A stretch of 64,000 nt of DNA. Origin: Sedimenticola sp. (GTDB lineage: Bacteria; Pseudomonadota; Gammaproteobacteria; Chromatiales; Chromatiaceae). Position numbers and translations under genes: made by a program. Position 1 is the first letter of the stretch. The number at the start of each line of letters is the position of its first letter. Location: the NCBI GenBank assembly GCA_011051655.1, contig DRKS01000058.1, forward strand, positions 1-64,000. The letters run 5' to 3'. Positions 1 to 64,000 of this stretch are shown piece after piece. The notes beneath the pieces were generated by a model, which was given only the letters and a program-made list of their open reading frames with translations, had not been told where the DNA came from and searched no databases.

Positions 1-571
1 CCCGCCGCTCTCCCGCGCCGGCGAAGCCGCGCTCGGCCCGGATCATCTGCTCCAGCCGGCGGAACAGGAATTCGGAAATGCCAAGCCGTGAGCAGATATG
101 CAGCAACAGCCGCTCTTCCGCCGGATCGATCCGGCCGTCCGCATAGGCCGCCTGGAGCTGGATCTCCATGAACATCTGGATCAGGGTCTGGCGCCGGCGG
201 CATTCGCGTCGGAACTGCTCCAGCACCTCATCCAGGGGAAAATCCTCTGATTTGCCTTCCTTGAACAGGCGCTTTGCCGTCTGGCGCAGGTCCGGCGCCA
301 GGTCCATCTCCGCCATCAGGGCCTCGGCCAGGGCGATTTCATCCGGCGATACCCGCCCGTCCGCCTTGGCCACATGGCCCATTACCGAGAAGGTGGCGGT
401 AAAAAAGGCGGTCTGCACCCGGCTGCGGTCGCCGGGCGCCAGCTCTTCCTCCTCCAGGCCGGAAAGCCCCTTGTCCAGATTGTGCCCCAGGGCCGCCCCC
501 AGCAAGGCGCCCAATGGACCGCCGACCATGAAGCCAAAGGCGCCGCCCACCAATTTCCCCCACCAGCTCAA
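1..571 (-). CDS. djlA: Co-chaperone DjlA, N-terminal part (runs off window edge)
   Basis: Membrane-anchored DnaJ-like co-chaperone that stimulates DnaK. About 190 residues are visible from a TTG start at 571, preceded by a GGGAG ribosome-binding site. The N-terminus is a glycine-rich hydrophobic anchor (residues about 7-30, GGAFGFMVGGPLGALLGAAL), the DjlA hallmark. A TerB-like helical domain follows, with the repeated acidic motif (VAKADGRVSPDE and later YADGRIDPAEE). The C-terminal J domain with its HPD motif would lie left of position 1 and cannot be confirmed. The next gene downstream is outside the window. Confidence 0.88.
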   Translation of the reverse strand, partial: MSWWGKLVGGAFGFMVGGPLGALLGAALGHNLDKGLSGLEEEELAPGDRSRVQTAFFTATFSVMGHVAKADGRVSPDEIALAEALMAEMDLAPDLRQTAKRLFKEGKSEDFPLDEVLEQFRRECRRRQTLIQMFMEIQLQAAYADGRIDPAEERLLLHICSRLGISEFLFRRLEQMIRAERGFAGAGERR

Positions 572-772
572 GATTTTCTCCCGTCGGACCGAACAATCCG
601 CAAATTATGCACCAGGCGGGCCGGTTTCACACCTCAAGAACGCAATGCGGGGGAATGCAACAGGGAATTTGACGGGGCATGAGGGCGCCGCCGCACCTTT
701 GACAGGCCATGGTGTCCAATAGCTGAATGCCATTTTTCATGGGCCGGCCTCAAGGAATTTCATGCTTGGCCG

Positions 773-1027
773 ATGACTGAAGTAAGCGTGTGGGAACAGG
801 AGCCAATAGCGGGAGCCGATATTATGATTATGGTAATTGACCTGGCCACTGGTGAGTTGATCCACAGCAGCGGGGGGAAATCCATCGACGCCCCGCCGGA
901 AAGGCATGAAGAGGCGCATTGTCCCGCCCTTGTGCTGCAGGAAGTGCAGGCGGAACCCGCCCGCAGGAGCATGCCCCCCGAGCTCATGGGCCTCCCGGCC
1001 GATGAGCTTATGGCAAAATTCGAGTAA
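773..1027 (+). CDS. Small protein of unknown function
   Basis: An 84-residue reading frame that I do not recognise. A second in-frame start at 824 gives 67 residues (MIMVIDLATGELIHS) and has a better GGGAG-type ribosome-binding site nearby, so the real protein may be the shorter one. Soluble, mildly acidic, no signal peptide. It ends three bases before an intrinsic terminator hairpin and overlaps the 3' end of the convergent coiled-coil gene by about 20 bp. The terminator placed right after the stop is the best support for a real gene. Confidence 0.5.
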   Translation: MTEVSVWEQEPIAGADIMIMVIDLATGELIHSSGGKSIDAPPERHEEAHCPALVLQEVQAEPARRSMPPELMGLPADELMAKFE

Positions 1028-2087
1028 GAGAATGCCGCCCCCGGGCGGCGTTCTTTTGCACCATCCCCTCTTCCCCGGCATCCCCGGTTATTCGGGTCCA
1101 CAGATCCGCTGCTTTTTGGCGGACACCTCCACTCAGGCCGGAGAGGATCCCATCCTTGGCATGGAGCGCCATCCATGCCTCCGGGGCGCCGAAGCCGACC
1201 AGCATGCCCAGCAACAGGCCAAGGAGGACCGGCCTGACACCGGCGCGGCGCATGGCCTTGGCGCTCCCGTCAACGCGCCCGCTGCCCTGCGCCGGCTCCG
1301 CCTGGTTCCTCAATTGTCCCAGCGTTGCCTCGGCCCGGATGCGACCGTCTTCCGCTTTGCGGCATCTGGCGGTCAGTTCCTCCAATTCCGCCCTGGACTG
1401 TTCAAGCTCCCGCCTGACAAGCTCCAGGTGCGAGTCCCGGTCCTCCAGGGCGTCCTCCAGGGAACGCTGCTCCGTCAGCGCCAGTTCCAGTTCCAGATGG
1501 CGCTCGTCGAGGGAGAGGCGAAGGCTGTCCAGTTCCTGCCGCATGGCCTCCCGCTCCGCGGCATCCGCCCCGGTCTCGAATCGGCGGTCCAATTTGGCCA
1601 GGGCCTCCCGCAGTTCGGCCTTTACCGTTTCATGGGCGCTTTCCAGTGATTCCAGCTCTTTCAGCAATTCCTTCTGCATCACCATGGCATCCCGCCTTAT
1701 TTCTTCCGCCGCCGCCCATTCGTCTTTATGATCCTTGAGGGTCCGCTTGAGACTTTCTATTTCGGCGGACAATGCCTTTTGGGCCTGCTCGTGCTCTTGG
1801 TGGTTTTTGAGCAAACGCCTCTCAAGCATCCTGGCGCGGGCTTCAGCTTCATTCCGTTGTTTTCCGAGTGTTTCAAGATCCATGGCGCCCGCACCGGCTT
1901 TATCCAGCAACAGGCTGACTTCACCCGAAAGCAGATAGATATTCCCGGGATCGGTGTCTCCCCGGCGGAACAGAAATTTGCCCCTTTTCAGGCGCTCGAT
2001 GCCGACCTGTTGCAGCAATTGCTCCAGGTCTTTCCCGGACGGCGTATCGAGCGGAACCAGCTCTTTGTCTTTCAGTGCTGCGGACAT
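1008..2087 (-). CDS. Coiled-coil membrane protein with truncated cyclic-nucleotide-binding-like N-terminus
   Basis: A 359-residue protein of unknown function. Start at 2087 has AAGGAG seven bases upstream; an ATG six codons further up has no such site. Residues about 20-65 (LLQQVGIERLKRGKFLFRRG, then IYLLSGEVSLL) resemble the first strands of a cAMP-binding beta-roll, but the rest of that domain, including the phosphate-binding cassette, is absent. Residues about 70-265 are a long charged heptad-rich coiled coil. A single hydrophobic segment (about 288-308, VLLGLLLGMLVGFGA) precedes a short C-terminal tail. It could be a membrane-tethered signalling or scaffold protein; this is inference. Confidence 0.72.
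   Translation of the reverse strand: MSAALKDKELVPLDTPSGKDLEQLLQQVGIERLKRGKFLFRRGDTDPGNIYLLSGEVSLLLDKAGAGAMDLETLGKQRNEAEARARMLERRLLKNHQEHEQAQKALSAEIESLKRTLKDHKDEWAAAEEIRRDAMVMQKELLKELESLESAHETVKAELREALAKLDRRFETGADAAEREAMRQELDSLRLSLDERHLELELALTEQRSLEDALEDRDSHLELVRRELEQSRAELEELTARCRKAEDGRIRAEATLGQLRNQAEPAQGSGRVDGSAKAMRRAGVRPVLLGLLLGMLVGFGAPEAWMALHAKDGILSGLSGGVRQKAADLWTRITGDAGEEGMVQKNAARGRHSLTRILP
1030..1057 (+). terminator. Intrinsic terminator after the 84-residue orphan
   Basis: A 10-bp stem (GAATGCCGCC paired with GGCGGCGTTC, one G-U pair) with a CCCG loop, followed by TTTT. It also lies inside the last codons of the gene on the opposite strand, so that protein's C-terminus is encoded by the hairpin. 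Confidence 0.7.
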
Positions 2088-2329
2088 CAGGTTCTCCTTC
2101 GGCACAGTCCCGCCAGCAATCTTTCTGGTAATGTAATGGCGTGGATGGGATGGAAGATGCCATATCAGTATGAAACCAACCCTATATTAGGTTATATCCG
2201 GTTGCCTGAAGTTGATGGTGTTGGCACTTTTTACTAACCCTGACCAGGTTCACAGTATTGTTATCCTTGCCGGCGCGGCGGCTCTTGCCGGGCCGGGCCA
2301 TATTGAAATCAGTCCACATGGGATTGGCC

Positions 2330-3895
2330 ATGAGCAAAACTCCGGGCATCGTTGCGGCCGGGCATGAAAAAACGGCGGAAGCGGCGCAAATCATTTTGCG
2401 GGAAGGCGGCAATGCATTCGACGCCGCATTGGCCGCCATGCTTGCCGCTTGCGTCGCCGAGCCGGTTCTGGCCTCCCTGGGCGGAGGCGGCTTTTTGTTG
2501 GCCCGCACGGGGGATGGCCAAAACACGCTTTATGATTTTTTTGCCCAGACGCCCCTGACCAAGCCCCCGGTATCGGATATCGATTTCTACCCCATTGTCG
2601 CGGACTTCGGCGCAGCACAGCAGGAATTTCATATCGGCCTGGGATCAATCGCCACCCCCGGCATGGTGCGCGGTCTGTTTGCCATCCACCGGGACCTGTG
2701 CCGCCTGCCGCTGGACATCATCATGGAACCGGCAAAACAGGCCGCTCGCGAAGGCATTCGGCTCAACGGCTTCCAGCATTATATTTCCACCGTGGTGCAG
2801 CCCATTATCGACGCCAGTCCGGCATCCAGAAAGCTGCATGAAAATGCTTGTCTGCCGGGTACTCCCGCAGTTGAAAACGATCTGGTGATAAATCCCGAAC
2901 TGGCGGATGTTTTCGACGCCTTGGTCACAGAAGGGGAAGCGCTTTTTTACCAGGGTGAACTGGGGCAACGGCTGGTCGGGGATTGCCGTGAGCAGGGCGG
3001 CTGTTTGAGTATGGCGGATTTGAGGCAATACCGCGCGCAAAGGCGCAAGCCCCTGGAGATGGTCTACCATGATGCAACGCTTCTGACCAACCCTCCGCCA
3101 TCCATTGGCGGCACCCTGATCGCCTTCACCCTGTCCCTGCTGGAGCCCGAGGGACTTGGCGGCTTCAGGCCGAACACCGGGCAGCATTTGCGGTTATTGG
3201 CGCATGCCATGCGGTTGACGCAAGAACTGCGCTGGAAAGAGGCTGTTGATCAGAGGCTGAATGAAGCGATGGCGCAGCATCTGCTGGGCAGCCCGCTTCT
3301 CAGGGCCTACCGTCACACACTGAAACGGCATGCGGTTTTTTCCAGAGGCACAACTCATATCAGTGTGGCCGATGCAGAACATAATTTCGCCGGCATGACC
3401 CTTTCCAATGGTGAAGGATCAGGTTATGTGCTGCCGGGCACGGGTATCATGATGAACAATATGTTGGGGGAGGAAGACATCAACCCCCATGGTTTTCACA
3501 AGTGGCCGGAGAACCGGCGCATTGCCTCCATGATGTCGCCAACCCTGGCGTTCGCCGCCGATGGACGGGCGCTGGTCATTGGATCCGGCGGGTCCAACCG
3601 TATCCGCAGCGCCATTGTACAGGTGCTGATCAACCTCTTGGACTTCGAAATGAATCTGGAGGATGCGGTAGAGTTCCCGCGTATTCACTTTGAGTCAGGC
3701 CTGTTGAACCTGGAAGCCGGGCTACCGCAACAAACACTGAAAATACTGCTGGAAGAATTCCCCCGGCAAAAGCAGTGGCCAGGAAAAAACCTGTTTTTTG
3801 GCGGTACTCACTGTATCTTGCGCGATGGCAAGGGACACTTGCATGGCAAGGGAGACAGCCGCCGTGGCGGGGTATGTCTTGAGAGCCCGCGCTAG
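2330..3895 (+). CDS. ggt: Gamma-glutamyltransferase family protein
   Basis: Ntn-hydrolase that cleaves or transfers the gamma-glutamyl group of glutathione and related peptides. 521 residues from ATG 2330; in-frame starts at 2318 and 2258 are less likely. Motifs: AGHEKTAEAA near the N-terminus, LGGGGFLL (substrate region), the autoprocessing Thr at about residue 341 in GTTHISVAD, and the SNGEGSG and GTGIMMNNML motifs in the small subunit. Unlike most proteobacterial enzymes it shows no signal peptide, so it may act in the cytoplasm. It stands alone between a divergent gene and the HU-like gene. Confidence 0.9.
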   Translation: MSKTPGIVAAGHEKTAEAAQIILREGGNAFDAALAAMLAACVAEPVLASLGGGGFLLARTGDGQNTLYDFFAQTPLTKPPVSDIDFYPIVADFGAAQQEFHIGLGSIATPGMVRGLFAIHRDLCRLPLDIIMEPAKQAAREGIRLNGFQHYISTVVQPIIDASPASRKLHENACLPGTPAVENDLVINPELADVFDALVTEGEALFYQGELGQRLVGDCREQGGCLSMADLRQYRAQRRKPLEMVYHDATLLTNPPPSIGGTLIAFTLSLLEPEGLGGFRPNTGQHLRLLAHAMRLTQELRWKEAVDQRLNEAMAQHLLGSPLLRAYRHTLKRHAVFSRGTTHISVADAEHNFAGMTLSNGEGSGYVLPGTGIMMNNMLGEEDINPHGFHKWPENRRIASMMSPTLAFAADGRALVIGSGGSNRIRSAIVQVLINLLDFEMNLEDAVEFPRIHFESGLLNLEAGLPQQTLKILLEEFPRQKQWPGKNLFFGGTHCILRDGKGHLHGKGDSRRGGVCLESPR

Positions 3896-4041
3896 CCCGC
3901 ATCGATTGATATTCCCAATGCCTGATGCCATTTTCTCAATCAAGGAAACAAAGAGAGAACCAAGGTAAAAACCTCGAATTGTTTAAATTATCCCTATAGA
4001 ATAGCGCCGCTTTTTAAAATCTATGCTATTTTATCAACGTA

Positions 4042-4073
4042 TCATCGCCTAATGATGTGTCATCACCTAATGA
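4042..4073 (+). repeat. Pair of 14-bp direct repeats before the HU-like gene
   Basis: TCATCGCCTAATGA (4042-4055) and TCATCACCTAATGA (4060-4073) recur with an 18-bp period and one mismatch. The second copy overlaps the ribosome-binding site (GAGGA) of the HU-like gene starting at 4084. They lie in the leader or promoter and could be an operator or simply a local duplication. Confidence 0.6.
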
Positions 4074-4083
4074 GGAACTACCC

Positions 4084-4560
4084 ATGGCCGTAAAGAAAAA
4101 AGCCGCCAAAAAGACTGCAAAGAAGAAGGTTGCCGCCAAGAAAAAGGTGGCCGTGAAGAAAAAGGTCACCGCTAAAAAGAAGGCCGCTGGGCGCAAGAAA
4201 AAGGTTGCCGCAAAAACAGCGGCACCCGCTCCTAAAAAGCTCAAGTCGATCACAACCAAACAGACCAAAACCCAGATTATTACGGCCATTGCTGAAGATA
4301 CCAATCTGTCACGCAAGCAGGTTGCCGCTGTATTTGAATCCCTGGGTTCTTTGATTCAACGTCATGTACAGCGCCGTGGTTCGGGGGAATTCACCATCCC
4401 GGAAACAGGCGTCAAGATCCGCCGCGTTCGCAAGCCGGCCCGCAAGGCCCGCATGGGCCGCAATCCGGCCACCGGCGAGGCCATCAAGATCGCAGCCAAA
4501 CCGGCGACCACTGTAATCAAGGTTGCCGCACTCAAGGCGCTGAAGGACAAGCTGTCCTAG
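4084..4560 (+). CDS. HU-like DNA-binding protein with histone H1-like lysine-rich N-terminal tail
   Basis: Nucleoid protein of 158 residues. Start ATG 4084 follows GAGGA by seven bases. Residues about 1-55 are a Lys/Ala-rich repeat (KKKVAAKKKVAVKKKVTAKKK pattern) like the H1/AlgP-type tails; residues about 65-158 are an HU/IHF-type fold (TQIITAIAEDTNLSRKQ, then GEFTIPETGVKIR and an Arg/Lys-rich beta arm, then RNPATGEAIKI). The tail should give strong non-specific DNA binding. Transcribed alone, with an A/T-rich upstream region and a large palindrome just downstream. Confidence 0.9.
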   Translation: MAVKKKAAKKTAKKKVAAKKKVAVKKKVTAKKKAAGRKKKVAAKTAAPAPKKLKSITTKQTKTQIITAIAEDTNLSRKQVAAVFESLGSLIQRHVQRRGSGEFTIPETGVKIRRVRKPARKARMGRNPATGEAIKIAAKPATTVIKVAALKALKDKLS

Positions 4561-4583
4561 TATCCTGGAAGGATCAGGGTAAG

Positions 4584-4622
4584 GCAGGAAGCATGATATG
4601 CAGTGCATATCATGCTTCCTGC
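4584..4622. repeat. 39-bp near-perfect palindrome (probable terminator)
   Basis: A 19-bp inverted repeat (left arm 4584-4602, right arm 4604-4622) with a single central G and no mismatches, followed by GTTTTGGG. Located 24 bp after the HU-like stop, it most likely ends that transcript. Its symmetry is higher than terminators need, so a protein-binding role is also possible. Confidence 0.7.
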
Positions 4623-4689
4623 GTTTTGGGCTGAAATCTTCAGAACGGCCAGGCGCCATCGGACCTTGTATAAACAGCAAGTGTTTCCG

Positions 4690-5682
4690 GTGAAGATTCT
4701 TGCAGGCGACATTGGAGGCACCCATACGCGGCTGGCGCTGTTCGAGGTTGAGAGCGGACGCCTGCATTGTCTTTATGAAGCCGTCTACCCCAGCGCCGAG
4801 CATGCCTCGCTGGATGCCATTGTGGAGCGCTTTCTGGAAAGCGCCGGCATGGCCTGCAGACTGGCCTGTTTCGGCCTTGCCGGCCCTGTCCGTAACCGGC
4901 GCTGCAAAACCACCAATCTTCCCTGGCTGGTGGATGCCGAAACGATGGAGAAGGCATCGGGATTGGCCAGGGTCTGGCTCATCAATGACCTGGAGGCCAC
5001 CGCGTGGGGAATCGCCGGCCTTGGCGCAGATGATTTCCACACCCTCCAGAAAGGTGATCACAAAGCCCGCGGAAACCGCTGCGTTATCGCCGCCGGCACC
5101 GGTCTTGGAGAGGCCGGCCTCTATTGGGATGGATCCCGTTACCGCCCTTTCGCCACCGAGGGGGGGCATGCCGATTTCGCACCCCGCAATACCCTGGAGT
5201 TCGCCCTGTTGGAGTATTTGGGCCAGCGCTTTGGCCATGTGAGCTGGGAACGTCTCGTCTCCGGACCTGGCCTGGTGGCTATCTATCGCTTTTTGAAGGA
5301 CTACCGCAAACAGGCCGAACCCGACTGGCTGACCGGGGCCTTGCGTCAGGGCGATGCAGCCGCGGTCATTTCAAGTGCGGCGCTGGAACGGCGCTGCCCC
5401 GTCTGCGCCGAGGCGCTGGACCTTTTCGTTGAATTCTATGGCGCGGAGGCGGGTAATCTCGCTTTGAAACACATGGCGACGGGGGGCGTCTACATTGGCG
5501 GCGGCATTGCGCCCAAAATCCTGCCCAAGCTAAAGGAAGGGGGGTTTTTACGGGCCTTCAACGCCAAGGGAAGAATGGAGCCGCTGCTGCAAGCCATGCC
5601 GGTTCATGTCATTGTGAACGACCGTGCGGCCCTCTATGGTCCGGGCCTCTACGCCATGGCCCGGCGCGAGACGGCCGCCTGA
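4690..5682 (+). CDS. glk: Glucokinase
   Basis: ATP-dependent phosphorylation of glucose at entry to glycolysis. 330 residues from GTG 4690; the frame is open further upstream to GTG 4603, but that start lies inside the palindrome and would add about 29 residues not expected in the family. Motifs: phosphate-1 loop AGDIGGTHTRLALFE, LAGPVRNRRCKTTNLPW (glucose site), LINDLEATAWGI with the catalytic Asp, AAGTGLGEAGL and the EGGHADFAP loop. It is convergent with trkH, whose stop is only a few bases away. Confidence 0.93.
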   Translation: MKILAGDIGGTHTRLALFEVESGRLHCLYEAVYPSAEHASLDAIVERFLESAGMACRLACFGLAGPVRNRRCKTTNLPWLVDAETMEKASGLARVWLINDLEATAWGIAGLGADDFHTLQKGDHKARGNRCVIAAGTGLGEAGLYWDGSRYRPFATEGGHADFAPRNTLEFALLEYLGQRFGHVSWERLVSGPGLVAIYRFLKDYRKQAEPDWLTGALRQGDAAAVISSAALERRCPVCAEALDLFVEFYGAEAGNLALKHMATGGVYIGGGIAPKILPKLKEGGFLRAFNAKGRMEPLLQAMPVHVIVNDRAALYGPGLYAMARRETAA

Positions 5683-5686
5683 GCCG

Positions 5687-7138
5687 TTATTTGGACCAGT
5701 AGGCCGGGCTCAGCACCACCAGCAGGGTGAATATCTCCAGCCGTCCGAGCAGCATGCCGAAGCAGAGAATCAATTTGGCCGGATCGCTCAAGCCGGCATA
5801 GTTCTGTCCCACCTCCCCGAGGCCCGGGCCAAGATTGTTTATGGAGGCCGCGACGGCGGAAAAAGCGGTGGTCAGATCAAGGCCGGTCAGGGCCAGCGCC
5901 AGATACATCAGGGTAAAGCTCGCCACATAGAGTGAGAAATAACCCCAGACCGCTTCCACCACGCGGGTGGAAATCGTCTTGCCTCCCAGGCGAATGGGGA
6001 TTTGCGCGCTGGGGTGGATCAGGCGGTAAATCTCCCGCATGCCCTGTTTGATCAGCAAGACATAGCGGATCACCTTGATGCCGCCGCCAGTGGATCCGGC
6101 GCAGCCACCGATGAAACTCGTGAACAGCAACAAGGTGGAAATAAACGCCGGCCAGCTGGCGTAGTCGGCCGTGGTGAAACCGGCGGTCGTGCCGATGGAA
6201 ACCGCCTGGAACAATCCCTGCGTGACGGACTCGTCCCAGGACAGATGCGTGCCGCTCCAATGCAGCGCCGCCACCACCACAGTGGTGACGATCATTATAC
6301 CGGCAGCGTAATAGCGGAATTCCGAATCTCCGAAGTAGACCAACAGGCTTTTGTGGCGCCAGGCAACGAAATGCAGCGCGAAATTGATACCCGCCAGGAG
6401 CATGAACACCACGGCGATCATCTCGATCAGGGTGCTGTCGAAGAATCCCATGCTGGCATCATGGGTCGAAAAGCCGCCGATGGCCACGGTGGAAAAGGCA
6501 TGGCAGATGGCGTCGAAAAGGGTCATGCCCGCGGCCCAGTAGCAAAGCGCGCAGGCCACCGTCAGTCCGAGATAGATATACCACAGGGCCTTGGCCGTCT
6601 CCGTTATCCGCGGTGTGAGCTTGGCGTCCTTCATCGGCCCCGGCGTCTCTGCCCGGTAGAGCTGCATGCCGCCGATGCCCAGCATGGGCAGCACCGCGAC
6701 CGCCAGCACGATAATGCCCATGCCGCCCAGCCACTGGAGCTGCTGGCGGTAGTAGAGAAGGGAGCGGGGAAGATCATCGATGCCCACGATGACCGTGGCC
6801 CCGGTGGTGGTCAGCCCCGAGATGGATTCGAACACCGCATCCGTCAGCGGCATATGGGGATGCTCGGACAGCGTGAATGGCAATGCGCCGGTCAGCCCAA
6901 GCACGGTCCAGAACATGATCACCACCATGAAGCCGTCCCGCAGGCGAAGCTCTTCGCGCTGGTTGCGCACCGGCAGCCAGAACAGTATCCCCATGGCCAG
7001 GGTCAGGGCAAAACCGTGGAGGAACGCAACGGCGGCGCCGTCCCCGTACCACCATGAGACCGCCACGGGCGGCAGCATGGTGATGCTGAACAGCATCAGC
7101 AGAATGCCGAGGATGCGTTGTATGGCGGTGAGTTGCAC
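5687..7138 (-). CDS. trkH: Trk potassium uptake protein TrkH
   Basis: Membrane translocation subunit of the Trk K+ transporter; 483 residues, the usual length. Four repeats of membrane helix, pore loop, membrane helix are discernible, with selectivity-loop glycines (for example GLTTTGATV and SIGTTAGFTT) and the GGCAGSTGGGIKVIR segment. The gating partner TrkA is encoded immediately upstream (45-bp spacer), so both are probably co-transcribed. Confidence 0.96.
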   Translation of the reverse strand: MQLTAIQRILGILLMLFSITMLPPVAVSWWYGDGAAVAFLHGFALTLAMGILFWLPVRNQREELRLRDGFMVVIMFWTVLGLTGALPFTLSEHPHMPLTDAVFESISGLTTTGATVIVGIDDLPRSLLYYRQQLQWLGGMGIIVLAVAVLPMLGIGGMQLYRAETPGPMKDAKLTPRITETAKALWYIYLGLTVACALCYWAAGMTLFDAICHAFSTVAIGGFSTHDASMGFFDSTLIEMIAVVFMLLAGINFALHFVAWRHKSLLVYFGDSEFRYYAAGIMIVTTVVVAALHWSGTHLSWDESVTQGLFQAVSIGTTAGFTTADYASWPAFISTLLLFTSFIGGCAGSTGGGIKVIRYVLLIKQGMREIYRLIHPSAQIPIRLGGKTISTRVVEAVWGYFSLYVASFTLMYLALALTGLDLTTAFSAVAASINNLGPGLGEVGQNYAGLSDPAKLILCFGMLLGRLEIFTLLVVLSPAYWSK

Positions 7139-7183
7139 TTTTTATTGGTTTTGGTTTCTGGTGTTACTGGCCATGCCGCTGGC

Positions 7184-8557
7184 TCACAAAAACGTCACGC
7201 CCACCTGAAACAGCTTCTCCACGTCCGCTATCCGCCGCTTGTCCACCAGGAACATAATGACGTGATCCTCCGACTCGATGACGGTATCGTGGTGGGCGAT
7301 CAACACCTCTTCGCCGCGCACGACAGCGCCGATGCTGGTCCCTTTCGGCAGCTTGAGTTCTTCAATGGTTCGTCCCACCACCTTGGATGAGTTGATGTCC
7401 CCGTGGGCGATGGCCTCGAGGGCCTCGGCGGCGCCGCGGCGCAAGGCGTGGACATTCACCACGTCGCCGCGGCGGATGTGGGTCAACAGGCTGCCCATGG
7501 TGGCCTGCTGGGGGGAGATTGCGATATCGATGGAGGTGTTTTCCACCAGATCCACATAGGCCCCCCGGTTGATCAGGGCCATCACCTTGCGCGCCCCCAG
7601 GCGCTTGGCCAGCATGGCGGAGAGGATGTTGGCCTCGTCGTCGTTGGTGACGGCGCAGAACACATCGGTGTCTTCGATATTCTCTTCCAGCAACAGTTCC
7701 TCGTCCGCCGCGTCGCCCCGCAGGACAATGGTTTTCTCCAGCTCCTCCGCCACGCGCCTGGCGCAGTTGGCATTGCGTTCGATCAGCTTTACCCGGTATT
7801 GGCCCTCCAGGGCGGCGCAGAGCCGCCGGCCGATGCTGCCGCCGCCGGCGAAGATGAGGCGCTTGAAGGGCTTTTCCTGTTTGCGCAGCTCGGTCATCAC
7901 CGCCTGGATATTGCGCGCGGCGGCGATGAAAAACACCTCGTCATCGGCCTCGATGACGGTATCCCCCTCCGGATGTATGGCGTGACCCTGCCGGTAGATG
8001 GCGGCCACCCTGGCCTCGGTGCCGGGCATGTGCTCCCGCAGGGCGGAGAGCTGATTGCCCACCAGCTGGCCGCCGGCGACGGCCCTGACGCCCACCAGCC
8101 GCACCCGCCCGCCGGCGAAATCCAGCACCTGCAGGGCGCCCGGGTGCTCGATCAGGCGCTGGATGTAATTGGTCACCAGCTGTTCGGGGCTGATCAGGAC
8201 ATCCACCGGCAGGGAGTCGTTGCCGAACAGCTGGGGATAACCGAGGTATCCCAGCTCCCGGACGCGGGCGATCTTGGTGGGGGTGTGAAACAGGCTGTAG
8301 GCGATCTGGCAGGCGACCATGTTGGTCTCGTCGCTGTTGGTCACGGCGATGATCATGTCGGCGTCATCCGCCCCGGCGCGGCGCAGCACGTCGGGATGGG
8401 AGGCGTGCCCCTGCACGGTGCGCAGATCCAGGCGGTCCTGCATCTCGCTCAGCAGTTGGGCGTTGAGATCCACCACCGTGATGTCGTTGGCTTCGCTGGC
8501 CAGGTTGTTGGCGACCGAGGAACCAACCTGTCCAGCCCCCAGGATTATGATTTTCAT
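7184..8557 (-). CDS. trkA: Trk system NAD-binding regulatory protein TrkA
   Basis: Cytoplasmic gating ring subunit of the Trk K+ transporter. 457 residues with two tandem RCK units: Rossmann fold 1 begins [16 protein letters not shown] and fold 2 at about residue 232 ([13 protein letters not shown]), each followed by a TrkA-C domain. Acidic residues ending beta-2 are present in both folds. Only 20 bp separates it from ntrX upstream, so K+ uptake and the NtrYX pair may share a transcript. Confidence 0.96.
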
Positions 8558-8577
8558 CTGTTTTACCTAACCGGTAA

Positions 8578-9948
8578 TTATTGTTTGCGATCCTTTATCT
8601 CCACGCCGAGAGAGCGCAGCTTGCGGTAGAGGTGGGTCCGCTCTATACCGGCGGCCTGGGCCACCTTGCTCACGTTGCCGGCGTATTTTTCCAACTGGTA
8701 CTCCAGGTAGCTCTTTTCGAACTGTTCGCGGGCCTGGCGCAGCGGCAGGTCGAAAGAGGCCGGCGCGGCCATGCCGCCTCCGGCGGTGTGCTCCCATGTT
8801 CCCATGGCGGATTCCACATCCGCCACCCTTATCTCTTCGTCCGTGCCGAGGATGAGCAGCCGCTGCACCAGGTTCTTGAGCTCACGGATGTTGCCGCGCC
8901 AGCCGTGATGACGCAGAAAATTCTGCGCCCCCATGTCGAAGTGGCGGTAAGGCAGTTTTTCATGGGTGGTATAGAAATCCACATAATAATTGAGCAGCTC
9001 CGGGACGTCCTCCCGGTGTTCCCGCAGCGGAGGGATGTGCAGGGGCACCACATTGAGATGATAGAAGAGATCCTCCCGGAAGCGCCCGGCCCGGACCTCT
9101 TCCTCCAGATTGCGCTGGGTGGCGGCGATGATGCGCACGTCGATCTCTACCGGCTCGGTGCCACCCACCCGCAGGAAAGAGCCCGTATCCAACGCCCCCA
9201 GGAGCTGGGACTGGGCCTCGAGATCCATGTCCGCCACTTCGTCCAGGAACAGGGTCCCCCCCCGGGCCTGCTCCAGGCTGCCGTAGTGGATGCGCCCCCC
9301 CTCCTCGCTGCCGAACAGCTCCCGGGCCGCGTTGCCCTGGGTGATGGAGGAGACGCCCAGATCCACGAAGGGCCGCTCCCGCCGGGCGCTCTGGCTGTGC
9401 AGGTAGCGGGCGAAGGTCTCCCGGCCGCTGCCCGGCTCCCCGGTGATCAGCACCCAGGTGTCATGCTGGGCGATGCGCCTCACCTGTTCGCGCAGGTGTT
9501 GCATGACCGTGCTTTTGCCCACGGGCTCCTGGACATGGGGCATCTGGCGCCGCAGCCCCAGGTTCTCCAACTGCAGCTTGTCCGCCTCCAGGGCATGCTC
9601 GATGGTCAGCAGCAGCTTGGCCAGCGACAGGGGCTTTTCCAGGAAATCATAGGCCCCCAGGCGGGTGGCCTCCACCGCCGTCTCCACGGTGCCGTGGCCG
9701 GACATCATGACCACCGGGCAGGGCAGGCCCTCCCCTTCGGCCCACTCCTTGAGCAGGCTGATGCCGTCCAGGTCCGGCATCCAGATGTCCAGCAGCACCA
9801 GGTCCGGCCGGCGCTCCCGCAGGGCCCTGCGGGCCGCGATGCCGTTCTCGGCCATGGCCACCTGAAAGCCTTCGTCCTCCAGGATCTCCTTGACCAGGCT
9901 GCGGATGTCCGGCTCGTCGTCCACCACCAAAATGTAGGGGCCGCTCAT
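8578..9948 (-). CDS. ntrX: NtrX-type response regulator with degenerate AAA+ domain
   Basis: Response regulator of 456 residues: receiver domain (phospho-acceptor D54 in LVLLDIWMPD, acidic pair VVDDEPD), AAA+ domain (about 140-385) and a Fis-type helix-turn-helix at the end (GNVSKVAQAAGIERTHLYRK). Two key features of sigma-54 activators are missing: the Walker A motif reads GEPGSGRET (Arg in place of Lys) and the GAFTGA loop is deleted (ELFGSEEGGRIHYGSLEQA). It therefore probably binds DNA and regulates without remodelling sigma-54 holoenzyme. The partner kinase ntrY overlaps it by four bases. Confidence 0.9.
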   Translation of the reverse strand: MSGPYILVVDDEPDIRSLVKEILEDEGFQVAMAENGIAARRALRERRPDLVLLDIWMPDLDGISLLKEWAEGEGLPCPVVMMSGHGTVETAVEATRLGAYDFLEKPLSLAKLLLTIEHALEADKLQLENLGLRRQMPHVQEPVGKSTVMQHLREQVRRIAQHDTWVLITGEPGSGRETFARYLHSQSARRERPFVDLGVSSITQGNAARELFGSEEGGRIHYGSLEQARGGTLFLDEVADMDLEAQSQLLGALDTGSFLRVGGTEPVEIDVRIIAATQRNLEEEVRAGRFREDLFYHLNVVPLHIPPLREHREDVPELLNYYVDFYTTHEKLPYRHFDMGAQNFLRHHGWRGNIRELKNLVQRLLILGTDEEIRVADVESAMGTWEHTAGGGMAAPASFDLPLRQAREQFEKSYLEYQLEKYAGNVSKVAQAAGIERTHLYRKLRSLGVEIKDRKQ

Positions 9949-12167
9949 GCAGTATCTCTCCTCGTATCATCTTCGGACCGGGGCGGGGAGGCGTCATGCC
10001 CGGGGGCCTTTTCGGGCCCCATGGGAGGCAGGCGCAGCACCACGCAGCCGCCGCCTTCGGACCGGTTTTCGGCCCGGATCACGCCGCCGTGCTCTTCCAC
10101 GATCTTTTTCACTATGGCCAGGCCCAGGCCCGTGCCCTTGGTCTTGGTGGTGATGTAGGGTTCGAAGACCCGTCCAAGCATCTCCTGGTCGAAGCCGGGG
10201 CCGTTGTCCGCCACCTTCAGCTCCACGAAGCGGCAATCGCCGACGTCTATTTCCCGGCTGCTGACCTCGATGCGGGCCCCCTCCCTGCCGGCCACCGCCT
10301 CCTGGGCGTTCTTGACCAGATTATGCACCACCTGGCGCAGGCGCACCGGGTCCGCCTCGATGCGGGCCCGGGGCGCTCCCGCCCGCCAGGAGATGGCGGC
10401 CCCGCCGGCGCCGCCACGGTAGAGATCCAATATCTCGGCGATCAGCTGGTCCAGCTCCACCGGGCGGGCCCTCATGTCCGGCGGGCGGGCAAAGTCGGAA
10501 AAGGCGTTGACCATCTCCTTCATGGCCTCCACCTGCTGCACAATGGTGTGGGTCGCCCGGTCCAGCACCCTGGCGTCCTGCTCCTCCATGTGGTGCAGGA
10601 ATTTGTGCCGCAGGCGCTCCGCCGAGAGCTGGATGGGGGTAAGGGGGTTTTTGATCTCGTGGGCGAGGCGGCGCGCCACTTCGCCCCAGGCGGCGTCGCG
10701 CTGCGCCTTGATCAGGGCGGTGATGTCGTCGAACACCAGCACCTGCCCGGACTGCTCCCCCTCCGGCCTGGCCAGCGGCGTGCTGCGGCACAGCAGGACC
10801 TGCCGCCCGTCATCCCCGAACAGGCTGATTTCCTCGCGCCACTCCCCGCCCCTGCCGGAGAGGGGCTCCAGAATGGCGCCCACGAACTGCTGCAGCCGGG
10901 GGGAGGCGGTGGCGAGCTCCTCCAGCGGCCGGTCGATGAACTGCTCCAGATCCACCTGCAGGATCTGGTGGGCGGCGGGGTTGGCGGTGCGCAGGGCGAG
11001 TCCCGTGTCCACCGCCATGACGCCGGAGGAGAGCCGGCTCAACACCGTTTCCAGGTAGGCGCGCTGAGACTCCACCTGCCACTGGCTCTGGGCGGCTTGG
11101 TCCCTGGCCTGGGCGATGCGCCGGGTCATGGTGTTGAAGGATTCCACCAAAAAGCGCAGCTCGTCGCGGTTCTTGGGCAGTGGGAGCTGCTTGTCATAGT
11201 CCCCCTCCGCCACGGCCCGGGTGCCTTCGGCGATATTGGCCACCGGCCGCACCAGCCTCCGGGCGGAGAGAAAGGCCGCCCAGACCGCGGTCAGCATGCT
11301 GAACAGCAGCACCAGCGAAAGGGTCAGGGTGAAGCTGAATTTGAGCGACTGGCGCAGATAGGCCAGCTCCTTGTAGTGGTTGTAGGCGTCCTGCACCCGG
11401 CCGCTGAGTACGGTGATGTTGGTGGAGGTCGGATAGAGGGCCTGCAACAAAAGGGAGCGGCCGTTGGGGTCCGGCACCACCGCCTGCACCAGCAGGTCGG
11501 CGTCTTCACCGCTGGTGGTGAGGCCGACATAATTCTCGCCCTGGCGCACCTGCTGCACGATATGGCTGTCCACCGGGATGGGCACCAGGTTGGTGGGGTC
11601 CTCGTTGCTGGAGGCGATGAGGCGGCCGCTGAAGCTCATCAGCGTCATCTCGGCGGCGCCGTAATGCTCCCGCAGATCCCCCAGGCTCAGCGCCATGGCC
11701 ACTTCGGAAGAGTCCACCACGCCGCGCATGGCCTGCTCCGTGCGCTTCAGGCGCTCGCGCTTGTGCAGATCGAGGGAGGCCCGGCTGAGCTTCAGCACGT
11801 CATCCATGGTCTGGTCGATCTGCACGTCGAACCAGCTGTCGATACCCCGCAGCAGAAATTCCAGGGAGTAGTAATAGACCACGGATACGGGCACCAGCGA
11901 CAACACCACGAACAGCAGCACCATGCGCACGGTCAGGCGGGAGCCGGCCTTTTTGCGCCGGTACTGCCGCACCAGCCGCACCAGCTGCACGATAATCATC
12001 AGCACCAGCACGAACAGGCCGAAGATGCTGAACAGCAGCAGGGGGATGTAGAGCCGGTTGAGTTCCGCCGACTGCTGAACCGCGGTGCTCATCAGGTGCA
12101 GCGCAACCAGCATGGGCGCCAGCAGCACCACTACCGGCAGGGTGCGGGAAAACAGCTTTTTCCTCAT
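9945..12167 (-). CDS. ntrY: NtrY-type membrane sensor histidine kinase
   Basis: Sensor kinase of about 740 residues. Two N-terminal membrane helices, then another pair around an extracytoplasmic sensor segment (about 85-285), HAMP, PAS, HisKA (phospho-acceptor His in RRLAHEIKNPLTPIQLSAER) and HATPase (VADNGPGFDQ, TKTKGTGLGLAIVKKIV). I chose ATG 12167, which overlaps the stop of the upstream gene (TGATG) and gives MRKKLFSRTLP; ATGs at 12179 and 12188 are alternatives. It overlaps ntrX by ATGA, implying translational coupling. Confidence 0.92.
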   Translation of the reverse strand: MRKKLFSRTLPVVVLLAPMLVALHLMSTAVQQSAELNRLYIPLLLFSIFGLFVLVLMIIVQLVRLVRQYRRKKAGSRLTVRMVLLFVVLSLVPVSVVYYYSLEFLLRGIDSWFDVQIDQTMDDVLKLSRASLDLHKRERLKRTEQAMRGVVDSSEVAMALSLGDLREHYGAAEMTLMSFSGRLIASSNEDPTNLVPIPVDSHIVQQVRQGENYVGLTTSGEDADLLVQAVVPDPNGRSLLLQALYPTSTNITVLSGRVQDAYNHYKELAYLRQSLKFSFTLTLSLVLLFSMLTAVWAAFLSARRLVRPVANIAEGTRAVAEGDYDKQLPLPKNRDELRFLVESFNTMTRRIAQARDQAAQSQWQVESQRAYLETVLSRLSSGVMAVDTGLALRTANPAAHQILQVDLEQFIDRPLEELATASPRLQQFVGAILEPLSGRGGEWREEISLFGDDGRQVLLCRSTPLARPEGEQSGQVLVFDDITALIKAQRDAAWGEVARRLAHEIKNPLTPIQLSAERLRHKFLHHMEEQDARVLDRATHTIVQQVEAMKEMVNAFSDFARPPDMRARPVELDQLIAEILDLYRGGAGGAAISWRAGAPRARIEADPVRLRQVVHNLVKNAQEAVAGREGARIEVSSREIDVGDCRFVELKVADNGPGFDQEMLGRVFEPYITTKTKGTGLGLAIVKKIVEEHGGVIRAENRSEGGGCVVLRLPPMGPEKAPGHDASPPRSEDDTRRDTA

Positions 12168-12748
12168 CAGAGCGGCCATGAGTTCCACTTGCTGGAGAGA
12201 TTCCAGTCCGGGTCGAGATAGGCCAGCGGCCTCAGGGTCAAAGGCAGGGACTCGATGTCCAGCTGGACGCGCAGCTCCAGGATATAGTCCTCTCCGGCCT
12301 CCAGCTGGTCCTTTTGCACCACGGCGGGTATCAGGATCTCTCCCAGGTAAGAGATGGCGGCGTCCCGGGTGGCGAAGCTCTGGGACTTCTTCCGCCCCAG
12401 GTCCGACGCCTCGTAGAGCCCGGTCAGGGCATGAAAGCGCAGCACGCGGTAGCGGCGCAGATCCACCACGTCCTTCTCCCAGAACCAGGCATCCTTCCTG
12501 TGCACCCGGACCTGCACCTCCAGGGTCAGCGGAATCCCGTGCTCCAGCGCCTCCAGTACGGCGCCGTTGAAGCGGTAATCAACATCGGCGTCCAGCCGGT
12601 AGGCGCCTTTTTCCAGGGAGACACGGGCCCGGCTCACCTTGAACGGATGATCCGCCAGCAGGAGGCCGGGTAACAGAATGAGGGCGGCGGTGAGCAGCCA
12701 GCCGCAGCCGGTCCGGTGAAGGCGTCGATGTCGGTATGCTCTGTTCAA
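12167..12748 (-). CDS. DUF4390 exported protein
   Basis: Protein of 193 residues from a TTG start at 12748 that overlaps the rsmB stop (TTGA). An N-terminal signal sequence (about 12-32, CGWLLTAALILLPGLLLADH) precedes a beta-rich domain with conserved VSRARVSLEKGAYRLDADVDY and YRVLRFHALTGLYEA segments, which I recognise as DUF4390. The family sits between rsmB and ntrYX in many Gammaproteobacteria; its function is unknown. Overlaps on both sides indicate one operon. Confidence 0.82.
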   Translation of the reverse strand: MNRAYRHRRLHRTGCGWLLTAALILLPGLLLADHPFKVSRARVSLEKGAYRLDADVDYRFNGAVLEALEHGIPLTLEVQVRVHRKDAWFWEKDVVDLRRYRVLRFHALTGLYEASDLGRKKSQSFATRDAAISYLGEILIPAVVQKDQLEAGEDYILELRVQLDIESLPLTLRPLAYLDPDWNLSSKWNSWPL

Positions 12749-14118
12749 GCGGCTTTTTCCAGACGGGCGTAATAAAAGCCGTCCATGGTCTGCTCCCCCG
12801 GCAGGGTCTGGCGTCCGTGGGAGCGGGCGTGGCCCCAGGGCCCCTCGATGGGCCGTTCCCGGGCATCCTCCCGGCGCTGCAGGAACTGCCTTACCTGCCT
12901 TTCGTTCTCTTCCGGCAGCAGGGAGCAAGTGGAGTAGAGAAGCATACCTCCAGGCGCGAGCAAGGACCACATGGCGTCCAGCATCCGGGACTGGAGCCCG
13001 GCCAGGGCCGGAATATCCCCCGGGCGGCGCAGCAGTTTGATATCGGGGTGGCGGCGGATCACCCCCGTCGCGGAGCAGGGCGCATCCAGCAGGATGCGGT
13101 CATAGCGGTGCCGGGCCCAGCCGCCGGCGGGGCTGGCGGCGTCGCCGACATGGACCCCGGCCTCCAGCCCGAGGCGCCGCAGGTTCTCCTCCAGCCGGCC
13201 CAGCCGTCCGGCATCCGCGTCGATGGCGGTGAGGGAAGCCAGCCCCGGCTCCGTTTCCAGGATGTGGCAGCTTTTGCCGCCGGGGGCGGCACAGGCGTCG
13301 AGCACCCGCTGGCCCGGTTGCAAATCCAGCAGCCCCGCCGCCAGTTGGGCGCCGCCGTCCTGCACGGAGACATGCCCCTCGGAAAAGCCGGGCAGTTCCG
13401 AAACATCCAGCGGCCGTCCCAGGACCAGGCCGCAGGACACATGGGGAATGGCGGCGCAGGAGATGCCGTGATTGGCCAGCAGGACGGCATAGTCCGCACA
13501 CTGGATCCGGCGTTGATTGACGCGCAGGCTCATGGGCGGGCGCTGGTTCGCCGCCTCGGCGATGGCCTGCCAGCGGCCGGGCCAGGCGGCTTGCAGGGCC
13601 TCCAGCAGCCAGGCCGGGTAGGCATGGCGCGCAACGGGGTTTTGATCCAGCAGCGCCAGCAGGTCCTCCCGCTCCCGCTGAAAGCGCCGCAGCACCCCGT
13701 TTATCAGCCCGGCGGCCCAGGGCTTGCCCAGGGCCCTGGCGGCCTCCACGGTCTCCGTCACGGCCGCATGGGGGGCCGTCCGCATGTGCAGCAGCTGATA
13801 ACAGCCCAGCAGGATCAGGGCATGGATGTCCCCGTCTTTGGGCTTGAGCGGGCGCTCCAGCAGCAGGGCGGCAAGGGCGCTCAGGCGGGGATGCCAGCGC
13901 ATGACGCCGTAACAGAGTTCCTGAACCAGGGACCGCTGCTGCGGCAGGCCCTTGGCCGGCTGCCGGGCCAGCGCCTCGGACAGGGAGCGCCCCTCCGTTA
14001 CCTGCCGGATAATACCGGCCGCCACAGCCCGGGGACTGGCGTCGGGACAGACCCCTTTTCGTCTGGTCCGGCCCCCGGGCCCGAGCGGCCTCTCAGCCAA
14101 GCACCACCCCCTCGACAT
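12745..14118 (-). CDS. rsmB: 16S rRNA m5C967 methyltransferase RsmB
   Basis: SAM-dependent methyltransferase of the NOL1/NOP2/Sun family. 457 residues: an N-terminal NusB-like RNA-binding domain (about 25-155) and a C-terminal Rossmann methyltransferase domain with the SAM motif [16 protein letters not shown] and the two catalytic cysteines in [19 protein letters not shown] and [12 protein letters not shown]. The start at 14118 overlaps the end of fmt by 26 bp; a TTG at 14100 is an alternative. Confidence 0.95.
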
Positions 14119-15019
14119 CGTGGGCGTTGAGAAAATCCGCGGCGCTCATGGCCCGCTTGCCGGACAGTTGCAGGGTCTTGATGCGCAGCAGGCCCGCCCC
14201 GGTGGCCACATCGATGCCTTCACGGTTGGCGCTGACGATCTGTCCGGGCTCTTCTTCCGTCTGATCGGACAGGGGCTCCGTTTCCCACAGGCGCACGATC
14301 TTGTCCTGCATCCGGGTCTGGGCGACGGGCCAGGGATTGAAGGCCCGCACCTGGCGGTCCAGTTCCAGGGCGGAGTTGTTCCAGTCGAGTCGTGACTCGG
14401 CCTTGTCCAGCTTGCGGGCATAGGTGGCGAGGCTGTCATCCTGGGGCCTGGGTTGCAGGCTGGCGTCCAGGATGCCCGGCAGGGCCGCCGTCAGGGCCTC
14501 GGCGCCGAGGGCCGCCAGCCGGTCGTGCAGGTCCCCAGCGGTGTCCCGTGGCCCGATGGGACAGGCGCGGGTCAGCAGCATGCCCCCGGTGTCCAGGCCC
14601 TCGTCCATTTGCATAATGGTGATGCCGGTCTCCGTGTCCCCCGCCAGGATGGCCCGCTGAATGGGCGCAGCACCCCGCCAGCGGGGCAACAGGGAGGCGT
14701 GGACGTTGACGCAGCCGAGGCGCGGGGCCTCCAGCACCCGCTTCGGCAGCAGCAGGCCATAGGCCGCCACCACCATCAGGTCCGGCCGCAGGGCCTCCAG
14801 TTCGGCCAGGTCCCCCTCGGCCTTGAAGTTCGCGGGTTGGCGAACGGGTATGCCGTGGGCCAGGGCCAGGCGTTTGACCGGACTGGCGGTGAGTCTGCGG
14901 CCGCGGCCGGCCGGCCGGTCCGGCTGGGTGTAGACCGCGATCACCTCATGGCCGGAGTCCAGCAGGGCGGCGAGAGAGGCGGCTGCGAATTCCGGGGTGC
15001 CGGCAAATACGATATTCAT
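14093..15019 (-). CDS. fmt: Methionyl-tRNA formyltransferase
   Basis: Transfers a formyl group from 10-formyl-THF to initiator Met-tRNA. 308 residues. N-terminal formyltransferase fold with VFAGTPEFA, the folate-binding and catalytic segment [19 protein letters not shown] and the [18 protein letters not shown] region; C-terminal OB-like tRNA-binding domain from about 205. It forms the usual def-fmt-rsmB set: def lies 59 bp upstream and rsmB overlaps the 3' end. Confidence 0.97.
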
Positions 15020-15078
15020 GGCTCAACTGGTCAGAATGGGAACGGGGTCGCGGTAAAAAACTGCATTCGGGAAGACAA

Positions 15079-15615
15079 TTAAATGGCCGTGTGCCTGCCG
15101 GAAGGTTTCGGCTCTCCGGCCTGACGGCTCTCCTTCTCCAGTTTTTTGCGAATGCGCATGCGCTTCAGGTTGGAGAGATAATCGACAAAGAGTTTGCCAT
15201 CCAGGTGATCGATCTCATGCTGAATACATACCGCCAGCAGCTCATCGGCCTCAAACTCGATGGGGGCGCCCTCACGGTCCAGCCCCCGCACCCGGATATG
15301 GGCCGCCCGGGTGACCATTTCAAAGATCCCGGGCACGGACAGGCAGCCTTCTTCATGCTTTTCTTCACCCGATTTTTCCAGGATCTCCGGATTGATCAGG
15401 CACAGGGGGTCATCATGTTCTTCCGAGAGATCCAGCACTATGACGCGCTTCGCCACATTGACCTGGGTGGCGGCCAGGCCGATACCAGGCGCCTGGTACA
15501 TGGTTTCGAACATGTCGTCGATCAGCCGGCGAAGGGCGTCATCCACCTGTTTCACCGGCCTGGCCTTGTTGCGCAGGCGGGTGTCGGGATATTGCAATAT
15601 TTCGAGGATGGCCAT
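15079..15615 (-). CDS. def: Peptide deformylase
   Basis: Metalloenzyme that removes the N-formyl group from nascent proteins. 178 residues from ATG 15615 ([11 protein letters not shown]); an upstream in-frame start is less typical. All three family motifs are present: [13 protein letters not shown] (metal Cys) and HEIDH (two metal His and the catalytic Glu). First gene of the def-fmt-rsmB-DUF4390-ntrY-ntrX-trkA-trkH series, divergent from the LysM gene across a 142-bp promoter space. Confidence 0.97.
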
Positions 15616-15757
15616 GAGGGTTCGTCTAAATGTGTAGTACAAATGTAAGATTATACGCTAACATCATGATCATACAGGATTCTGTTTTGTGTTTCCGACT
15701 TTGAAACCCCTGTTGTGTGGGCTAAACTTTTCCCGACCGTCCGATAGAGAGACCGCC

Positions 15758-16804
15758 ATGCCTCAGCCAAGCCTCAAGCTCGCCGGATTCCTTCTGGGTC
15801 TAATATTCTCGGTGGGTATTCTCGCCGCTGAGCCGGTTGTGCTCAATCCGGCCCACCCCGACCGGTATGTGGTGGTGAAGGGGGATACCCTGTGGGACAT
15901 TGCCGGCCGCTTCCTGCGCGACCCCTGGCGCTGGCCCGAGGTCTGGCACGTCAACCCGCAGATTGAAAACCCCCATCTCATCTACCCGGGCGATACCATC
16001 ATCCTGACCTATGTCGACGGCAGACCCCGCCTGAGGTTGCAGCGGGGGCCGGGATCAGGCGTGGTAAAGCTGTCCCCCCGCGTCCGTTCCACCCCCCTGG
16101 ACACGGCCATCCCGGTGATCCCCATGGACGCCATCCGGCCCTTCCTCACCCGCCCCTACGTGCTGGGCCAAAAGGATCTGGACAAGGCCCCCTATGTGGT
16201 CAGCTTTGCCGACGAGCACATCGTCGCCGCCACGGACAATCGCATCTATGTGCGCACCATCGGGACCGCGGAACATAACAAATATGACGTCGTCCGTCCC
16301 GGCAAGCCCTACAGGGATGCCGATACCGATGAAATCCTGGGCTACGAGGCACTGCTCATCGGCAGCGCCCGGCTCGAACGAACGGGTGATCCCGCCACCC
16401 TCTATCTGCTGCAAACCGACCTGGAGACCCAGGTGGGGGACCGGCTTCTGCCCGTCGTCCAGGACAGCCCCCAGCGTAATTTCGCCCCCAAGGCGCCGGC
16501 GTCCGACATCAGGGGGAACATCATCGGCGTCCTCAACGGGGTGACTCAGATCGGCCAGCACAATGTGGTGGTGCTGGACCGGGGAGCGGAGGACGGCCTC
16601 CAGGTTGGCGACGTGCTGGCCATCGACCGGCGGGGGGAGACCATCCCCGACCCCGTCACCCCGGACCGCTTTGACGAGGTCACCCTGCCGGACGAAAAGG
16701 CGGGGACGCTGATGGTCTTCCGCACCTTTCCGCGGGTCAGCTTCGGCCTGGTCATGTCGGCGACCATGGCCATTCACGTGCTGGACAGGGTCCACAACCC
16801 CTGA
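15758..16804 (+). CDS. Exported LysM-domain protein
   Basis: Protein of 348 residues from ATG 15758 with GAGAG upstream. Signal peptide (about 8-27, LAGFLLGLIFSVGILAAE), then a LysM peptidoglycan-binding motif at about 37-85 (YVVVKGDTLWDIAGRFLRDP and PQIENPHLIYPGDTI). The remaining 260 residues form a conserved beta-rich domain without catalytic motifs that I recognise. This family precedes dprA in many Gammaproteobacteria; a cell-wall role is inferred from LysM and the signal peptide. Confidence 0.9.
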   Translation: MPQPSLKLAGFLLGLIFSVGILAAEPVVLNPAHPDRYVVVKGDTLWDIAGRFLRDPWRWPEVWHVNPQIENPHLIYPGDTIILTYVDGRPRLRLQRGPGSGVVKLSPRVRSTPLDTAIPVIPMDAIRPFLTRPYVLGQKDLDKAPYVVSFADEHIVAATDNRIYVRTIGTAEHNKYDVVRPGKPYRDADTDEILGYEALLIGSARLERTGDPATLYLLQTDLETQVGDRLLPVVQDSPQRNFAPKAPASDIRGNIIGVLNGVTQIGQHNVVVLDRGAEDGLQVGDVLAIDRRGETIPDPVTPDRFDEVTLPDEKAGTLMVFRTFPRVSFGLVMSATMAIHVLDRVHNP

Positions 16805-16818
16805 CCTGCCCCCCGTTC

Positions 16819-17961
16819 ATGGATGAGTCCGTGAACCGCCGGCCCCGGACCGGAGAGACGGTCCACTGGCTGGCACTGGTGCGCACCCCCGGCCTGGGCA
16901 GCCGCGGCATAAACCGGCTGCTGGAACAGACGCCGGATCCCGGCGTGCTGTTCGGCCCTGCCGCAAAATTCCCGGAAGGCCTCAAGCTGAGCGCCGATAT
17001 CGCCAGCCGCCTGCGCGACCCGGACTGGGACCTGGTCGAGCGGGATCTGGCATGGCTGGCGTTGCCGGACAACCATCTGATCACGATACGGGATCCACAA
17101 TACCCGCCGTTGCTGCGGGAAACGCCGGATCCGCCGCCGGTGCTTTTCGTGCACGGGGACCCAAAGGTATTGACCCTGCCGCAACTGGCCATCGTCGGCA
17201 GCCGCAATCCTTCGGTCTCGGGGGAAAGGACGGCCCATGAATTCGCCCGCCATCTGGCGGCCGCCGGCATCACCATCACCAGCGGGCTTGCCAGCGGTAT
17301 CGACGGAGCGGGACATCAAGGGGCCCTGGACGGCAAGGGCGTCACCATCGCGGTTACCGGCACCGGCCTGGACCGCGTCTATCCGGCGCGCCATCATGCC
17401 CTGGCCCGCCAGATCGCCCGGCACGGCGCTTTGGTTTCGGAATTCCCGCCGGGGGTCCCGGCCCGCGCCGGGCATTTCCCGCGCCGCAACCGCATCATCA
17501 GCGGCCTCAGCCTGGGGACCCTGGTGGTGGAGGCGGCGCTGCGCAGCGGCTCACTGATAACGGCGCGGCAGGCGGCGGAGCAGGGCCGTGAGGTTTTCGC
17601 CATCCCGGGCTCCATTCACAATCCCCTGGCCCGCGGCTGCCATGCCCTGATCCGCCAGGGCGCGAAGCTGGTGGAGACGGCCCAGGACATTATCGAGGAA
17701 TTGGGGCCTCTGCTCGAAACCCTGTCTGCCCCGCCAAATCTCGGGAGTGCCGTTCCTCCTGCCGAAACACCCCTGGAATTGGACGCAGATTATCGCCAAC
17801 TGCTTGATAACATTGGCTTTGATCCCTTGCCAGTGGACCTCATCATCGAGCGCAGCGGATTGACCGCCGAAGAAGTTTCTTCCATGCTGCTATTGCTTGA
17901 ACTCGAAGGTTATGTATCATCGGCGCCAGGAGGCGGATTTTGCCGTACCCACAAGAACTAA
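16819..17961 (+). CDS. dprA: DNA processing protein DprA (Smf)
   Basis: Binds incoming single-stranded DNA and loads RecA during natural transformation. 380 residues: N-terminal helical SAM-like region, extended Rossmann fold (about 80-300) with AIVGSRNPSVSGERTA, ITSGLASGIDGAGHQGAL, GTGLDRVYP, SEFPPGVPARAGHFPRRNRI and SLGTLVVEA, and a C-terminal winged-helix domain (about 310-375). It follows the LysM gene by 14 bp and precedes smg. Presence of dprA alone does not prove competence. Confidence 0.96.
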   Translation: MDESVNRRPRTGETVHWLALVRTPGLGSRGINRLLEQTPDPGVLFGPAAKFPEGLKLSADIASRLRDPDWDLVERDLAWLALPDNHLITIRDPQYPPLLRETPDPPPVLFVHGDPKVLTLPQLAIVGSRNPSVSGERTAHEFARHLAAAGITITSGLASGIDGAGHQGALDGKGVTIAVTGTGLDRVYPARHHALARQIARHGALVSEFPPGVPARAGHFPRRNRIISGLSLGTLVVEAALRSGSLITARQAAEQGREVFAIPGSIHNPLARGCHALIRQGAKLVETAQDIIEELGPLLETLSAPPNLGSAVPPAETPLELDADYRQLLDNIGFDPLPVDLIIERSGLTAEEVSSMLLLLELEGYVSSAPGGGFCRTHKN

Positions 17962-18013
17962 ACCATACCTGCTGATTGGTCATTCCCGGGAATTGGCCCA
18001 TCAAGGAAACAGA

Positions 18014-18490
18014 ATGAACGAAAACGTTGTTGATATCCTTATTTATCTGTTTGAGAACTTCATGGACGCAGACCAATCAGCCAAGCCGGATCAGACCGCC
18101 CTGCGGGAGGAGCTGGCCCAGGCCGGCTTTCCGGAAAAGATGATCACAAAGGCCTTTGACTGGCTGGATGAACTGGCCTGGCGCCAGAGCGACTGCCAGC
18201 AGAGCGCCCAGACCGGCCAGGCGATGCGCATCTACACCGGCCCGGAAACCATTCGCCTGGATACCGACTGCCGTGGCCTGCTGCTGTTCCTGGAGCAGAG
18301 CGAGATCCTGAACCAGATCAGCCGCGAACTGGTCATAGAGCGCGCGCTGGCCCTGGATACCGCCCATATCACGGTGGAAGAGCTGAGGTGGATCGTGCTC
18401 CTGGTGCTGATGAACCAGCCGGGTCAGGAATTCGCCTTCGCGCGCATGGAAGACCTGATCTACAACGAAACGGCCCAGTATCTGCACTGA
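18014..18490 (+). CDS. smg: Smg family protein (DUF494)
   Basis: 158-residue helical acidic protein of unknown biochemical function, always found next to dprA in this neighbourhood. ATG 18014 with AAGGAA seven bases upstream; a longer frame to 17897 overlaps dprA and lacks support. Recognised from MNENVVDILIYLFENFMD, the central RIYTGPETIRLDTDCRGLL segment and the C-terminal MEDLIYNE region. Confidence 0.93.
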   Translation: MNENVVDILIYLFENFMDADQSAKPDQTALREELAQAGFPEKMITKAFDWLDELAWRQSDCQQSAQTGQAMRIYTGPETIRLDTDCRGLLLFLEQSEILNQISRELVIERALALDTAHITVEELRWIVLLVLMNQPGQEFAFARMEDLIYNETAQYLH

Positions 18491-18565
18491 GATCTTCCCG
18501 GCCGCCCACCCCGCATCCATGCGTTTCAGCCGCAATCCGACACCCGCCGGGCAACAGCATCGTTC

Positions 18566-20851
18566 ATGAACCTGGTTATTGTGGAATCGCCTGCCAAGGC
18601 CAAGACCATCAAGAAATACCTTGGCAAGGGCTTTGAGGTCCTGGCCTCCTATGGCCATGTGCGGGACCTGGTGCCCAAGGAAGGCGCGGTGGATCCGGAG
18701 CATGGATTCAGCATGAAGTACCAGGTCATCGAAAAGAATGACCGGCACGTACAGGCCATCACCAGGGCCCTGAAAAAATCCGAGGCCCTCTATCTCGCCA
18801 CGGACCCGGACCGCGAAGGCGAGGCCATCTCATGGCATCTCTACGAGCTGCTGAAGGCGCGCCGCGCACTGAAGGACAAGCCGGTCTACCGGGTGGTGTT
18901 CAACGAAATCACCAAGCGGGCCATCCAGGAGGCCGTGGCCCATCCCCGGGAGCTCTCCATGGACCTGGTCAACGCCCAGCAGGCGCGCCGCGCCCTGGAC
19001 TACCTGGTGGGCTTCAATCTCTCCCCGCTGCTGTGGAAAAAGGTGCGCCGCGGCCTGTCCGCCGGGCGGGTGCAGAGCCCGGCCCTGCGCCTGATCGTCG
19101 AGCGGGAACTGGAGATCGAGGCCTTCAAGGCCCGGGAATACTGGACCATCGAGGCCGACACGGCCAAGAACAACCAGGCCTTCAGCGCCAAACTGACCCA
19201 TTACCAGGGCGAGAAGCTCGGCCAGTTCAGCATAACCACCGGGGATGCGGCGGCCCGCATCGAGAAAGACCTGGAGGCCGCCGCCAATGGCCGGCTGACG
19301 GTCGACAAGATCGAGAAGAAACAGCGCCGGCGCAATCCCGCCGCACCCTTCATCACCTCCACGCTGCAACAGGAGGCCGCCCGCAAGCTCGGCTTCACCG
19401 CCCAGCGCACCATGCGCACGGCGCAGCAACTCTATGAAGGAGTGGACATCGGCGGCGAGACGGTGGGCCTCATCACCTACATGCGCACCGATTCGGTCAA
19501 TCTGGCCCAGGAGGCGCTGGATGAGATCCGGGACTTCATCAGCGGGCGCTACGGGGCCGCGCAGCTGCCCAGGCAGCCCCGTGTCTTCAAGACCAAGGCC
19601 AAGAACGCCCAGGAGGCCCATGAGGCCATCCGCCCCACCTCGGCCGGGCGCGTCCCGGACGGACTCAAGGCCCATCTGAGCAAGGATCAGCACCGGCTCT
19701 ACGAACTGATCTGGAAGCGCACCGTCGCCAGCCAGATGATCCACGCCACCATCAACACGGTGGCCGCCGACCTGGGCTGTGGTAAAGGCAACATCTTTCG
19801 CGCCACCGGCTCCACCATCGCCAACCCCGGCTTCATGGCCCTCTACCTCGAGGGCGTGGATGACGCCAAGGCGGGCGAGGGTGACGAAAAGATGCTGCCG
19901 CCGCTGGAGCAGGGCGAAACCGTCGAGCTCAGGGCCATCCGTCCCGAGCAGCATTTTACGGAGCCGCCGCCCCGCTACAGCGAAGCCAGCCTGGTCAAGG
20001 CCCTGGAAGAGCACGGCATCGGCCGCCCCTCCACCTATGCCTCCATCATCTCCACCCTGCAGGACCGCGGTTATGCGCAACTGGAGAAAAAACGCTTCCA
20101 CCCCACGGACGTCGGCCGGGTGGTGAACAAGTTCCTCACCGAGTATTTCACCAAATACGTCGATTACAATTTCACCGCCCAACTGGAAGATGAGCTGGAT
20201 GCGGTATCCCGCGGCGAGGAGGAGTGGATTCCCCTGCTCGAGCGGTTTTGGGGGCCCTTCAAGGAACGCATCGACCATACCGAGAAAAACGTCAGGCGCA
20301 GCGACGTGACCCATGAGGCGCTGGATGAAAAGTGCCCCCAATGCGGGGAACCGCTTTCCATCCGGCTGGGCCGCCACGGCCGCTTCATCGGCTGCAACAA
20401 CTACCCGGAATGCGACTACACCCGCGACCTCAATGCGGACGCCGGCGAAAAAGAGGAGCCGGAGGTCGTGGAGGGCCGCAAGTGCCCCCAGTGCGGCTCC
20501 GACCTGATTATCCGAACCGGCCGCTACGGCAAGTTCATCGGCTGTTCCGGCTACCCCGGCTGCCGCTTCATCGAGCCGCTGGAGAAGCCGGAAGACACCG
20601 GCGTAACCTGCCCCAAATGCCACAAGGGCAAACTGCTCAAACGCAAATCCCGCCGGGGCAAGATCTTCTACTCCTGCTCGACCTATCCGGACTGCGACTA
20701 CGCCATCTGGAACGAGCCGGTGGACGAGCCCTGCCCCCGTTGCGGCTGGCCGATACTGACTGTCAAGACCACCAAGCGGCGCGGTACGGAAAAGGTCTGC
20801 CCGCAGAAAGACTGCTCCTTCAGCGAGCCTTGCGAAGAGACGAACGGCTGA
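18566..20851 (+). CDS. topA: DNA topoisomerase I
   Basis: Type IA topoisomerase that relaxes negative supercoils. 761 residues. Toprim domain at 1-115 (NLVIVESPAKAKTIKKYLG, ATDPDREGEAISWHL), catalytic Tyr at about residue 305 in GLITYMRTDSVNL, and the GIGRPSTYASII motif. The C-terminus holds four Cys4 zinc fingers (about 591, 639, 685 and 724), the last with an abbreviated spacing. Shorter than the 865-residue E. coli enzyme, mainly in the tail. Confidence 0.97.
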   Translation: MNLVIVESPAKAKTIKKYLGKGFEVLASYGHVRDLVPKEGAVDPEHGFSMKYQVIEKNDRHVQAITRALKKSEALYLATDPDREGEAISWHLYELLKARRALKDKPVYRVVFNEITKRAIQEAVAHPRELSMDLVNAQQARRALDYLVGFNLSPLLWKKVRRGLSAGRVQSPALRLIVERELEIEAFKAREYWTIEADTAKNNQAFSAKLTHYQGEKLGQFSITTGDAAARIEKDLEAAANGRLTVDKIEKKQRRRNPAAPFITSTLQQEAARKLGFTAQRTMRTAQQLYEGVDIGGETVGLITYMRTDSVNLAQEALDEIRDFISGRYGAAQLPRQPRVFKTKAKNAQEAHEAIRPTSAGRVPDGLKAHLSKDQHRLYELIWKRTVASQMIHATINTVAADLGCGKGNIFRATGSTIANPGFMALYLEGVDDAKAGEGDEKMLPPLEQGETVELRAIRPEQHFTEPPPRYSEASLVKALEEHGIGRPSTYASIISTLQDRGYAQLEKKRFHPTDVGRVVNKFLTEYFTKYVDYNFTAQLEDELDAVSRGEEEWIPLLERFWGPFKERIDHTEKNVRRSDVTHEALDEKCPQCGEPLSIRLGRHGRFIGCNNYPECDYTRDLNADAGEKEEPEVVEGRKCPQCGSDLIIRTGRYGKFIGCSGYPGCRFIEPLEKPEDTGVTCPKCHKGKLLKRKSRRGKIFYSCSTYPDCDYAIWNEPVDEPCPRCGWPILTVKTTKRRGTEKVCPQKDCSFSEPCEETNG

Positions 20852-20917
20852 CGCCGGGGCGCGAATTCCTGTATATTTTTTCACCCGTTCATTTTCTTGC
20901 TGGAAGACCGAAGACCC

Positions 20918-21421
20918 ATGAGCAAACCTTTCGTCGCCGTATTGATGGGGTCTGATTCAGACCTGCCCGTGCTCCAGTCCACCCTGGAGGTGCTGAAGGC
21001 CCTTGGGATTCCTTACGAGGTCAAGATCACCTCCGCCCATCGCACCCCGGACGCCACCCACGGTTATGTAAAGGACGCCGACGCCAGAGGCTGCGCCCTG
21101 TTTATCGCCGCGGCCGGCCTGGCGGCTCATCTGGCGGGCACCGTCGCCGGCCTGACCCTGAAGCCGGTTATCGGGGTCCCCCTGGATGCCGGCCCGCTGC
21201 AGGGCATGGATTCGCTGCTCTCCACCGTGCAGATGCCCGGCGGCATCCCCGTCGCCTGCGTGGCCGTAGGCAAGGCGGGCGCCAAGAATGCCGCCTATCT
21301 GGCGGCCCAGATACTGGCCCTGTCCGATGCGGAACTCGCCGCGCGTCTGCGGGCCGACCGCGAGGCCAACGCCGAGGCCGTCAAGGCCAAGGACGCCAGG
21401 CTGCAATCGGAGCTGGCCTGA
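20918..21421 (+). CDS. purE: N5-carboxyaminoimidazole ribonucleotide mutase (PurE class I)
   Basis: Converts N5-CAIR to CAIR in purine synthesis. 167 residues from ATG 20918 ([18 protein letters not shown]). Motifs: GSDSDL phosphate loop, SAHRTPD with the catalytic His, [13 protein letters not shown] and the [12 protein letters not shown] loop. The usual partner purK does not follow; tsaC does, 42 bp later, so purK must be elsewhere. Confidence 0.95.
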
Positions 21422-21463
21422 GCCAGGACGGGGATTCGGCTTTCGGGGCAAGACCGCCAGCCC

Positions 21464-22024
21464 ATGCCTGTTCATCCCTGGCGCCTGCGGGAGGCGGTCC
21501 GCCATTTCAGGCAAGGCGGCCTGATCGCCTATCCGACCGAGGCCGTCTACGGCCTGGGCTGTGATCCGCTGGACCGGGGCGCGGTCGAGCGCCTCCTGGC
21601 GCTCAAGCACCGGTCCGTTGAAAAGGGACTGATTCTGATCGCCGCCGACTTCGGGCAGTTGCGCCCGTTCGTGGCCGAGCCCTGTTCAGAGATCATGGCG
21701 CCGGTGCTTGCGAGCTGGCCCGGCCCCGCCACCTGGCTCCTGCCCCCGGCCCCCGGTCTCCCTTCCTGGCTCACCGGCAGGCACGCCCGCCTGGCGGTCA
21801 GGGTCACCGCACACCCCGTGGCCGCCGGGCTGTGCCGCGCCTGTGAATCACCCCTCGTCTCCACCAGCGCCAACATCAGCGGCAGGCCGCCGGCGCGCAG
21901 CGCGCTCACTCTGCGTCGATACTTCAAGGGTGAAATCGACTGCATCCTCAACGGCCGGGTCGGCCCTTTGGAGCAACCGACGCCCATCAGGGACGCCCTC
22001 ACCGGCATGCTGGTCCGGGAATGA
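21464..22024 (+). CDS. tsaC: Threonylcarbamoyl-AMP synthase
   Basis: Makes threonylcarbamoyl-adenylate for the t6A37 modification of ANN-decoding tRNAs. 186 residues, the short TsaC (YrdC) form without a Sua5 domain. Motifs: IAYPTEAVYGLGCDP, LKHRSVEKGLILIA and PLVSTSANISG. Last gene of the lysM-to-tsaC plus-strand series. Its stop is four bases before the T-tract of a terminator that reads the opposite strand. Confidence 0.95.
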   Translation: MPVHPWRLREAVRHFRQGGLIAYPTEAVYGLGCDPLDRGAVERLLALKHRSVEKGLILIAADFGQLRPFVAEPCSEIMAPVLASWPGPATWLLPPAPGLPSWLTGRHARLAVRVTAHPVAAGLCRACESPLVSTSANISGRPPARSALTLRRYFKGEIDCILNGRVGPLEQPTPIRDALTGMLVRE

Positions 22025-22027
22025 CAT

Positions 22028-22060
22028 AAAAAAAAGCCCATCCGGGGAGAGAGGATGGGC
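22028..22060 (-). terminator. Strong intrinsic terminator of the small-RNA candidate
   Basis: On the minus strand an 8-bp perfect stem (GCCCATCC with GGATGGGC, 22053-22060 and 22036-22043) closes a 9-nt loop and is followed by eight T residues (22035-22028). The flanking A-run upstream on the minus-strand RNA is short, so it points mainly in the minus direction. Confidence 0.85.
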
Positions 22061-22246
22061 CAAAAAAGCGCCGTGTAAGCGCCGGAGGAGGACCGGTTTT
22101 CGTCTGCCCCGGGCTTGCCGATTCAAGCCGTCGTGGCAGACAAAGAAACTGTGTGCGGCGGTTTGCCTCTTTCATCGAACCGGGCGTCTCATCACCCTGA
22201 TACAAGACCGTTCGATGCGCTGTTGATTGGCGTAACGGCCGCCTTG
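22028..22246 (-). ncRNA. Candidate structured small RNA between tsaC and the mlaC paralog
   Basis: About 219 nt with no convincing reading frame but a series of nested stems on the minus strand. Stem 1 pairs 22210-22217 with 22173-22180 (CATCGAAC/GTTCGATG) and encloses GTCT/AGAC and ATCA/TGAT with a GGG loop. A short second stem (AAAG..AAAC with GTTT CTTT) follows. Stem 3 pairs 22135-22141 with 22102-22108 (GTCTGCC/GGCAGAC) around an inner GGCTTG/CAAGCC hairpin. The RNA ends at a strong terminator. A -10-like TAAAGT with upstream TGC lies at 22253-22258, without a clear -35. It could instead be the 3' UTR of the mlaC paralog. I do not recognise the family. Confidence 0.6.
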
Positions 22247-22357
22247 TTTTTAACTTTAGCACAAAAAGTCGATTAATTGGCATTTTGCAAAATATTGACG
22301 CATTTGGCGAAGCCGCTTCCTGAGCAGTGTTGTGCGAACAGAATGGAGGTTCGGCCG

Positions 22358-22385
22358 GCCCAGCCGATGACAGGACCGGCTGGGC
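22358..22385 (-). other. Hairpin downstream of the mlaC paralog
   Basis: A 9-bp perfect stem (GCCCAGCCG/CGGCTGGGC) with a 10-nt loop, 76 bp after the mlaC-paralog stop. It has no T-tract, so it may stabilise an mRNA end or assist Rho-dependent termination rather than terminate alone. Confidence 0.4.
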
Positions 22386-22460
22386 GGCCAATGACTCAAT
22401 GAAAAACAAGGACTTATCCACAGCCGCATACGGATAAGACATCCGCACGCGGCGGTGGAT

Positions 22461-23138
22461 TTAACTGGAATTCTTTTCCCGGTGGCTTTCTTTCGCGGCG
22501 GACATGCGCTTGTCGTTCAGGCGGGTGATGCGTTTGATCAGGCCGTCCATGCCGCTGCGGCGGACCTCTTTGGCAAAGCTGCTGCGGTAATTGGTCACCA
22601 GGCTGATGCCTTCGATGACCACGTCGTAGGCCTTCCAGGTGCCGTTTTTGCGGTACATGCGATAATCCACGGAGGTGGGGGGAGCGCCCGGGCGCAGGAT
22701 TTCGCTGCGTACCGTGATGTCGTCCGCATCCGCCGCATTGTGCCGGGAAAGGAAGCGAATGGACCAATCCCCGAATTCACGGAAGGCCGTCGCATAGGTG
22801 CGCACCAGCATGCGCTGAAACTGGCGCATGAATTCCTGCTTCTGCTCCGCCGAGGCCCGGCGCCAGTGTTTCCCCAATGCCAGACCCGACAACCGGTTGA
22901 AATCCACATGGGGCGCCACGATCTCGTCCGCCAGTTGGAAGACATAGGCGCGATCCGTCTTGATGCGCTCCCGGTCTCTTTTCAGAATCAGCTTCAACTG
23001 GTCTGAAATGTCCTGGACGGCCTTCTCCGGCGCCATCAGCTTTTCGGCGCATGCCGAAAATGACAACGCCGACAGCAGCAAGCCGACAAGCGCCACGATC
23101 CCCAGGCGGTTCATACAGGTCGATCTTCGATATGACAT
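22461..23138 (-). CDS. Orphan MlaC/Ttg2D-family phospholipid-binding protein
   Basis: Periplasmic lipid-binding protein of the MlaC family, 225 residues. Start 23138 is chosen because AAGGGGAAA lies just upstream. Signal peptide at about 9-32 ends FSACAEK, a poor lipobox. Family segments VDFNRLSGLALGKHWRRAS, FMRQFQRMLVRTYATAF and VVIEGISLVTNYRSSFA match the true mlaC of this window at 39604. No ABC transporter genes accompany it; it may work with the Mla complex or a separate lipid pathway. Confidence 0.88.
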   Translation of the reverse strand: MSYRRSTCMNRLGIVALVGLLLSALSFSACAEKLMAPEKAVQDISDQLKLILKRDRERIKTDRAYVFQLADEIVAPHVDFNRLSGLALGKHWRRASAEQKQEFMRQFQRMLVRTYATAFREFGDWSIRFLSRHNAADADDITVRSEILRPGAPPTSVDYRMYRKNGTWKAYDVVIEGISLVTNYRSSFAKEVRRSGMDGLIKRITRLNDKRMSAAKESHREKNSS

Positions 23139-23335
23139 GGTGTTTCCCCTTCTCCGATTGCCAAGGCCAGCGGCCAGGGCCCTGCTTATCTTTAACGGGT
23201 CCGTCAGGCGACCCGGGGTTCTGGAGAATCTCTTTCGCATCCCTGTCGTAATTTTGTTCCGGTTTGGTGCAACCCCCATAGCTGAGGTATCGTAAAGGTA
23301 TCCTTTGGCCGGATCAAATGACCTTGGTCAAATAG

Positions 23336-24610
<1,275 letters not shown>

Positions 24611-24614
<4 letters not shown>

Positions 24615-25972
24615 AGCAGAAACAGGGTTGCAAGCCCCAGAAAGGCGAGAAAGCCGACCACGTCGGTGACGGTGGTGAGCAGGACGCCGCCGGCCAGGGC
24701 CGGGTCGATGCCGAGCCGATCCAGCAGCAGGGGCAGGGCGGCGCCGGTGAAGGCGGCGAACAGCAGGTTGATGGTGAGGGCGGCGGCGATGAGCAGGGCG
24801 ATGTCCGTGCTATTGAACCAGGCGCCCGCCACCACTCCGACGACCAGGGCCCAGATCAGGCTGTTGAGCAGGCTCACCGCCAGCTCCTTCACCATCAGCC
24901 GGCGTGCATTCTTGCTTGAGAGCTGCCCCAGGGCCAGGCCGCGGATGGCCAGCGTCAGAGTCTGACTGCCGGCGATGCCGCCCATGCTGGCGACGATGGG
25001 CATGAGCACCGCCAGGGCGACCACCTTTTCGATGGTCTGTTCGAACAGCCCGATCACCCAGGAGGCGAGAAAGGCGGTGACCAGGTTGACCCCCAGCCAC
25101 AGGGCGCGGCGCCTGGCGCTGACCACGATGGGGGCGAACATGTCGGCATCCTCGCTCAGGCCGGCCTGTCCCATGAAGTGGTGCTCGCCTTCTTCGCGGA
25201 TGACGTCCACCACGTCGTCCACCGTGATGCGTCCCAGCAGCCGGCCGTCCTCATCCACCACCGGGGCGGACACCAAATCGTGCTGCTCGAAGCGGTTGGC
25301 CACCTTGCGGGCGGGCCAGTCGGCGGGGATGGGCTTTACATCCAGGGACATGACCTCGGCCACGGTGTCGGTGGGCTCGTGGGTCAGCAGGTCGGTGAGA
25401 TAGAGCACGCCGAGGTATTTGTCGTCCCGGTTCACCACGATCAGGCTGTCGGTCTGGGGTGGAATCTTCTCCCTGAGGCGGCGCAGGTAGCGCATCACCA
25501 CGTCCAGCGTGACCTCTGCCCTGACGGTCACGGTGTCCGTGTTCATCAGGCCGCCGGCGGTGTCCTCGGGATAGTAGAGGACGCCCTCCAGGCGTTCGCG
25601 GCGCTGCTTGTCCAGGGAGTTCAAGAGCTCCCAGGTGATGGTCAGCGGCAGCTCTTGCAGCAGATCGGCCAGGTCATCCGTGTCCATCCCCTCGGCGGCG
25701 GCCAGCAACTGCTCCTTGTCCATCTTGCTGACGAGGCTGGCGCGCACCTCATCGGTGAGCTGCACCAACACCTCACCTTCGTCCTCCTCTTCCACCAGTC
25801 CCCAGACGATTTCGCGCTCGGCCAGGGGCAGCGCCTCCAGCAGATGGGCGATCTCCGCGGGCCGCAGGGCATTGAGCATGCGCGCCACCTGTTGCAGGGT
25901 GCCGCTGTCCAGCACCTTCTGCAGGGCCTGCAGGCGTGTTTCCTCTTGATTTTGCTGGGCCTGAAGGGGCAT
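24611..25972 (-). CDS. mgtE: Magnesium transporter MgtE
   Basis: Mg2+-gated channel of the inner membrane. 453 residues: helical MgtE-N superhelix (about 15-125), CBS pair (about 130-255, DTAGGLMNTDTVTVRAEVT and DLVSAPVVDEDGRLLGRITVDD), plug helix, then five membrane helices from about 285 with the signature ALAVLMPIVASMGGIAGSQT that lines the pore. Its stop lies within the right terminal repeat of the neighbouring element. Confidence 0.96.
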
Positions 25973-26062
25973 GGGGCGGGCCTGTCTCCGCTGGAGTCCT
26001 GTCGGTCAGCACCCAGTGTAGCAGGCAGGGCGGGGAGGCGGGAGGGGGAGAGTCCCTTTTTT

Positions 26063-27808
26063 TCAGTGGGTTGCGGAATTAAGTTGTGACAGTAGTTGTA
26101 CTGGGTCTTCCTCGTCGATGCGGGCCATCAGGTCCTTGACGCATTCCGTGAGCCGGCCGACATCGCTCGAACGCACAATGCGCTTGGCCTCCAGCAGGGA
26201 GCCCGGGCGCATGCTGAATTCCCGCAGCCCCATGCCCAGCAGGAGCGGGATATAGAGGGGGTTACCGGCCATTTCACCGCACATGCTGACCGGTTTCCCC
26301 GCCGCGCGCCCGGCCTGGATGACTTGCTGGATCAGCCGCAGTATGGAGGGATGGAGGGGGTCGTAGAGGTAGTTCACTTCATCGTCGATGCGGTCGATGG
26401 CCAGGGTGTACTGGATCAGGTCATTGGTGCCGATGGAGAGAAAATCCAGGTGGCGGGCAAAGCTGTCGGCGGCCAGGGCGGCGGCGGGCACTTCGATCAT
26501 GCCCCCCACGGGGATGGCGGAATCGAAGGCCAGGCCCTCCCGTTTCAGCTCCCCCTTGACCTCTTCTATCAGGGACTTGACCGTGCGCAGCTCCTGGATG
26601 TTGGAGAGCATGGGGATCATGATCCGCACCGGGCCGAAGGCCGAGGCGCGCAGGATGGCGCGCAGCTGGGGCCGGAACAGCTCCGGCTCCTTCAGGCAGA
26701 GACGAATGGCGCGCAGGCCCAGCGCGGGGTTGCTGGCCGGCGGCGGTGTGTGGCAGCAGCGCTCCACCTCTTTGTCCGCGCCCAGATCCAGGGTGCGGAT
26801 GGTGATGGGGATGCCGTTCAATCCTTCGATGACCCGGCGGTAGGTCTCCAGGTGCTCCTCTTCATTTGGCGGGCTGTCGCGATTCATGTAGAGGAATTCG
26901 GTGCGGTAGAGCCCGACGCCGGCGGCGTCGACGCCGGCCGTGGCCTTTATGTCCTCCGGCAGCTCGATATTGGCCATGAGGGTGATGGCCGTCCCGTCGG
27001 CCGTAACGGAGGGCCGGTCCACCAGGGCCTGCAGGCTTGCGGTATGGGCCTGCTCGGCGGCCAGTTGTTTGCGGAAGTGCTCCAGCATGCGCTCGTCGGG
27101 GTCCGCCAGCACGACACCCCGCCTGGCGTCGACGATCAGCAGCTCCCCCTGTTGCAGGTACTGGGTGGCATGGTGGGCACCGACGATGGCCGGGATGCCC
27201 AGGCTGCGCGCCAGGATGGCGGTGTGGGACATGGGGCCGCCGAATTCCGTGACAAAGGCGGCAATGCCCTGGTTGCGCATGAGAATGGTGTCCGCGGGGG
27301 TCAGATCCTGGGCCAGGATGATTTTGCCGTTCAGATCCTCGGCGCCGGCGGGCTTGTCCTGCCGGGCCTGCAGGTGTTTCTGGATCTGGTTGGCCACATG
27401 GGTCACGTCGTCCTTGCGGGTGCGCAGGTAGGGGTCCTCCATTTCGTCGAAGACCTGGACCAGGGCGTTGCAGCGCAATTGCAGGGCCCATTCGGCGCTG
27501 CAATGCTGTTCCCGGATGGTTTCCAGCGGCCCCTCGGCCAGGGCCGCATCCTCCAGCATGAGCAAGTGGGTGTCGATAAAGGCGCTGATGTCGGTGGGGG
27601 TGGATTTGGGGATATGGTCGCGGACCGCCTTCAGGTCCTGCCGGGCGGCCTCCACGGCCTGCCGGAAACGGGCCGTTTCATCCTCCACCTCCGCGGCGCT
27701 GATGAAGCGCCGCCGGGCCTCGATCCTGCCCCGCCGCAGGTGCCAGGCCTCGCCGATGGCGATGCTGCGTATGACGCCGATGCCGATGCCCGCGCAGGCC
27801 AGGGTCAT
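26063..27808 (-). CDS. ptsI: PTS enzyme I (PEP-protein phosphotransferase)
   Basis: Transfers phosphate from PEP to HPr. 581 residues: HPr-binding helical domain, swivelling domain with the phospho-His in GGPMSHTAILARSLGIPAIVG (about residue 190), and the C-terminal PEP barrel (GLYRTEFLYMNRD, SIGTNDLIQYTLAIDR, SMCGEMAG). No GAF domain, so it is not the PtsP type. It overlaps the HPr stop (ATGA). With no EIIC permease nearby it probably serves a regulatory PTS. Confidence 0.95.
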   Translation of the reverse strand: MTLACAGIGIGVIRSIAIGEAWHLRRGRIEARRRFISAAEVEDETARFRQAVEAARQDLKAVRDHIPKSTPTDISAFIDTHLLMLEDAALAEGPLETIREQHCSAEWALQLRCNALVQVFDEMEDPYLRTRKDDVTHVANQIQKHLQARQDKPAGAEDLNGKIILAQDLTPADTILMRNQGIAAFVTEFGGPMSHTAILARSLGIPAIVGAHHATQYLQQGELLIVDARRGVVLADPDERMLEHFRKQLAAEQAHTASLQALVDRPSVTADGTAITLMANIELPEDIKATAGVDAAGVGLYRTEFLYMNRDSPPNEEEHLETYRRVIEGLNGIPITIRTLDLGADKEVERCCHTPPPASNPALGLRAIRLCLKEPELFRPQLRAILRASAFGPVRIMIPMLSNIQELRTVKSLIEEVKGELKREGLAFDSAIPVGGMIEVPAAALAADSFARHLDFLSIGTNDLIQYTLAIDRIDDEVNYLYDPLHPSILRLIQQVIQAGRAAGKPVSMCGEMAGNPLYIPLLLGMGLREFSMRPGSLLEAKRIVRSSDVGRLTECVKDLMARIDEEDPVQLLSQLNSATH

Positions 27809-28074
27809 TCGTCTTCTCCAAAACGGTCGGCCACCAGGGCCTCCAGGGCGGAGACCGCCTCCGCCTCATCCTCGCCCTCCGCGGTCAGGGTGAGACCGGC
27901 CCCTTTGGCGGCGGCCAGCATCATGACGCCCATGATGCTTTTGCCGTTGACCTCCTTTCCGTTGTATTTCAGTCGGATATCGCTGAGATACTGGTTGGCG
28001 CAGGTGACGAATTTGGCGGCGGCCCGGGCGTGCAGCCCCAGCTTGTTGATGATGTTGATTTCTCTGGCAATCAT
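27805..28074 (-). CDS. ptsH: HPr family phosphocarrier protein
   Basis: Phosphocarrier of 89 residues from ATG 28074 (MIAREINIINKLGLHARAA). Contains the phospho-His in LGLHARAAAKF and the regulatory Ser in NGKSIMGVMML that HprK phosphorylates. Located between the EIIA gene (23-bp spacer) and ptsI (4-bp overlap). Could equally be named as the NPr of the nitrogen-type PTS. Confidence 0.94.
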   Translation of the reverse strand: MIAREINIINKLGLHARAAAKFVTCANQYLSDIRLKYNGKEVNGKSIMGVMMLAAAKGAGLTLTAEGEDEAEAVSALEALVADRFGEDE

Positions 28075-28097
28075 CCGCTGTTCATCTTGAGGTTCGG

Positions 28098-28493
28098 TCA
28101 GTCCCCGGGCGGACACGGCACAATCCCGATGCGGCCGCCGCTCTCGGCCTTTTCGGCCAGGGTGTGCAGATCCAGTTGCGGGTAGTTCAGCACCCGGACC
28201 AGCATGGGGAGGTTGAGGCCCGCCACCACGGCCACCCGGTTGTTCTGCCCCAAGGCGCAGGCGATGTTGCTGGGGGTGGAGCCGTACATGTCGGTCAGGA
28301 TCAGCACGCCGTCGCCCTGATCCAGTTGTTCGATCATTTTGCGGGCGTGGCGTAATTGTTGATCGGGGTCGCTGTCGACGGTGATGGCCAGCGCCTTCGC
28401 CTCGAGGGGGCAGGCGCCGAGCATTACGGTGGCGGTTTCCAGCAGCTCGGCGCCGATGCCGTTGTGGGTGATAAGCAAGAGACCGATACTCAT
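28098..28493 (-). CDS. PTS EIIA component, mannose/fructose type
   Basis: 131-residue stand-alone EIIA of the mannose family. ATG 28493 overlaps the rapZ stop by ATGA. The phospho-His is in LLLITHNGIGAELL (about residue 10), and LILTDMYGSTPSNIA is the family's second active-site segment. No EIIB, EIIC or EIID genes are present, as in other proteobacterial regulatory PTS clusters; its phosphorylation state probably signals to another protein. Confidence 0.92.
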   Translation of the reverse strand: MSIGLLLITHNGIGAELLETATVMLGACPLEAKALAITVDSDPDQQLRHARKMIEQLDQGDGVLILTDMYGSTPSNIACALGQNNRVAVVAGLNLPMLVRVLNYPQLDLHTLAEKAESGGRIGIVPCPPGD

Positions 28494-29365
28494 GGCAATT
28501 CCCGGTGTCGTGTCAGCACCTGGTATCCCAGTGCCTGAAAATGCCTGGCCAGCCGTTCCGCCAGATATACCGAGCGGTGCCGGCCCCCGGTGCATCCGAT
28601 GGCGATGGTGAGGTAGCTGCGTCCCTCCTCCTCGAATGCGGGGATCCAGGCCTCCAGAAAATGGCCGATGTGATCCTGCATGCGCCGCACCTGCCCGTCC
28701 CGCCCCAGAAAATCCATGACGGCCTGATCCCGGCCGGTGAGGCTGCGCAGCTCCGCCTTCCAGTGGGGATTGGGCAGACAGCGTACATCGTAAACGAAAT
28801 CCGCGTCCCCGGGTACGCCATGCTTGTGGCCGAAAGACTGGAACAGGATGGACATCCTTTTCGAGGGCGCATCCATGAGCCGCCGATGGATGATGCCGCG
28901 CAGCTCGTGGATGTTGGTATGGGTGGTGTCTATGCGCAGGTCGGCGTTGCCCAGCAGGGGTTCGAGCAGGGTCCGCTCAAGCTGGATGGCCTCTGCCAGC
29001 GGGCGGTCCGGATCGGTCAGGGGGTGCTTGCGCCGGGTTTCGCTGAAGCGCTTGAGCAGGGTTTCATCCTCGGCCTCCAGAAACAGGATCTGGCAGTCGA
29101 TGCCCTGGTTGCGCATCTCCGAGACGGCAGCGGCGGCCCTGGGCAGACTGCCGGACTGGTTGCGGGCGTCGATGCCGACGGCGGTCAGCCTGTAGGGAAA
29201 GGTCTGGTCGCCGGACCGGGCGAGTTCCCTGCCGAGTTCCCTGCCGAAGGTCTCCAGCATGAATACCGGCAGATTGTCGATACAGTAATATCCCAGGTCC
29301 TCCAGGGTGTGCAGGGTGGTGCTTTTGCCGGATCCGGACAGGCCTGTGATGATGACCAATTTCAT
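28490..29365 (-). CDS. rapZ: RNase adapter / nucleotide-binding protein RapZ
   Basis: 291-residue P-loop protein; in E. coli it directs RNase E to the sRNA GlmZ to control glucosamine-6-phosphate synthesis. Walker A is ITGLSGSGKSTTLHTLEDLG and the C-terminal conserved segment is GCTGGRHRSVYLAERLA. Position beside hprK, EIIA and ptsN is typical. Whether a GlmZ-type RNA exists here is unknown. Confidence 0.96.
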   Translation of the reverse strand: MKLVIITGLSGSGKSTTLHTLEDLGYYCIDNLPVFMLETFGRELGRELARSGDQTFPYRLTAVGIDARNQSGSLPRAAAAVSEMRNQGIDCQILFLEAEDETLLKRFSETRRKHPLTDPDRPLAEAIQLERTLLEPLLGNADLRIDTTHTNIHELRGIIHRRLMDAPSKRMSILFQSFGHKHGVPGDADFVYDVRCLPNPHWKAELRSLTGRDQAVMDFLGRDGQVRRMQDHIGHFLEAWIPAFEEEGRSYLTIAIGCTGGRHRSVYLAERLARHFQALGYQVLTRHRELP

Positions 29366-29381
29366 CGGGCATGCGCTCAGT

Positions 29382-30359
29382 TCAGGAAAGGGAGGTCGGC
29401 TTGTTTTTGTTCTTTGCTTCGTTTTCGAAGATCATTTTGCGCTGACGCTCGATAAAGTCCGCGCCTGCGTCATAGCCCGAGCGGCGGTGGATGTGCTGGC
29501 GCACCGCGGTTTCCACCAGGATCGCCAGGTTGCGGCCGGGGGCCACCGGCAGGGTGACCTCCGGCGTCTCCACCCCCAGCAGTTCGCGGGTGGAATAGCT
29601 GCCCTGCAGCCGGTCCATTTGGGCCAGCTCCTCATCACTCAGTTGTTTCAGGTTGATGATGAGGCGCAGGTACTTTTCCCTTTTGATGCAACTGTCGCCG
29701 AACATGGAGCGGATGTTGAGGATGCCCAGGCCCCGCACTTCCAGGAATTCCTGCAACAGTGGCGGGCAGCTGCCGGTGAGGATGTCCGGCGCCATGAGAG
29801 AGAATTCGGGGGCGTCATCGGCAATCAGGCGGTGCCCCCGGGTGATGAGCTCCAGCGCCAGCTCGCTTTTGCCCACCGCCGGGTCGCCGGTCAGCAGCAC
29901 GCCCATGCCCAGCACCTCCAGGAATACGCCATGCAGGGTGATGGAGTCCGCCAGCGCCCGGGTAAGGTAGTACTGGAGGTTGCTCAGCAGCTTGTTGTCG
30001 GGCAGTGAGGAACGCAGCAGGGGGGTGTTGGTGCGCTCCGCGTAGTCGATGAACTCCTGATCCACTTCCGCGTTGTTGGCCAATATGACGGCGGCGGGCA
30101 GGCCCCAGAACAGCTTGTCCATGACGTCCTGGTGGGAGTTCTTCCCCAAATCCTCCAGGTAGGCCAGCTCCGCCGGGCCGATGACCTGAATGCGGTTGGG
30201 ATGGATGTTGTTGAGCTGCCCGGCCAGCGGCTGGCTTTGGGCCTCCGGCAGGCCGCCCTTCAGACGGCGGCAGCCGCCGGCCTCGCCGGCCACCCATTCC
30301 AGCGCCAGTTTGTTCTTCAGGATATCAAACAGGTCGCGGATGGTGGCCGGCACATTCAT
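29382..30359 (-). CDS. hprK: HPr kinase/phosphorylase
   Basis: Bifunctional enzyme that phosphorylates and dephosphorylates the regulatory Ser of HPr. 325 residues: N-terminal MurF-like domain and C-terminal catalytic domain with Walker A GDPAVGKSELALEL (about 160), the His/Asp region RGHRLIADDAPEF, the EVRGLGILNIRSMFG capping segment and PGRNLAILVETAVRQH. Its substrate Ser is present in the HPr encoded nearby. Overlaps ptsN by four bases. Confidence 0.95.
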   Translation of the reverse strand: MNVPATIRDLFDILKNKLALEWVAGEAGGCRRLKGGLPEAQSQPLAGQLNNIHPNRIQVIGPAELAYLEDLGKNSHQDVMDKLFWGLPAAVILANNAEVDQEFIDYAERTNTPLLRSSLPDNKLLSNLQYYLTRALADSITLHGVFLEVLGMGVLLTGDPAVGKSELALELITRGHRLIADDAPEFSLMAPDILTGSCPPLLQEFLEVRGLGILNIRSMFGDSCIKREKYLRLIINLKQLSDEELAQMDRLQGSYSTRELLGVETPEVTLPVAPGRNLAILVETAVRQHIHRRSGYDAGADFIERQRKMIFENEAKNKNKPTSLS

Positions 30360-30826
30360 GCACTTTCCTGGTACTCGCTTTCGCGCTGGATAATGGCCAT
30401 GAACTCATCCGCGTCCGACGCCTTGCGGAGCTGGTCACGGAATTCCGGGTTGCTGAACAGGGAGGCCAGCCTGGCGAGCAGCTGGAGGTGCTCCTGGGTG
30501 GCCTCGTGGGGCACCAGCAGGCCGAACACCAGGTCCACGGGCTGGCCGTCGATGGCGTCATAGTCGATGCCGGCCTTCAGGCGGACCAGGGCGCCGCAGG
30601 CCTGGGTGATGCCCTTCATGCGGGCATGCGGCAGGGCGATGCCGTATCCCAGTCCGGTGCTGCCCAGGCGCTCGCGCTCCAGCAGCTGGCTGAATACGTC
30701 TTCCTCGGAAAGGCCGGGGGCCGCGGTGCTCAGCAGCTCGCCGACCCGTTCCAGTGCGCGCTTTTTGCTGCTGGCGTGGTAGCAGCAGTCGATCCGCGCG
30801 GGGATTATGAAGTTGGGAGGAAACAT
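30356..30826 (-). CDS. ptsN: PTS EIIA-Ntr protein
   Basis: Terminal phospho-acceptor of the nitrogen-type PTS, regulating K+ transport and stress responses in other proteobacteria. 156 residues with phospho-His in GYGIALPHARMKGI (about 72) and the LVFGLLVPHEATQEHLQLLA segment. It links functionally to the trk genes of this window by family knowledge, not by adjacency. Sits between hpf and hprK. Confidence 0.95.
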   Translation of the reverse strand: MFPPNFIIPARIDCCYHASSKKRALERVGELLSTAAPGLSEEDVFSQLLERERLGSTGLGYGIALPHARMKGITQACGALVRLKAGIDYDAIDGQPVDLVFGLLVPHEATQEHLQLLARLASLFSNPEFRDQLRKASDADEFMAIIQRESEYQESA

Positions 30827-30879
30827 GGGTTTTTGTCAACGGGTTGCGCAACGGTTCCTGATGCCGAAAGGGATATGGA

Positions 30880-31194
30880 TCAGCCGCCTGCCGGCTCCAG
30901 GTTGTTGCGGTGATTGGTCATTTTCTCTTTGTGCTTTTTCACCTGCCGGTCCAGCTTGTCCACCAGGCCGTCGATGGCGGCATACATGTCTTCGTGCACC
31001 GCATCGGCAAATACGCTGGCGCCGTTCAGGTGCAGCGTGGCCTCCGCCTTTTGACGCAGTTTTTCGACGCTGAGGATAACATGGACGTTGCTGACATGAT
31101 CGAAATGGCGCTCCAGGCGCTCGAATTTGGTATCGACATAGCTGCGCAGGGCGTTGGTGATATCGACATGATGTCCGGTCAGGTTGATTTGCAT
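30880..31194 (-). CDS. hpf: Ribosome hibernation promoting factor, short form
   Basis: 104-residue HPF that binds the 30S decoding region during stationary phase. ATG 31194 follows CAGGAGTTCAAC, a good ribosome-binding site; an upstream extension is unsupported. Fold recognised from MQINLTGHHVDITNALRSYV and KAEATLHLNGASVFADAVHE. Lies directly after rpoN, as in Enterobacteria. Confidence 0.96.
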   Translation of the reverse strand: MQINLTGHHVDITNALRSYVDTKFERLERHFDHVSNVHVILSVEKLRQKAEATLHLNGASVFADAVHEDMYAAIDGLVDKLDRQVKKHKEKMTNHRNNLEPAGG

Positions 31195-31222
31195 GTTGAA
31201 CTCCTGTTGGTTGGCGCAAGGC

Positions 31223-32695
31223 CTATACCAGGCGCTTGCGTTCGTTGGATGGCGGAATCGCCATCGATTCACGGTACTTGGCAACGGTGCGCCGGGCAAC
31301 CTTGATGCCTTGCTCCGAGAGTATGGATGCGATTTTGTTGTCGCTGAGCGGCTTGTTGGGCTTTTCAGCGGCGATCAGCTTCTTGATGAGGGCGCGGATC
31401 GCAGTGGCCGAGCACTCACCGCCTCCGGCCGTACCGACATGGCTGGAAAAGAAGTATTTGAATTCCAGGGTACCGCGGGGGGTGTGCATGTATTTCTGGG
31501 TGGTGACCCGTGAAATGGTCGATTCATGCATCTCCAGGGCCTCGGCCACGTCCCTGAGAACCAGGGGCTTCATGGCCTCTTCGCCATAGTCGAAGAAGGC
31601 CCGCTGGAATTCCACGATCTTGGTGGCCACCCTGAGCAGGGTGTCATTGCGGCTCTGCAGGCTTTTGATGAACCACCGGGCCTCTTGCAGATGGTTTTTC
31701 AGATAGGTGTTGTCTTCGCTGGTATCCGCACGCCGGATCAGCCGGGCGTAATCCGCGTTCACCCGCAGGCGCGGCGTGGCCTCCGGGTTCAGCTCTACAT
31801 GCCAGTGGCCGTTTTTCTTGAATACGAACACGTCGGGCACCACGTATTGGGGGTGCGCCTCCGCGATCAGGGTGCCGGGATGGGGGTGGAGCGAGCGGAT
31901 CAGCCGGTTGACGCTGGATATCTCTTCGTCGGACAGCTTCAGGGCCTGCTTTATCTGATTCCGGTCCTGGTGCGCCAGAAGGTCGAAATGGTCTTTCACC
32001 AGGAGGGTCGCCTCTTTCAGGAAGGGGGTTCCCGCCGGCATCTGGCGCAGCTGGATGAGCAGGCATTCCCGGGGGTCCCTGGCGGCGACGCCGGCGGGAT
32101 CGAAGCTTTGAACCTGATGCAGCACCGCCTCCACTTCCGAGAGGTCGATGTCGTCGTCTTCCAGGCCGGCATGGATGTCCTCCAGGCTGCTGCTGAGGTA
32201 GCCGTCCTCGTTCACCGCGTCGATGATGGCGGTGGCGATGGCCAGATCGCGGTCGCTGAAGACGGTGAGGTTCATCTGCCAGGCCAGGTGATCGTGCAGG
32301 GTCGGGGAGCTCCCCCGCTGCAGCAGAAAGTCATTGTCGCCGCTGCTTTCCCGCTGGGCGCCGGAGAGCGGCGGGGTCAGGCTGTCGTAGATGTCGTCCC
32401 AGGCGGTGTCCACCGGCAGGTCGTCCGGGATACCGCTGGCCTCGGCGTCTATTTCCCGCTCGTTATCAGCGTCGTTGCCGGTCGCCTCGCCGGTGGCATC
32501 GGGCCGGTCGGCACCGTTGAGGGACTCCCGGGCGGCGCCTTCCTCCTCGGTCTCCAGCATGAGGTTGGAATCGAGGGCGTCCTGGATCTCCTGCTTGAGA
32601 TCCAGGGTGGACAGTTGCAGCAACCTTATGGCCTGCTGCAGTTGCGGCGTCATGGTGAGGTACTGTCCGAGGCGAAGCTGGAGTGATTGCTTCAT
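31223..32695 (-). CDS. rpoN: RNA polymerase sigma-54 factor
   Basis: 490 residues. Region I is Gln/Leu rich ([20 protein letters not shown]), region II is acidic (about 45-130), then the core-binding domain, a helix-turn-helix ([20 protein letters not shown]) and the C-terminal RpoN box [10 protein letters not shown] that reads the -24 element. Sigma-54 therefore is available, although the NtrX in this window lacks the loop needed to contact it. Confidence 0.97.
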
Positions 32696-32788
32696 ACGGG
32701 ATTGGCGTGGCGGAGTCGGTGCATCTTTTGTGTCGGTTCCCTATGGGTCATTCTAGCGCAAAAAACCGCCACCCTGGGACAGTCATTC

Positions 32789-33514
32789 CTACATGCTGAA
32801 ATCTTCGCCAAGGTAGACGGCGCGGACCTCGTTATGGGCAAGGAGTTGTTCCGGTTTCCCTTCCGCCAGCACGGAGCCCTCGTTGATGATGCAGGCCGAG
32901 TCACAAATACCGAGGGTCTCCCGCACATTGTGGTCGGTGATCAGGATGCCGATGCCTTTTTCCGCCAGATGCCGGATGATCTTCTGGATGTCCACCACGG
33001 AAATCGGATCCACCCCGGCGAAAGGCTCGTCCAGCAGGATGAAGCGCGGCTCCATAGCCAGGGTGCGGGCGATTTCCAGCCGGCGCCGCTCCCCCCCCGA
33101 AAGGCTCATGGCAAGGCTGTCCTGCAGGTGGCCGATGTTCAGCTCGTGGAGCAGGTTGGCGCAAATCCTCTGCTGCTGGCTGCGGGAGAGCTCCCCGCGG
33201 GTTTCCAGGATGGCGAGGATGTTGTCCCGGGTGCTGAGCTTGCGGAATATGGACGGTTCCTGGGCCAGATAACCCAGCCCGAGACGGGCGCGGGCGTGCA
33301 TGGGCAAAAGGGTGATGTCGTGGCGGTTGAGGAAAATGCTGCCCTCCTCCACCGGAACCAGGCCCACGATCATGTAGAAGCAGGTGGTCTTGCCGGCCCC
33401 GTTGGGACCCAGCAGGCCCACCACCTTGCCGCTGGAGACCTTCAGCGACACCCCGTTGACGACCCGCCGCTTGCGGTAATGTTTGATCAGGCCATGGGCC
33501 TCGAGTACGGTCAT
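32789..33514 (-). CDS. lptB: LPS export ABC transporter ATPase LptB
   Basis: Cytoplasmic ATPase that drives LPS extraction with LptFG. 241 residues: Walker [17 protein letters not shown]-loop YLAQEPSIF, signature [14 protein letters not shown], Walker [14 protein letters not shown], switch His in [10 protein letters not shown]. Overlaps lptA by ATGA. Confidence 0.97.
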
Positions 33515-34077
33515 TTCCCGGCGTCTTTTTTCTTGCGGGGGGCGATGGTGGTTCTCACCCGTGTCTTGGTCCTTGTCTTTTTCCCGCTCTTTGCCACCGC
33601 CGCCCCGGCCTTCATCACCGCCCTGACCCGGTCATAGGTGATGCGCTCGCTTTCGAGCTTGTGGCCGTCGCCGGGAAAGAGCTTGGCATTGCCGATCAGG
33701 TAGAGGAGTTCGCTGTTGATGTGGTATTTGACTCGCCTGGCGGTGCCCCTGACGTCTTCCTGCTTGCCGTCCGGGCGCTGGCGGAAGCGCACCGGATTGC
33801 CTTCCGCCTCCAGCCGGTCGCTTTCGTCGTCGTTCTGGTAGATGGTGACCTTGTCCGCCTTCAGGCGGATGCTGCCCTGCTGCATTTCAACGTTGCCATA
33901 GTAGATGGTGACGCCTTTGCTTTCGTCGATTTCCATGCCATCCGCCTCCACCTCGATGGGCTGATCCTTGTCGGTGGAAAGGGCCAGGGCATGGCCCGCG
34001 CACAGGAGCAGCGCCAACAGCAGGGCAAGGGCGGCGGGGCGCTGGTTGCCGGGGGTGAATGGGTCATTTGATTTCAT
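33511..34077 (-). CDS. lptA: LPS transport periplasmic protein LptA
   Basis: Periplasmic beta-jellyroll bridge for LPS. 188 residues from ATG 34077, overlapping the lptC stop. Signal peptide (about 13-33, [17 protein letters not shown]) then OstA-like repeats ([35 protein letters not shown]). The last 25 residues are an unusual Lys/Arg/Thr-rich tail ([16 protein letters not shown]) beyond the normal end of the fold. Confidence 0.93.
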
Positions 34078-34627
34078 AATGTCCTCGCACATTCGAGAGA
34101 AATTTCATGCGTACCGGTTTTGTCAGCCACGCCTGCATGCCGATGGATGTCTGCCAGCTTTTCTGGCTGCGGATTTTGACCTTTTCGTCCGTCTCCGCGT
34201 AATTCTCCCGGGGCCTGACGCGCAGATCCCGGGTTGTGATATGCACCGGACGGATCCCCGGGGCGGCCGCCCGGTCGATCTTTACCTCCCCGTTCAGCAG
34301 CACGAGCTTGCCGTCCCCCGAGACCCAGCCGGTCTCCGAGCGGACCCGCCACGGCGGGGTGTCGGCCTCATACAGGACCAGGTGGGGACGGGTGAGTTCC
34401 GTGCTGTCGTCGTCAGGATAATGCAACATGCGCTCCGCCGTCAGCTTCTGTTTCGGCTTGCCGTCCGGGCCCATGGTGGTGACCGTAAAGTCATCCACGT
34501 AATAATCCGGCGTATGTCCGTCCGGACCTCCCCCGGAACCGCCCTCGTCACTGCTTTGAAGCAACCACCAACTGCCGCCGGCAAGCAGGACGAACAGGGC
34601 GCCTACCATGAGATTTTTATTATCCAC
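34064..34627 (-). CDS. lptC: LPS export protein LptC
   Basis: Inner-membrane bitopic protein linking LptBFG to LptA. 187 residues from GTG 34627 (or ATG 34609). One N-terminal membrane helix (MVGALFVLLAGGSWWLLQ) and a periplasmic jellyroll with DFTVTTMGPDGKPKQKLTAE and ETGWVSGDGKLVLLNGEV. Between kdsC and lptA. Confidence 0.93.
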   Translation of the reverse strand: MDNKNLMVGALFVLLAGGSWWLLQSSDEGGSGGGPDGHTPDYYVDDFTVTTMGPDGKPKQKLTAERMLHYPDDDSTELTRPHLVLYEADTPPWRVRSETGWVSGDGKLVLLNGEVKIDRAAAPGIRPVHITTRDLRVRPRENYAETDEKVKIRSQKSWQTSIGMQAWLTKPVRMKFLSNVRGHYEIK

Positions 34628-34652
34628 AGCAAGAGGTTTCAGCGTATGGGGC

Positions 34653-35180
34653 CTAGGGCGCCAGATAGGCCTGGAAGGCCTTGTCCAGGGTGCCCTGGGC
34701 CTTCATGATGAGTTCGCAGACCTCCCGCGCCGCGCCCCGGCCGCCCGGGGACGGGGTTTGCCAGTGGGCATGCTGCCTGACCAGGGCATGGGCGTCCCCA
34801 ACCGCCACGGCCAGGCCGGTTCGGCGCATCAGGGGCAGGTCGATGAGGTCGTCGCCGACATAGGCGGCCTGCGCATCGTCCAGCCCCAGTTTTTGCATCA
34901 GTTCCTCGTAGGCCGGGAGCTTTTCCTGCCGGCCCTGGTAGACATGGGTTATGCCGAGGCTCTCCATGCGCCGGCTCACGAGGGCGGAGCTGCGGGCGGT
35001 GATGATGCCGATCTCGACACCGGAGTTCAAAAGCATTTTCATGCCCAGGCCGTCCTTGATGTTGAATGCCTTGAGTTCTTCGCCATTGTTGCCCAGGTAC
35101 AGGCTGCCGTCGGTCAACACGCCGTCCACATCGAAGATGACGAGACGGATGCGGGCGGCTTTTATCAGGATGTCTTGCAT
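34653..35180 (-). CDS. kdsC: KDO-8-phosphate phosphatase
   Basis: HAD-family phosphatase making KDO for LPS. 175 residues with DVDGVLTDGSLYLG (nucleophile Asp), ITARSS, and VGDDLIDLPLM; it is the tetrameric C0-type without a cap. Co-directional with kdsD upstream. Confidence 0.96.
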   Translation of the reverse strand: MQDILIKAARIRLVIFDVDGVLTDGSLYLGNNGEELKAFNIKDGLGMKMLLNSGVEIGIITARSSALVSRRMESLGITHVYQGRQEKLPAYEELMQKLGLDDAQAAYVGDDLIDLPLMRRTGLAVAVGDAHALVRQHAHWQTPSPGGRGAAREVCELIMKAQGTLDKAFQAYLAP

Positions 35181-35187
35181 TGACTGG

Positions 35188-35280
35188 GGTTTCCGGTTTT
35201 CGGTTTACGGTTTGCAGCGAGGCGGGTTGCACACAATCGATTTCAAAAGATTCGGAACCGTCGACTGTAAACCGGGAACC
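35188..35280 (+). repeat. Tandem heptamers GGTTTNC between kdsC and kdsD
   Basis: Four head-to-tail heptamers at 35188-35215: GGTTTCC, GGTTTTC, GGTTTAC, GGTTTGC. Two inverted units (GTAAACC, GGGAACC) follow at 35267-35280 and could pair with them. Structure is like the short tandemly repeated repetitive sequences of cyanobacteria. Confidence 0.75.
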
Positions 35281-35292
35281 TTCCTGCCTGGC

Positions 35293-36291
35293 TTATACTA
35301 CGCCTGCCCGCAGCAGGTCGTGCATATTGAGCGCGCCGATCAACCGCTGCTCCTCGTCCAGCACCAGCAGGGCGTTGATCTTTTTTTCCTCCATGATCTG
35401 CAGCGCTTCGGCGGCCAGCTGGTTTGGGCGGGCCGTGGTGCAGCCGGTGGTCATGACGTCGGCCAGTTTGCATTGGCGGATGTCCAGGCCCCTGTCCAGG
35501 GTGCGCCGCAGATCGCCATCGGTGAAGATGCCCGCCAGCCGGCCCTGGTCGTCGATGGCGGCGGTCATGCCCAGGCCCTTGTTGGTCATCTCTATCAGGG
35601 CCTGCGGAAGCGCGGCCTTCACGTTGACCCGGGGGATGGCGGCGCCGGTGTGCATGATATCACCGATATGCAGCAGCAGGCGCCGGCCCAGGGTGCCACC
35701 GGGGTGGGAGCGGGCGAAATCCTCTTCGGTGAAGCCGCGCGCCTCCAGCAGGGCGATGGCCATGGCGTCGCCCATGGCGAGGGTGGCGGTGGTGCTGGAG
35801 GTGGGGGCCAGGTTCAGCGGGCAGGCCTCCTGCTCGACGCTGACGTCGATGTGGACATCGGCCTCGCGGGCCAGGTTGGAGTCCGGTCTGCCGGTCATGG
35901 CGATGAGGGGTGCGCCGAGGCGCTTGATCAGGGGCAGGATGGTCAGCAGTTCTTCGGTTTCCCCGGAGTTCGACAGAATGAGCACCACGTCCCTGGTGGT
36001 GATCATGCCCAGGTCGCCATGACTGGCCTCGCCGGGGTGGACGAAAAAGGCCGGGCTGCCGGTGCTGGCCAGGGTGGCGGCGATCTTGCCGCCGATATGG
36101 CCCGATTTGCCCATGCCGGTGACGATGATGCGGCCTTCGCACTCCAGCATGTAGGCGCAGGCGCGGGCGAAATCGCTGTTTATGCGCCGGGCCAGGGCCT
36201 CCACCGCCCGGGCCTCGGTCTTGATGACGGCCAGGCCCAGGGCCTGCAGTTTGCTGGTTTGCTCAGGGGAGAGCCGTGCTGCTTTGGTCAT
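35293..36291 (-). CDS. kdsD: Arabinose-5-phosphate isomerase
   Basis: Interconverts ribulose-5-P and arabinose-5-P, first step of KDO synthesis. 332 residues: SIS domain (VTGMGKSGHIGGKIAATLAS, HPGEASHGDLGM) and two C-terminal CBS motifs (about 205-330). Overlaps the upstream exchanger gene by four bases. Confidence 0.96.
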   Translation of the reverse strand: MTKAARLSPEQTSKLQALGLAVIKTEARAVEALARRINSDFARACAYMLECEGRIIVTGMGKSGHIGGKIAATLASTGSPAFFVHPGEASHGDLGMITTRDVVLILSNSGETEELLTILPLIKRLGAPLIAMTGRPDSNLAREADVHIDVSVEQEACPLNLAPTSSTTATLAMGDAMAIALLEARGFTEEDFARSHPGGTLGRRLLLHIGDIMHTGAAIPRVNVKAALPQALIEMTNKGLGMTAAIDDQGRLAGIFTDGDLRRTLDRGLDIRQCKLADVMTTGCTTARPNQLAAEALQIMEEKKINALLVLDEEQRLIGALNMHDLLRAGVV

Positions 36292-37313
36292 GCTGTTTTG
36301 TCATCCGGGGTTGTCATCACGGCCCGGTCAACGGGCCCGCCGGCCTCATCGGCATCGAGAAACAGCAGGCCTTGGTAGCCGATGAAGCACAGGACCAGGA
36401 ACATCCCCTCCAGGCGGTTGATCCGCCCTGCTCCACCAAAGCCATAACCCATAATGAATACCGCCAGCGTCAGGCCGATCATGACCGGCAGGTCCCGGCT
36501 CAGCGCCTCCGGGGCAAAGGCACCGGGCATGATGATGCCCGGCACTGCGAGCACGGCCAGCAGATTATACATATTGGAACCAATGACATTGCCGATGGCG
36601 ATGTCGTGTTCGTTTTTCAGTGCGCTGGTGATGGATGCGGCCAGTTCCGGCAGGCTGGTGCCGAGGGCGATAATGGTGAGACCGATGACCAGATCGCTGA
36701 TGCCGAAGGAGGTTGCGATATTCACGGCGCCCCACACCAGGATGCGGGAGCTGATGAGCAGCAGGACAAGGCCGGTCAGAAACCAGAACGCGGCCGCCGG
36801 GGTACTCATGGTCTCGGGGATCTCCGCCTCGAACTCCATTTCCATGGGGTCGCTGCCCGCCCGGCTGCGCAGGCCGATGCGCACCATGCCGTACATCACC
36901 AGCACCAGGCCGGCCAGCAGGATGAGGCCGTCCAGCCGCCCCAGCCTGCCATCCAGCATGAGCACCAGCACCCCCAGACAGATGGCCAGCAGGATGGGGT
37001 ATTCGCGCCGCAGGGTATCGGAGTGCACGCTGAGCGGCGTGATCAGGGCGGTAACGCCCAGGATCAGGCCGATATTGGCGATGTTCGAGCCCAGCGCATT
37101 GCCGATGGCCAGTCCCGCATTGCCTTGAAAGGAGGCCACGGTGGAAACGAGGATCTCCGGGGCCGAGGTGCCGAAGCCCACAATGGTCAGGCCGATCAGC
37201 ATGGGGGAGAGCCCCAGGTTGCGGGCAATGGCCGCCGCGCCGATGACAAAGCGGTCGGCGCCCCAGACAAGAACCGCGAAACCAACGACAATAGCGCTTA
37301 AATTCAGTAGCAT
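36288..37313 (-). CDS. yrbG: Calcium/sodium antiporter family protein
   Basis: Inner-membrane exchanger, 341 residues, about ten helices in two inverted halves. Alpha repeats: TIVGFGTSAPEILVSTVAS with AIGNALGSNIANIGLILG, and TIIALGTSLPELAASITSA with AIGNVIGSNMYNLLAVL. First gene of the minus-strand kds-lpt-rpoN run, divergent from mla; the E. coli homolog is in the same place. Confidence 0.95.
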   Translation of the reverse strand: MLLNLSAIVVGFAVLVWGADRFVIGAAAIARNLGLSPMLIGLTIVGFGTSAPEILVSTVASFQGNAGLAIGNALGSNIANIGLILGVTALITPLSVHSDTLRREYPILLAICLGVLVLMLDGRLGRLDGLILLAGLVLVMYGMVRIGLRSRAGSDPMEMEFEAEIPETMSTPAAAFWFLTGLVLLLISSRILVWGAVNIATSFGISDLVIGLTIIALGTSLPELAASITSALKNEHDIAIGNVIGSNMYNLLAVLAVPGIIMPGAFAPEALSRDLPVMIGLTLAVFIMGYGFGGAGRINRLEGMFLVLCFIGYQGLLFLDADEAGGPVDRAVMTTPDDKTA

Positions 37314-37512
37314 GGAAACAAGGAGGGCCCGCTCAATCTGGTCATGGGAAAAATAATTATTCTTTCAGACCCATGCGGGATTGTCCAAGGCGGCTTGACG
37401 CTGTCAATTATAAGGGGTGAAAATGCGGCGTTTTAATGGCCGGAGATTTTTTGCGTGCACCCCCTCAAAACCCGTGGATGACTGCAAGACAGGGACCGAA
37501 ACAATAAGAGCC

Positions 37513-38358
37513 ATGCCCCATTCCGCCAACAGCAATGAACCCCTGGTCAAAATCCGCGGCCTGCGTTTTTTTCGCGGCGACCGGCCCATCTTCGACGGCG
37601 TGGACATCGATATTCCCCGGGGGTCGATTACGGCCATCATGGGGCCCAGCGGCACGGGCAAGACCACCTTGCTGAAGCTGATCGGGGGGCAGTTGCGGCC
37701 CCAGGCCGGCACCATCCATGTGGACGGCCAGGATGTCCACCGCCTGGCCCTGCGCGATCTCTATAAATTGCGCATGCGCATGGGCATGCTGTTTCAGAGC
37801 GGCGCGCTGCTGACGGATATCAACGTCTACGAAAACGTGGCCTATCCCTTGCGCGAGCATACCCGGCTGCCCCAGTCGATGATCCGCAAGCTGGTACTGA
37901 TGAAGCTGGAGGCGGTGGGGCTGCGCGGCGCCCGGGATCTGATGCCGGCGGAGCTCTCCGGCGGCATGGCCCGGCGGGTTGCGCTGGCCCGGGCCATCGC
38001 CCTGGATCCCATGATGATCATGTACGACGAGCCCTTCACCGGCCAGGATCCCATTTCCATGGGGGTGCTGGCCCAGCTCATCCGCCGGCTCAACAGCGCC
38101 AGCAGCCTGACCAGCATGGTGGTCTCCCACGATGTGCATGAGACGGCGGAGATCGCGGATATCACTTATGTGATCGCCAACGGCGAGGTGGTCGCCAGCG
38201 GCCCCAGCAAGGAAGTGCTCAATTCGGACTGCCCCTGGGTGCGGCAGTTCATGCGGGGCGAGGCGGATGGCCCGGTTCCCCTGCATTTCCCGACGAAAAG
38301 ATCCCTGGAAGAGGATATATTGGGCGAAGCCCACAGGAAAACGGGGACATGCCGTTGA
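37513..38358 (+). CDS. mlaF: Mla lipid transport ATPase MlaF
   Basis: ATPase of the MlaFEDB complex that moves phospholipids for outer-membrane asymmetry. 281 residues from ATG 37513. Walker [16 protein letters not shown]-loop [11 protein letters not shown], signature [13 protein letters not shown], Walker [14 protein letters not shown], His switch SHDVHE. Overlaps mlaE by ten bases. Confidence 0.97.
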
Positions 38359-39134
38359 TGGAGTCCCTTGCGCAACTCGGCCGGATAGGCCTGGGCATTT
38401 TCGAACGCCTGGGGCGGGGGCACCTGCTGCTGGCCCACATCCTGGCGGGGCTGGGGCCGCTGGCCGTGCGGCCGCGCCTGCTCATTATCCAAATCCATTC
38501 GGTGGGGGTGCTGTCGCTGCTCATCATCACGGTGTCGGGGCTGTTCGTCGGCATGGTGCTGGCCCTGCAGGGGCATTACACCCTGTCCCAGTTCGGGGCC
38601 GAGGACAGCCTGGGCATCATGGTGGCCGCAGCCCTGGTGAGAGAGCTTGGGCCGGTGGTGACGGCGCTGTTGTTTGCGGGGCGGGCGGGTTCCGCCCTGA
38701 CCGCCGAGATCGGCCTGATGAAGGCCACCGAGCAGTTGTCCGGCCTGGAAATGATGGCGGTGGACCCGGTCAAGCGGGTATTGACGCCCAGGTTCCTGGC
38801 GGGCCTGATTTCCATGCCGCTGCTGGCGGCCATTTTCAGCATGGTGGGCGTGCTGGGCGGCCACTTCGTCGGCATCGGGCTGCTGGGCGTGGACGAGGGC
38901 GCGTATTGGTCGCAAATGCAGGCCAAGATCGATCTGCATGAGGATATCTATAACGGCGTCATCAAGTCCCTGGTGTTCGGGTTTGTCTGCACCTGGATAG
39001 CCTTGTTTCAGGGCTATGACGCCACGCCGACCTCGGAAGGGGTGAGCCGGGCGACGACCAGGACCGTGGTGCACTCGGCACTGGCGGTGCTCGGGCTGGA
39101 TTTCGTATTGACGGCACTGATGTTTGGGGATTAA
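38349..39134 (+). CDS. mlaE: Mla lipid transport permease MlaE
   Basis: Integral permease, 261 residues, five or six helices. Family motif [30 protein letters not shown] lies in the middle (about 97-126). Encoded between the ATPase and the MCE subunit. Confidence 0.97.
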
Positions 39135-39137
39135 GCG

Positions 39138-39611
39138 ATGGTACAGACGAGAACCATGGAAATTCTGGTGGGGGCCTTCATGGCCGCCGGTTTCGTGGCC
39201 CTGTTCTTTCTGGCGATGCAGGTCAGTAACCTGAGCGCCATCAGCGAGGGGGATGGATATCACGTCACCGCACGATTCGATAACATCGGCGGACTCAAGG
39301 TGCGCTCGCCGGTCGCGATGGCGGGGGTGCGTATCGGCCGGGTTACCGCTATCACCTTCGACGATACGACCTACGAGGCGGTCGTCACCATGCTGATCGA
39401 CAGCAACCGCAACACCATCCCGGAGGACACCTTCGCCAAGATATACACCTCGGGCCTGCTGGGCGAGCAGTATATCGGCCTGGATCCGGGGGGCAGCGAG
39501 GAATTCCTCAAGGAGGGCAGCCATATTTCGCTTACCCAGTCCGCGCTGGTATTGGAGGAGATCATCGGCCAGTTCCTGTTCAGCAAGGCGGAGGAAGGCG
39601 GTGATGAATAA
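39138..39611 (+). CDS. mlaD: Mla MCE-domain subunit MlaD
   Basis: Inner-membrane anchored MCE protein that forms a hexameric lipid pore. 157 residues: one membrane helix (about 9-28), MCE domain (DNIGGLKVRSPVAMAGVRIG, YTSGLLGEQYIGLDPG) and a short helical tail. Overlaps mlaC by eight bases. Confidence 0.96.
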   Translation: MVQTRTMEILVGAFMAAGFVALFFLAMQVSNLSAISEGDGYHVTARFDNIGGLKVRSPVAMAGVRIGRVTAITFDDTTYEAVVTMLIDSNRNTIPEDTFAKIYTSGLLGEQYIGLDPGGSEEFLKEGSHISLTQSALVLEEIIGQFLFSKAEEGGDE

Positions 39612-40212
39612 CTCCCTGTGCCGCCTTATGGTATTGCTGCTGGCGCTCGGCGCGCAGCCGGTCTGGGCCATCCAGAGCCCGCTGGCGCTGGTGCAGGAGA
39701 CCTCGGACCGGGTGCTGGCCAAGGTAACGGACAAAAAAGCCGAGCTGAACGAAACGCCCTCGAAGATCTATGCCCTGGTAGAGGACATCGTGCTGCCCCA
39801 TTTCGACTTCGTGCGCATGTCGCGCCTGGTGCTGGGAAAATACTGGCGCAAGGCCACGGACACCCAGAGGAAGGCCTTCACCGACCAGTTTCGCGAACTC
39901 CTGGTGCGCACCTACGCCGTCGCCCTGCTGAACTATTCGGGGCAGACCATCAAGTACCTGCCCATGCACGAGTACGAGGACGCCAAGGCGGTTACCGTGA
40001 ATACGGAGGTCCGGGAGGAGGGGGCGCCGCCGATTCCCATCAACTATCGCCTCTACCTGAACGGAGAACACTGGAAGGTCTTCGACGTAATCATCGACGG
40101 CATCAGCCTGGTATCCAACTACCGCAGCAGCTTTTCCAACCAGATCCGCCGGAAGGGGCTGGACAGCCTCATCGCCAGGCTGAAGAAAAAGAACGAACAG
40201 GGAGCCAAATGA
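39604..40212 (+). CDS. mlaC: Mla periplasmic phospholipid-binding protein MlaC
   Basis: Shuttles phospholipid between outer-membrane MlaA and MlaFEDB. 202 residues, signal peptide MNNSLCRLMVLLLALGAQPVWA, then VLPHFDFVRMSRLVLGKYWR, FRELLVRTYAVALLNY, and FDVIIDGISLVSNYRSSF. A paralog is encoded at 22461-23138. ATGA overlap with mlaB. Confidence 0.96.
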   Translation: MNNSLCRLMVLLLALGAQPVWAIQSPLALVQETSDRVLAKVTDKKAELNETPSKIYALVEDIVLPHFDFVRMSRLVLGKYWRKATDTQRKAFTDQFRELLVRTYAVALLNYSGQTIKYLPMHEYEDAKAVTVNTEVREEGAPPIPINYRLYLNGEHWKVFDVIIDGISLVSNYRSSFSNQIRRKGLDSLIARLKKKNEQGAK

Positions 40213-40511
40213 GCGCCACTATCCGCCGTGGTGACGACAACAACCTGTATATCAGCGGTGAGCTGGGATTCGCCACCGTTCAGGACCTGCTGCGGCAGGG
40301 GCGGGGGCTGCTGAACGGCCAGGGCCGGCTGATCATCGACCTGGCCGGGGTGACCCGCACCGACAGCGCCGGCCTGGCGCTGATGCTGGAGTGGCTGGGC
40401 GAGCGCAGGTCCTGCGGCCAGGACATCTGTTTCCGCAACGTCCCCGAATCCCTGCTGGAGATTGCGCAGGTCAGCAACCTGGCCGGGCTCCTGCCGCTGG
40501 CGGAGGGTTGA
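40209..40511 (+). CDS. mlaB: Mla STAS-domain protein MlaB
   Basis: Cytoplasmic STAS subunit stabilising MlaF. 100 residues from ATG 40209, which overlaps the mlaC stop. STAS core: LIIDLAGVTRTDSAGLALMLEW, with the Ser/Thr of the DSAG loop, then CFRNVPESLLEIAQVSNL. The ibaG (BolA-like) gene usually found between mlaB and murA is absent here. Confidence 0.94.
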   Translation: MSATIRRGDDNNLYISGELGFATVQDLLRQGRGLLNGQGRLIIDLAGVTRTDSAGLALMLEWLGERRSCGQDICFRNVPESLLEIAQVSNLAGLLPLAEG

Positions 40512-41858
<1,347 letters not shown>

Positions 41859-41868
41859 GATCGGAACA

Positions 41869-42528
41869 TTGGAATTCGACGACTGCGTCACCATCGCCCT
41901 GTCCAAGGGCCGCATCTTCAAGGAGACCCTGCCGCTGCTCAGCCATGCGGGCATCGAGCCGGCGGACGACCCGGAGACCAGCCGCAAGCTCATCCTGGAC
42001 ACCAACCGGCCCCAGGTGAAGCTGGTCATCATCCGCGCCTCGGACGTGCCCACCTATGTGCAATACGGCGCCGCCGACCTGGGGGTGGCGGGCAAGGACG
42101 TCTTGCTGGAGCATGGCGGCGAAGGCCTCTATGAGCCGCTGGACCTCCGCATTGCCAAATGCCGCCTGGTGGTGGCCGGGCCGAAGGGCGGGCGGCCGGG
42201 AAAAGGCCGCCTGCGCGTCGCCACCAAGTATGTGAACAGCGCCCGGCGCCATTTCGCCGCCCAGGGCAGGCAGGTGGAGATCATCAAGCTCTACGGCTCC
42301 ATGGAGCTGGCCCCGCTGGTGGGGCTGTCGGACCTGATCGTGGACCTGGTGGACACCGGCAACACCCTGAAGGCCAACGGCCTCGTACCGCTGGAGCCTG
42401 TTTGCGACATCAGCTCCCGTCTGGTGATCAACAAGGCCTCCTGGAAAATGAAACACCGCAGCATCAAGGCCCTGCTGGCGGCCCTGCAGGGGGCGGTCAC
42501 CGGGGCCGGGGGTAGAGACAATGACTGA
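41869..42528 (+). CDS. hisG: ATP phosphoribosyltransferase, short form
   Basis: First enzyme of histidine synthesis. 219 residues from TTG 41869 with AGGA upstream; this is the short HisG lacking the regulatory domain and needing HisZ, not encoded in this window. Motifs [28 protein letters not shown] and [20 protein letters not shown] (PRPP loop). Overlaps hisD by eight bases. Confidence 0.94.
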
Positions 42529-43825
42529 GATCCGGGAACTGAGCACCACGGATGCGGATTTCGACCGCAAGCTCGAGACCCTGCTGGCCTGGGAGTCGGT
42601 GTCTGACCGGCAGGTCAACCGGACGGTGGATGAGATCATCGCGGACATCCGCGACCGGGGGGATGCCGCCCTGCTGGAATACACCCGCCGGTTCGACCGC
42701 TGGGAGCCGGCGGACGCGGCCTCCCTGGAGATTCCCGCCGCGCGCCTGGAGCAGGCCTGGGACGCCATCCCGGAGGCCTGGCGCACCGCCCTGGAGCAGG
42801 CGGCCCGGCGCATCCGCGCCTATGCCGGCCGCCAGAAGATGGAGTCCTGGTCCTATACCGAGGACGACGGCACCCTGCTGGGCCAGCAGGTGACCCCCCT
42901 GGACCGGGCCGGCCTCTACGTGCCCGGCGGCAAGGCGGCCTATCCCTCCTCGGTGCTGATGAACGCCATCCCCGCCAAGGTGGCCGGCGTGGGAGAGATC
43001 ATCATGGTGGCGCCCACCCCCGGCGGCGAGGTCAACGAACTGGTGCTGGCGGCGGCCCATGTCTCCGGCGTGGACCGGGTGTTCGCCATCGGCGGCGCCC
43101 AGGCGGTGGCCGCCCTGGCCTACGGCACCGGGACCGTGCCCGCCGTGGACAAGATCGTGGGGCCCGGAAACATCTACGTGGCCACGGCCAAGCGGGCGGT
43201 GTTCGGCCGGGTCGGCATCGACATGATCGCCGGGCCGTCCGAGATCCTGGTGGTCTGCGACGGCCGGACCGACCCGGACTGGATCGCCATGGACCTGTTT
43301 TCCCAGGCCGAACATGACGAGGACGCCCAATCCATCCTGATCTGCCCCGATGCCGATTTCATCGCCCGGGTCAAAGCCAGCATCCACCGCCTGCTCCCGG
43401 AGATGGAACGCAGGGAGATCATTGAAACCGCCCTGCGCGAGCGCGGCGCCCTGATCCGGGTAAGGGACCTGGACGAAGCGGCGGAGGTGGTCAACAGGAT
43501 CGCGCCGGAGCACCTGGAGCTCTCCGTGGCCGATCCCGGGGCGCTGGTGAAAAATATCCGCCACGCCGGGGCCATCTTCATGGGGCGCCATACCGCCGAG
43601 GCCCTGGGCGACTACTGCGCCGGCCCCAACCATGTGCTGCCCACCTCGGGCACGGCCCGCTTTTCCTCGCCGCTGGGGGTCTACGACTTCCAGAAGCGCT
43701 CCAGCCTGATCATGGCCTCGGCGGCCGGCGCGGCCCGGCTGGCGGATACCGCCTCGGTGCTGGCCCGGGGCGAGGGCCTGACGGCCCATGCCCGCTCCGC
43801 CGAGTACCGGGGCAAAGAAGAGTAG
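42521..43825 (+). CDS. hisD: Histidinol dehydrogenase
   Basis: Oxidises histidinol to histidine in two NAD-dependent steps. 434 residues with [55 protein letters not shown] and the zinc/catalytic [11 protein letters not shown]. Second gene of hisGDC. Confidence 0.97.
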
Positions 43826-43829
43826 CGCC

Positions 43830-44921
43830 ATGAAGCAACGGCCAATGAATGATCTGATAGGCCGCTGGGTGCGTCCCGAGATTCAGGGCCTTTGCGCCTA
43901 CCAGGTGCCGGACGCCGGCGGCCTGATCAAGCTGGACGCCATGGAGAATCCCTACACCTGGCCGGAGGATCTGCGCCGGCAGTGGCTGGAGCTGCTGGAC
44001 GGCGTCGACGTGAACCGCTATCCCGACCCCCAGGCCAGGGCCCTGAAGCAGCGGCTCACGAAGGCCATGGATATCCCCGCCGGGGCCGGATTGCTGTTGG
44101 GCAACGGCTCGGATGAGCTGATCATGATGCTGGCCCTGACCCTCACCGGGCCGGACCGGACGGTGTTGTCCGTGGACCCCGGCTTCGTGATGTACCGCAT
44201 GATCGCCACCTTTGCCGGAATGGCATACCAGGGGGTGCCGCTGAAAGCAGACGATTTCAGCCTGGATGTGCCGGCGGTGCTCGAGGCCATCGACCGGCAT
44301 CAGCCGGCGGTGGTCTATCTGGCCTGGCCCAACAATCCCACCGGCAACCTCTTTGCCGAGGCCGATGTGCGCCGGATCATCGAGGCGGCCCCGGGCCTGG
44401 TGGTGGTGGATGAGGCCTATGCGCCCTTCACGGATAGCAGCTTCATGAGCGAGGTCGGGTGTTATCCCAACCTGCTGGTGATGCGCACCCTCTCCAAGAT
44501 GGGGCTTGCGGGATTGCGCCTGGGGCTGTTGGCCGGCCCCGGCCCCTGGCTGGCCGAGATCGACAAGACCCGCCTGCCGTACAACATCAATGTCCTGACC
44601 CAGGTCAGCGCCGAGTTCGCGCTGCGGCATGAGGACGTGTTCAACAGGCAGACGCGCCTCATCCGCCAGGAGCGCGCCAGGCTGTTCGAAGCGCTGGAAG
44701 GCATGCCCGGCGTCAGGGCCTTTCCCAGCGAGGCCAACTTCATCCTGGCGCGCATGCCAGCGGCACGGGCGGACGGAATTCACGCCGCCTTGAAATCCGC
44801 CGGCGTGCTGGTGAAAAACCTGCACGGCGCTCATCCCCTGCTGGCGGACTGCCTCCGGATCACCGTCGGCCGGCCGGAAGAAAACCAGGCCTTTCTCCAG
44901 GCCCTTGCAGACCTGCTGTAA
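43830..44921 (+). CDS. hisC: Histidinol-phosphate aminotransferase
   Basis: PLP enzyme, 363 residues from ATG 43830, four bases after hisD. Motifs LDAMENPYTWP, GNGSDELI, AWPNNPTGNL, VVDEAYAPF, and the PLP Lys in RTLSKMGLAGLRLG. Last gene of the mla-mur-his series. Confidence 0.96.
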   Translation: MKQRPMNDLIGRWVRPEIQGLCAYQVPDAGGLIKLDAMENPYTWPEDLRRQWLELLDGVDVNRYPDPQARALKQRLTKAMDIPAGAGLLLGNGSDELIMMLALTLTGPDRTVLSVDPGFVMYRMIATFAGMAYQGVPLKADDFSLDVPAVLEAIDRHQPAVVYLAWPNNPTGNLFAEADVRRIIEAAPGLVVVDEAYAPFTDSSFMSEVGCYPNLLVMRTLSKMGLAGLRLGLLAGPGPWLAEIDKTRLPYNINVLTQVSAEFALRHEDVFNRQTRLIRQERARLFEALEGMPGVRAFPSEANFILARMPAARADGIHAALKSAGVLVKNLHGAHPLLADCLRITVGRPEENQAFLQALADLL

Positions 44922-45276
44922 CAGCCACAACCTGGTCTTTGCCCCGGCTTTCACAGAGCAGCCACGAAACGCCCTTGAATCTCTTGCGCCCCGGGCAGGC
45001 AAAGAAACGGCGGCGGACATCAATACCCCCGCAATCCCTGTTCATACTAACCCCAACCACATGTTCAAAAGGGCATCAGCCTCAAACATCAGCAACAGCC
45101 AAAGGATAAGGTTTCCCAGTGTTATAGCCGCTTAATGACTTTGCTTATCGAATTCGTGCAAGAAGGATCGCTGTCAGATCATCAGCATTTAACCGCGGTA
45201 TAAATAGGGTTAATCAACGGGCCGGTGATAACAGTGGGATGAAGATTTACAGGGCCAGGGCGGAAGCAAACTTTTC
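44922..45276. other. Gene-free spacer between hisC and the redox cluster
   Basis: About 355 bp with no convincing gene. It contains an AT-richer stretch near 45187-45215 (TTAACC...GGTTAA, an inverted repeat around TATAAATA) that could be a regulatory site. No T-tract terminator for the his genes was found. Confidence 0.4.
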
Positions 45277-45305
45277 TTGACCCGTAAAGCAGTATTTGCG
45301 ATATT
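45277..45305 (+). promoter_or_regulatory. Sigma-70-type promoter of the Tat/NrfD cluster
   Basis: TTGACC (45277-45282), 17-bp spacer, GATATT (45300-45305). It lies 135 bp before the first Tat-protein start codon, leaving a leader of about 125 nt. Confidence 0.6.
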
Positions 45306-45439
45306 GCAGCCATTATTCCAGCCCCCAACGGAGCATGAAGGTGTGGCGAATGCGGCTTCACAGCAGTTCCAGCATGTGGCTTCCGCGTTTCTCCGCAAAC
45401 CTTATTCCAGCGTGGCGCAACAGCTTGAGGTGGCGACAT

Positions 45440-45739
45440 ATGGCGACTGAAAAAAAACCTGCCGATAAAAAAGAGGAAGAAAGCAAAATGGCTTCCCGCC
45501 GTGGTTTTTTCAAGAAACTTGCGCTTGGCGGCGCGGCATTGACAACCGCCGGGGCCACGGTGAAATTCGCTGATTCAATGATGCCCGATGTCGATCTGCA
45601 GGCGGCATACAAAAACGATGTCGAGCCGGGCGATGCAATACTGGCACAAAGGGAATATGTGCTGATGTCAAAAGAAGAAAAAGAAAGCATGGTGCAGATG
45701 TTCATAGACGACTACGAAAAAAACAAGACTGAAACATGA
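45440..45739 (+). CDS. Small Tat-exported protein of the NrfD cluster
   Basis: 99 residues from ATG 45440 (GAGGTGG eight bases upstream). A charged N-region precedes a twin-arginine signal, SRRGFFKKLALGGAALTTAG (about 18-38). The mature 60 residues end EYVLMSKEEKESMVQMF, a segment like the stretch after the Tat signal in the iron-sulfur protein of the same cluster (YRLMTDQEKKEAIERLE). No cysteines, so no cofactor is evident. Perhaps a small structural subunit of the complex. Confidence 0.78.
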   Translation: MATEKKPADKKEEESKMASRRGFFKKLALGGAALTTAGATVKFADSMMPDVDLQAAYKNDVEPGDAILAQREYVLMSKEEKESMVQMFIDDYEKNKTET

Positions 45740-45821
45740 CTTGATAGCGCCATCGATGGTTGCGGTGTTCCGTAATTAGGCACAAGAGGCTCGGGCTGTT
45801 TCGAGCACACCAACACATCAG

Positions 45822-45847
45822 TCAGGTAATACCAGTTCAGGTAATAC
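45822..45847 (+). repeat. Direct repeat TCAGGTAATAC
   Basis: Two 11-bp copies at 45822-45832 and 45837-45847 (15-bp period), in the 227-bp gap between the small Tat protein and the iron-sulfur protein. A CCTCCG/CGGAGG hairpin follows at about 45860-45884. Possible operator; unproven. Confidence 0.5.
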
Positions 45848-45966
45848 AGAGTGATATGGCCTCCGCAAGCATGCATGACGGAGGTTCGTGTCAAGCGTGG
45901 CGCGATTGATAAATCACCCTTGAAGAGTTCAGATTACTTTTCTGCAATCGATTAGAGAGGTTAGCC

Positions 45967-46998
45967 GTGTCTAAACCCAAAGATAAAGACGGGAAAAATA
46001 CCGGTACCACCCGCCGGGATTTCTTGAGGAAGGCAGGCTATGCCGGCGCGGCCGCATTGGCGGGTTCGGCGACGTTGATGGCCAATACGGATAATCCCGA
46101 TTCACAAGCCACCTGGGCTGAATGGTTTCAGGGCAACTACCGGCTGATGACGGATCAGGAGAAAAAAGAGGCCATCGAACGCCTGGAAAAGCGCTACTCG
46201 GCCCAATACGGGAAGAAGGTCACGGTGGACGATGCGCCGGCCATAGACGGCGTCCTCTTCGGTTATGCGCTGAATATTCAAAAATGCATCGGTTGCAGAC
46301 GCTGCGTCAAGGCATGCGTAAAGGAGAACAACCAATCCCGCACCAATACCGAGATCGAGTGGATCCGGGTGATAAGGATGGAGAAGGGGCAGTTCTCCCT
46401 GGAGGACATGGATAAAGGCTATCCCGCGGAGGCCGGCTTTGATCACGGCGTCCAGGTTGGCGGCAATGCCTACAAGCCGGCGGGCGTCGTGCTGGAAGGC
46501 CAGCATTACTACCAGCCCAAAAAGGTCCCGGAGAAGGACGCCTTCTATTTTCCCATTGCCTGCATGCAGTGCGAGAAGCCCCCCTGCGTCAAGGTATGCC
46601 CGGTAAGGACGACCTACAGGGACCCCGATGGCATCGTGGTCATCGATTACAACTGGTGCATCGGCTGTCGGATGTGTATTGGCGCCTGCCCCTACTGGGC
46701 GCGCCGTTTCAACTGGGGCGAGCCCAATCTCCCGAAAGAGGAGATGAACCCCAAGACCCATTATCTCGGCAACAGGCCGCGCATGAAAGGTGTGGCCGAG
46801 AAGTGCACCTTCTGCATCCAGAGATCGAGAAGGGGAAGATATACGGCCTGCGTCGAGGTCTGCCCCGTAGGCGCGAGGAAATTCGGCAATCTCCTGGATC
46901 CTGAAAGCGAGGTCAGGAGGATTCTGGCGAGGAAGCGGGTTTTCCGTCTGAAGGCGGATCTCAACACCTATCCGAAATTCTTTTATTTCATCGACTAG
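45967..46998 (+). CDS. Tat-exported 4Fe-4S ferredoxin-type subunit (NrfC/DsrO-like)
   Basis: Periplasmic electron-transfer subunit of 343 residues. Twin-arginine signal TTRRDFLRKAGYAGAAALAG (about 14-33). Four cysteine motifs for four [4Fe-4S] clusters: CIGCRRCVKAC (about 111), CMQCEKPPCVKVC (about 199), CIGCRMCIGAC (about 233) and CTFCIQ...CVEVC (about 280). The region between signal and first cluster resembles the small Tat protein. Pairs with NrfD, 11 bp downstream, in a CISM-type complex. Annotation as NrfC, DsrO, SirC or TtrB cannot be decided from sequence alone. Confidence 0.93.
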   Translation: MSKPKDKDGKNTGTTRRDFLRKAGYAGAAALAGSATLMANTDNPDSQATWAEWFQGNYRLMTDQEKKEAIERLEKRYSAQYGKKVTVDDAPAIDGVLFGYALNIQKCIGCRRCVKACVKENNQSRTNTEIEWIRVIRMEKGQFSLEDMDKGYPAEAGFDHGVQVGGNAYKPAGVVLEGQHYYQPKKVPEKDAFYFPIACMQCEKPPCVKVCPVRTTYRDPDGIVVIDYNWCIGCRMCIGACPYWARRFNWGEPNLPKEEMNPKTHYLGNRPRMKGVAEKCTFCIQRSRRGRYTACVEVCPVGARKFGNLLDPESEVRRILARKRVFRLKADLNTYPKFFYFID

Positions 46999-47009
46999 GG
47001 GCGAACGTC

Positions 47010-48227
47010 ATGCAAACAAAGACAAGATTTCCAATTGACTTCTTCTCCTATGCGTTGAAAGGGGGAGCAAAGTACTACGCCTGGCTCGGATTCCTGAGCA
47101 TCTTCGTCGTGCTGTGGGCCTATGGCAATTACTTCCAGCTTACCGAGGGCATGATCATAACCGGGCTGACGGACCAGACCAGCTGGGGGTTGTATCTTTC
47201 CAACTTTGTTTTTCTCGTGGGTGTGGCGGCAGCGGCCGTGACGGTCGTGTTTCCCGCCTACATCTATAAGCATGAGGATCTGCATAAGATTGCGGTGCTG
47301 GGTGAAATGCTGGCTATCGCGGCGGTTGTGATGTGCCTGCTGTTCGTTATGGCCCACATGGGGCGGCCCGACCGGCTGTGGCACATCATCCCGGTGATCG
47401 GCATCTACAACTGGCCGCACTCCATGCTGACCTGGGACGTGCTGGTTCTGACCGGCTATTTGATCCTCAATCTGGTCTGCGGTGTTTACTATCTCTACAA
47501 GAAGTATTCAGGCCGGCCGATAAACAAGGCCTTTTATCTGCCCCTGATCTATGTGGCCTGCGTATGGGCCCTGAGCATCCACACCGTTACCGCCTTTTTG
47601 GTCAATACCATGCCCTCACGCCCGATGTGGCACCACGCCGTAATGCCCATCAAGTTCATCACCACGGCATTCGCCGCGGGGCCCGCTCTGATTATCATCG
47701 CCTTCCTCATCATACGGGACAACACCAAGCTGGCGATCCCGGATTCGGTTTTCGATATCCTCTCCCAGATTGTCGTATGGTGCCTCGGGATTGCGTTGTT
47801 TCTCATCTTCTCGGAGATCGTCACCGAATTCTATGCGAGCACTGAGCATGCGGACGGGTTGAAATATCTGGTACTGGGCAAGCACGGCCTGCACAAGCTG
47901 GTGCCCTGGTTCTGGACCGGCATTACCATGATGGTGGCCTCGTTCATATTGCTGTTGATCCCCAAGGTGAGGCGAAACCTCAAGGTGCTGCCCTACATCT
48001 GCGCCATGCTCTTTTTGGGCATCTGGATCGATAAGGGAATGGGCCTGCTCCTCCCCGGCTTCAGCCCAAGCCCCATCGGTGAGCTGAGCGAATACTATCC
48101 GACCACACTTGAAATATTTATCACCGCCGGCAACTGGGCGCTGGGATTCATCGTGCTCACCCTGCTTATGAAAGGCGCCGTCGGCGTGATCCTGGGTGAA
48201 GTGAAGTATGGTCGATCGGGCCAGTAA
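47010..48227 (+). CDS. NrfD/PsrC-type integral membrane subunit
   Basis: Quinone-interacting membrane protein of 405 residues with about ten hydrophobic helices. Typical NrfD segments: TDQTSWGLYLSNFVFLVGVA, MAHMGRPDRLWH, NWPHSMLTWDVLVLTGYL, and TVTAFLVNTMPSRPMWHHAV. It exchanges electrons between the quinone pool and the Tat-exported iron-sulfur subunit upstream. Confidence 0.94.
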   Translation: MQTKTRFPIDFFSYALKGGAKYYAWLGFLSIFVVLWAYGNYFQLTEGMIITGLTDQTSWGLYLSNFVFLVGVAAAAVTVVFPAYIYKHEDLHKIAVLGEMLAIAAVVMCLLFVMAHMGRPDRLWHIIPVIGIYNWPHSMLTWDVLVLTGYLILNLVCGVYYLYKKYSGRPINKAFYLPLIYVACVWALSIHTVTAFLVNTMPSRPMWHHAVMPIKFITTAFAAGPALIIIAFLIIRDNTKLAIPDSVFDILSQIVVWCLGIALFLIFSEIVTEFYASTEHADGLKYLVLGKHGLHKLVPWFWTGITMMVASFILLLIPKVRRNLKVLPYICAMLFLGIWIDKGMGLLLPGFSPSPIGELSEYYPTTLEIFITAGNWALGFIVLTLLMKGAVGVILGEVKYGRSGQ

Positions 48228-48333
48228 TCCGTTTGCCGTGGAAGGAAAAAGCAAGCCAGACTCAAATGCCTGAAAGGCGCGGCCGGAAGACCCGGTTTTC
48301 CTGTCCAAGCCCTTTACAGAGAGACAAGATAAG

Positions 48334-49134
48334 ATGAAAACAATCAGATATGCCAGCGTGGTTTTCTCTACTGCGGTCTTTTTGATAATGTCCGCGGGAG
48401 CGGTTTATGCGGATAACACGGACACCAGAAAGGTTATAGAATGCTATGAGAGCAGGCAGGAAGGATCTCCGGTCACCAGACGGGACATCGAACCGGGCTG
48501 GCCCAATGTAAAATGCTCATCCACCAGCGAGGGCGTTCTCTGGTGGGGCGATCCCTTTGACGGCACCATTCCCATGGGGGATATGCCTATCGAGGCGGAC
48601 TACTCCCGTGGAGAGGCCGTGGTAAGACCGCGCATCCCCTATATCGACAGGAACAAGCTCTATACCATCTGCACCGAGGCCTGCCACAATGGCCAATATG
48701 TCCCGGTGCCGGAGAGCAAAAAGCCGCGGCTGCTGAAAATGCACAAGGACATCGTTCCCAACTCCCTGGATCTGCAGCATGGCAGGGGCGGGATCTGGTG
48801 CCTGGATTGCCACAATGCGGAAAACCGCGCCACCCTGGTGGACAATTTCGGAGGGGAGATCAGTTTCAACCAGCCGCAGAAGCTGTGCGGCAAATGCCAC
48901 GGGCCGATCTACCGGGATTGGCGGGATGGCATACATGGCAAGCGGATCGGCATGTGGGACAAGGCAGGCAAAAAGCGCTGGTGGGTGTGCACGGAGTGCC
49001 ACAATCCCCATGACGTGCAGCAAGGGGACAGGAACTCCGGCTTTGCCCAGTTGCCGCCCGAGATGGCCCCCGAACTGCCCAAAGGCATGCCCAATGTCGA
49101 CCACGAAAGGCTGGAACACGGGGCCGGGCATTGA
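48334..49134 (+). CDS. Exported multiheme cytochrome c (four heme motifs, one CX3CH)
   Basis: Periplasmic cytochrome of 266 residues. Signal peptide about 1-26 (VVFSTAVFLIMSAGAVYA). Heme motifs: CTEACH (residue 113, non-standard CX3CH), CLDCH (156), CGKCH (185), CTECH (219). If the first motif binds heme the protein is tetraheme, otherwise triheme. Probable electron exit of the FeS-NrfD module, comparable in layout to NrfB with NrfCD. Follows NrfD by 106 bp and overlaps the next gene. Confidence 0.9.
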   Translation: MKTIRYASVVFSTAVFLIMSAGAVYADNTDTRKVIECYESRQEGSPVTRRDIEPGWPNVKCSSTSEGVLWWGDPFDGTIPMGDMPIEADYSRGEAVVRPRIPYIDRNKLYTICTEACHNGQYVPVPESKKPRLLKMHKDIVPNSLDLQHGRGGIWCLDCHNAENRATLVDNFGGEISFNQPQKLCGKCHGPIYRDWRDGIHGKRIGMWDKAGKKRWWVCTECHNPHDVQQGDRNSGFAQLPPEMAPELPKGMPNVDHERLEHGAGH

Positions 49135-49673
49135 TTGGGCAGGAGGATCTTTCAGAACTGAGTCCGCTTGAGCGCCAGGAGGCGCTGGACAGGGCGGCGC
49201 GTGAAGAAACCATCACGGAGGAGGATGTAAAGAGTGCGGTGGGCGACCACGCCGAGGAGCGTGCTCGTGCCATCCGGGCAAAATACGGTCCGGAAATAGA
49301 TTACGAAACCCTGCTCACCATCCTGGAAGACCGGGAGTGTGTCCGCTATCCGGTTACCATCGAATTCGACTCAGGCCGGCTTGAGCCAGGCATGTTTGCC
49401 TGCGCCGAACTGGTGCCCGAAGAGATATCTGAAGAAGAGGCCGAATGGCGGGATGGCTATGAAGAGTCCTGCGATGAATATGTCATCGTGGTGCATGAGG
49501 CCTTTAAGGAGCGCCGGGATGTGCTCCCGGCCCTGATCCTTTACCATTTGGTAGTTGTGAATTACGGGGACTTTGCCACCGCAGCGGACGCCGAGGTGTT
49601 TGGCTCAACCGTTCTGGGTTTGGATCGCGAAGAGTATTATTCCCTGCTGTGTGATCTCACCGACCAATTATAA
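49131..49673 (+). CDS. Acidic protein of unknown function in the NrfD cluster
   Basis: 180 residues from TTG 49131, which overlaps the cytochrome stop (TTGA) and suggests translational coupling. Strongly acidic, soluble, no signal peptide, no recognisable domain. Helical N-terminus (LSPLERQEALDRAAREE), middle segment YPVTIEFDSGRLEPGMFACA, and C-terminal HLVVVNYGDFATAADAEVFG. Cytoplasmic location and the overlap suggest an assembly or regulatory helper; this is a guess. Confidence 0.75.
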   Translation: MIGQEDLSELSPLERQEALDRAAREETITEEDVKSAVGDHAEERARAIRAKYGPEIDYETLLTILEDRECVRYPVTIEFDSGRLEPGMFACAELVPEEISEEEAEWRDGYEESCDEYVIVVHEAFKERRDVLPALILYHLVVVNYGDFATAADAEVFGSTVLGLDREEYYSLLCDLTDQL

Positions 49674-49819
49674 AGTCTGATTGCTCCATCCCTGGGCTAA
49701 TCGGCATCCCCATAAACTCATCTTCCCTTCCTGATTGGCACCCCGGGTTTCGTACGGGTTTTCTATGAGAGGGCCTGCCGGCTGCAGCTATGATGCCATG
49801 GCGAAGTGGATGTCACTGC

Positions 49820-49844
49820 TGCGCCTGCCATGGCGGCAGGCGCA
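49820..49844. other. Perfect hairpin in a cytochrome intergenic space
   Basis: TGCGCCTGCC / GGCAGGCGCA, 10 bp with an ATGGC loop, between the convergent acidic-protein gene and the cytochrome at 49875. No T-tract follows on either strand, so termination would need help. Confidence 0.5.
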
Positions 49845-49874
49845 ACCAATCCGGGTCAAAGGTGCATGGGGCTT

Positions 49875-50204
49875 TTATTTCTTCAGCCCGCTTAGCCATT
49901 TGGCAATGGTGGTCATTTCCTCGGCCGAAACCAAATGCATAATATTCTTCATCGCAGCAGTGTGGCTGTTGTTGCGCACACCGCTTTTTATGATCTGCAT
50001 CTGCGACACGAGATATTGTTCATTCTGTCCCGCCAGCTTCGGATAACTGTTCATGACGGGCTCCCGCCCCTCGGGGCCATGGCAGGCGATGCAGGTTTTT
50101 TCTTTATATAAGGCCGCGCCGTCTGCCGCCATTGTGTAACCGCTCATTACAGAGCCGCCAAGTAATAAGCCCATAGTCACTGCTTGTATTTTTATGTTAC
50201 ACAT
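49875..50204 (-). CDS. Single-heme class I cytochrome c (c553-like)
   Basis: 109 residues from ATG 50204 with GGGA upstream; longer starts lack a site. Signal peptide about 8-27, heme motif CIACH with GPEGREP after it, and a distal Met in the C-terminal part (NIMHLVSAEEM). Similar to the cytochrome at 50875-51195, with shared KLAGQNEQYL and IKSG segments, so the two are paralogs. Likely soluble periplasmic electron carriers for the nearby redox complex. Confidence 0.9.
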   Translation of the reverse strand: MCNIKIQAVTMGLLLGGSVMSGYTMAADGAALYKEKTCIACHGPEGREPVMNSYPKLAGQNEQYLVSQMQIIKSGVRNNSHTAAMKNIMHLVSAEEMTTIAKWLSGLKK

Positions 50205-50378
50205 CTTAGAGATTCCCATATGTTTGATAGGGTAATGAAAAATGATGCCTACGCTGTTAGCAGATAGGATATAACATAATAATTCATCCATATAAAGTGC
50301 TTAAGATATCCAAATTTCCTTATCCCCCGCAAAGGGTGTAAAGTCCCGTTTCCAGATTATTTCGGAGTCTTGAATACT

Positions 50379-50756
50379 ATGGCGGAATATAAACTGAAGT
50401 TTTTAGATCCCGACTTTATCCCCCCCGAAGAAGAGGCCGAACGCCAAAAAACCCTGGATGAGCTGAACGCCTTTATCGACACAATGCGTGGACGGCCGCT
50501 GGCCGGCGTCACCCTGGACGAGACGCAAAGCGCCCAGTGGGACCAGAAAGGAGAGGTGGACTATCAGGACCACTATGGGCGGGAAATTGTGAGACAGGTG
50601 GATGACGGTGAGACCGAGGCGCTGGTTATCCATAATGTCCAGGGATTGCCTCTGGCCATGGCGTTCAAAAGTGATGGCGCCGGCTGGCAGGGGATTGGCG
50701 TCGATGAGCGGTTGCGTGAGATTGTGGCCGGAATGCTGGAGGAAAAGCTGGGCTGA
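50379..50756 (+). CDS. Hypothetical protein between the two cytochromes
   Basis: 125 residues from ATG 50379. Acidic, soluble, no signal. N-terminal FLDPDFIPPEEEAERQKTLD, then GREIVRQVDDGETEALVIHN, and a C-terminal helix. I do not recognise the family. Terminated by a strong hairpin 16 bp after the stop. Confidence 0.65.
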   Translation: MAEYKLKFLDPDFIPPEEEAERQKTLDELNAFIDTMRGRPLAGVTLDETQSAQWDQKGEVDYQDHYGREIVRQVDDGETEALVIHNVQGLPLAMAFKSDGAGWQGIGVDERLREIVAGMLEEKLG

Positions 50757-50765
50757 GGCACCGAA

Positions 50766-50800
50766 CAAAAAACCCCGCAGCCAGGCTGACGGGGTTTTTT
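50766..50800. terminator. Bidirectional intrinsic terminator
   Basis: Stem CCCCGCAGCC with GGCTGACGGGG (one bulge), flanked by an A-run (50766-50772) and T-run (50795-50800). Serves the + strand 125-residue gene and the convergent cytochrome. Confidence 0.88.
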
Positions 50801-50874
50801 GGTTTTCATGGCAGCTTATATCTTACATGGCCGCCTGCGGGCATGGCGGGCTGAGGCCGCCGCTGAAACATCCC

Positions 50875-51195
50875 TTATTGCGCCGTAATCCATTTGGCCA
50901 AGGCGACAATCTGCTCATCGGTTATCGGGGCCATTATGCCCATCATCAGCATGCTCATGCCGCCTTTGCGGGCGCCGCTCTTGATGTCCCTCAGTTGATT
51001 GATCAAATACTCCTCGTTTTGCCCCGCCAGCCTTGGATAGATGGGTTGGATCGGGGTGTTGGCATCCGCGCCATGGCAGGCGAGGCAGGACTTTTTGAAT
51101 AAGGCGGCACCGTCCGTCGCCCAGGCAGGGCTGCCTGCACCCAGAGCCAGAAGTGCAATACCCGCAATCATCGGTGAGAAATTTTTCTTGAGCAT
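50875..51195 (-). CDS. Single-heme class I cytochrome c (c553-like)
   Basis: 106 residues from ATG 51195 with GGAGG eight bases upstream. Signal peptide (about 9-27, IAGIALLALGAGSPAWA), heme motif CLACH, Met ligand probably in GMSMLMMGIMAP. Paralog of the cytochrome at 49875-50204; both have YPRLAGQNE/YPKLAGQNE segments and the same length. Convergent with the 125-residue gene, divergent from sspA. Confidence 0.92.
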   Translation of the reverse strand: MLKKNFSPMIAGIALLALGAGSPAWATDGAALFKKSCLACHGADANTPIQPIYPRLAGQNEEYLINQLRDIKSGARKGGMSMLMMGIMAPITDEQIVALAKWITAQ

Positions 51196-51467
51196 GCCGA
51201 CAACCTCCGGTTTTTTGATATGCGTTGGAAAATATGAATTATTTTTGGCTGCTGCCGGGAAGATTACCACCAAATACGATCCGTGGAAACGGATCTTGCG
51301 TCTTGTCACTGTTGCGGGACGGCTTTTTCGCGGGATACAGAGAGGGATTTGTCAAAGACGGATAGAATAATGGGGCCATACAAGCGCACAGGGGCAGAGG
51401 GTTTTCATGTATACTGTTATGCCCCTTTTGTTTCCAAGGTTTTGATTCTGAATCTGGAGTGACCTCA

Positions 51468-52091
51468 ATGTCGGTTGTTTCAAATAAGCGCCCTGTAATG
51501 ACCCTGTACTCGGATCCTCGGTGCATATACAGCCATCGGGTTCGGGTGGTGCTTGCAGAGAAGAATATTACGGTTGACATTATTTCCGTAGACAAGCTGA
51601 ATCCAACTGAAGATGTCATGGATCTCAATCCCTATGGCACGCTGCCCACGTTGGTGGACAGGGATCTGACGCTGTATGAATCCCGCATCATTATGGAATA
51701 CCTGGACGAACGCTTTCCCCACCCTCCCCTGTTGCCGGTGGATCCCGTATCCCGCGCCACTTCCCGCCTCTATATGTACCGCGTGGACAGGGACTGGTAC
51801 AGCCTGGTGGAACAGATACAGGCCGGCGGCGCCAAGGCGGCGACGGCGCGCAAGGAATTGAGAGAGAGCTTTATCGCCGCCGCCCCGGTCTTTGCTGCGA
51901 AACCCTACTTTATGAGCGACGAGCTGACCTTGGTGGACTGCAGTATTGCCCCCCTGTTGTGGCGTCTGCCCGAGCTTGGGATTGAACTGCCGCCCCAGGC
52001 CAAGGCCGTGAATGAATACGCCCGGCGCTTTTTTTCCAGGGATTCCTTCCAGGAGAGCCTTACCGAGGTTGAACGGGAAATGCGCGGCTAG
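51468..52091 (+). CDS. sspA: Stringent starvation protein A
   Basis: RNA-polymerase-associated GST-fold protein, 207 residues, ATG 51468 with GGAG upstream. N-terminal thioredoxin-like half (TLYSDPRCIYSHRVRVVLAE), the LNPYGTLPTLVDRDLTLYES motif, and the conserved PHPPLLPVDP surface used for RNA polymerase binding. sspB follows by 23 bp. Confidence 0.96.
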   Translation: MSVVSNKRPVMTLYSDPRCIYSHRVRVVLAEKNITVDIISVDKLNPTEDVMDLNPYGTLPTLVDRDLTLYESRIIMEYLDERFPHPPLLPVDPVSRATSRLYMYRVDRDWYSLVEQIQAGGAKAATARKELRESFIAAAPVFAAKPYFMSDELTLVDCSIAPLLWRLPELGIELPPQAKAVNEYARRFFSRDSFQESLTEVEREMRG

Positions 52092-52114
52092 GAGCCGCAG
52101 CTGCCGGTTCTTCT

Positions 52115-52504
52115 ATGATCTCAAACCGTCCATATCTGATTCGCGCCCTGTTCGAATGGCTGGTGGACTGCGGGCTCACGCCCCATCTGCTGGTGGAGGC
52201 CGAGGGTGATGATGTGGTGGTGCCTCCCCAGCACGTCAATGACGGCCGTATTGTTCTGAATATCAGCCCGGGCGCAGTACGCAATCTGCAACTGGGTAAT
52301 GAGTTGATCACCTTCAGTGCGCGATTCGGCGGCATTCCCCTGGATGTGCGGATTCCGCCGGGGGCCGTGCTCGGGATCTATGCCCGGGAGGACGGGCGCG
52401 GCATGCTGTTTCCACAAGACCAGGAGACGACCGATGACGGTCCTGATGAACCGGAGCCGCCCGGTCCTCCCCGTGACCGTCCCAGCCTCAAGGTGGTGAA
52501 GTAG
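52115..52504 (+). CDS. sspB: ClpXP protease specificity factor SspB
   Basis: Delivers ssrA-tagged proteins to ClpXP. 129 residues: conserved RPYLIRALFEWLVDCGLTPH start, GRIVLNISPGAVRNLQLGN substrate groove, GIYAREDGRGMLF, an acidic/proline linker and the ClpX-binding tail PSLKVVK. Confidence 0.96.
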   Translation: MISNRPYLIRALFEWLVDCGLTPHLLVEAEGDDVVVPPQHVNDGRIVLNISPGAVRNLQLGNELITFSARFGGIPLDVRIPPGAVLGIYAREDGRGMLFPQDQETTDDGPDEPEPPGPPRDRPSLKVVK

Positions 52505-52538
52505 GCCGGACACCGATTCCCCGACACCCGAAACCATC

Positions 52539-52844
52539 TCAACAAGATAGCAACCCCATACTGAGTTCTTCCAGCCGGCTGCCGACCAGCACCAGATGCC
52601 CGGTATGCCGGCCTGTCCCGTCTTCGCTGTAATCAAAGCGGTAGATCCGCCGCAGGCGTATCCCCTCCGGCCCCCAGCGCAGCCCAAGGCGATGCAGCGT
52701 GACGGTCTGATCCAGCAGTTGCACCAGATGCTCGTCACAGGCGCGGGCACAGATGCCGACAGCCTGCTCCTTTGCCCGCAGGCTGTCGAGCCAGAGCCAG
52801 ACGGCAAGGATCAGGAGCAGGATGGTGGCAAGGCTCCCGCTCAT
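52539..52844 (-). CDS. DUF3301 small membrane protein
   Basis: 101 residues. One N-terminal membrane helix (ATILLLILAVWLWLDSL) then RAKEQAVGICARACDEHLVQ and LRRIYRFDYSEDGTGRHTGH, the DUF3301 pattern. Function unknown; usually located near sspAB or cytochrome bc1 genes in Gammaproteobacteria. Confidence 0.85.
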   Translation of the reverse strand: MSGSLATILLLILAVWLWLDSLRAKEQAVGICARACDEHLVQLLDQTVTLHRLGLRWGPEGIRLRRIYRFDYSEDGTGRHTGHLVLVGSRLEELSMGLLSC

Positions 52845-52899
52845 GACAGTTACAAGAAAAACCGTCCAGAGGTGAAAAATTCCATTTTATTTCCTGTTT

Positions 52900-52927
52900 C
52901 TTGCAACTTGGGACTTGTCACTTGTAA
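52900..52927 (+). repeat. Tandem heptamers CTTGNNA
   Basis: Four head-to-tail heptamers: CTTGCAA, CTTGGGA, CTTGTCA, CTTGTAA, in the spacer upstream of the macro-domain gene. Confidence 0.7.
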
Positions 52928-52980
52928 CCTCCGGCATGGCCGGACTAAATAGTAACGCGTAACGAGAGAGGAAGGTGAAT

Positions 52981-53490
52981 ATGGGTTCCATTCGGGTTTT
53001 ACAGGGGGACATCACCCGTCTGGGGGTGGACGCCATCGTGAATGCGGCCAACTCCAGCCTGCTTGGCGGCGGTGGCGTGGACGGGGCCATACACCGCGCC
53101 GCCGGGCCGGAGCTGTTGGAGGCCTGCCGCGCCCTGGGCGGCTGCCCCACCGGCGAGGCCCGGATTACACCGGGTTTTAACTTGCCGGCCCGCTGGGTGA
53201 TTCACACGGTAGGGCCAATCTGGCACGGGGGCGATCGTGGTGAAGCCGGGCTGTTGAAGGCCTGCTATGAGAACAGCTTCGCCCTGGCGCGGGAAAAAGG
53301 TGTTGAGAGCATTGCGTTTCCAGCCATCAGCACAGGGGTCTACCGCTTTCCCAAGCCGGCTGCGGCCAGGATTGCGCTGGCGGCGATGCATGCGGCAAAA
53401 GGGGACTTCCGGGAGATCATCGCCTGCTGCTTCGGCGCGGAGGATGCGGCGCTTTACCTGGAGCTCTGCCCCGACTGCATTGCTGGTTAG
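52981..53490 (+). CDS. Macro-domain O-acetyl-ADP-ribose deacetylase (YmdB-like)
   Basis: 169 residues from ATG 52981 (GGAAGG upstream; GTG 52975 alternative). Macro motifs: [51 protein letters not shown], and [12 protein letters not shown]. Hydrolyses O-acetyl-ADP-ribose in relatives. Single gene. Confidence 0.94.
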
Positions 53491-53513
53491 GTCTTGGGCC
53501 CATACAGCCGGCA

Positions 53514-54203
53514 TTATATGCGCCGGAAACACAGGTCCCACACGCCATGCCCCAGGCGCCGGCCCCGCTGTTCAAACTTGGTCAGCGGGCGCTGCTGCGG
53601 CCTCGGCGCGAATTGTCCCTCGCCGATGCAATTCTCAAACCCCGCCGCCGCGCTCATGACCGTCATCATCTGCCGGGCGTAATCCTCCCAGTCCGTGGCC
53701 ATGTGCAAAACGCCACCCGGCTTGAGCAAAGGCGCCAGTAAAGCGGCAAACTCCGGTTGCACCATGCGCCGCTTGTGGTGCCGCTTCTTGTGCCAGGGGT
53801 CGGGGAAAAAGAGCATGACGCCATCCAGGCTCTCGTCGGGCAGGCCGTGGCGCAGTATCTCCATGGCGTCATGCCGTATGATCCGCACGTTGCGCAGCCC
53901 CGATGCCTCCAGCCGCAGCAGCAGGCGGCCGACCCCGGGCCGGTGCACCTCGATACCGAGGTAGTTGTGGTCAGGGTGGCGCGCCGCCGTCTCGGCCAGG
54001 GCCTCGCCGTTGCCGAAGCCGATCTCCAGGTAAAGTGGATGGTCGTTGCCGAACAGGCCGGACGGCCGGAGCCTGCCGCCGGCGTAGTCCACCCCATATC
54101 TGGGCCACAGGCGCTCGAAGGCCTTGCGCTGTCCCTCGGTGAGGCGCCCCTCCCGCAGCACGAAGCTGCGGATGGGGCGGTGATCTGGCGGGGTATCGGG
54201 CAT
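53514..54203 (-). CDS. trmB: tRNA (guanine46-N7)-methyltransferase
   Basis: 229 residues from ATG 54203. SAM fold with LEIGFGNGEALAETAA, NYLGIEVHRPGVGRLL, LFFPDPWHKKRHHKRR (tRNA and guanine binding) and DWEDYARQMM. Lies 22 bp after thiG, the common arrangement thiS-thiG-trmB. Confidence 0.96.
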   Translation of the reverse strand: MPDTPPDHRPIRSFVLREGRLTEGQRKAFERLWPRYGVDYAGGRLRPSGLFGNDHPLYLEIGFGNGEALAETAARHPDHNYLGIEVHRPGVGRLLLRLEASGLRNVRIIRHDAMEILRHGLPDESLDGVMLFFPDPWHKKRHHKRRMVQPEFAALLAPLLKPGGVLHMATDWEDYARQMMTVMSAAAGFENCIGEGQFAPRPQQRPLTKFEQRGRRLGHGVWDLCFRRI

Positions 54204-54225
54204 CGAAACCCTGAATAAGCCTTCG

Positions 54226-55029
54226 TCAGAAAAACAGCCCGTCCATCGGCGATGAGGCGGAGGCGAAGCGCTTGGGGGCCATGCGCCCGGCGAGATAGGC
54301 CTCCCGGCCGGCCTCGATGCCCTTGCGCATGGCCGAGGCCATGAGCACCGGGTTTTCGGCGGCGGCAATGGCCGTGTTCATGAGCACGCCGTCACAGCCC
54401 AGTTCCATGGCGATGGCGGCATCCGAGGCGGTACCCACCCCCGCGTCCACCAGGATCGGGACCCGGGCGTTCTCCACGATGGTGCGGATATTCAGCCGGT
54501 TGCGGATGCCCAGCCCCGAGCCGATGGGGGCGGCCAGCGGCATGACGGAGACACAGCCCAACTCCTCCAGCCGCTTGGCCATAATGGGGTCGTCGTTGGT
54601 GTAGACCATGATGTCGAAGCCGTCCTTCATGAGCGCCTCGGCGGCCTCCAGGGTGGCGACCACGTCCGGGAACAGGGTCTTCTCGTCCCCCAGGACCTCC
54701 AGCTTGACCAGGTTGTGACCGTCCAGCAGCTCGCGGGCCAGGCGGCAGGTGCGCACCGCGGTCCTGGCGTCGAAGCAACCGGCCGTGTTGGGCAGCAGGG
54801 TGTATCTGTCCGGGGAGATGACATCCAGCAGGTTGGGCTGGTCTTTGTCCTGGCCGATATTGGTGCGGCGCACGGCGAAGGTGACGATCTCGGCACCGCT
54901 GGCCTCGATGGCGGCCCCTGTTTCCTCCAGGTCTTTGTACTTGCCCGTGCCGACGAGCAGGCGTGAGTGGAATTCTTTCCCGGCAAGGGTGAAGCTGTCT
55001 TTGGTGGTATCGGTCATATCGGCTGCCAT
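54226..55029 (-). CDS. thiG: Thiazole synthase ThiG
   Basis: Forms the thiazole phosphate of thiamine from DXP, dehydroglycine and ThiS thiocarboxylate. 267 residues from ATG 55029 (ATG 55017 equally possible; neither has a clear ribosome-binding site). Schiff-base Lys in [16 protein letters not shown], barrel motif [14 protein letters not shown], and [15 protein letters not shown]. Confidence 0.95.
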
Positions 55030-55178
55030 GGGTTGTAGGTTGAGTCTGGGTTGAATTGACTTGGGGCGTTTCGCGCATGCTTTTGCGGGGGACAGGTCCC
55101 TGTGGCCCGGGCCCGGCCTCGGCCCCCTGGCGAGGCGTTTGCCCGGCTTCCTTGATCCGCTGGACCAGGGAACCGGCC

Positions 55179-55382
55179 TCACCCCCCCCCGATTGCGTGC
55201 ACGATCTCCACTTTGTCCCGGGGTTTCAAATAGTATTCGGAAAAGGCGCTGCGCGGCACCAGCTCATCATTTACTTCCACGGCGATGCGCCTGCCGGAAA
55301 GCCCCAGAAGTTCGACCAGGGAAGTCATGCTGGTGTCGTCGGGGATCTGCCGCTCCTCGCCATTGAGATAGATCTGGATCAT
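55179..55382 (-). CDS. thiS: Sulfur carrier protein ThiS
   Basis: Ubiquitin-fold sulfur carrier, 67 residues from ATG 55382 ([16 protein letters not shown]), ending [10 protein letters not shown] with the C-terminal Gly-Gly needed for thiocarboxylation. A 149-bp gap separates it from thiG. A -10-like TAAAAT lies about 30 bases before the start; no thiamine riboswitch fold was recognised there. Confidence 0.92.
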
Positions 55383-55544
55383 GGAGTTTTGCTGGGTTAC
55401 CGTTGAGGAGGCGGATTTTACACCAATCCGGCACCTTCGGTCACAGCCCCCCATGTCCGCGCCGGCCTGCGGATGCCGCCCCGTCGGAATAGTAGTAGCA
55501 GTCCGTTGCCACCGGTTGTAGAATTACAGAGTCACCATGGACGC

Positions 55545-55595
55545 GCGGGTGTAGTTCAATGGTAGAACCTCAGCTTCCCAAGCTGATGACGTGGG
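55545..55595 (+). pseudogene. Truncated tRNA-Gly(CCC) copy (5' 51 nt)
   Basis: Identical to the first 51 nt of the intact tRNA-Gly at 55738 (acceptor 5' strand, D-arm, anticodon arm with CCC, 5' strand of the T-stem). It then diverges at the T-loop and runs into 142 bp of unrelated, hairpin-rich sequence. It cannot fold as a full tRNA. Confidence 0.88.
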
Positions 55596-55599
55596 GTGA

Positions 55600-55639
55600 G
55601 CCGCGACCGTTTTGACCCAACGTCAAAACGCAGCGCGGC
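55600..55639 (+). other. Long hairpin inside the tRNA duplication
   Basis: GCCGCG (55600-55605) and CGTTTTGAC (55608-55616) pair with GTCAAAACG (55622-55630) and CGCGGC (55634-55639), loop CCAAC. A second stem (GCCAG/CTGGC) follows at about 55650-55668. Located directly after the truncated tRNA copy. Confidence 0.65.
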
Positions 55640-55737
55640 GAACGCCGAGCCAGGAAGGCGAGGCTGGCATGTGGTTACAGGGAGGTATTCAGTCCACCAG
55701 CCGGCACTTTGAACAGGTAGGTTGTGTTGAAATCCAA

Positions 55738-55811
55738 GCGGGTGTAGTTCAATGGTAGAACCTCAGCTTCCCAAGCTGATGACGTGGGTTCGATTCCCAT
55801 CACCCGCTCCA
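55738..55811 (+). tRNA. tRNA-Gly(CCC)
   Basis: 74 nt including encoded CCA. Acceptor stem GCGGGTG/CACCCGC, discriminator T, D-arm GTTC/GAAC, anticodon stem TCAGC/GCTGA with loop TTCCCAA (anticodon CCC, reading GGG), T-loop TTCGATT. All stems are intact, so this copy should be functional. A 51-nt truncated copy lies 193 bp upstream. Confidence 0.95.
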
Positions 55812-55945
55812 GCTGTTTAAGAAGCCGCTGATTAGGTCAGCGCTCGGGGATCCAGGGCGGGCCGGTCGGGCCTTTCATAAAAATATTATTAAAAATCATA
55901 CGCCGCGCAGAGGCGCTCCAGGCGCAACGGGGGTTGGATTGGCCC

Positions 55946-56971
55946 ATGTTTTCGAGCGAGTTTCATCAAGCGGTTATCCGGCTGACCGCACAGTGCAATC
56001 AACATCAGCTGATCAGGAAAATGGCGGACGACCTGGTGGGGCTGGGGCTCGCCGAGCATGTTGAGTATTACGAATTCTATGACCGGGAAGGAAACAAGTT
56101 TCCGGATATTACAGAAGCGACGCTGCACAGCCTCACCATCAGAAACCTCCTGGATGAGCATGACCGTGGCAGATCAATCAGGGAACTGCCCCAAGTCATG
56201 CCCGCCATTCTGGCCCAGGAACCCGCCAGCTTCGATACGCAGGATGCCGCCGGCAATGTCCGCAACAACATGGTCCTGCCGGTGATCAACCGCGAACAGG
56301 TGGTGGGCCTTATTGTATTGAGGGACCACAATGTCCGCGGCAGCAATCTGGAATACATCGAGTTTTTTCAGCGCATCTTCAGCAATATCATTGCGCTGGT
56401 CTGGAGCAAGGAGCGTGATGTGCTGACGGGGCTGTTCAACCGCCAGGCCTTTGAGCAGCGTTTTCTGAATATTCTCAAATTCGCCACCGACAGCAGAAGG
56501 CAAAACGCCGTCATATCGGCCAACGCCTGCCTCGCCCTGCTGGATATCGACCATTTCAAGAAGGTCAACGACGAATGGGGGCACTTGATCGGCGATGAAG
56601 TCCTGCTGCACTTTTCGCAGCTGCTGGGCAGATCCTTCCGTTACTATGATTTGTCCTGCCGCTATGGCGGCGAGGAGTTTGCCGTGGTTTTGCGGGGCAC
56701 CGATCTGGCGACGGCGGTGCCCGTGCTCGAGCGTTTCCGTACGGCGGTCGAGCGTTATGAATTCCCCAAGGTGGGACAAAAGACCGTCAGCATCGGCGTC
56801 TCGGAAGTCAGGCCACAGGAGCTGCTGACGACGGTGATCGAAAGGGCGGACAAGGCCCTGTACTACGCCAAGGAACATGGGCGGAATCAGGTGCAGGCCT
56901 ATGAGCTGATAACGGCGATAGATGAATCGGAGGCGATCAAGTCCAGCGATGGGGATATCGAACTTTTTTGA
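55946..56971 (+). CDS. Diguanylate cyclase with GAF-like sensor domain
   Basis: Makes c-di-GMP. 341 residues from ATG 55946 (TTG 55934 possible). Residues about 1-155 are a GAF-like sensor (LPVINREQVVGLIVLRDHN). GGDEF domain about 160-320: RDVLTGLFNRQAFEQ, DIDHFKKVNDEWGH, the active site CRYGGEEFAVVL and an RYYD inhibitory site five residues upstream, so product feedback is expected. No membrane segment; cytoplasmic. Confidence 0.93.
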   Translation: MFSSEFHQAVIRLTAQCNQHQLIRKMADDLVGLGLAEHVEYYEFYDREGNKFPDITEATLHSLTIRNLLDEHDRGRSIRELPQVMPAILAQEPASFDTQDAAGNVRNNMVLPVINREQVVGLIVLRDHNVRGSNLEYIEFFQRIFSNIIALVWSKERDVLTGLFNRQAFEQRFLNILKFATDSRRQNAVISANACLALLDIDHFKKVNDEWGHLIGDEVLLHFSQLLGRSFRYYDLSCRYGGEEFAVVLRGTDLATAVPVLERFRTAVERYEFPKVGQKTVSIGVSEVRPQELLTTVIERADKALYYAKEHGRNQVQAYELITAIDESEAIKSSDGDIELF

Positions 56972-56996
56972 GGCAGGTCTGACTGGGAGGTGACGC

Positions 56997-59180
56997 ATGG
57001 GAAAGTTTCTTAAGATTGTAGCTGGACTGCTGGTTTTTCTGGTCGTCCTGGTGCTGGCGGCCATGATCGTCCTGCCGCAGGTCATCGATCCCAATGATTA
57101 CAAGGACGAGATCGTCGCCGAGGTGAAAAAGGCCACCGGCCGGGATTTGAGTATCGGCGGGGATATTGATCTTTCGGTTTTTCCCTGGCTGGGTTTGAAG
57201 CTCGGCAGCCTGGAGCTGAGCAATGCCAAGGGTTTTGGCGGCGCCCCCTTTGCCGCCATCAAGGAAGCCGGGGTGCGGGTCAAGCTCATGCCGCTGTTGA
57301 GCAGGCGGGTCGAGGTGGATACGGTGGTCCTGGACGGGCTGCGGCTCAATCTGGCCCGGACCAAGGAGGGCCGGACCAACTGGGACGATCTTGTGGCGGC
57401 AGGAGAGGCCAAGCCTGGCAAGGAGGCCCCCGGGCCTGAAGCGGCCGCTCCCGGGGAAGCGCCCCAGCTTGCGGGCCTGGCCATCGGGGGAATCGATATC
57501 AGCGATGCCCGGATCAACTGGAAGGATGAGGCCAGCGGCCAGGAAATCGCCATCCAGCAGTTCAATGTGAAGATGGGGGCCATCGCCCCGGGGAAACCGG
57601 TGGATCTGGATTTGGGCTTCCTTCTGGACAGCCAGGAACCGCCGCTCCAGGCCAAAATTGAACTCAGCGGCAGCCCGCTGCTGGATCCGGATGCGGGCCG
57701 GCTCAGCATCGCCAAGCTGATCCTGAACGTTGATGCCCAGGGCGAGGCCTTGCAGGGCAAGGGGCTGAAGGCGCGCCTGGAGACCGGGCTGGAGACGGAT
57801 CTGGCGGGCAACCGGCTTTCACTGACCGGCCTGCACCTTGACGCCGGCGGGCTCGCGCTCAAGGGCAATATCCAAGGGAAAAACCTGGCCACGGCCCCGG
57901 CCTTCAGCGGTGACCTGGCGCTGGCCGAGCTGGATCTGCGCGAGTGGCTTGGGGAACAGGGCCTGCCGGTGCCTGAGACAGCGGATCCAAAGGTCCTCAC
58001 CCGGGTGGCGCTGGCCCTCGAACTGGGAGGTACGGCAAACGGCGTCAATATTGAAAAACTTGCCCTTACCCTGGATGACACCCGGCTTACCGGTAACCTC
58101 AAGGTGGGGGATCTGGCGGCGGCCATGCCGGCTGTCGGCTTCAATCTCAATGTGGATGCCATCGACCTGGATCGCTATCTGCCGCCACCAGCGGAAGAGG
58201 CAACGGCGCCGGAGGCGGCGCCCCCCGCCGAAGCCGGGGAACCCGGAAAGCAGGCGGCGCCTGCGGGCCGGCCGGAGCAGGGGCTGATCCCGGTGGAGAC
58301 CCTGCGTCAGCTCAATATCGACGGGGTGTTCAAGGTGGGCAGGCTGGTTGTGAAGAAACTCCTGGCCGAGGAGATTGAGCTGACGGTGAAGGCCAGGGAT
58401 GGGGTGGTCGATGTAGGCCAGCAGATCAAGCAGTTCTACCAGGGCAGCCTGCAGGGCAAGACGAATATCGATGTGCGGGGGAAGGAGCCGAAGCTGCAGC
58501 TCCGGGAAAAGATGGAAAATATCCAGGCGGGGCCCTTGCTGAAAGACTTGACCGGCCAGGACAGGTTGACGGGCACGGGCCGCTTCAATCTCGATCTGAA
58601 GACCCGCGGCGATACGGATCCCCTGCTGCGGCGCAATCTCAATGGTGATCTCGGCTTTCGTTTTGAGGATGGCGCGGTAAAGGGCATCAACCTGGCGCAG
58701 CTCATCCGGGACACCAAGGCGAAATTCAGCGGCCGGCCGGTGACTGCCACGGACGCCCCCCCTCAAACGGACTTCTCTGAGCTTGGCGGAACGGCCGTGA
58801 TCACCAATGGCGTGCTGACCAATAAGGACCTGCTGGCCAAATCCCCCTTCCTGCGCGTGACCGGCGCGGGGACGGTCAACCTGGTGGAAGAGTCCCTGGA
58901 CTACAGGGTCAAGACAGTGATCGTGGGCTCGATGGAGGGCCAGGGCGGCAAAGAGCTGGAGGAGCTGAAAGGCGTGCCTGTTCCGGTACACATAACCGGC
59001 ACCTTCGCGGAGCCACAATACAGTATCAATTGGGCTGAGGTGCTGACCGGAACTCAGAAGGCAAAGCTGGAAGAGAAAAAGGAAGAGGTCAAGCAGAAGG
59101 TGCAGAAAAAGCTGGACGAGAAGCTCAAGGGCAAACTGCCGGGGGACGTGAAGGATCGCCTGAAGGGTCTGTTCCGCTGA
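56997..59180 (+). CDS. AsmA family protein
   Basis: 727 residues with one N-terminal membrane helix (about 4-28, KIVAGLLVFLVVLVLAAMIVL), then the AsmA N-domain (YKDEIVAEVKKATGRDLSIGG, LGLKLGSLELSNAKGFG), a beta-taco repeat body and the C-terminal AsmA domain (GTGRFNLDLKTRGDTD, GFRFEDGAVKGINLAQLIR). A Pro/Ala/Glu-rich linker is at about 398-425 and a Lys/Glu tail ends the protein. Role in phospholipid transport or outer-membrane biogenesis is inferred from the family. Confidence 0.93.
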   Translation: MGKFLKIVAGLLVFLVVLVLAAMIVLPQVIDPNDYKDEIVAEVKKATGRDLSIGGDIDLSVFPWLGLKLGSLELSNAKGFGGAPFAAIKEAGVRVKLMPLLSRRVEVDTVVLDGLRLNLARTKEGRTNWDDLVAAGEAKPGKEAPGPEAAAPGEAPQLAGLAIGGIDISDARINWKDEASGQEIAIQQFNVKMGAIAPGKPVDLDLGFLLDSQEPPLQAKIELSGSPLLDPDAGRLSIAKLILNVDAQGEALQGKGLKARLETGLETDLAGNRLSLTGLHLDAGGLALKGNIQGKNLATAPAFSGDLALAELDLREWLGEQGLPVPETADPKVLTRVALALELGGTANGVNIEKLALTLDDTRLTGNLKVGDLAAAMPAVGFNLNVDAIDLDRYLPPPAEEATAPEAAPPAEAGEPGKQAAPAGRPEQGLIPVETLRQLNIDGVFKVGRLVVKKLLAEEIELTVKARDGVVDVGQQIKQFYQGSLQGKTNIDVRGKEPKLQLREKMENIQAGPLLKDLTGQDRLTGTGRFNLDLKTRGDTDPLLRRNLNGDLGFRFEDGAVKGINLAQLIRDTKAKFSGRPVTATDAPPQTDFSELGGTAVITNGVLTNKDLLAKSPFLRVTGAGTVNLVEESLDYRVKTVIVGSMEGQGGKELEELKGVPVPVHITGTFAEPQYSINWAEVLTGTQKAKLEEKKEEVKQKVQKKLDEKLKGKLPGDVKDRLKGLFR

Positions 59181-59214
59181 CAGCGGGACAGCGCCTCCCC
59201 CCCGTCAGGGATCT

Positions 59215-60108
59215 TCAGGGTGTTCCGCTCCCCTGCCGTTGCAGCAGCCTGGCGTGCAGGCTGTGGATGCGATCCTGGATAAAACCAAACCGGACCACCC
59301 AGGGGTCTTGCCGCTTCAATGAGGCCCGCATCCCCTCCAGGGTCTGCTTTGCCGCTTCTTCGGTTGCATAGTCGCCGAACAGAACGCCATGCCAGAAGGC
59401 ACCGTCGCGGGGAAAGCGGTAGACCAGGGCCCGGCCGGCCAGGCCCTGCGCCTCCAGAAAGCGTTTTACGGACGATTTCCGCCGGGCGGAGAAAAGCTGG
59501 ATACCGTAGTGATCCGGATTCCGGGTGAGGATCCTGGTTTCGCCGTGTTCCGGTTCCGTTTCCCAGGTCGTACCGGCTTCTCCCGGCAGGGGCTCCCCTG
59601 TCTCCGCCAGCCGCGCCCTGGCGGCCCGGTCGCCCTGGCCGGCGGCGGCCAGCAGCCAGGCCGTTCCAAGCCGCCTGGCCAGGGGGGTGGCGTATTCGAA
59701 ATAGAGCAGGGTACCGAGATTGCTCTGGGCCATGCGGTTCCCCTGCTCGGCGGCCTGTTGCCACCAATAGGCCGCCTTGCCGGTATCGGGCTCCAGGCCC
59801 CGCCCGTTCAGATAGGCATTGCCCAGGTTGAACTGGGCGAAGGCGTGTCCCTGGGCCGCCGCCTTTTGCAGCCAGCGGGTGGAGGCGGCGACATCCTTCT
59901 GCACCCCCTCCCCCTTGAGATAGAGGACCCCCAGGGCAAACTGGGACCAGGGGTCCCCCTGCCGGGCCGCCGCCAGAAAGATATCGAAGGCCTGCTCGTG
60001 GTTTCCGCTGTCGGCGGCCGCCTTCCCCCGCAGATAGGCGGCGCTCTCACCCGCGGCGAAGCAGGTGAGTGTGGTCAGGATCAGGATGAGAGCAGTGAGA
60101 AGGCGCAA
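59215..60108 (-). CDS. Exported Sel1-repeat protein with C-terminal SPOR-like domain
   Basis: 297 residues. Signal peptide MRLLTALILILTTLTCFA, three or four Sel1 repeats (about 24-165; for example AFAQFNLGNAYLNGRGLEPD, and KAAYWWQQAAEQGNRMAQSN), then a C-terminal SPOR-like segment (about 200-275, YGIQLFSARRKSSVKRFLE). Sel1 proteins mediate protein-protein contacts and SPOR binds denuded peptidoglycan at septa, so a cell-envelope role is likely. Confidence 0.88.
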   Translation of the reverse strand: MRLLTALILILTTLTCFAAGESAAYLRGKAAADSGNHEQAFDIFLAAARQGDPWSQFALGVLYLKGEGVQKDVAASTRWLQKAAAQGHAFAQFNLGNAYLNGRGLEPDTGKAAYWWQQAAEQGNRMAQSNLGTLLYFEYATPLARRLGTAWLLAAAGQGDRAARARLAETGEPLPGEAGTTWETEPEHGETRILTRNPDHYGIQLFSARRKSSVKRFLEAQGLAGRALVYRFPRDGAFWHGVLFGDYATEEAAKQTLEGMRASLKRQDPWVVRFGFIQDRIHSLHARLLQRQGSGTP

Positions 60109-60122
60109 GGTTCAAGTAGGCA

Positions 60123-60190
60123 GCCTGGGTTGAACACAGTGAGGAGCGGCACAGAAATGCAAACCCAGGTTTCACAGGCCCAACCCAGGC
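60123..60190. repeat. Inverted repeat GCCTGGGTTG in a spacer
   Basis: GCCTGGGTTG (60123-60132) and CAACCCAGGC (60181-60190), 10 bp perfect, with a further AAACCCAGG between them. Lies in the spacer between the SPOR and M28 genes. Confidence 0.5.
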
Positions 60191-60197
60191 CACTCCC

Positions 60198-60232
60198 TGA
60201 CAACTGAAAACTGACAACTGACAACTGAAAAC
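60198..60232 (+). repeat. Tandem heptamers TGAMAAC
   Basis: Five head-to-tail copies: TGACAAC, TGAAAAC, TGACAAC, TGACAAC, TGAAAAC. They end five bases before the stop codon of the M28 gene (minus strand). Confidence 0.85.
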
Positions 60233-60236
60233 TATT

Positions 60237-63176
60237 TTACTCCCTCGCCACCGGCGCTATCCTCAGGGTCTTGAGGCTCCCTGCCCGCCGGACGACCATC
60301 TCCACCTCCTGCCCCACCTTCAGGGCGTTGAGGGCGTGGGTGTAGTCGTAGATGTTTTCGATCTTGCGCCCGGCCAGCTCCAGGATGATGTCACCGGGCA
60401 GGATGCCCGCCTTCTCCGCCGGGGCCCCCTTGGAGACGCCGTTGATTTTCACCCCCCGGATGTCGCTGTCGGCGTAGTCCGGGATGGTGCCGAGGAAGGC
60501 CCGCAGGTTGGCGCGGCTGGCCCGGGTGGTGGGCTTCTCGGTTTCGAGATAGTCCGGGGCCTGCTCACGCATCCCCAGGGAGCGGGCGATGAGCGCCATC
60601 AGGCGGGTGATCCTGGCCAGCCCCTGGTAGTTGATGCGGTCGGCGGTGTCCCGGGGGGTGTTGTACTCGGGGGTGGCCCCGGTGAAGGCGCTCAGGATGG
60701 GGACGCCGCTGAGATAGAAGGAGGTGGCGTCGGTGGGCAGGAAGGTATCGTTCTGGGTCCGGATGGCCAGGCCGACGGGGGCGTTGCGGCGCTCGATCTC
60801 TCCCCGCCAGATGGAGCTGGAGCCCACCCCCAGGAGATAGAGCTGCTTGTCCAGCCGTCCCACCATGTCCAGGTTCAGATAGGCGGCCACCTCCGGGGTC
60901 AGGCCCCTGGCGGCGTCTCCCTTGGCGGCGAACTGCCTGACGAAGCGGCTGGAGCCCAGCAGACCCATCTCCTCGCCGGACCAGGCGGCGAACAGCAGGT
61001 CCCGCTTCAGTCCGAGCCGCCCCCGGCGTTTCTGATCGGCCAGGTATTGGGCCATCTCCAGCAGGGCGGAGACGCCGGAGGCATTGTCGTCGGCGCCGTA
61101 GTGGATCTTGCCCGCCTCGTCGCCGCCGGCCAGGGAGTTCATGCCGATGCCGCGGCCGATGTGGTCCAGGTGGGCGCCAATGGCCACCACCGAGTCGCCG
61201 GGGCCCTCCCCGGCGTTGAGGCGGGCCAGCACGTTGCGCCCCACCCGCTTCTCCTGGCGCAGGCGGATGCGGGCGCCCAGGCGGACGCCGGGGAGTTCGA
61301 AGCCCGCGCGGGGTTCGCCGCCGTCCAGGGCGGTTTGCAGATCCTGGAGGGATTTTTCGCTTCCCGCCAGCAGCCGCTCCGCCACCGCATCCGTCACCGA
61401 GACGACGGCGATGCTGGTGCCCGCCAGGGTGGACTCGAACTTGAGCCGGACCAGCTGGTCCCTGACCTGGGCGTTGGGGCCGCTGACGAGGATCAGCCCC
61501 CGCGCCCCCCGGTCCCGCGCCAGCATGGCCTTGTAGCGCAGGGTGGCGAATTCACTCAGGTGCTGGCGCTGCTCTGGCGCTATATCCTCGGGCATGAAGC
61601 GGAAAGTGAGCACCCACTTATCCGTTACGTCCAGGCCGGTGTAGCTGTCGTAGGCGGGGGCGTCTCCGAAGGCGGGGGCGACGATACCGTAGCCGGCGAA
61701 GACGATGCCGCTGGGCTCCACCTCACCGCTGCGGGAGAAGATGAGGGGGCGCCAGGCACGGTCGACGGCCAGGGATTGACGCTTCCCGTCAGCCTCCAGG
61801 TCGAGCCGGTTGCCCTCCTCCAGGGCGACGCCGGCGGTGAACTCGAAGCTCTGGAACCAGCTCCCCATGTCGCCGGCGGGTTGCAGCCCCAGGGCCTGGA
61901 AGACGGAGGCCACATAGGCGGCGGCCAGGCGTTCGCCTTCGGTGCCGGTGAGCCGGCCGGCCAGCCTTTCCGACGCCAGGTACCCCAGGTGCCGGCGCAG
62001 GTCATCGGGGGTGATGCCCGCCGAGGTGGCGCCCATATCCGGCATCCCCGCTTTGCCGCCCGCCGGCTTCGTGGCGGCCTTGTCATCGAGGCCCAGCAGC
62101 TCACGGGCCGCCTCATCGTTCCAGGTGGCCATGAAGATCTGGGGTTTCTTGTCGGCGGTGCGGGAGCTGGTCCAGGAGAGCCGTTTGCCGTCCGGCGCGA
62201 ACACGGGCAGGCTGTCGAATCCCGCGGTCTGGGTCACCCGCACCGGCTCGGAGCGGCCCGCGGCATCCACCATGTAGAGCTCGAAATTGCCATAGCCGTG
62301 CAGGTTGGTGGCGAAGATGATGTAGTCCCCGGAGGGGTGAAAATAGGGCGCCCAGGACATGGCGCCGAGGCGGGTGATCTGGCGCTGATCCGAGCCGTCG
62401 ATATTCATGGTCCAGATCTCCGCCCTGGCGCCGTCCGGGGTGAAGCGGCGCCAGACGATCCTTCGGCCGTCGGGGCTGAAGAAGGGGCCGCCGTCGTAGC
62501 CGGGGGCGTCGGTCAGGCGGCGCACATTGGAGCCGTCCGCGTCCATGAGGTAGATGTCCATGAAATAGGACTTGTCGTTGGCGAAGATCTTCGCCTCGTC
62601 CGGCGTCAGCGGCTGGCTGTAGGCGTGGCGGTTGGAGCCGAAGACGATCAGCCCGCCGTCGGGGGACCAGGAGCCCTCCGCGTCATAGCCCGGACTGTGG
62701 GTGAGGTTCCTGAGCTGCCCGCCCTGGAGGTCGGCCTCGTAGATGTCGTAGTACTCGTCGAAGCTCCAGGAGTAGCGGCTGCCCCGACCGCTGGCCCGCT
62801 TCTCCAGCTCCGCTTTTTGCTTGGCCCCGGCCTGGGGATCGGCGTGGGAGGAGGCGAACAGCACCTTTTCGCCGCCGGGATGGATCCAGCCGCAGGTGGT
62901 CTTGCCGATGCCGGGGGAAACCCTGGTCTGATCCCCGGTCTCCAGGTCCATGAGGTAGATCTGGTAGAAGGGATTGGCCGGGTCCCGCTCGCTCTGGAAG
63001 ATCATCTTGCGGCCGTCGGCGCTGAAATAGCCCTCGCCGGAGCGGCGCCCCTCGAAAATGAGCTGGCGCACGTTCGAGAGCAGCCGTTGCTCGTTGGTCT
63101 GCCCGGGGATTTCCGAGGCGGCGGCGAAGGCGGGAAACGCCAGTCCGAGGAGGACGCAGAGAAGTCGGTATTTCAT
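60237..63176 (-). CDS. Exported TolB-propeller / M28 peptidase / PDZ fusion protein
   Basis: 979 residues with a signal peptide (about 1-20). Residues about 35-370 form a TolB-like beta-propeller (repeats such as SWSPDGGLIVFGSNR and PFFSPDGRRIVWRR). A PA-type insert (about 480-640) lies within an M28 metallopeptidase: GAHLDHIG, GADDNASG, WSGEEMGLLGS and LNLDMVGRL supply four zinc ligands. The fifth, His in YHTPxDT, is Asn here (EYNTPRDT). The C-terminal PDZ domain (about 890-979) has KAGILPGDIILELAGRKI. Likely a periplasmic aminopeptidase or a derivative that binds peptides; activity is uncertain. Confidence 0.9.
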   Translation of the reverse strand: MKYRLLCVLLGLAFPAFAAASEIPGQTNEQRLLSNVRQLIFEGRRSGEGYFSADGRKMIFQSERDPANPFYQIYLMDLETGDQTRVSPGIGKTTCGWIHPGGEKVLFASSHADPQAGAKQKAELEKRASGRGSRYSWSFDEYYDIYEADLQGGQLRNLTHSPGYDAEGSWSPDGGLIVFGSNRHAYSQPLTPDEAKIFANDKSYFMDIYLMDADGSNVRRLTDAPGYDGGPFFSPDGRRIVWRRFTPDGARAEIWTMNIDGSDQRQITRLGAMSWAPYFHPSGDYIIFATNLHGYGNFELYMVDAAGRSEPVRVTQTAGFDSLPVFAPDGKRLSWTSSRTADKKPQIFMATWNDEAARELLGLDDKAATKPAGGKAGMPDMGATSAGITPDDLRRHLGYLASERLAGRLTGTEGERLAAAYVASVFQALGLQPAGDMGSWFQSFEFTAGVALEEGNRLDLEADGKRQSLAVDRAWRPLIFSRSGEVEPSGIVFAGYGIVAPAFGDAPAYDSYTGLDVTDKWVLTFRFMPEDIAPEQRQHLSEFATLRYKAMLARDRGARGLILVSGPNAQVRDQLVRLKFESTLAGTSIAVVSVTDAVAERLLAGSEKSLQDLQTALDGGEPRAGFELPGVRLGARIRLRQEKRVGRNVLARLNAGEGPGDSVVAIGAHLDHIGRGIGMNSLAGGDEAGKIHYGADDNASGVSALLEMAQYLADQKRRGRLGLKRDLLFAAWSGEEMGLLGSSRFVRQFAAKGDAARGLTPEVAAYLNLDMVGRLDKQLYLLGVGSSSIWRGEIERRNAPVGLAIRTQNDTFLPTDATSFYLSGVPILSAFTGATPEYNTPRDTADRINYQGLARITRLMALIARSLGMREQAPDYLETEKPTTRASRANLRAFLGTIPDYADSDIRGVKINGVSKGAPAEKAGILPGDIILELAGRKIENIYDYTHALNALKVGQEVEMVVRRAGSLKTLRIAPVARE

Positions 63177-63515
63177 GGGGATCGCAAGACCATTAGGGGA
63201 AGCATGGCAAACTACCTTAATGAATGGGCGACGATCCGGTCAAGGCGCGCCGGACGATCCCTCGGCCCTGTCGCTCGGGTTGCTGATCGATTGATTTATC
63301 ATGAAAAGACAGGGCCGCATTCCCGATCTTCCTTGCGGAAACCCCTGTAGGAGCGGCGCCCCCGCCGCGATAGGCGCCTTATCAGACCGCCAACGCCCGA
63401 TTGAGCCATGGCACAAATCGCGGCGGGGGCGCCGCTCCTACGCTTGTCTTTCCGCACAGGCCATAGCAAGATGATCGGCTTTAGCCGCTAACCTTACGAC
63501 TGGTAAACAGAGTCT
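63177..63515. other. Intergenic promoter space with REP-type pair
   Basis: About 340 bp between the divergent M28 and ABC genes, with no reading frame of note. It holds the REP-type inverted pair at 63347-63441; otherwise I see no clear sigma-70 promoter. Confidence 0.5.
63347..63441. repeat. REP-type inverted pair
   Basis: A 25-bp sequence starting GTAGGAGCGGCGCCCCCGCC (63347-63371) and its exact inverse (63417-63441), 45 bp apart. The GTAGGAGCGG head is typical of Pseudomonas/Xanthomonas REP families mobilised by RAYT transposases. No transposase is present here. Confidence 0.85.
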
Positions 63516-64000
63516 GTGACGGTATTTTTGCAAGCCAATAATCTGGTCAAACACTATCGTGGCGTGAAGGCCGTCGACGGCGTCAGCCTGGCCATAGAGC
63601 GGGGCAGTTGTTTCGGCCTGCTGGGTCCCAACGGCGCGGGCAAGACCACCACGGTGGAGATGCTGGAGGGGATCACCGCACCCACCGGCGGCGAAATCCT
63701 GTATCAGGGGAGACCCCTGGGCCGGCGCTTCCGGGACGAGGCCGGCATCATGTTTCAGACCACCGCCCTGCAGGATTACATCACCGTGCGCGAGACCCTG
63801 GAGATGTTCCGGCGGATGTACCCGCGCACCGTCCCCCTGGAAGGGCTCATCGCCAGCTGTTCTCTGGGGGAATTCCTGGACCGGGACACCCGCAAGCTCT
63901 CCGGCGGCCAGCGCCAGCGGCTGCTGCTGGCCATCGCCCTGGTGAACGATCCGGAGGTGATCTTCCTGGACGAGCCCACCACCGGCCTGGATCCCCAGGC
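63516..64000 (+). CDS. ABC-2 type exporter ATP-binding protein (partial)
   Basis: First about 161 residues from GTG 63516; runs off the window. Walker [21 protein letters not shown]-loop IMFQTTALQDYI, signature KLSGGQRQRLLLA, Walker B VIFLDEPTTGLDPQ. Resembles NodI/CcmA/drug-exporter ATPases; the permease is presumably downstream. The ribosome-binding site is weak. Confidence 0.9.
   Translation, partial: MTVFLQANNLVKHYRGVKAVDGVSLAIERGSCFGLLGPNGAGKTTTVEMLEGITAPTGGEILYQGRPLGRRFRDEAGIMFQTTALQDYITVRETLEMFRRMYPRTVPLEGLIASCSLGEFLDRDTRKLSGGQRQRLLLAIALVNDPEVIFLDEPTTGLDPQ

Follow-up and report, generated by a model that had tools for sequence, protein, structure and literature searches.

Why is an intact tRNA gene preceded by a truncated copy of itself? 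In the window (the whole 64,000-nt stretch of DNA analysed here) the tRNA-Gly(CCC) gene follows a copy of its own 5′ part, and an insert of 142 bp separates the two. The sequence-only reading had offered three possibilities: the scar of an unusual integration, a tandem duplication with insertion, or a source of tRNA-half-like RNA. The features that bear on the question are listed below.

55545..55595, + strand: partial copy of tRNA-Gly(CCC), nt 1-51, ending in GTGGG; identical to 55738-55788
55596..55643, + strand: 5′ domain of the element, P1 (GTGAG, a stem with a nested hairpin, CGAAC); predicted fold, covarying helices 1-4
55644..55664, + strand: element hairpin P2, GCCGAGCCAGGAAGGCGAGGC, with AGGA in the loop; GGA invariant in a 7-sequence alignment, P2 loop conservation being partly ascertained by the model; covariation
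55676..55687, + strand: element hairpin P3, TACAGGGAGGTA, CsrA-SELEX-like by sequence; P3-type ANGGA hairpins are enriched family-wide
55690..55737, + strand: spacer or leader 5′ of the intact tRNA, by sequence; unalignable with the DNA upstream of the partial copy
55738..55811, + strand: intact tRNA-Gly(CCC); ARAGORN, Rfam RF00005 at 72.9 bits
55094..55183, − strand: second copy of the element in the window; R1 match (E 1.7e-11), sequence and reading frame

Comparison of 55545-55595 with 55738-55788 gave 51 identical nucleotides out of 51, with no mismatches and a start-to-start distance of 193. The partial copy begins at tRNA nucleotide 1 and stops with the 5′ strand of the T-stem, GTGGG; the very next base differs, GTGAG following the partial copy and TTCGA following in the intact tRNA. 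The break seen in the earlier reading is exact. ARAGORN calls a single tRNA gene here (55738-55811), and the partial copy alone scores 32.8 bits with the Rfam tRNA model. The 142-bp insert is hairpin-forming, with a predicted fold of -53.1 kcal/mol that by itself is just mildly unusual (z = -1.98). The stem-loops reported in it earlier are present at the places given and have strong covariation support across relatives.

A dispersed family of elements

A whole-genome search with the locus (3.1 Mb in 103 contigs, 95.8% complete) found the insert again at tRNA-Gly(TCC), once more 3′ of a copy of nt 1-51 of the gene. At tRNA-Glu(CTC) an antisense element lies between two perfect 107-bp repeats containing the tRNA, another copy comes after a homoserine-dehydrogenase-like ORF, and still others lie elsewhere. 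A covariance model made from six copies (R1) matched 13 places in this genome. Among them are tRNA-Glu, the second window copy and each of the tRNA-Gly isoacceptor genes, CCC, TCC and GCC, the last with three tandem units upstream. The search for the insert outside its locus, which had been proposed as a check, thus yielded further copies both here and in many relatives: R1 matched at least once in 54 of 274 sampled genomes of the class and, at a stricter threshold, in 8 of 299 genomes of a phylum-wide sample. The window element is 87% identical to the Gly(TCC) copy and 83% to that of a relative, G009, so descent of the window and G009 copies from one ancestral insertion is no more than possible. 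We conclude that the insert is no one-off scar, as an integrating element might have left, but one copy of a widespread and apparently undescribed structured repeat found in many tRNA genes.

Three relatives from other genera share the synteny of the tRNA-Gly(CCC) locus with an AsmA-like gene. Comparison of the relatives, also suggested earlier, found a single tRNA at this locus in G002 and G003, with neither partial copy nor element, and both of these in G009. The orthologous empty sites mean insertion and not loss, and the proposed duplication with insertion at the unusual 5′ end is correct. In G009 the 51 tRNA nucleotides are identical between the copies, both of which hold all four G009-specific differences, and the upstream flanks are about 70% alike over 30 nt. 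More generally, the repeat outruns the tRNA in young-looking copies (L050, 94 of 94 nt; L006, 107 nt), and many others combine an identical tRNA part with flanks no more alike than expected by chance. Partial copy and tRNA agree at 778 of 798 positions for sense insertions and at 190 of 192 for antisense ones. Either the fragment is kept like its gene by gene conversion or selection, or some duplications begin at the mature tRNA end.

The perfect 107-bp duplication at tRNA-Glu(CTC) (L006 1356-1662, contig C49 of the same genome) yields a second tRNA-Glu(CTC) with a 5′ end changed by the element; this copy may be partly functional. In another genome, G077, the element occurs inside a repeat that is present in high copy number and has inverted ends such as CAGGCTGTTGAAAAAC (L035, L065-L074). 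This set was not counted as mobility of the element itself, because the element rides inside another repeat. Comparison of the G077 copies also revealed one element nested in another, inside a hairpin loop that contains GG (GGCGGCAAGG/ATGCCGCC, the slash marking the junction).

Target sites and the insertion junction

Target preference was analyzed in a non-redundant set of 88 copies less than 85% alike. A G precedes the model in 81 of them and, where a direct repeat is present, its left copy terminates in GG(G), with the element next. A tRNA gene lies within 330 bp of 43 copies, against a chance expectation of about 0.6% (our own estimate from 45 tRNAs in 3 Mb). A flanking direct repeat is also found in 43, and repeat and tRNA occur together in 33; about 40% of the set have neither and represent old or non-tRNA sites. 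Both orientations are seen at tRNA genes. Inside the tRNA, insertions lie, among other places, after G19 of the D-loop, before T54 of the T-stem, in the T-stem on the opposite strand, and in the anticodon and variable arms.

Since a model-based search could bias the apparent target preference, genome_contigs (about 85,000 species) was also scanned with a 20-mer, GTAGCTCAGYTGGGTGAGSC, consisting of a tRNA D-arm plus GGTGAG. There were 52 matches. In 45 of these an intact tRNA follows after 94-338 nt, with 18 or 19 of its first 19 nt equal to the partial copy; the remaining seven lie near contig ends. Nearly all carriers are Gammaproteobacteria, and among the carriers are the isolates Gilvimarinus, Microbulbifer, Marinimicrobium, Thiohalobacter thiocyanaticus and Aestuariibacter salexigens. 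The sole viral match of an 18-mer was to an ordinary tRNA with a D-arm that fits by chance, and viral spread was rejected.

D-loop insertions copy about 19 nt of the tRNA and antisense insertions its 3′ 16 nt; a tRNA half is therefore not the usual product. The expectation that integration copies the 3′ end of a tRNA holds for tyrosine-integrase islands and for E. coli tRNA-linked repeats; for the family of this structured element it does not.

Sites away from tRNA genes were assessed with the 27 copies that have neither tRNA nor repeat and start with GTGAG or GTAAG. At least 100 open codons end in frame at the stop codon of the element in 78% of them, compared with 33% and 7% in the remaining two frames. 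According to their translations, the genes ended in this way include nusG, xerD, rimK and thiS. By ending the gene with its stop codon, the element comes to form the 3′ UTR; this pattern can arise through selection against insertions that disrupt genes. The second copy in the window (55094-55183, − strand) is of this kind, its TGA being the stop of a thiS-like ORF that is followed by a thiG-like ORF. The thiS-like ORF (55179-55454, − strand) finishes in a long G run and receives its stop codon from the element.

Conserved fold and GGA-loop hairpins

The element measures about 90-130 bp and has the architecture GG/GTGAG-P1-CGAAC-P2-(P3), the slash marking the junction, in which P1 holds a nested hairpin and P3 is often present. 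In an alignment of 144 matches all 21 of the 21 modelled pairs have changes on both sides, and 93.3% of cells are paired compared with 68% after shuffling and at most 47% with the partner slid; fitting of the alignment to the model biases the absolute values upward, but the contrast is very large. Two known structures were considered for the conserved motifs and rejected. A group II intron reading of GUGAG lacks the other domains, a hammerhead-like reading of GUGAG..CGAAC lacks CUGA, and neither has an Rfam match.

Hairpins with ANGGA loops are the binding signature of CsrA/RsmA, and the CsrA SELEX consensus is RUACARGGAUGU. At least one such hairpin is present in 82% of the non-redundant copies as against 24% of dinucleotide-shuffled sequences, and at least two in 36% as against 2.8%. 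The GGA loops are strand-specific and enriched even past the model end: in the region around and after it (P3) an ANGGA hairpin occurs in 49% of copies and 10% of shuffled sequences, and the reverse motif in 2%. The 3′ hairpin of the element, CTACAGGGATGTA, resembles the SELEX consensus. Weighed with the contrary observations that follow, these data give about an even chance that the element serves as a CsrA/RsmA decoy.

Genomes with CsrA are not enriched among element carriers (about 46 of 54 versus 86% overall in our own tally), a comparison that is uninformative because CsrA is nearly universal. The genome analysed here encodes CsrA, but G088, which is 99% complete and has five matches with GGA loops, contains no credible csrA. 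GGA loops are also absent from a sub-family that retains the core (Gilvimarinus, Microbulbifer and Thiohalobacter, among others). It is found at tRNA-Arg with CCGGACCCGAGCGNAGCGAGGGGAGTA (L157, L164, L166, L173, L191, L195, L202 and L205), and a model built from it, R2, recognises many GGA-type copies.

Some elements are located near csrA itself (G045:C167, G021:C104, G255:C10, and G029:C1 near 2768000). Some of these sit by a tRNA-Ser or tRNA-Arg gene adjoining csrA, and RtT repeats are found near csrA in other genomes. Feedback through such elements is possible, if they bind CsrA.

Interpretation and related systems

The reading that best combines these data is a structured RNA element that inserts after GG, prefers tRNA genes, duplicates its target and most likely acts as a CsrA/RsmA decoy. 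We assign it a probability of about 0.6, higher than that of the decoy role alone, because the existence of the family and the insertion parts are nearly certain. The family, its fold, the target preference, the junction, the duplication, the empty sites at orthologous loci and the strand-specific GGA loops are observed; transcription, CsrA binding and the insertion enzyme and mechanism are inferred. According to this model, a small element of about 90-130 bp would enter either strand after a GG dinucleotide, with preference for tRNA genes, and would come to be flanked by direct repeats of the target sequence as far as that GG. When the insertion is in sense, the repeat would take in the tRNA from its 5′ end, leaving the 51-nt fragment as the upstream copy; with the 5′ end spanned, the downstream copy would be the whole gene and the host would retain its tRNA. 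At protein genes the TGA of the element would become the stop codon and the element the 3′ UTR. Given these locations, at tRNA genes and gene 3′ ends, co-transcription with the tRNA or mRNA is expected, and the ANGGA-loop hairpins would then act as a CsrA/RsmA decoy site, as experiments have shown for three tRNA-linked repeats of E. coli. With the 5′ junction fixed precisely after GG and the opposite end of the repeat variable, the insertion could be a staggered one, perhaps target-primed, or could come from template switching. No mobilising enzyme was found, and the genome, 95.8% complete, lacks the Y1 transposase PF01797.

A purely selfish MITE-like element is the strongest competitor, although we consider it unlikely. 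Here tRNA genes and gene ends would simply be harmless sites, and the hairpins would serve transposition through folding of single-stranded DNA, with no role as RNA. The target-site-like duplication, the tandem arrays and the nested insertion in the GG-containing hairpin of another element would all be expected, and the lack of CsrA enrichment in carriers and the sub-family without GGA loops agree with it. However, a role in DNA only does not predict GGA over TCC, and the GGA loops are strand-specific and enriched beyond the model; the elements are also sense to the gene they terminate and provide its stop codon.

Less probable still is local tandem duplication by slippage or template switching, the element being a fold-back hotspot moved by copy-choice replication with no dedicated enzyme. 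Repeat lengths from 15 to more than 100 bp, tandem units near 146 bp, the hairpin-rich DNA and the failure to find an enzyme would all suit such a process. What counts against it is the exact 5′ end of the element after GG in unrelated genomes together with the strong tRNA preference, which indicate specific recognition.

A scar left by an integrative island of the tyrosine-recombinase type, its attP resembling the tRNA 5′ part, would explain an insert flanked by a direct repeat of part of a tRNA, but is very improbable. The same element of 90-130 bp recurs without an integrase, for which that length leaves no room, and without a fixed att core; it occupies many positions inside tRNAs (D-loop, T-stem, anticodon, variable arm) and stop codons, and its repeats take in locus-specific flank, such as the 107 bp at tRNA-Glu. 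An assembly artefact, conceivable in a draft of 103 contigs and named earlier as a possible refutation, is the least probable of all, since the arrangement recurs in other genera, in isolate genomes and in single-contig genomes.

The closest known system is that of the E. coli tRNA-linked repeats, or RtT RNA (Rfam RF00391), reportedly the subject of work by Egan and Landy in 1978 and Rudd in 1999. They too are short structured elements by tRNA genes, often tandem, with part of the tRNA directly repeated at their flank, and they start with GG/RTGAG (slash, junction) as the element does. The trait of a tRNA-gene location with a flanking partial tRNA copy is thus common to both, and RtT repeats adjoin tRNA genes in many class members. 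They differ in that tRNA-linked repeats duplicate the final 18-19 bp of the tRNA or 5S gene upstream of them, whereas the element copies the 5′ part in sense and the 3′ 16 nt only when antisense. RF00391 gave no match to the element at the gathering threshold or at E≤5, though it detected a genuine RtT in the same locus, and R1 and R2 gave none against E. coli tyrT and 14 other RtT loci (best E 0.11, on the wrong strand). Our best reading is a 5′-type tRNA-linked repeat that works like a repeat of the RtT family, to which these models gave no match in either direction. Three E. coli tRNA-linked repeats (RrA, RrB and RrF) bind CsrA via GGA motifs in vitro and in vivo (PMC8144298). The literature found on tRNA-linked repeats comprised that paper and an editorial mentioning it; an earlier account of a 5′ type may exist in subscription papers, e.g. 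Rudd 1999.

The decoy RNAs CsrB, CsrC, RsmY and RsmZ have ANGGA-loop hairpins as the element does, and P3 is like the CsrA SELEX consensus; unlike them, the element has only two or three sites, is dispersed and multicopy, has no evident locus or promoter of its own, and has no Rfam match. REP/BIME sequences with RAYT transposases are likewise short, dispersed and palindromic, with a similar conserved 5′ tetranucleotide-plus-hairpin look. In contrast to them the element has a long flanking duplication and targets tRNA genes, and with Y1_Tnp absent from this genome RAYT/REP mobilisation was rejected. The tRNA attachment sites of integrative elements share restoration of the target gene by the duplicated part; the element differs in having no integrase, in the copied part lying 5′ to an internal GG and in its many positions within tRNAs.

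To our knowledge, the tRNA-linked repeats of E. coli, known since 1978, have had no explanation of their origin. The present family occurs in about one fifth of the sampled gammaproteobacterial species in the mirror arrangement, and its precise junction, clear target preference and empty sites make origin and function testable. Annotation pipelines leave such copies as pseudo-tRNAs or blank. Insertion into a tRNA operon would wire a global regulator to growth rate, provided that CsrA binds the GGA hairpins. A bolder proposal, to which we give little credence, is a class of mobile regulatory RNA in which CsrA decoys spread by dedicated GG-specific, tRNA-seeking, long-duplication insertion, possibly RNA-templated, with the E. 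coli tRNA-linked repeats as its 3′ branch; each insertion would then be an added sponge whose dose tracks tRNA and ribosome output, with the target gene spared.

The genome analysed here also contains an RtT/tRNA-linked repeat, located 3′ of tRNA-Tyr on contig C12 (L002 1201-1475), where a direct repeat is exact over 64 bp and reaches about 90 bp if mismatches are allowed. The tRNA-linked repeat at L002 1265-1399 lies directly upstream of the tRNA-Gly(TCC) element, and both polarities are therefore present in one tRNA-tuf operon.
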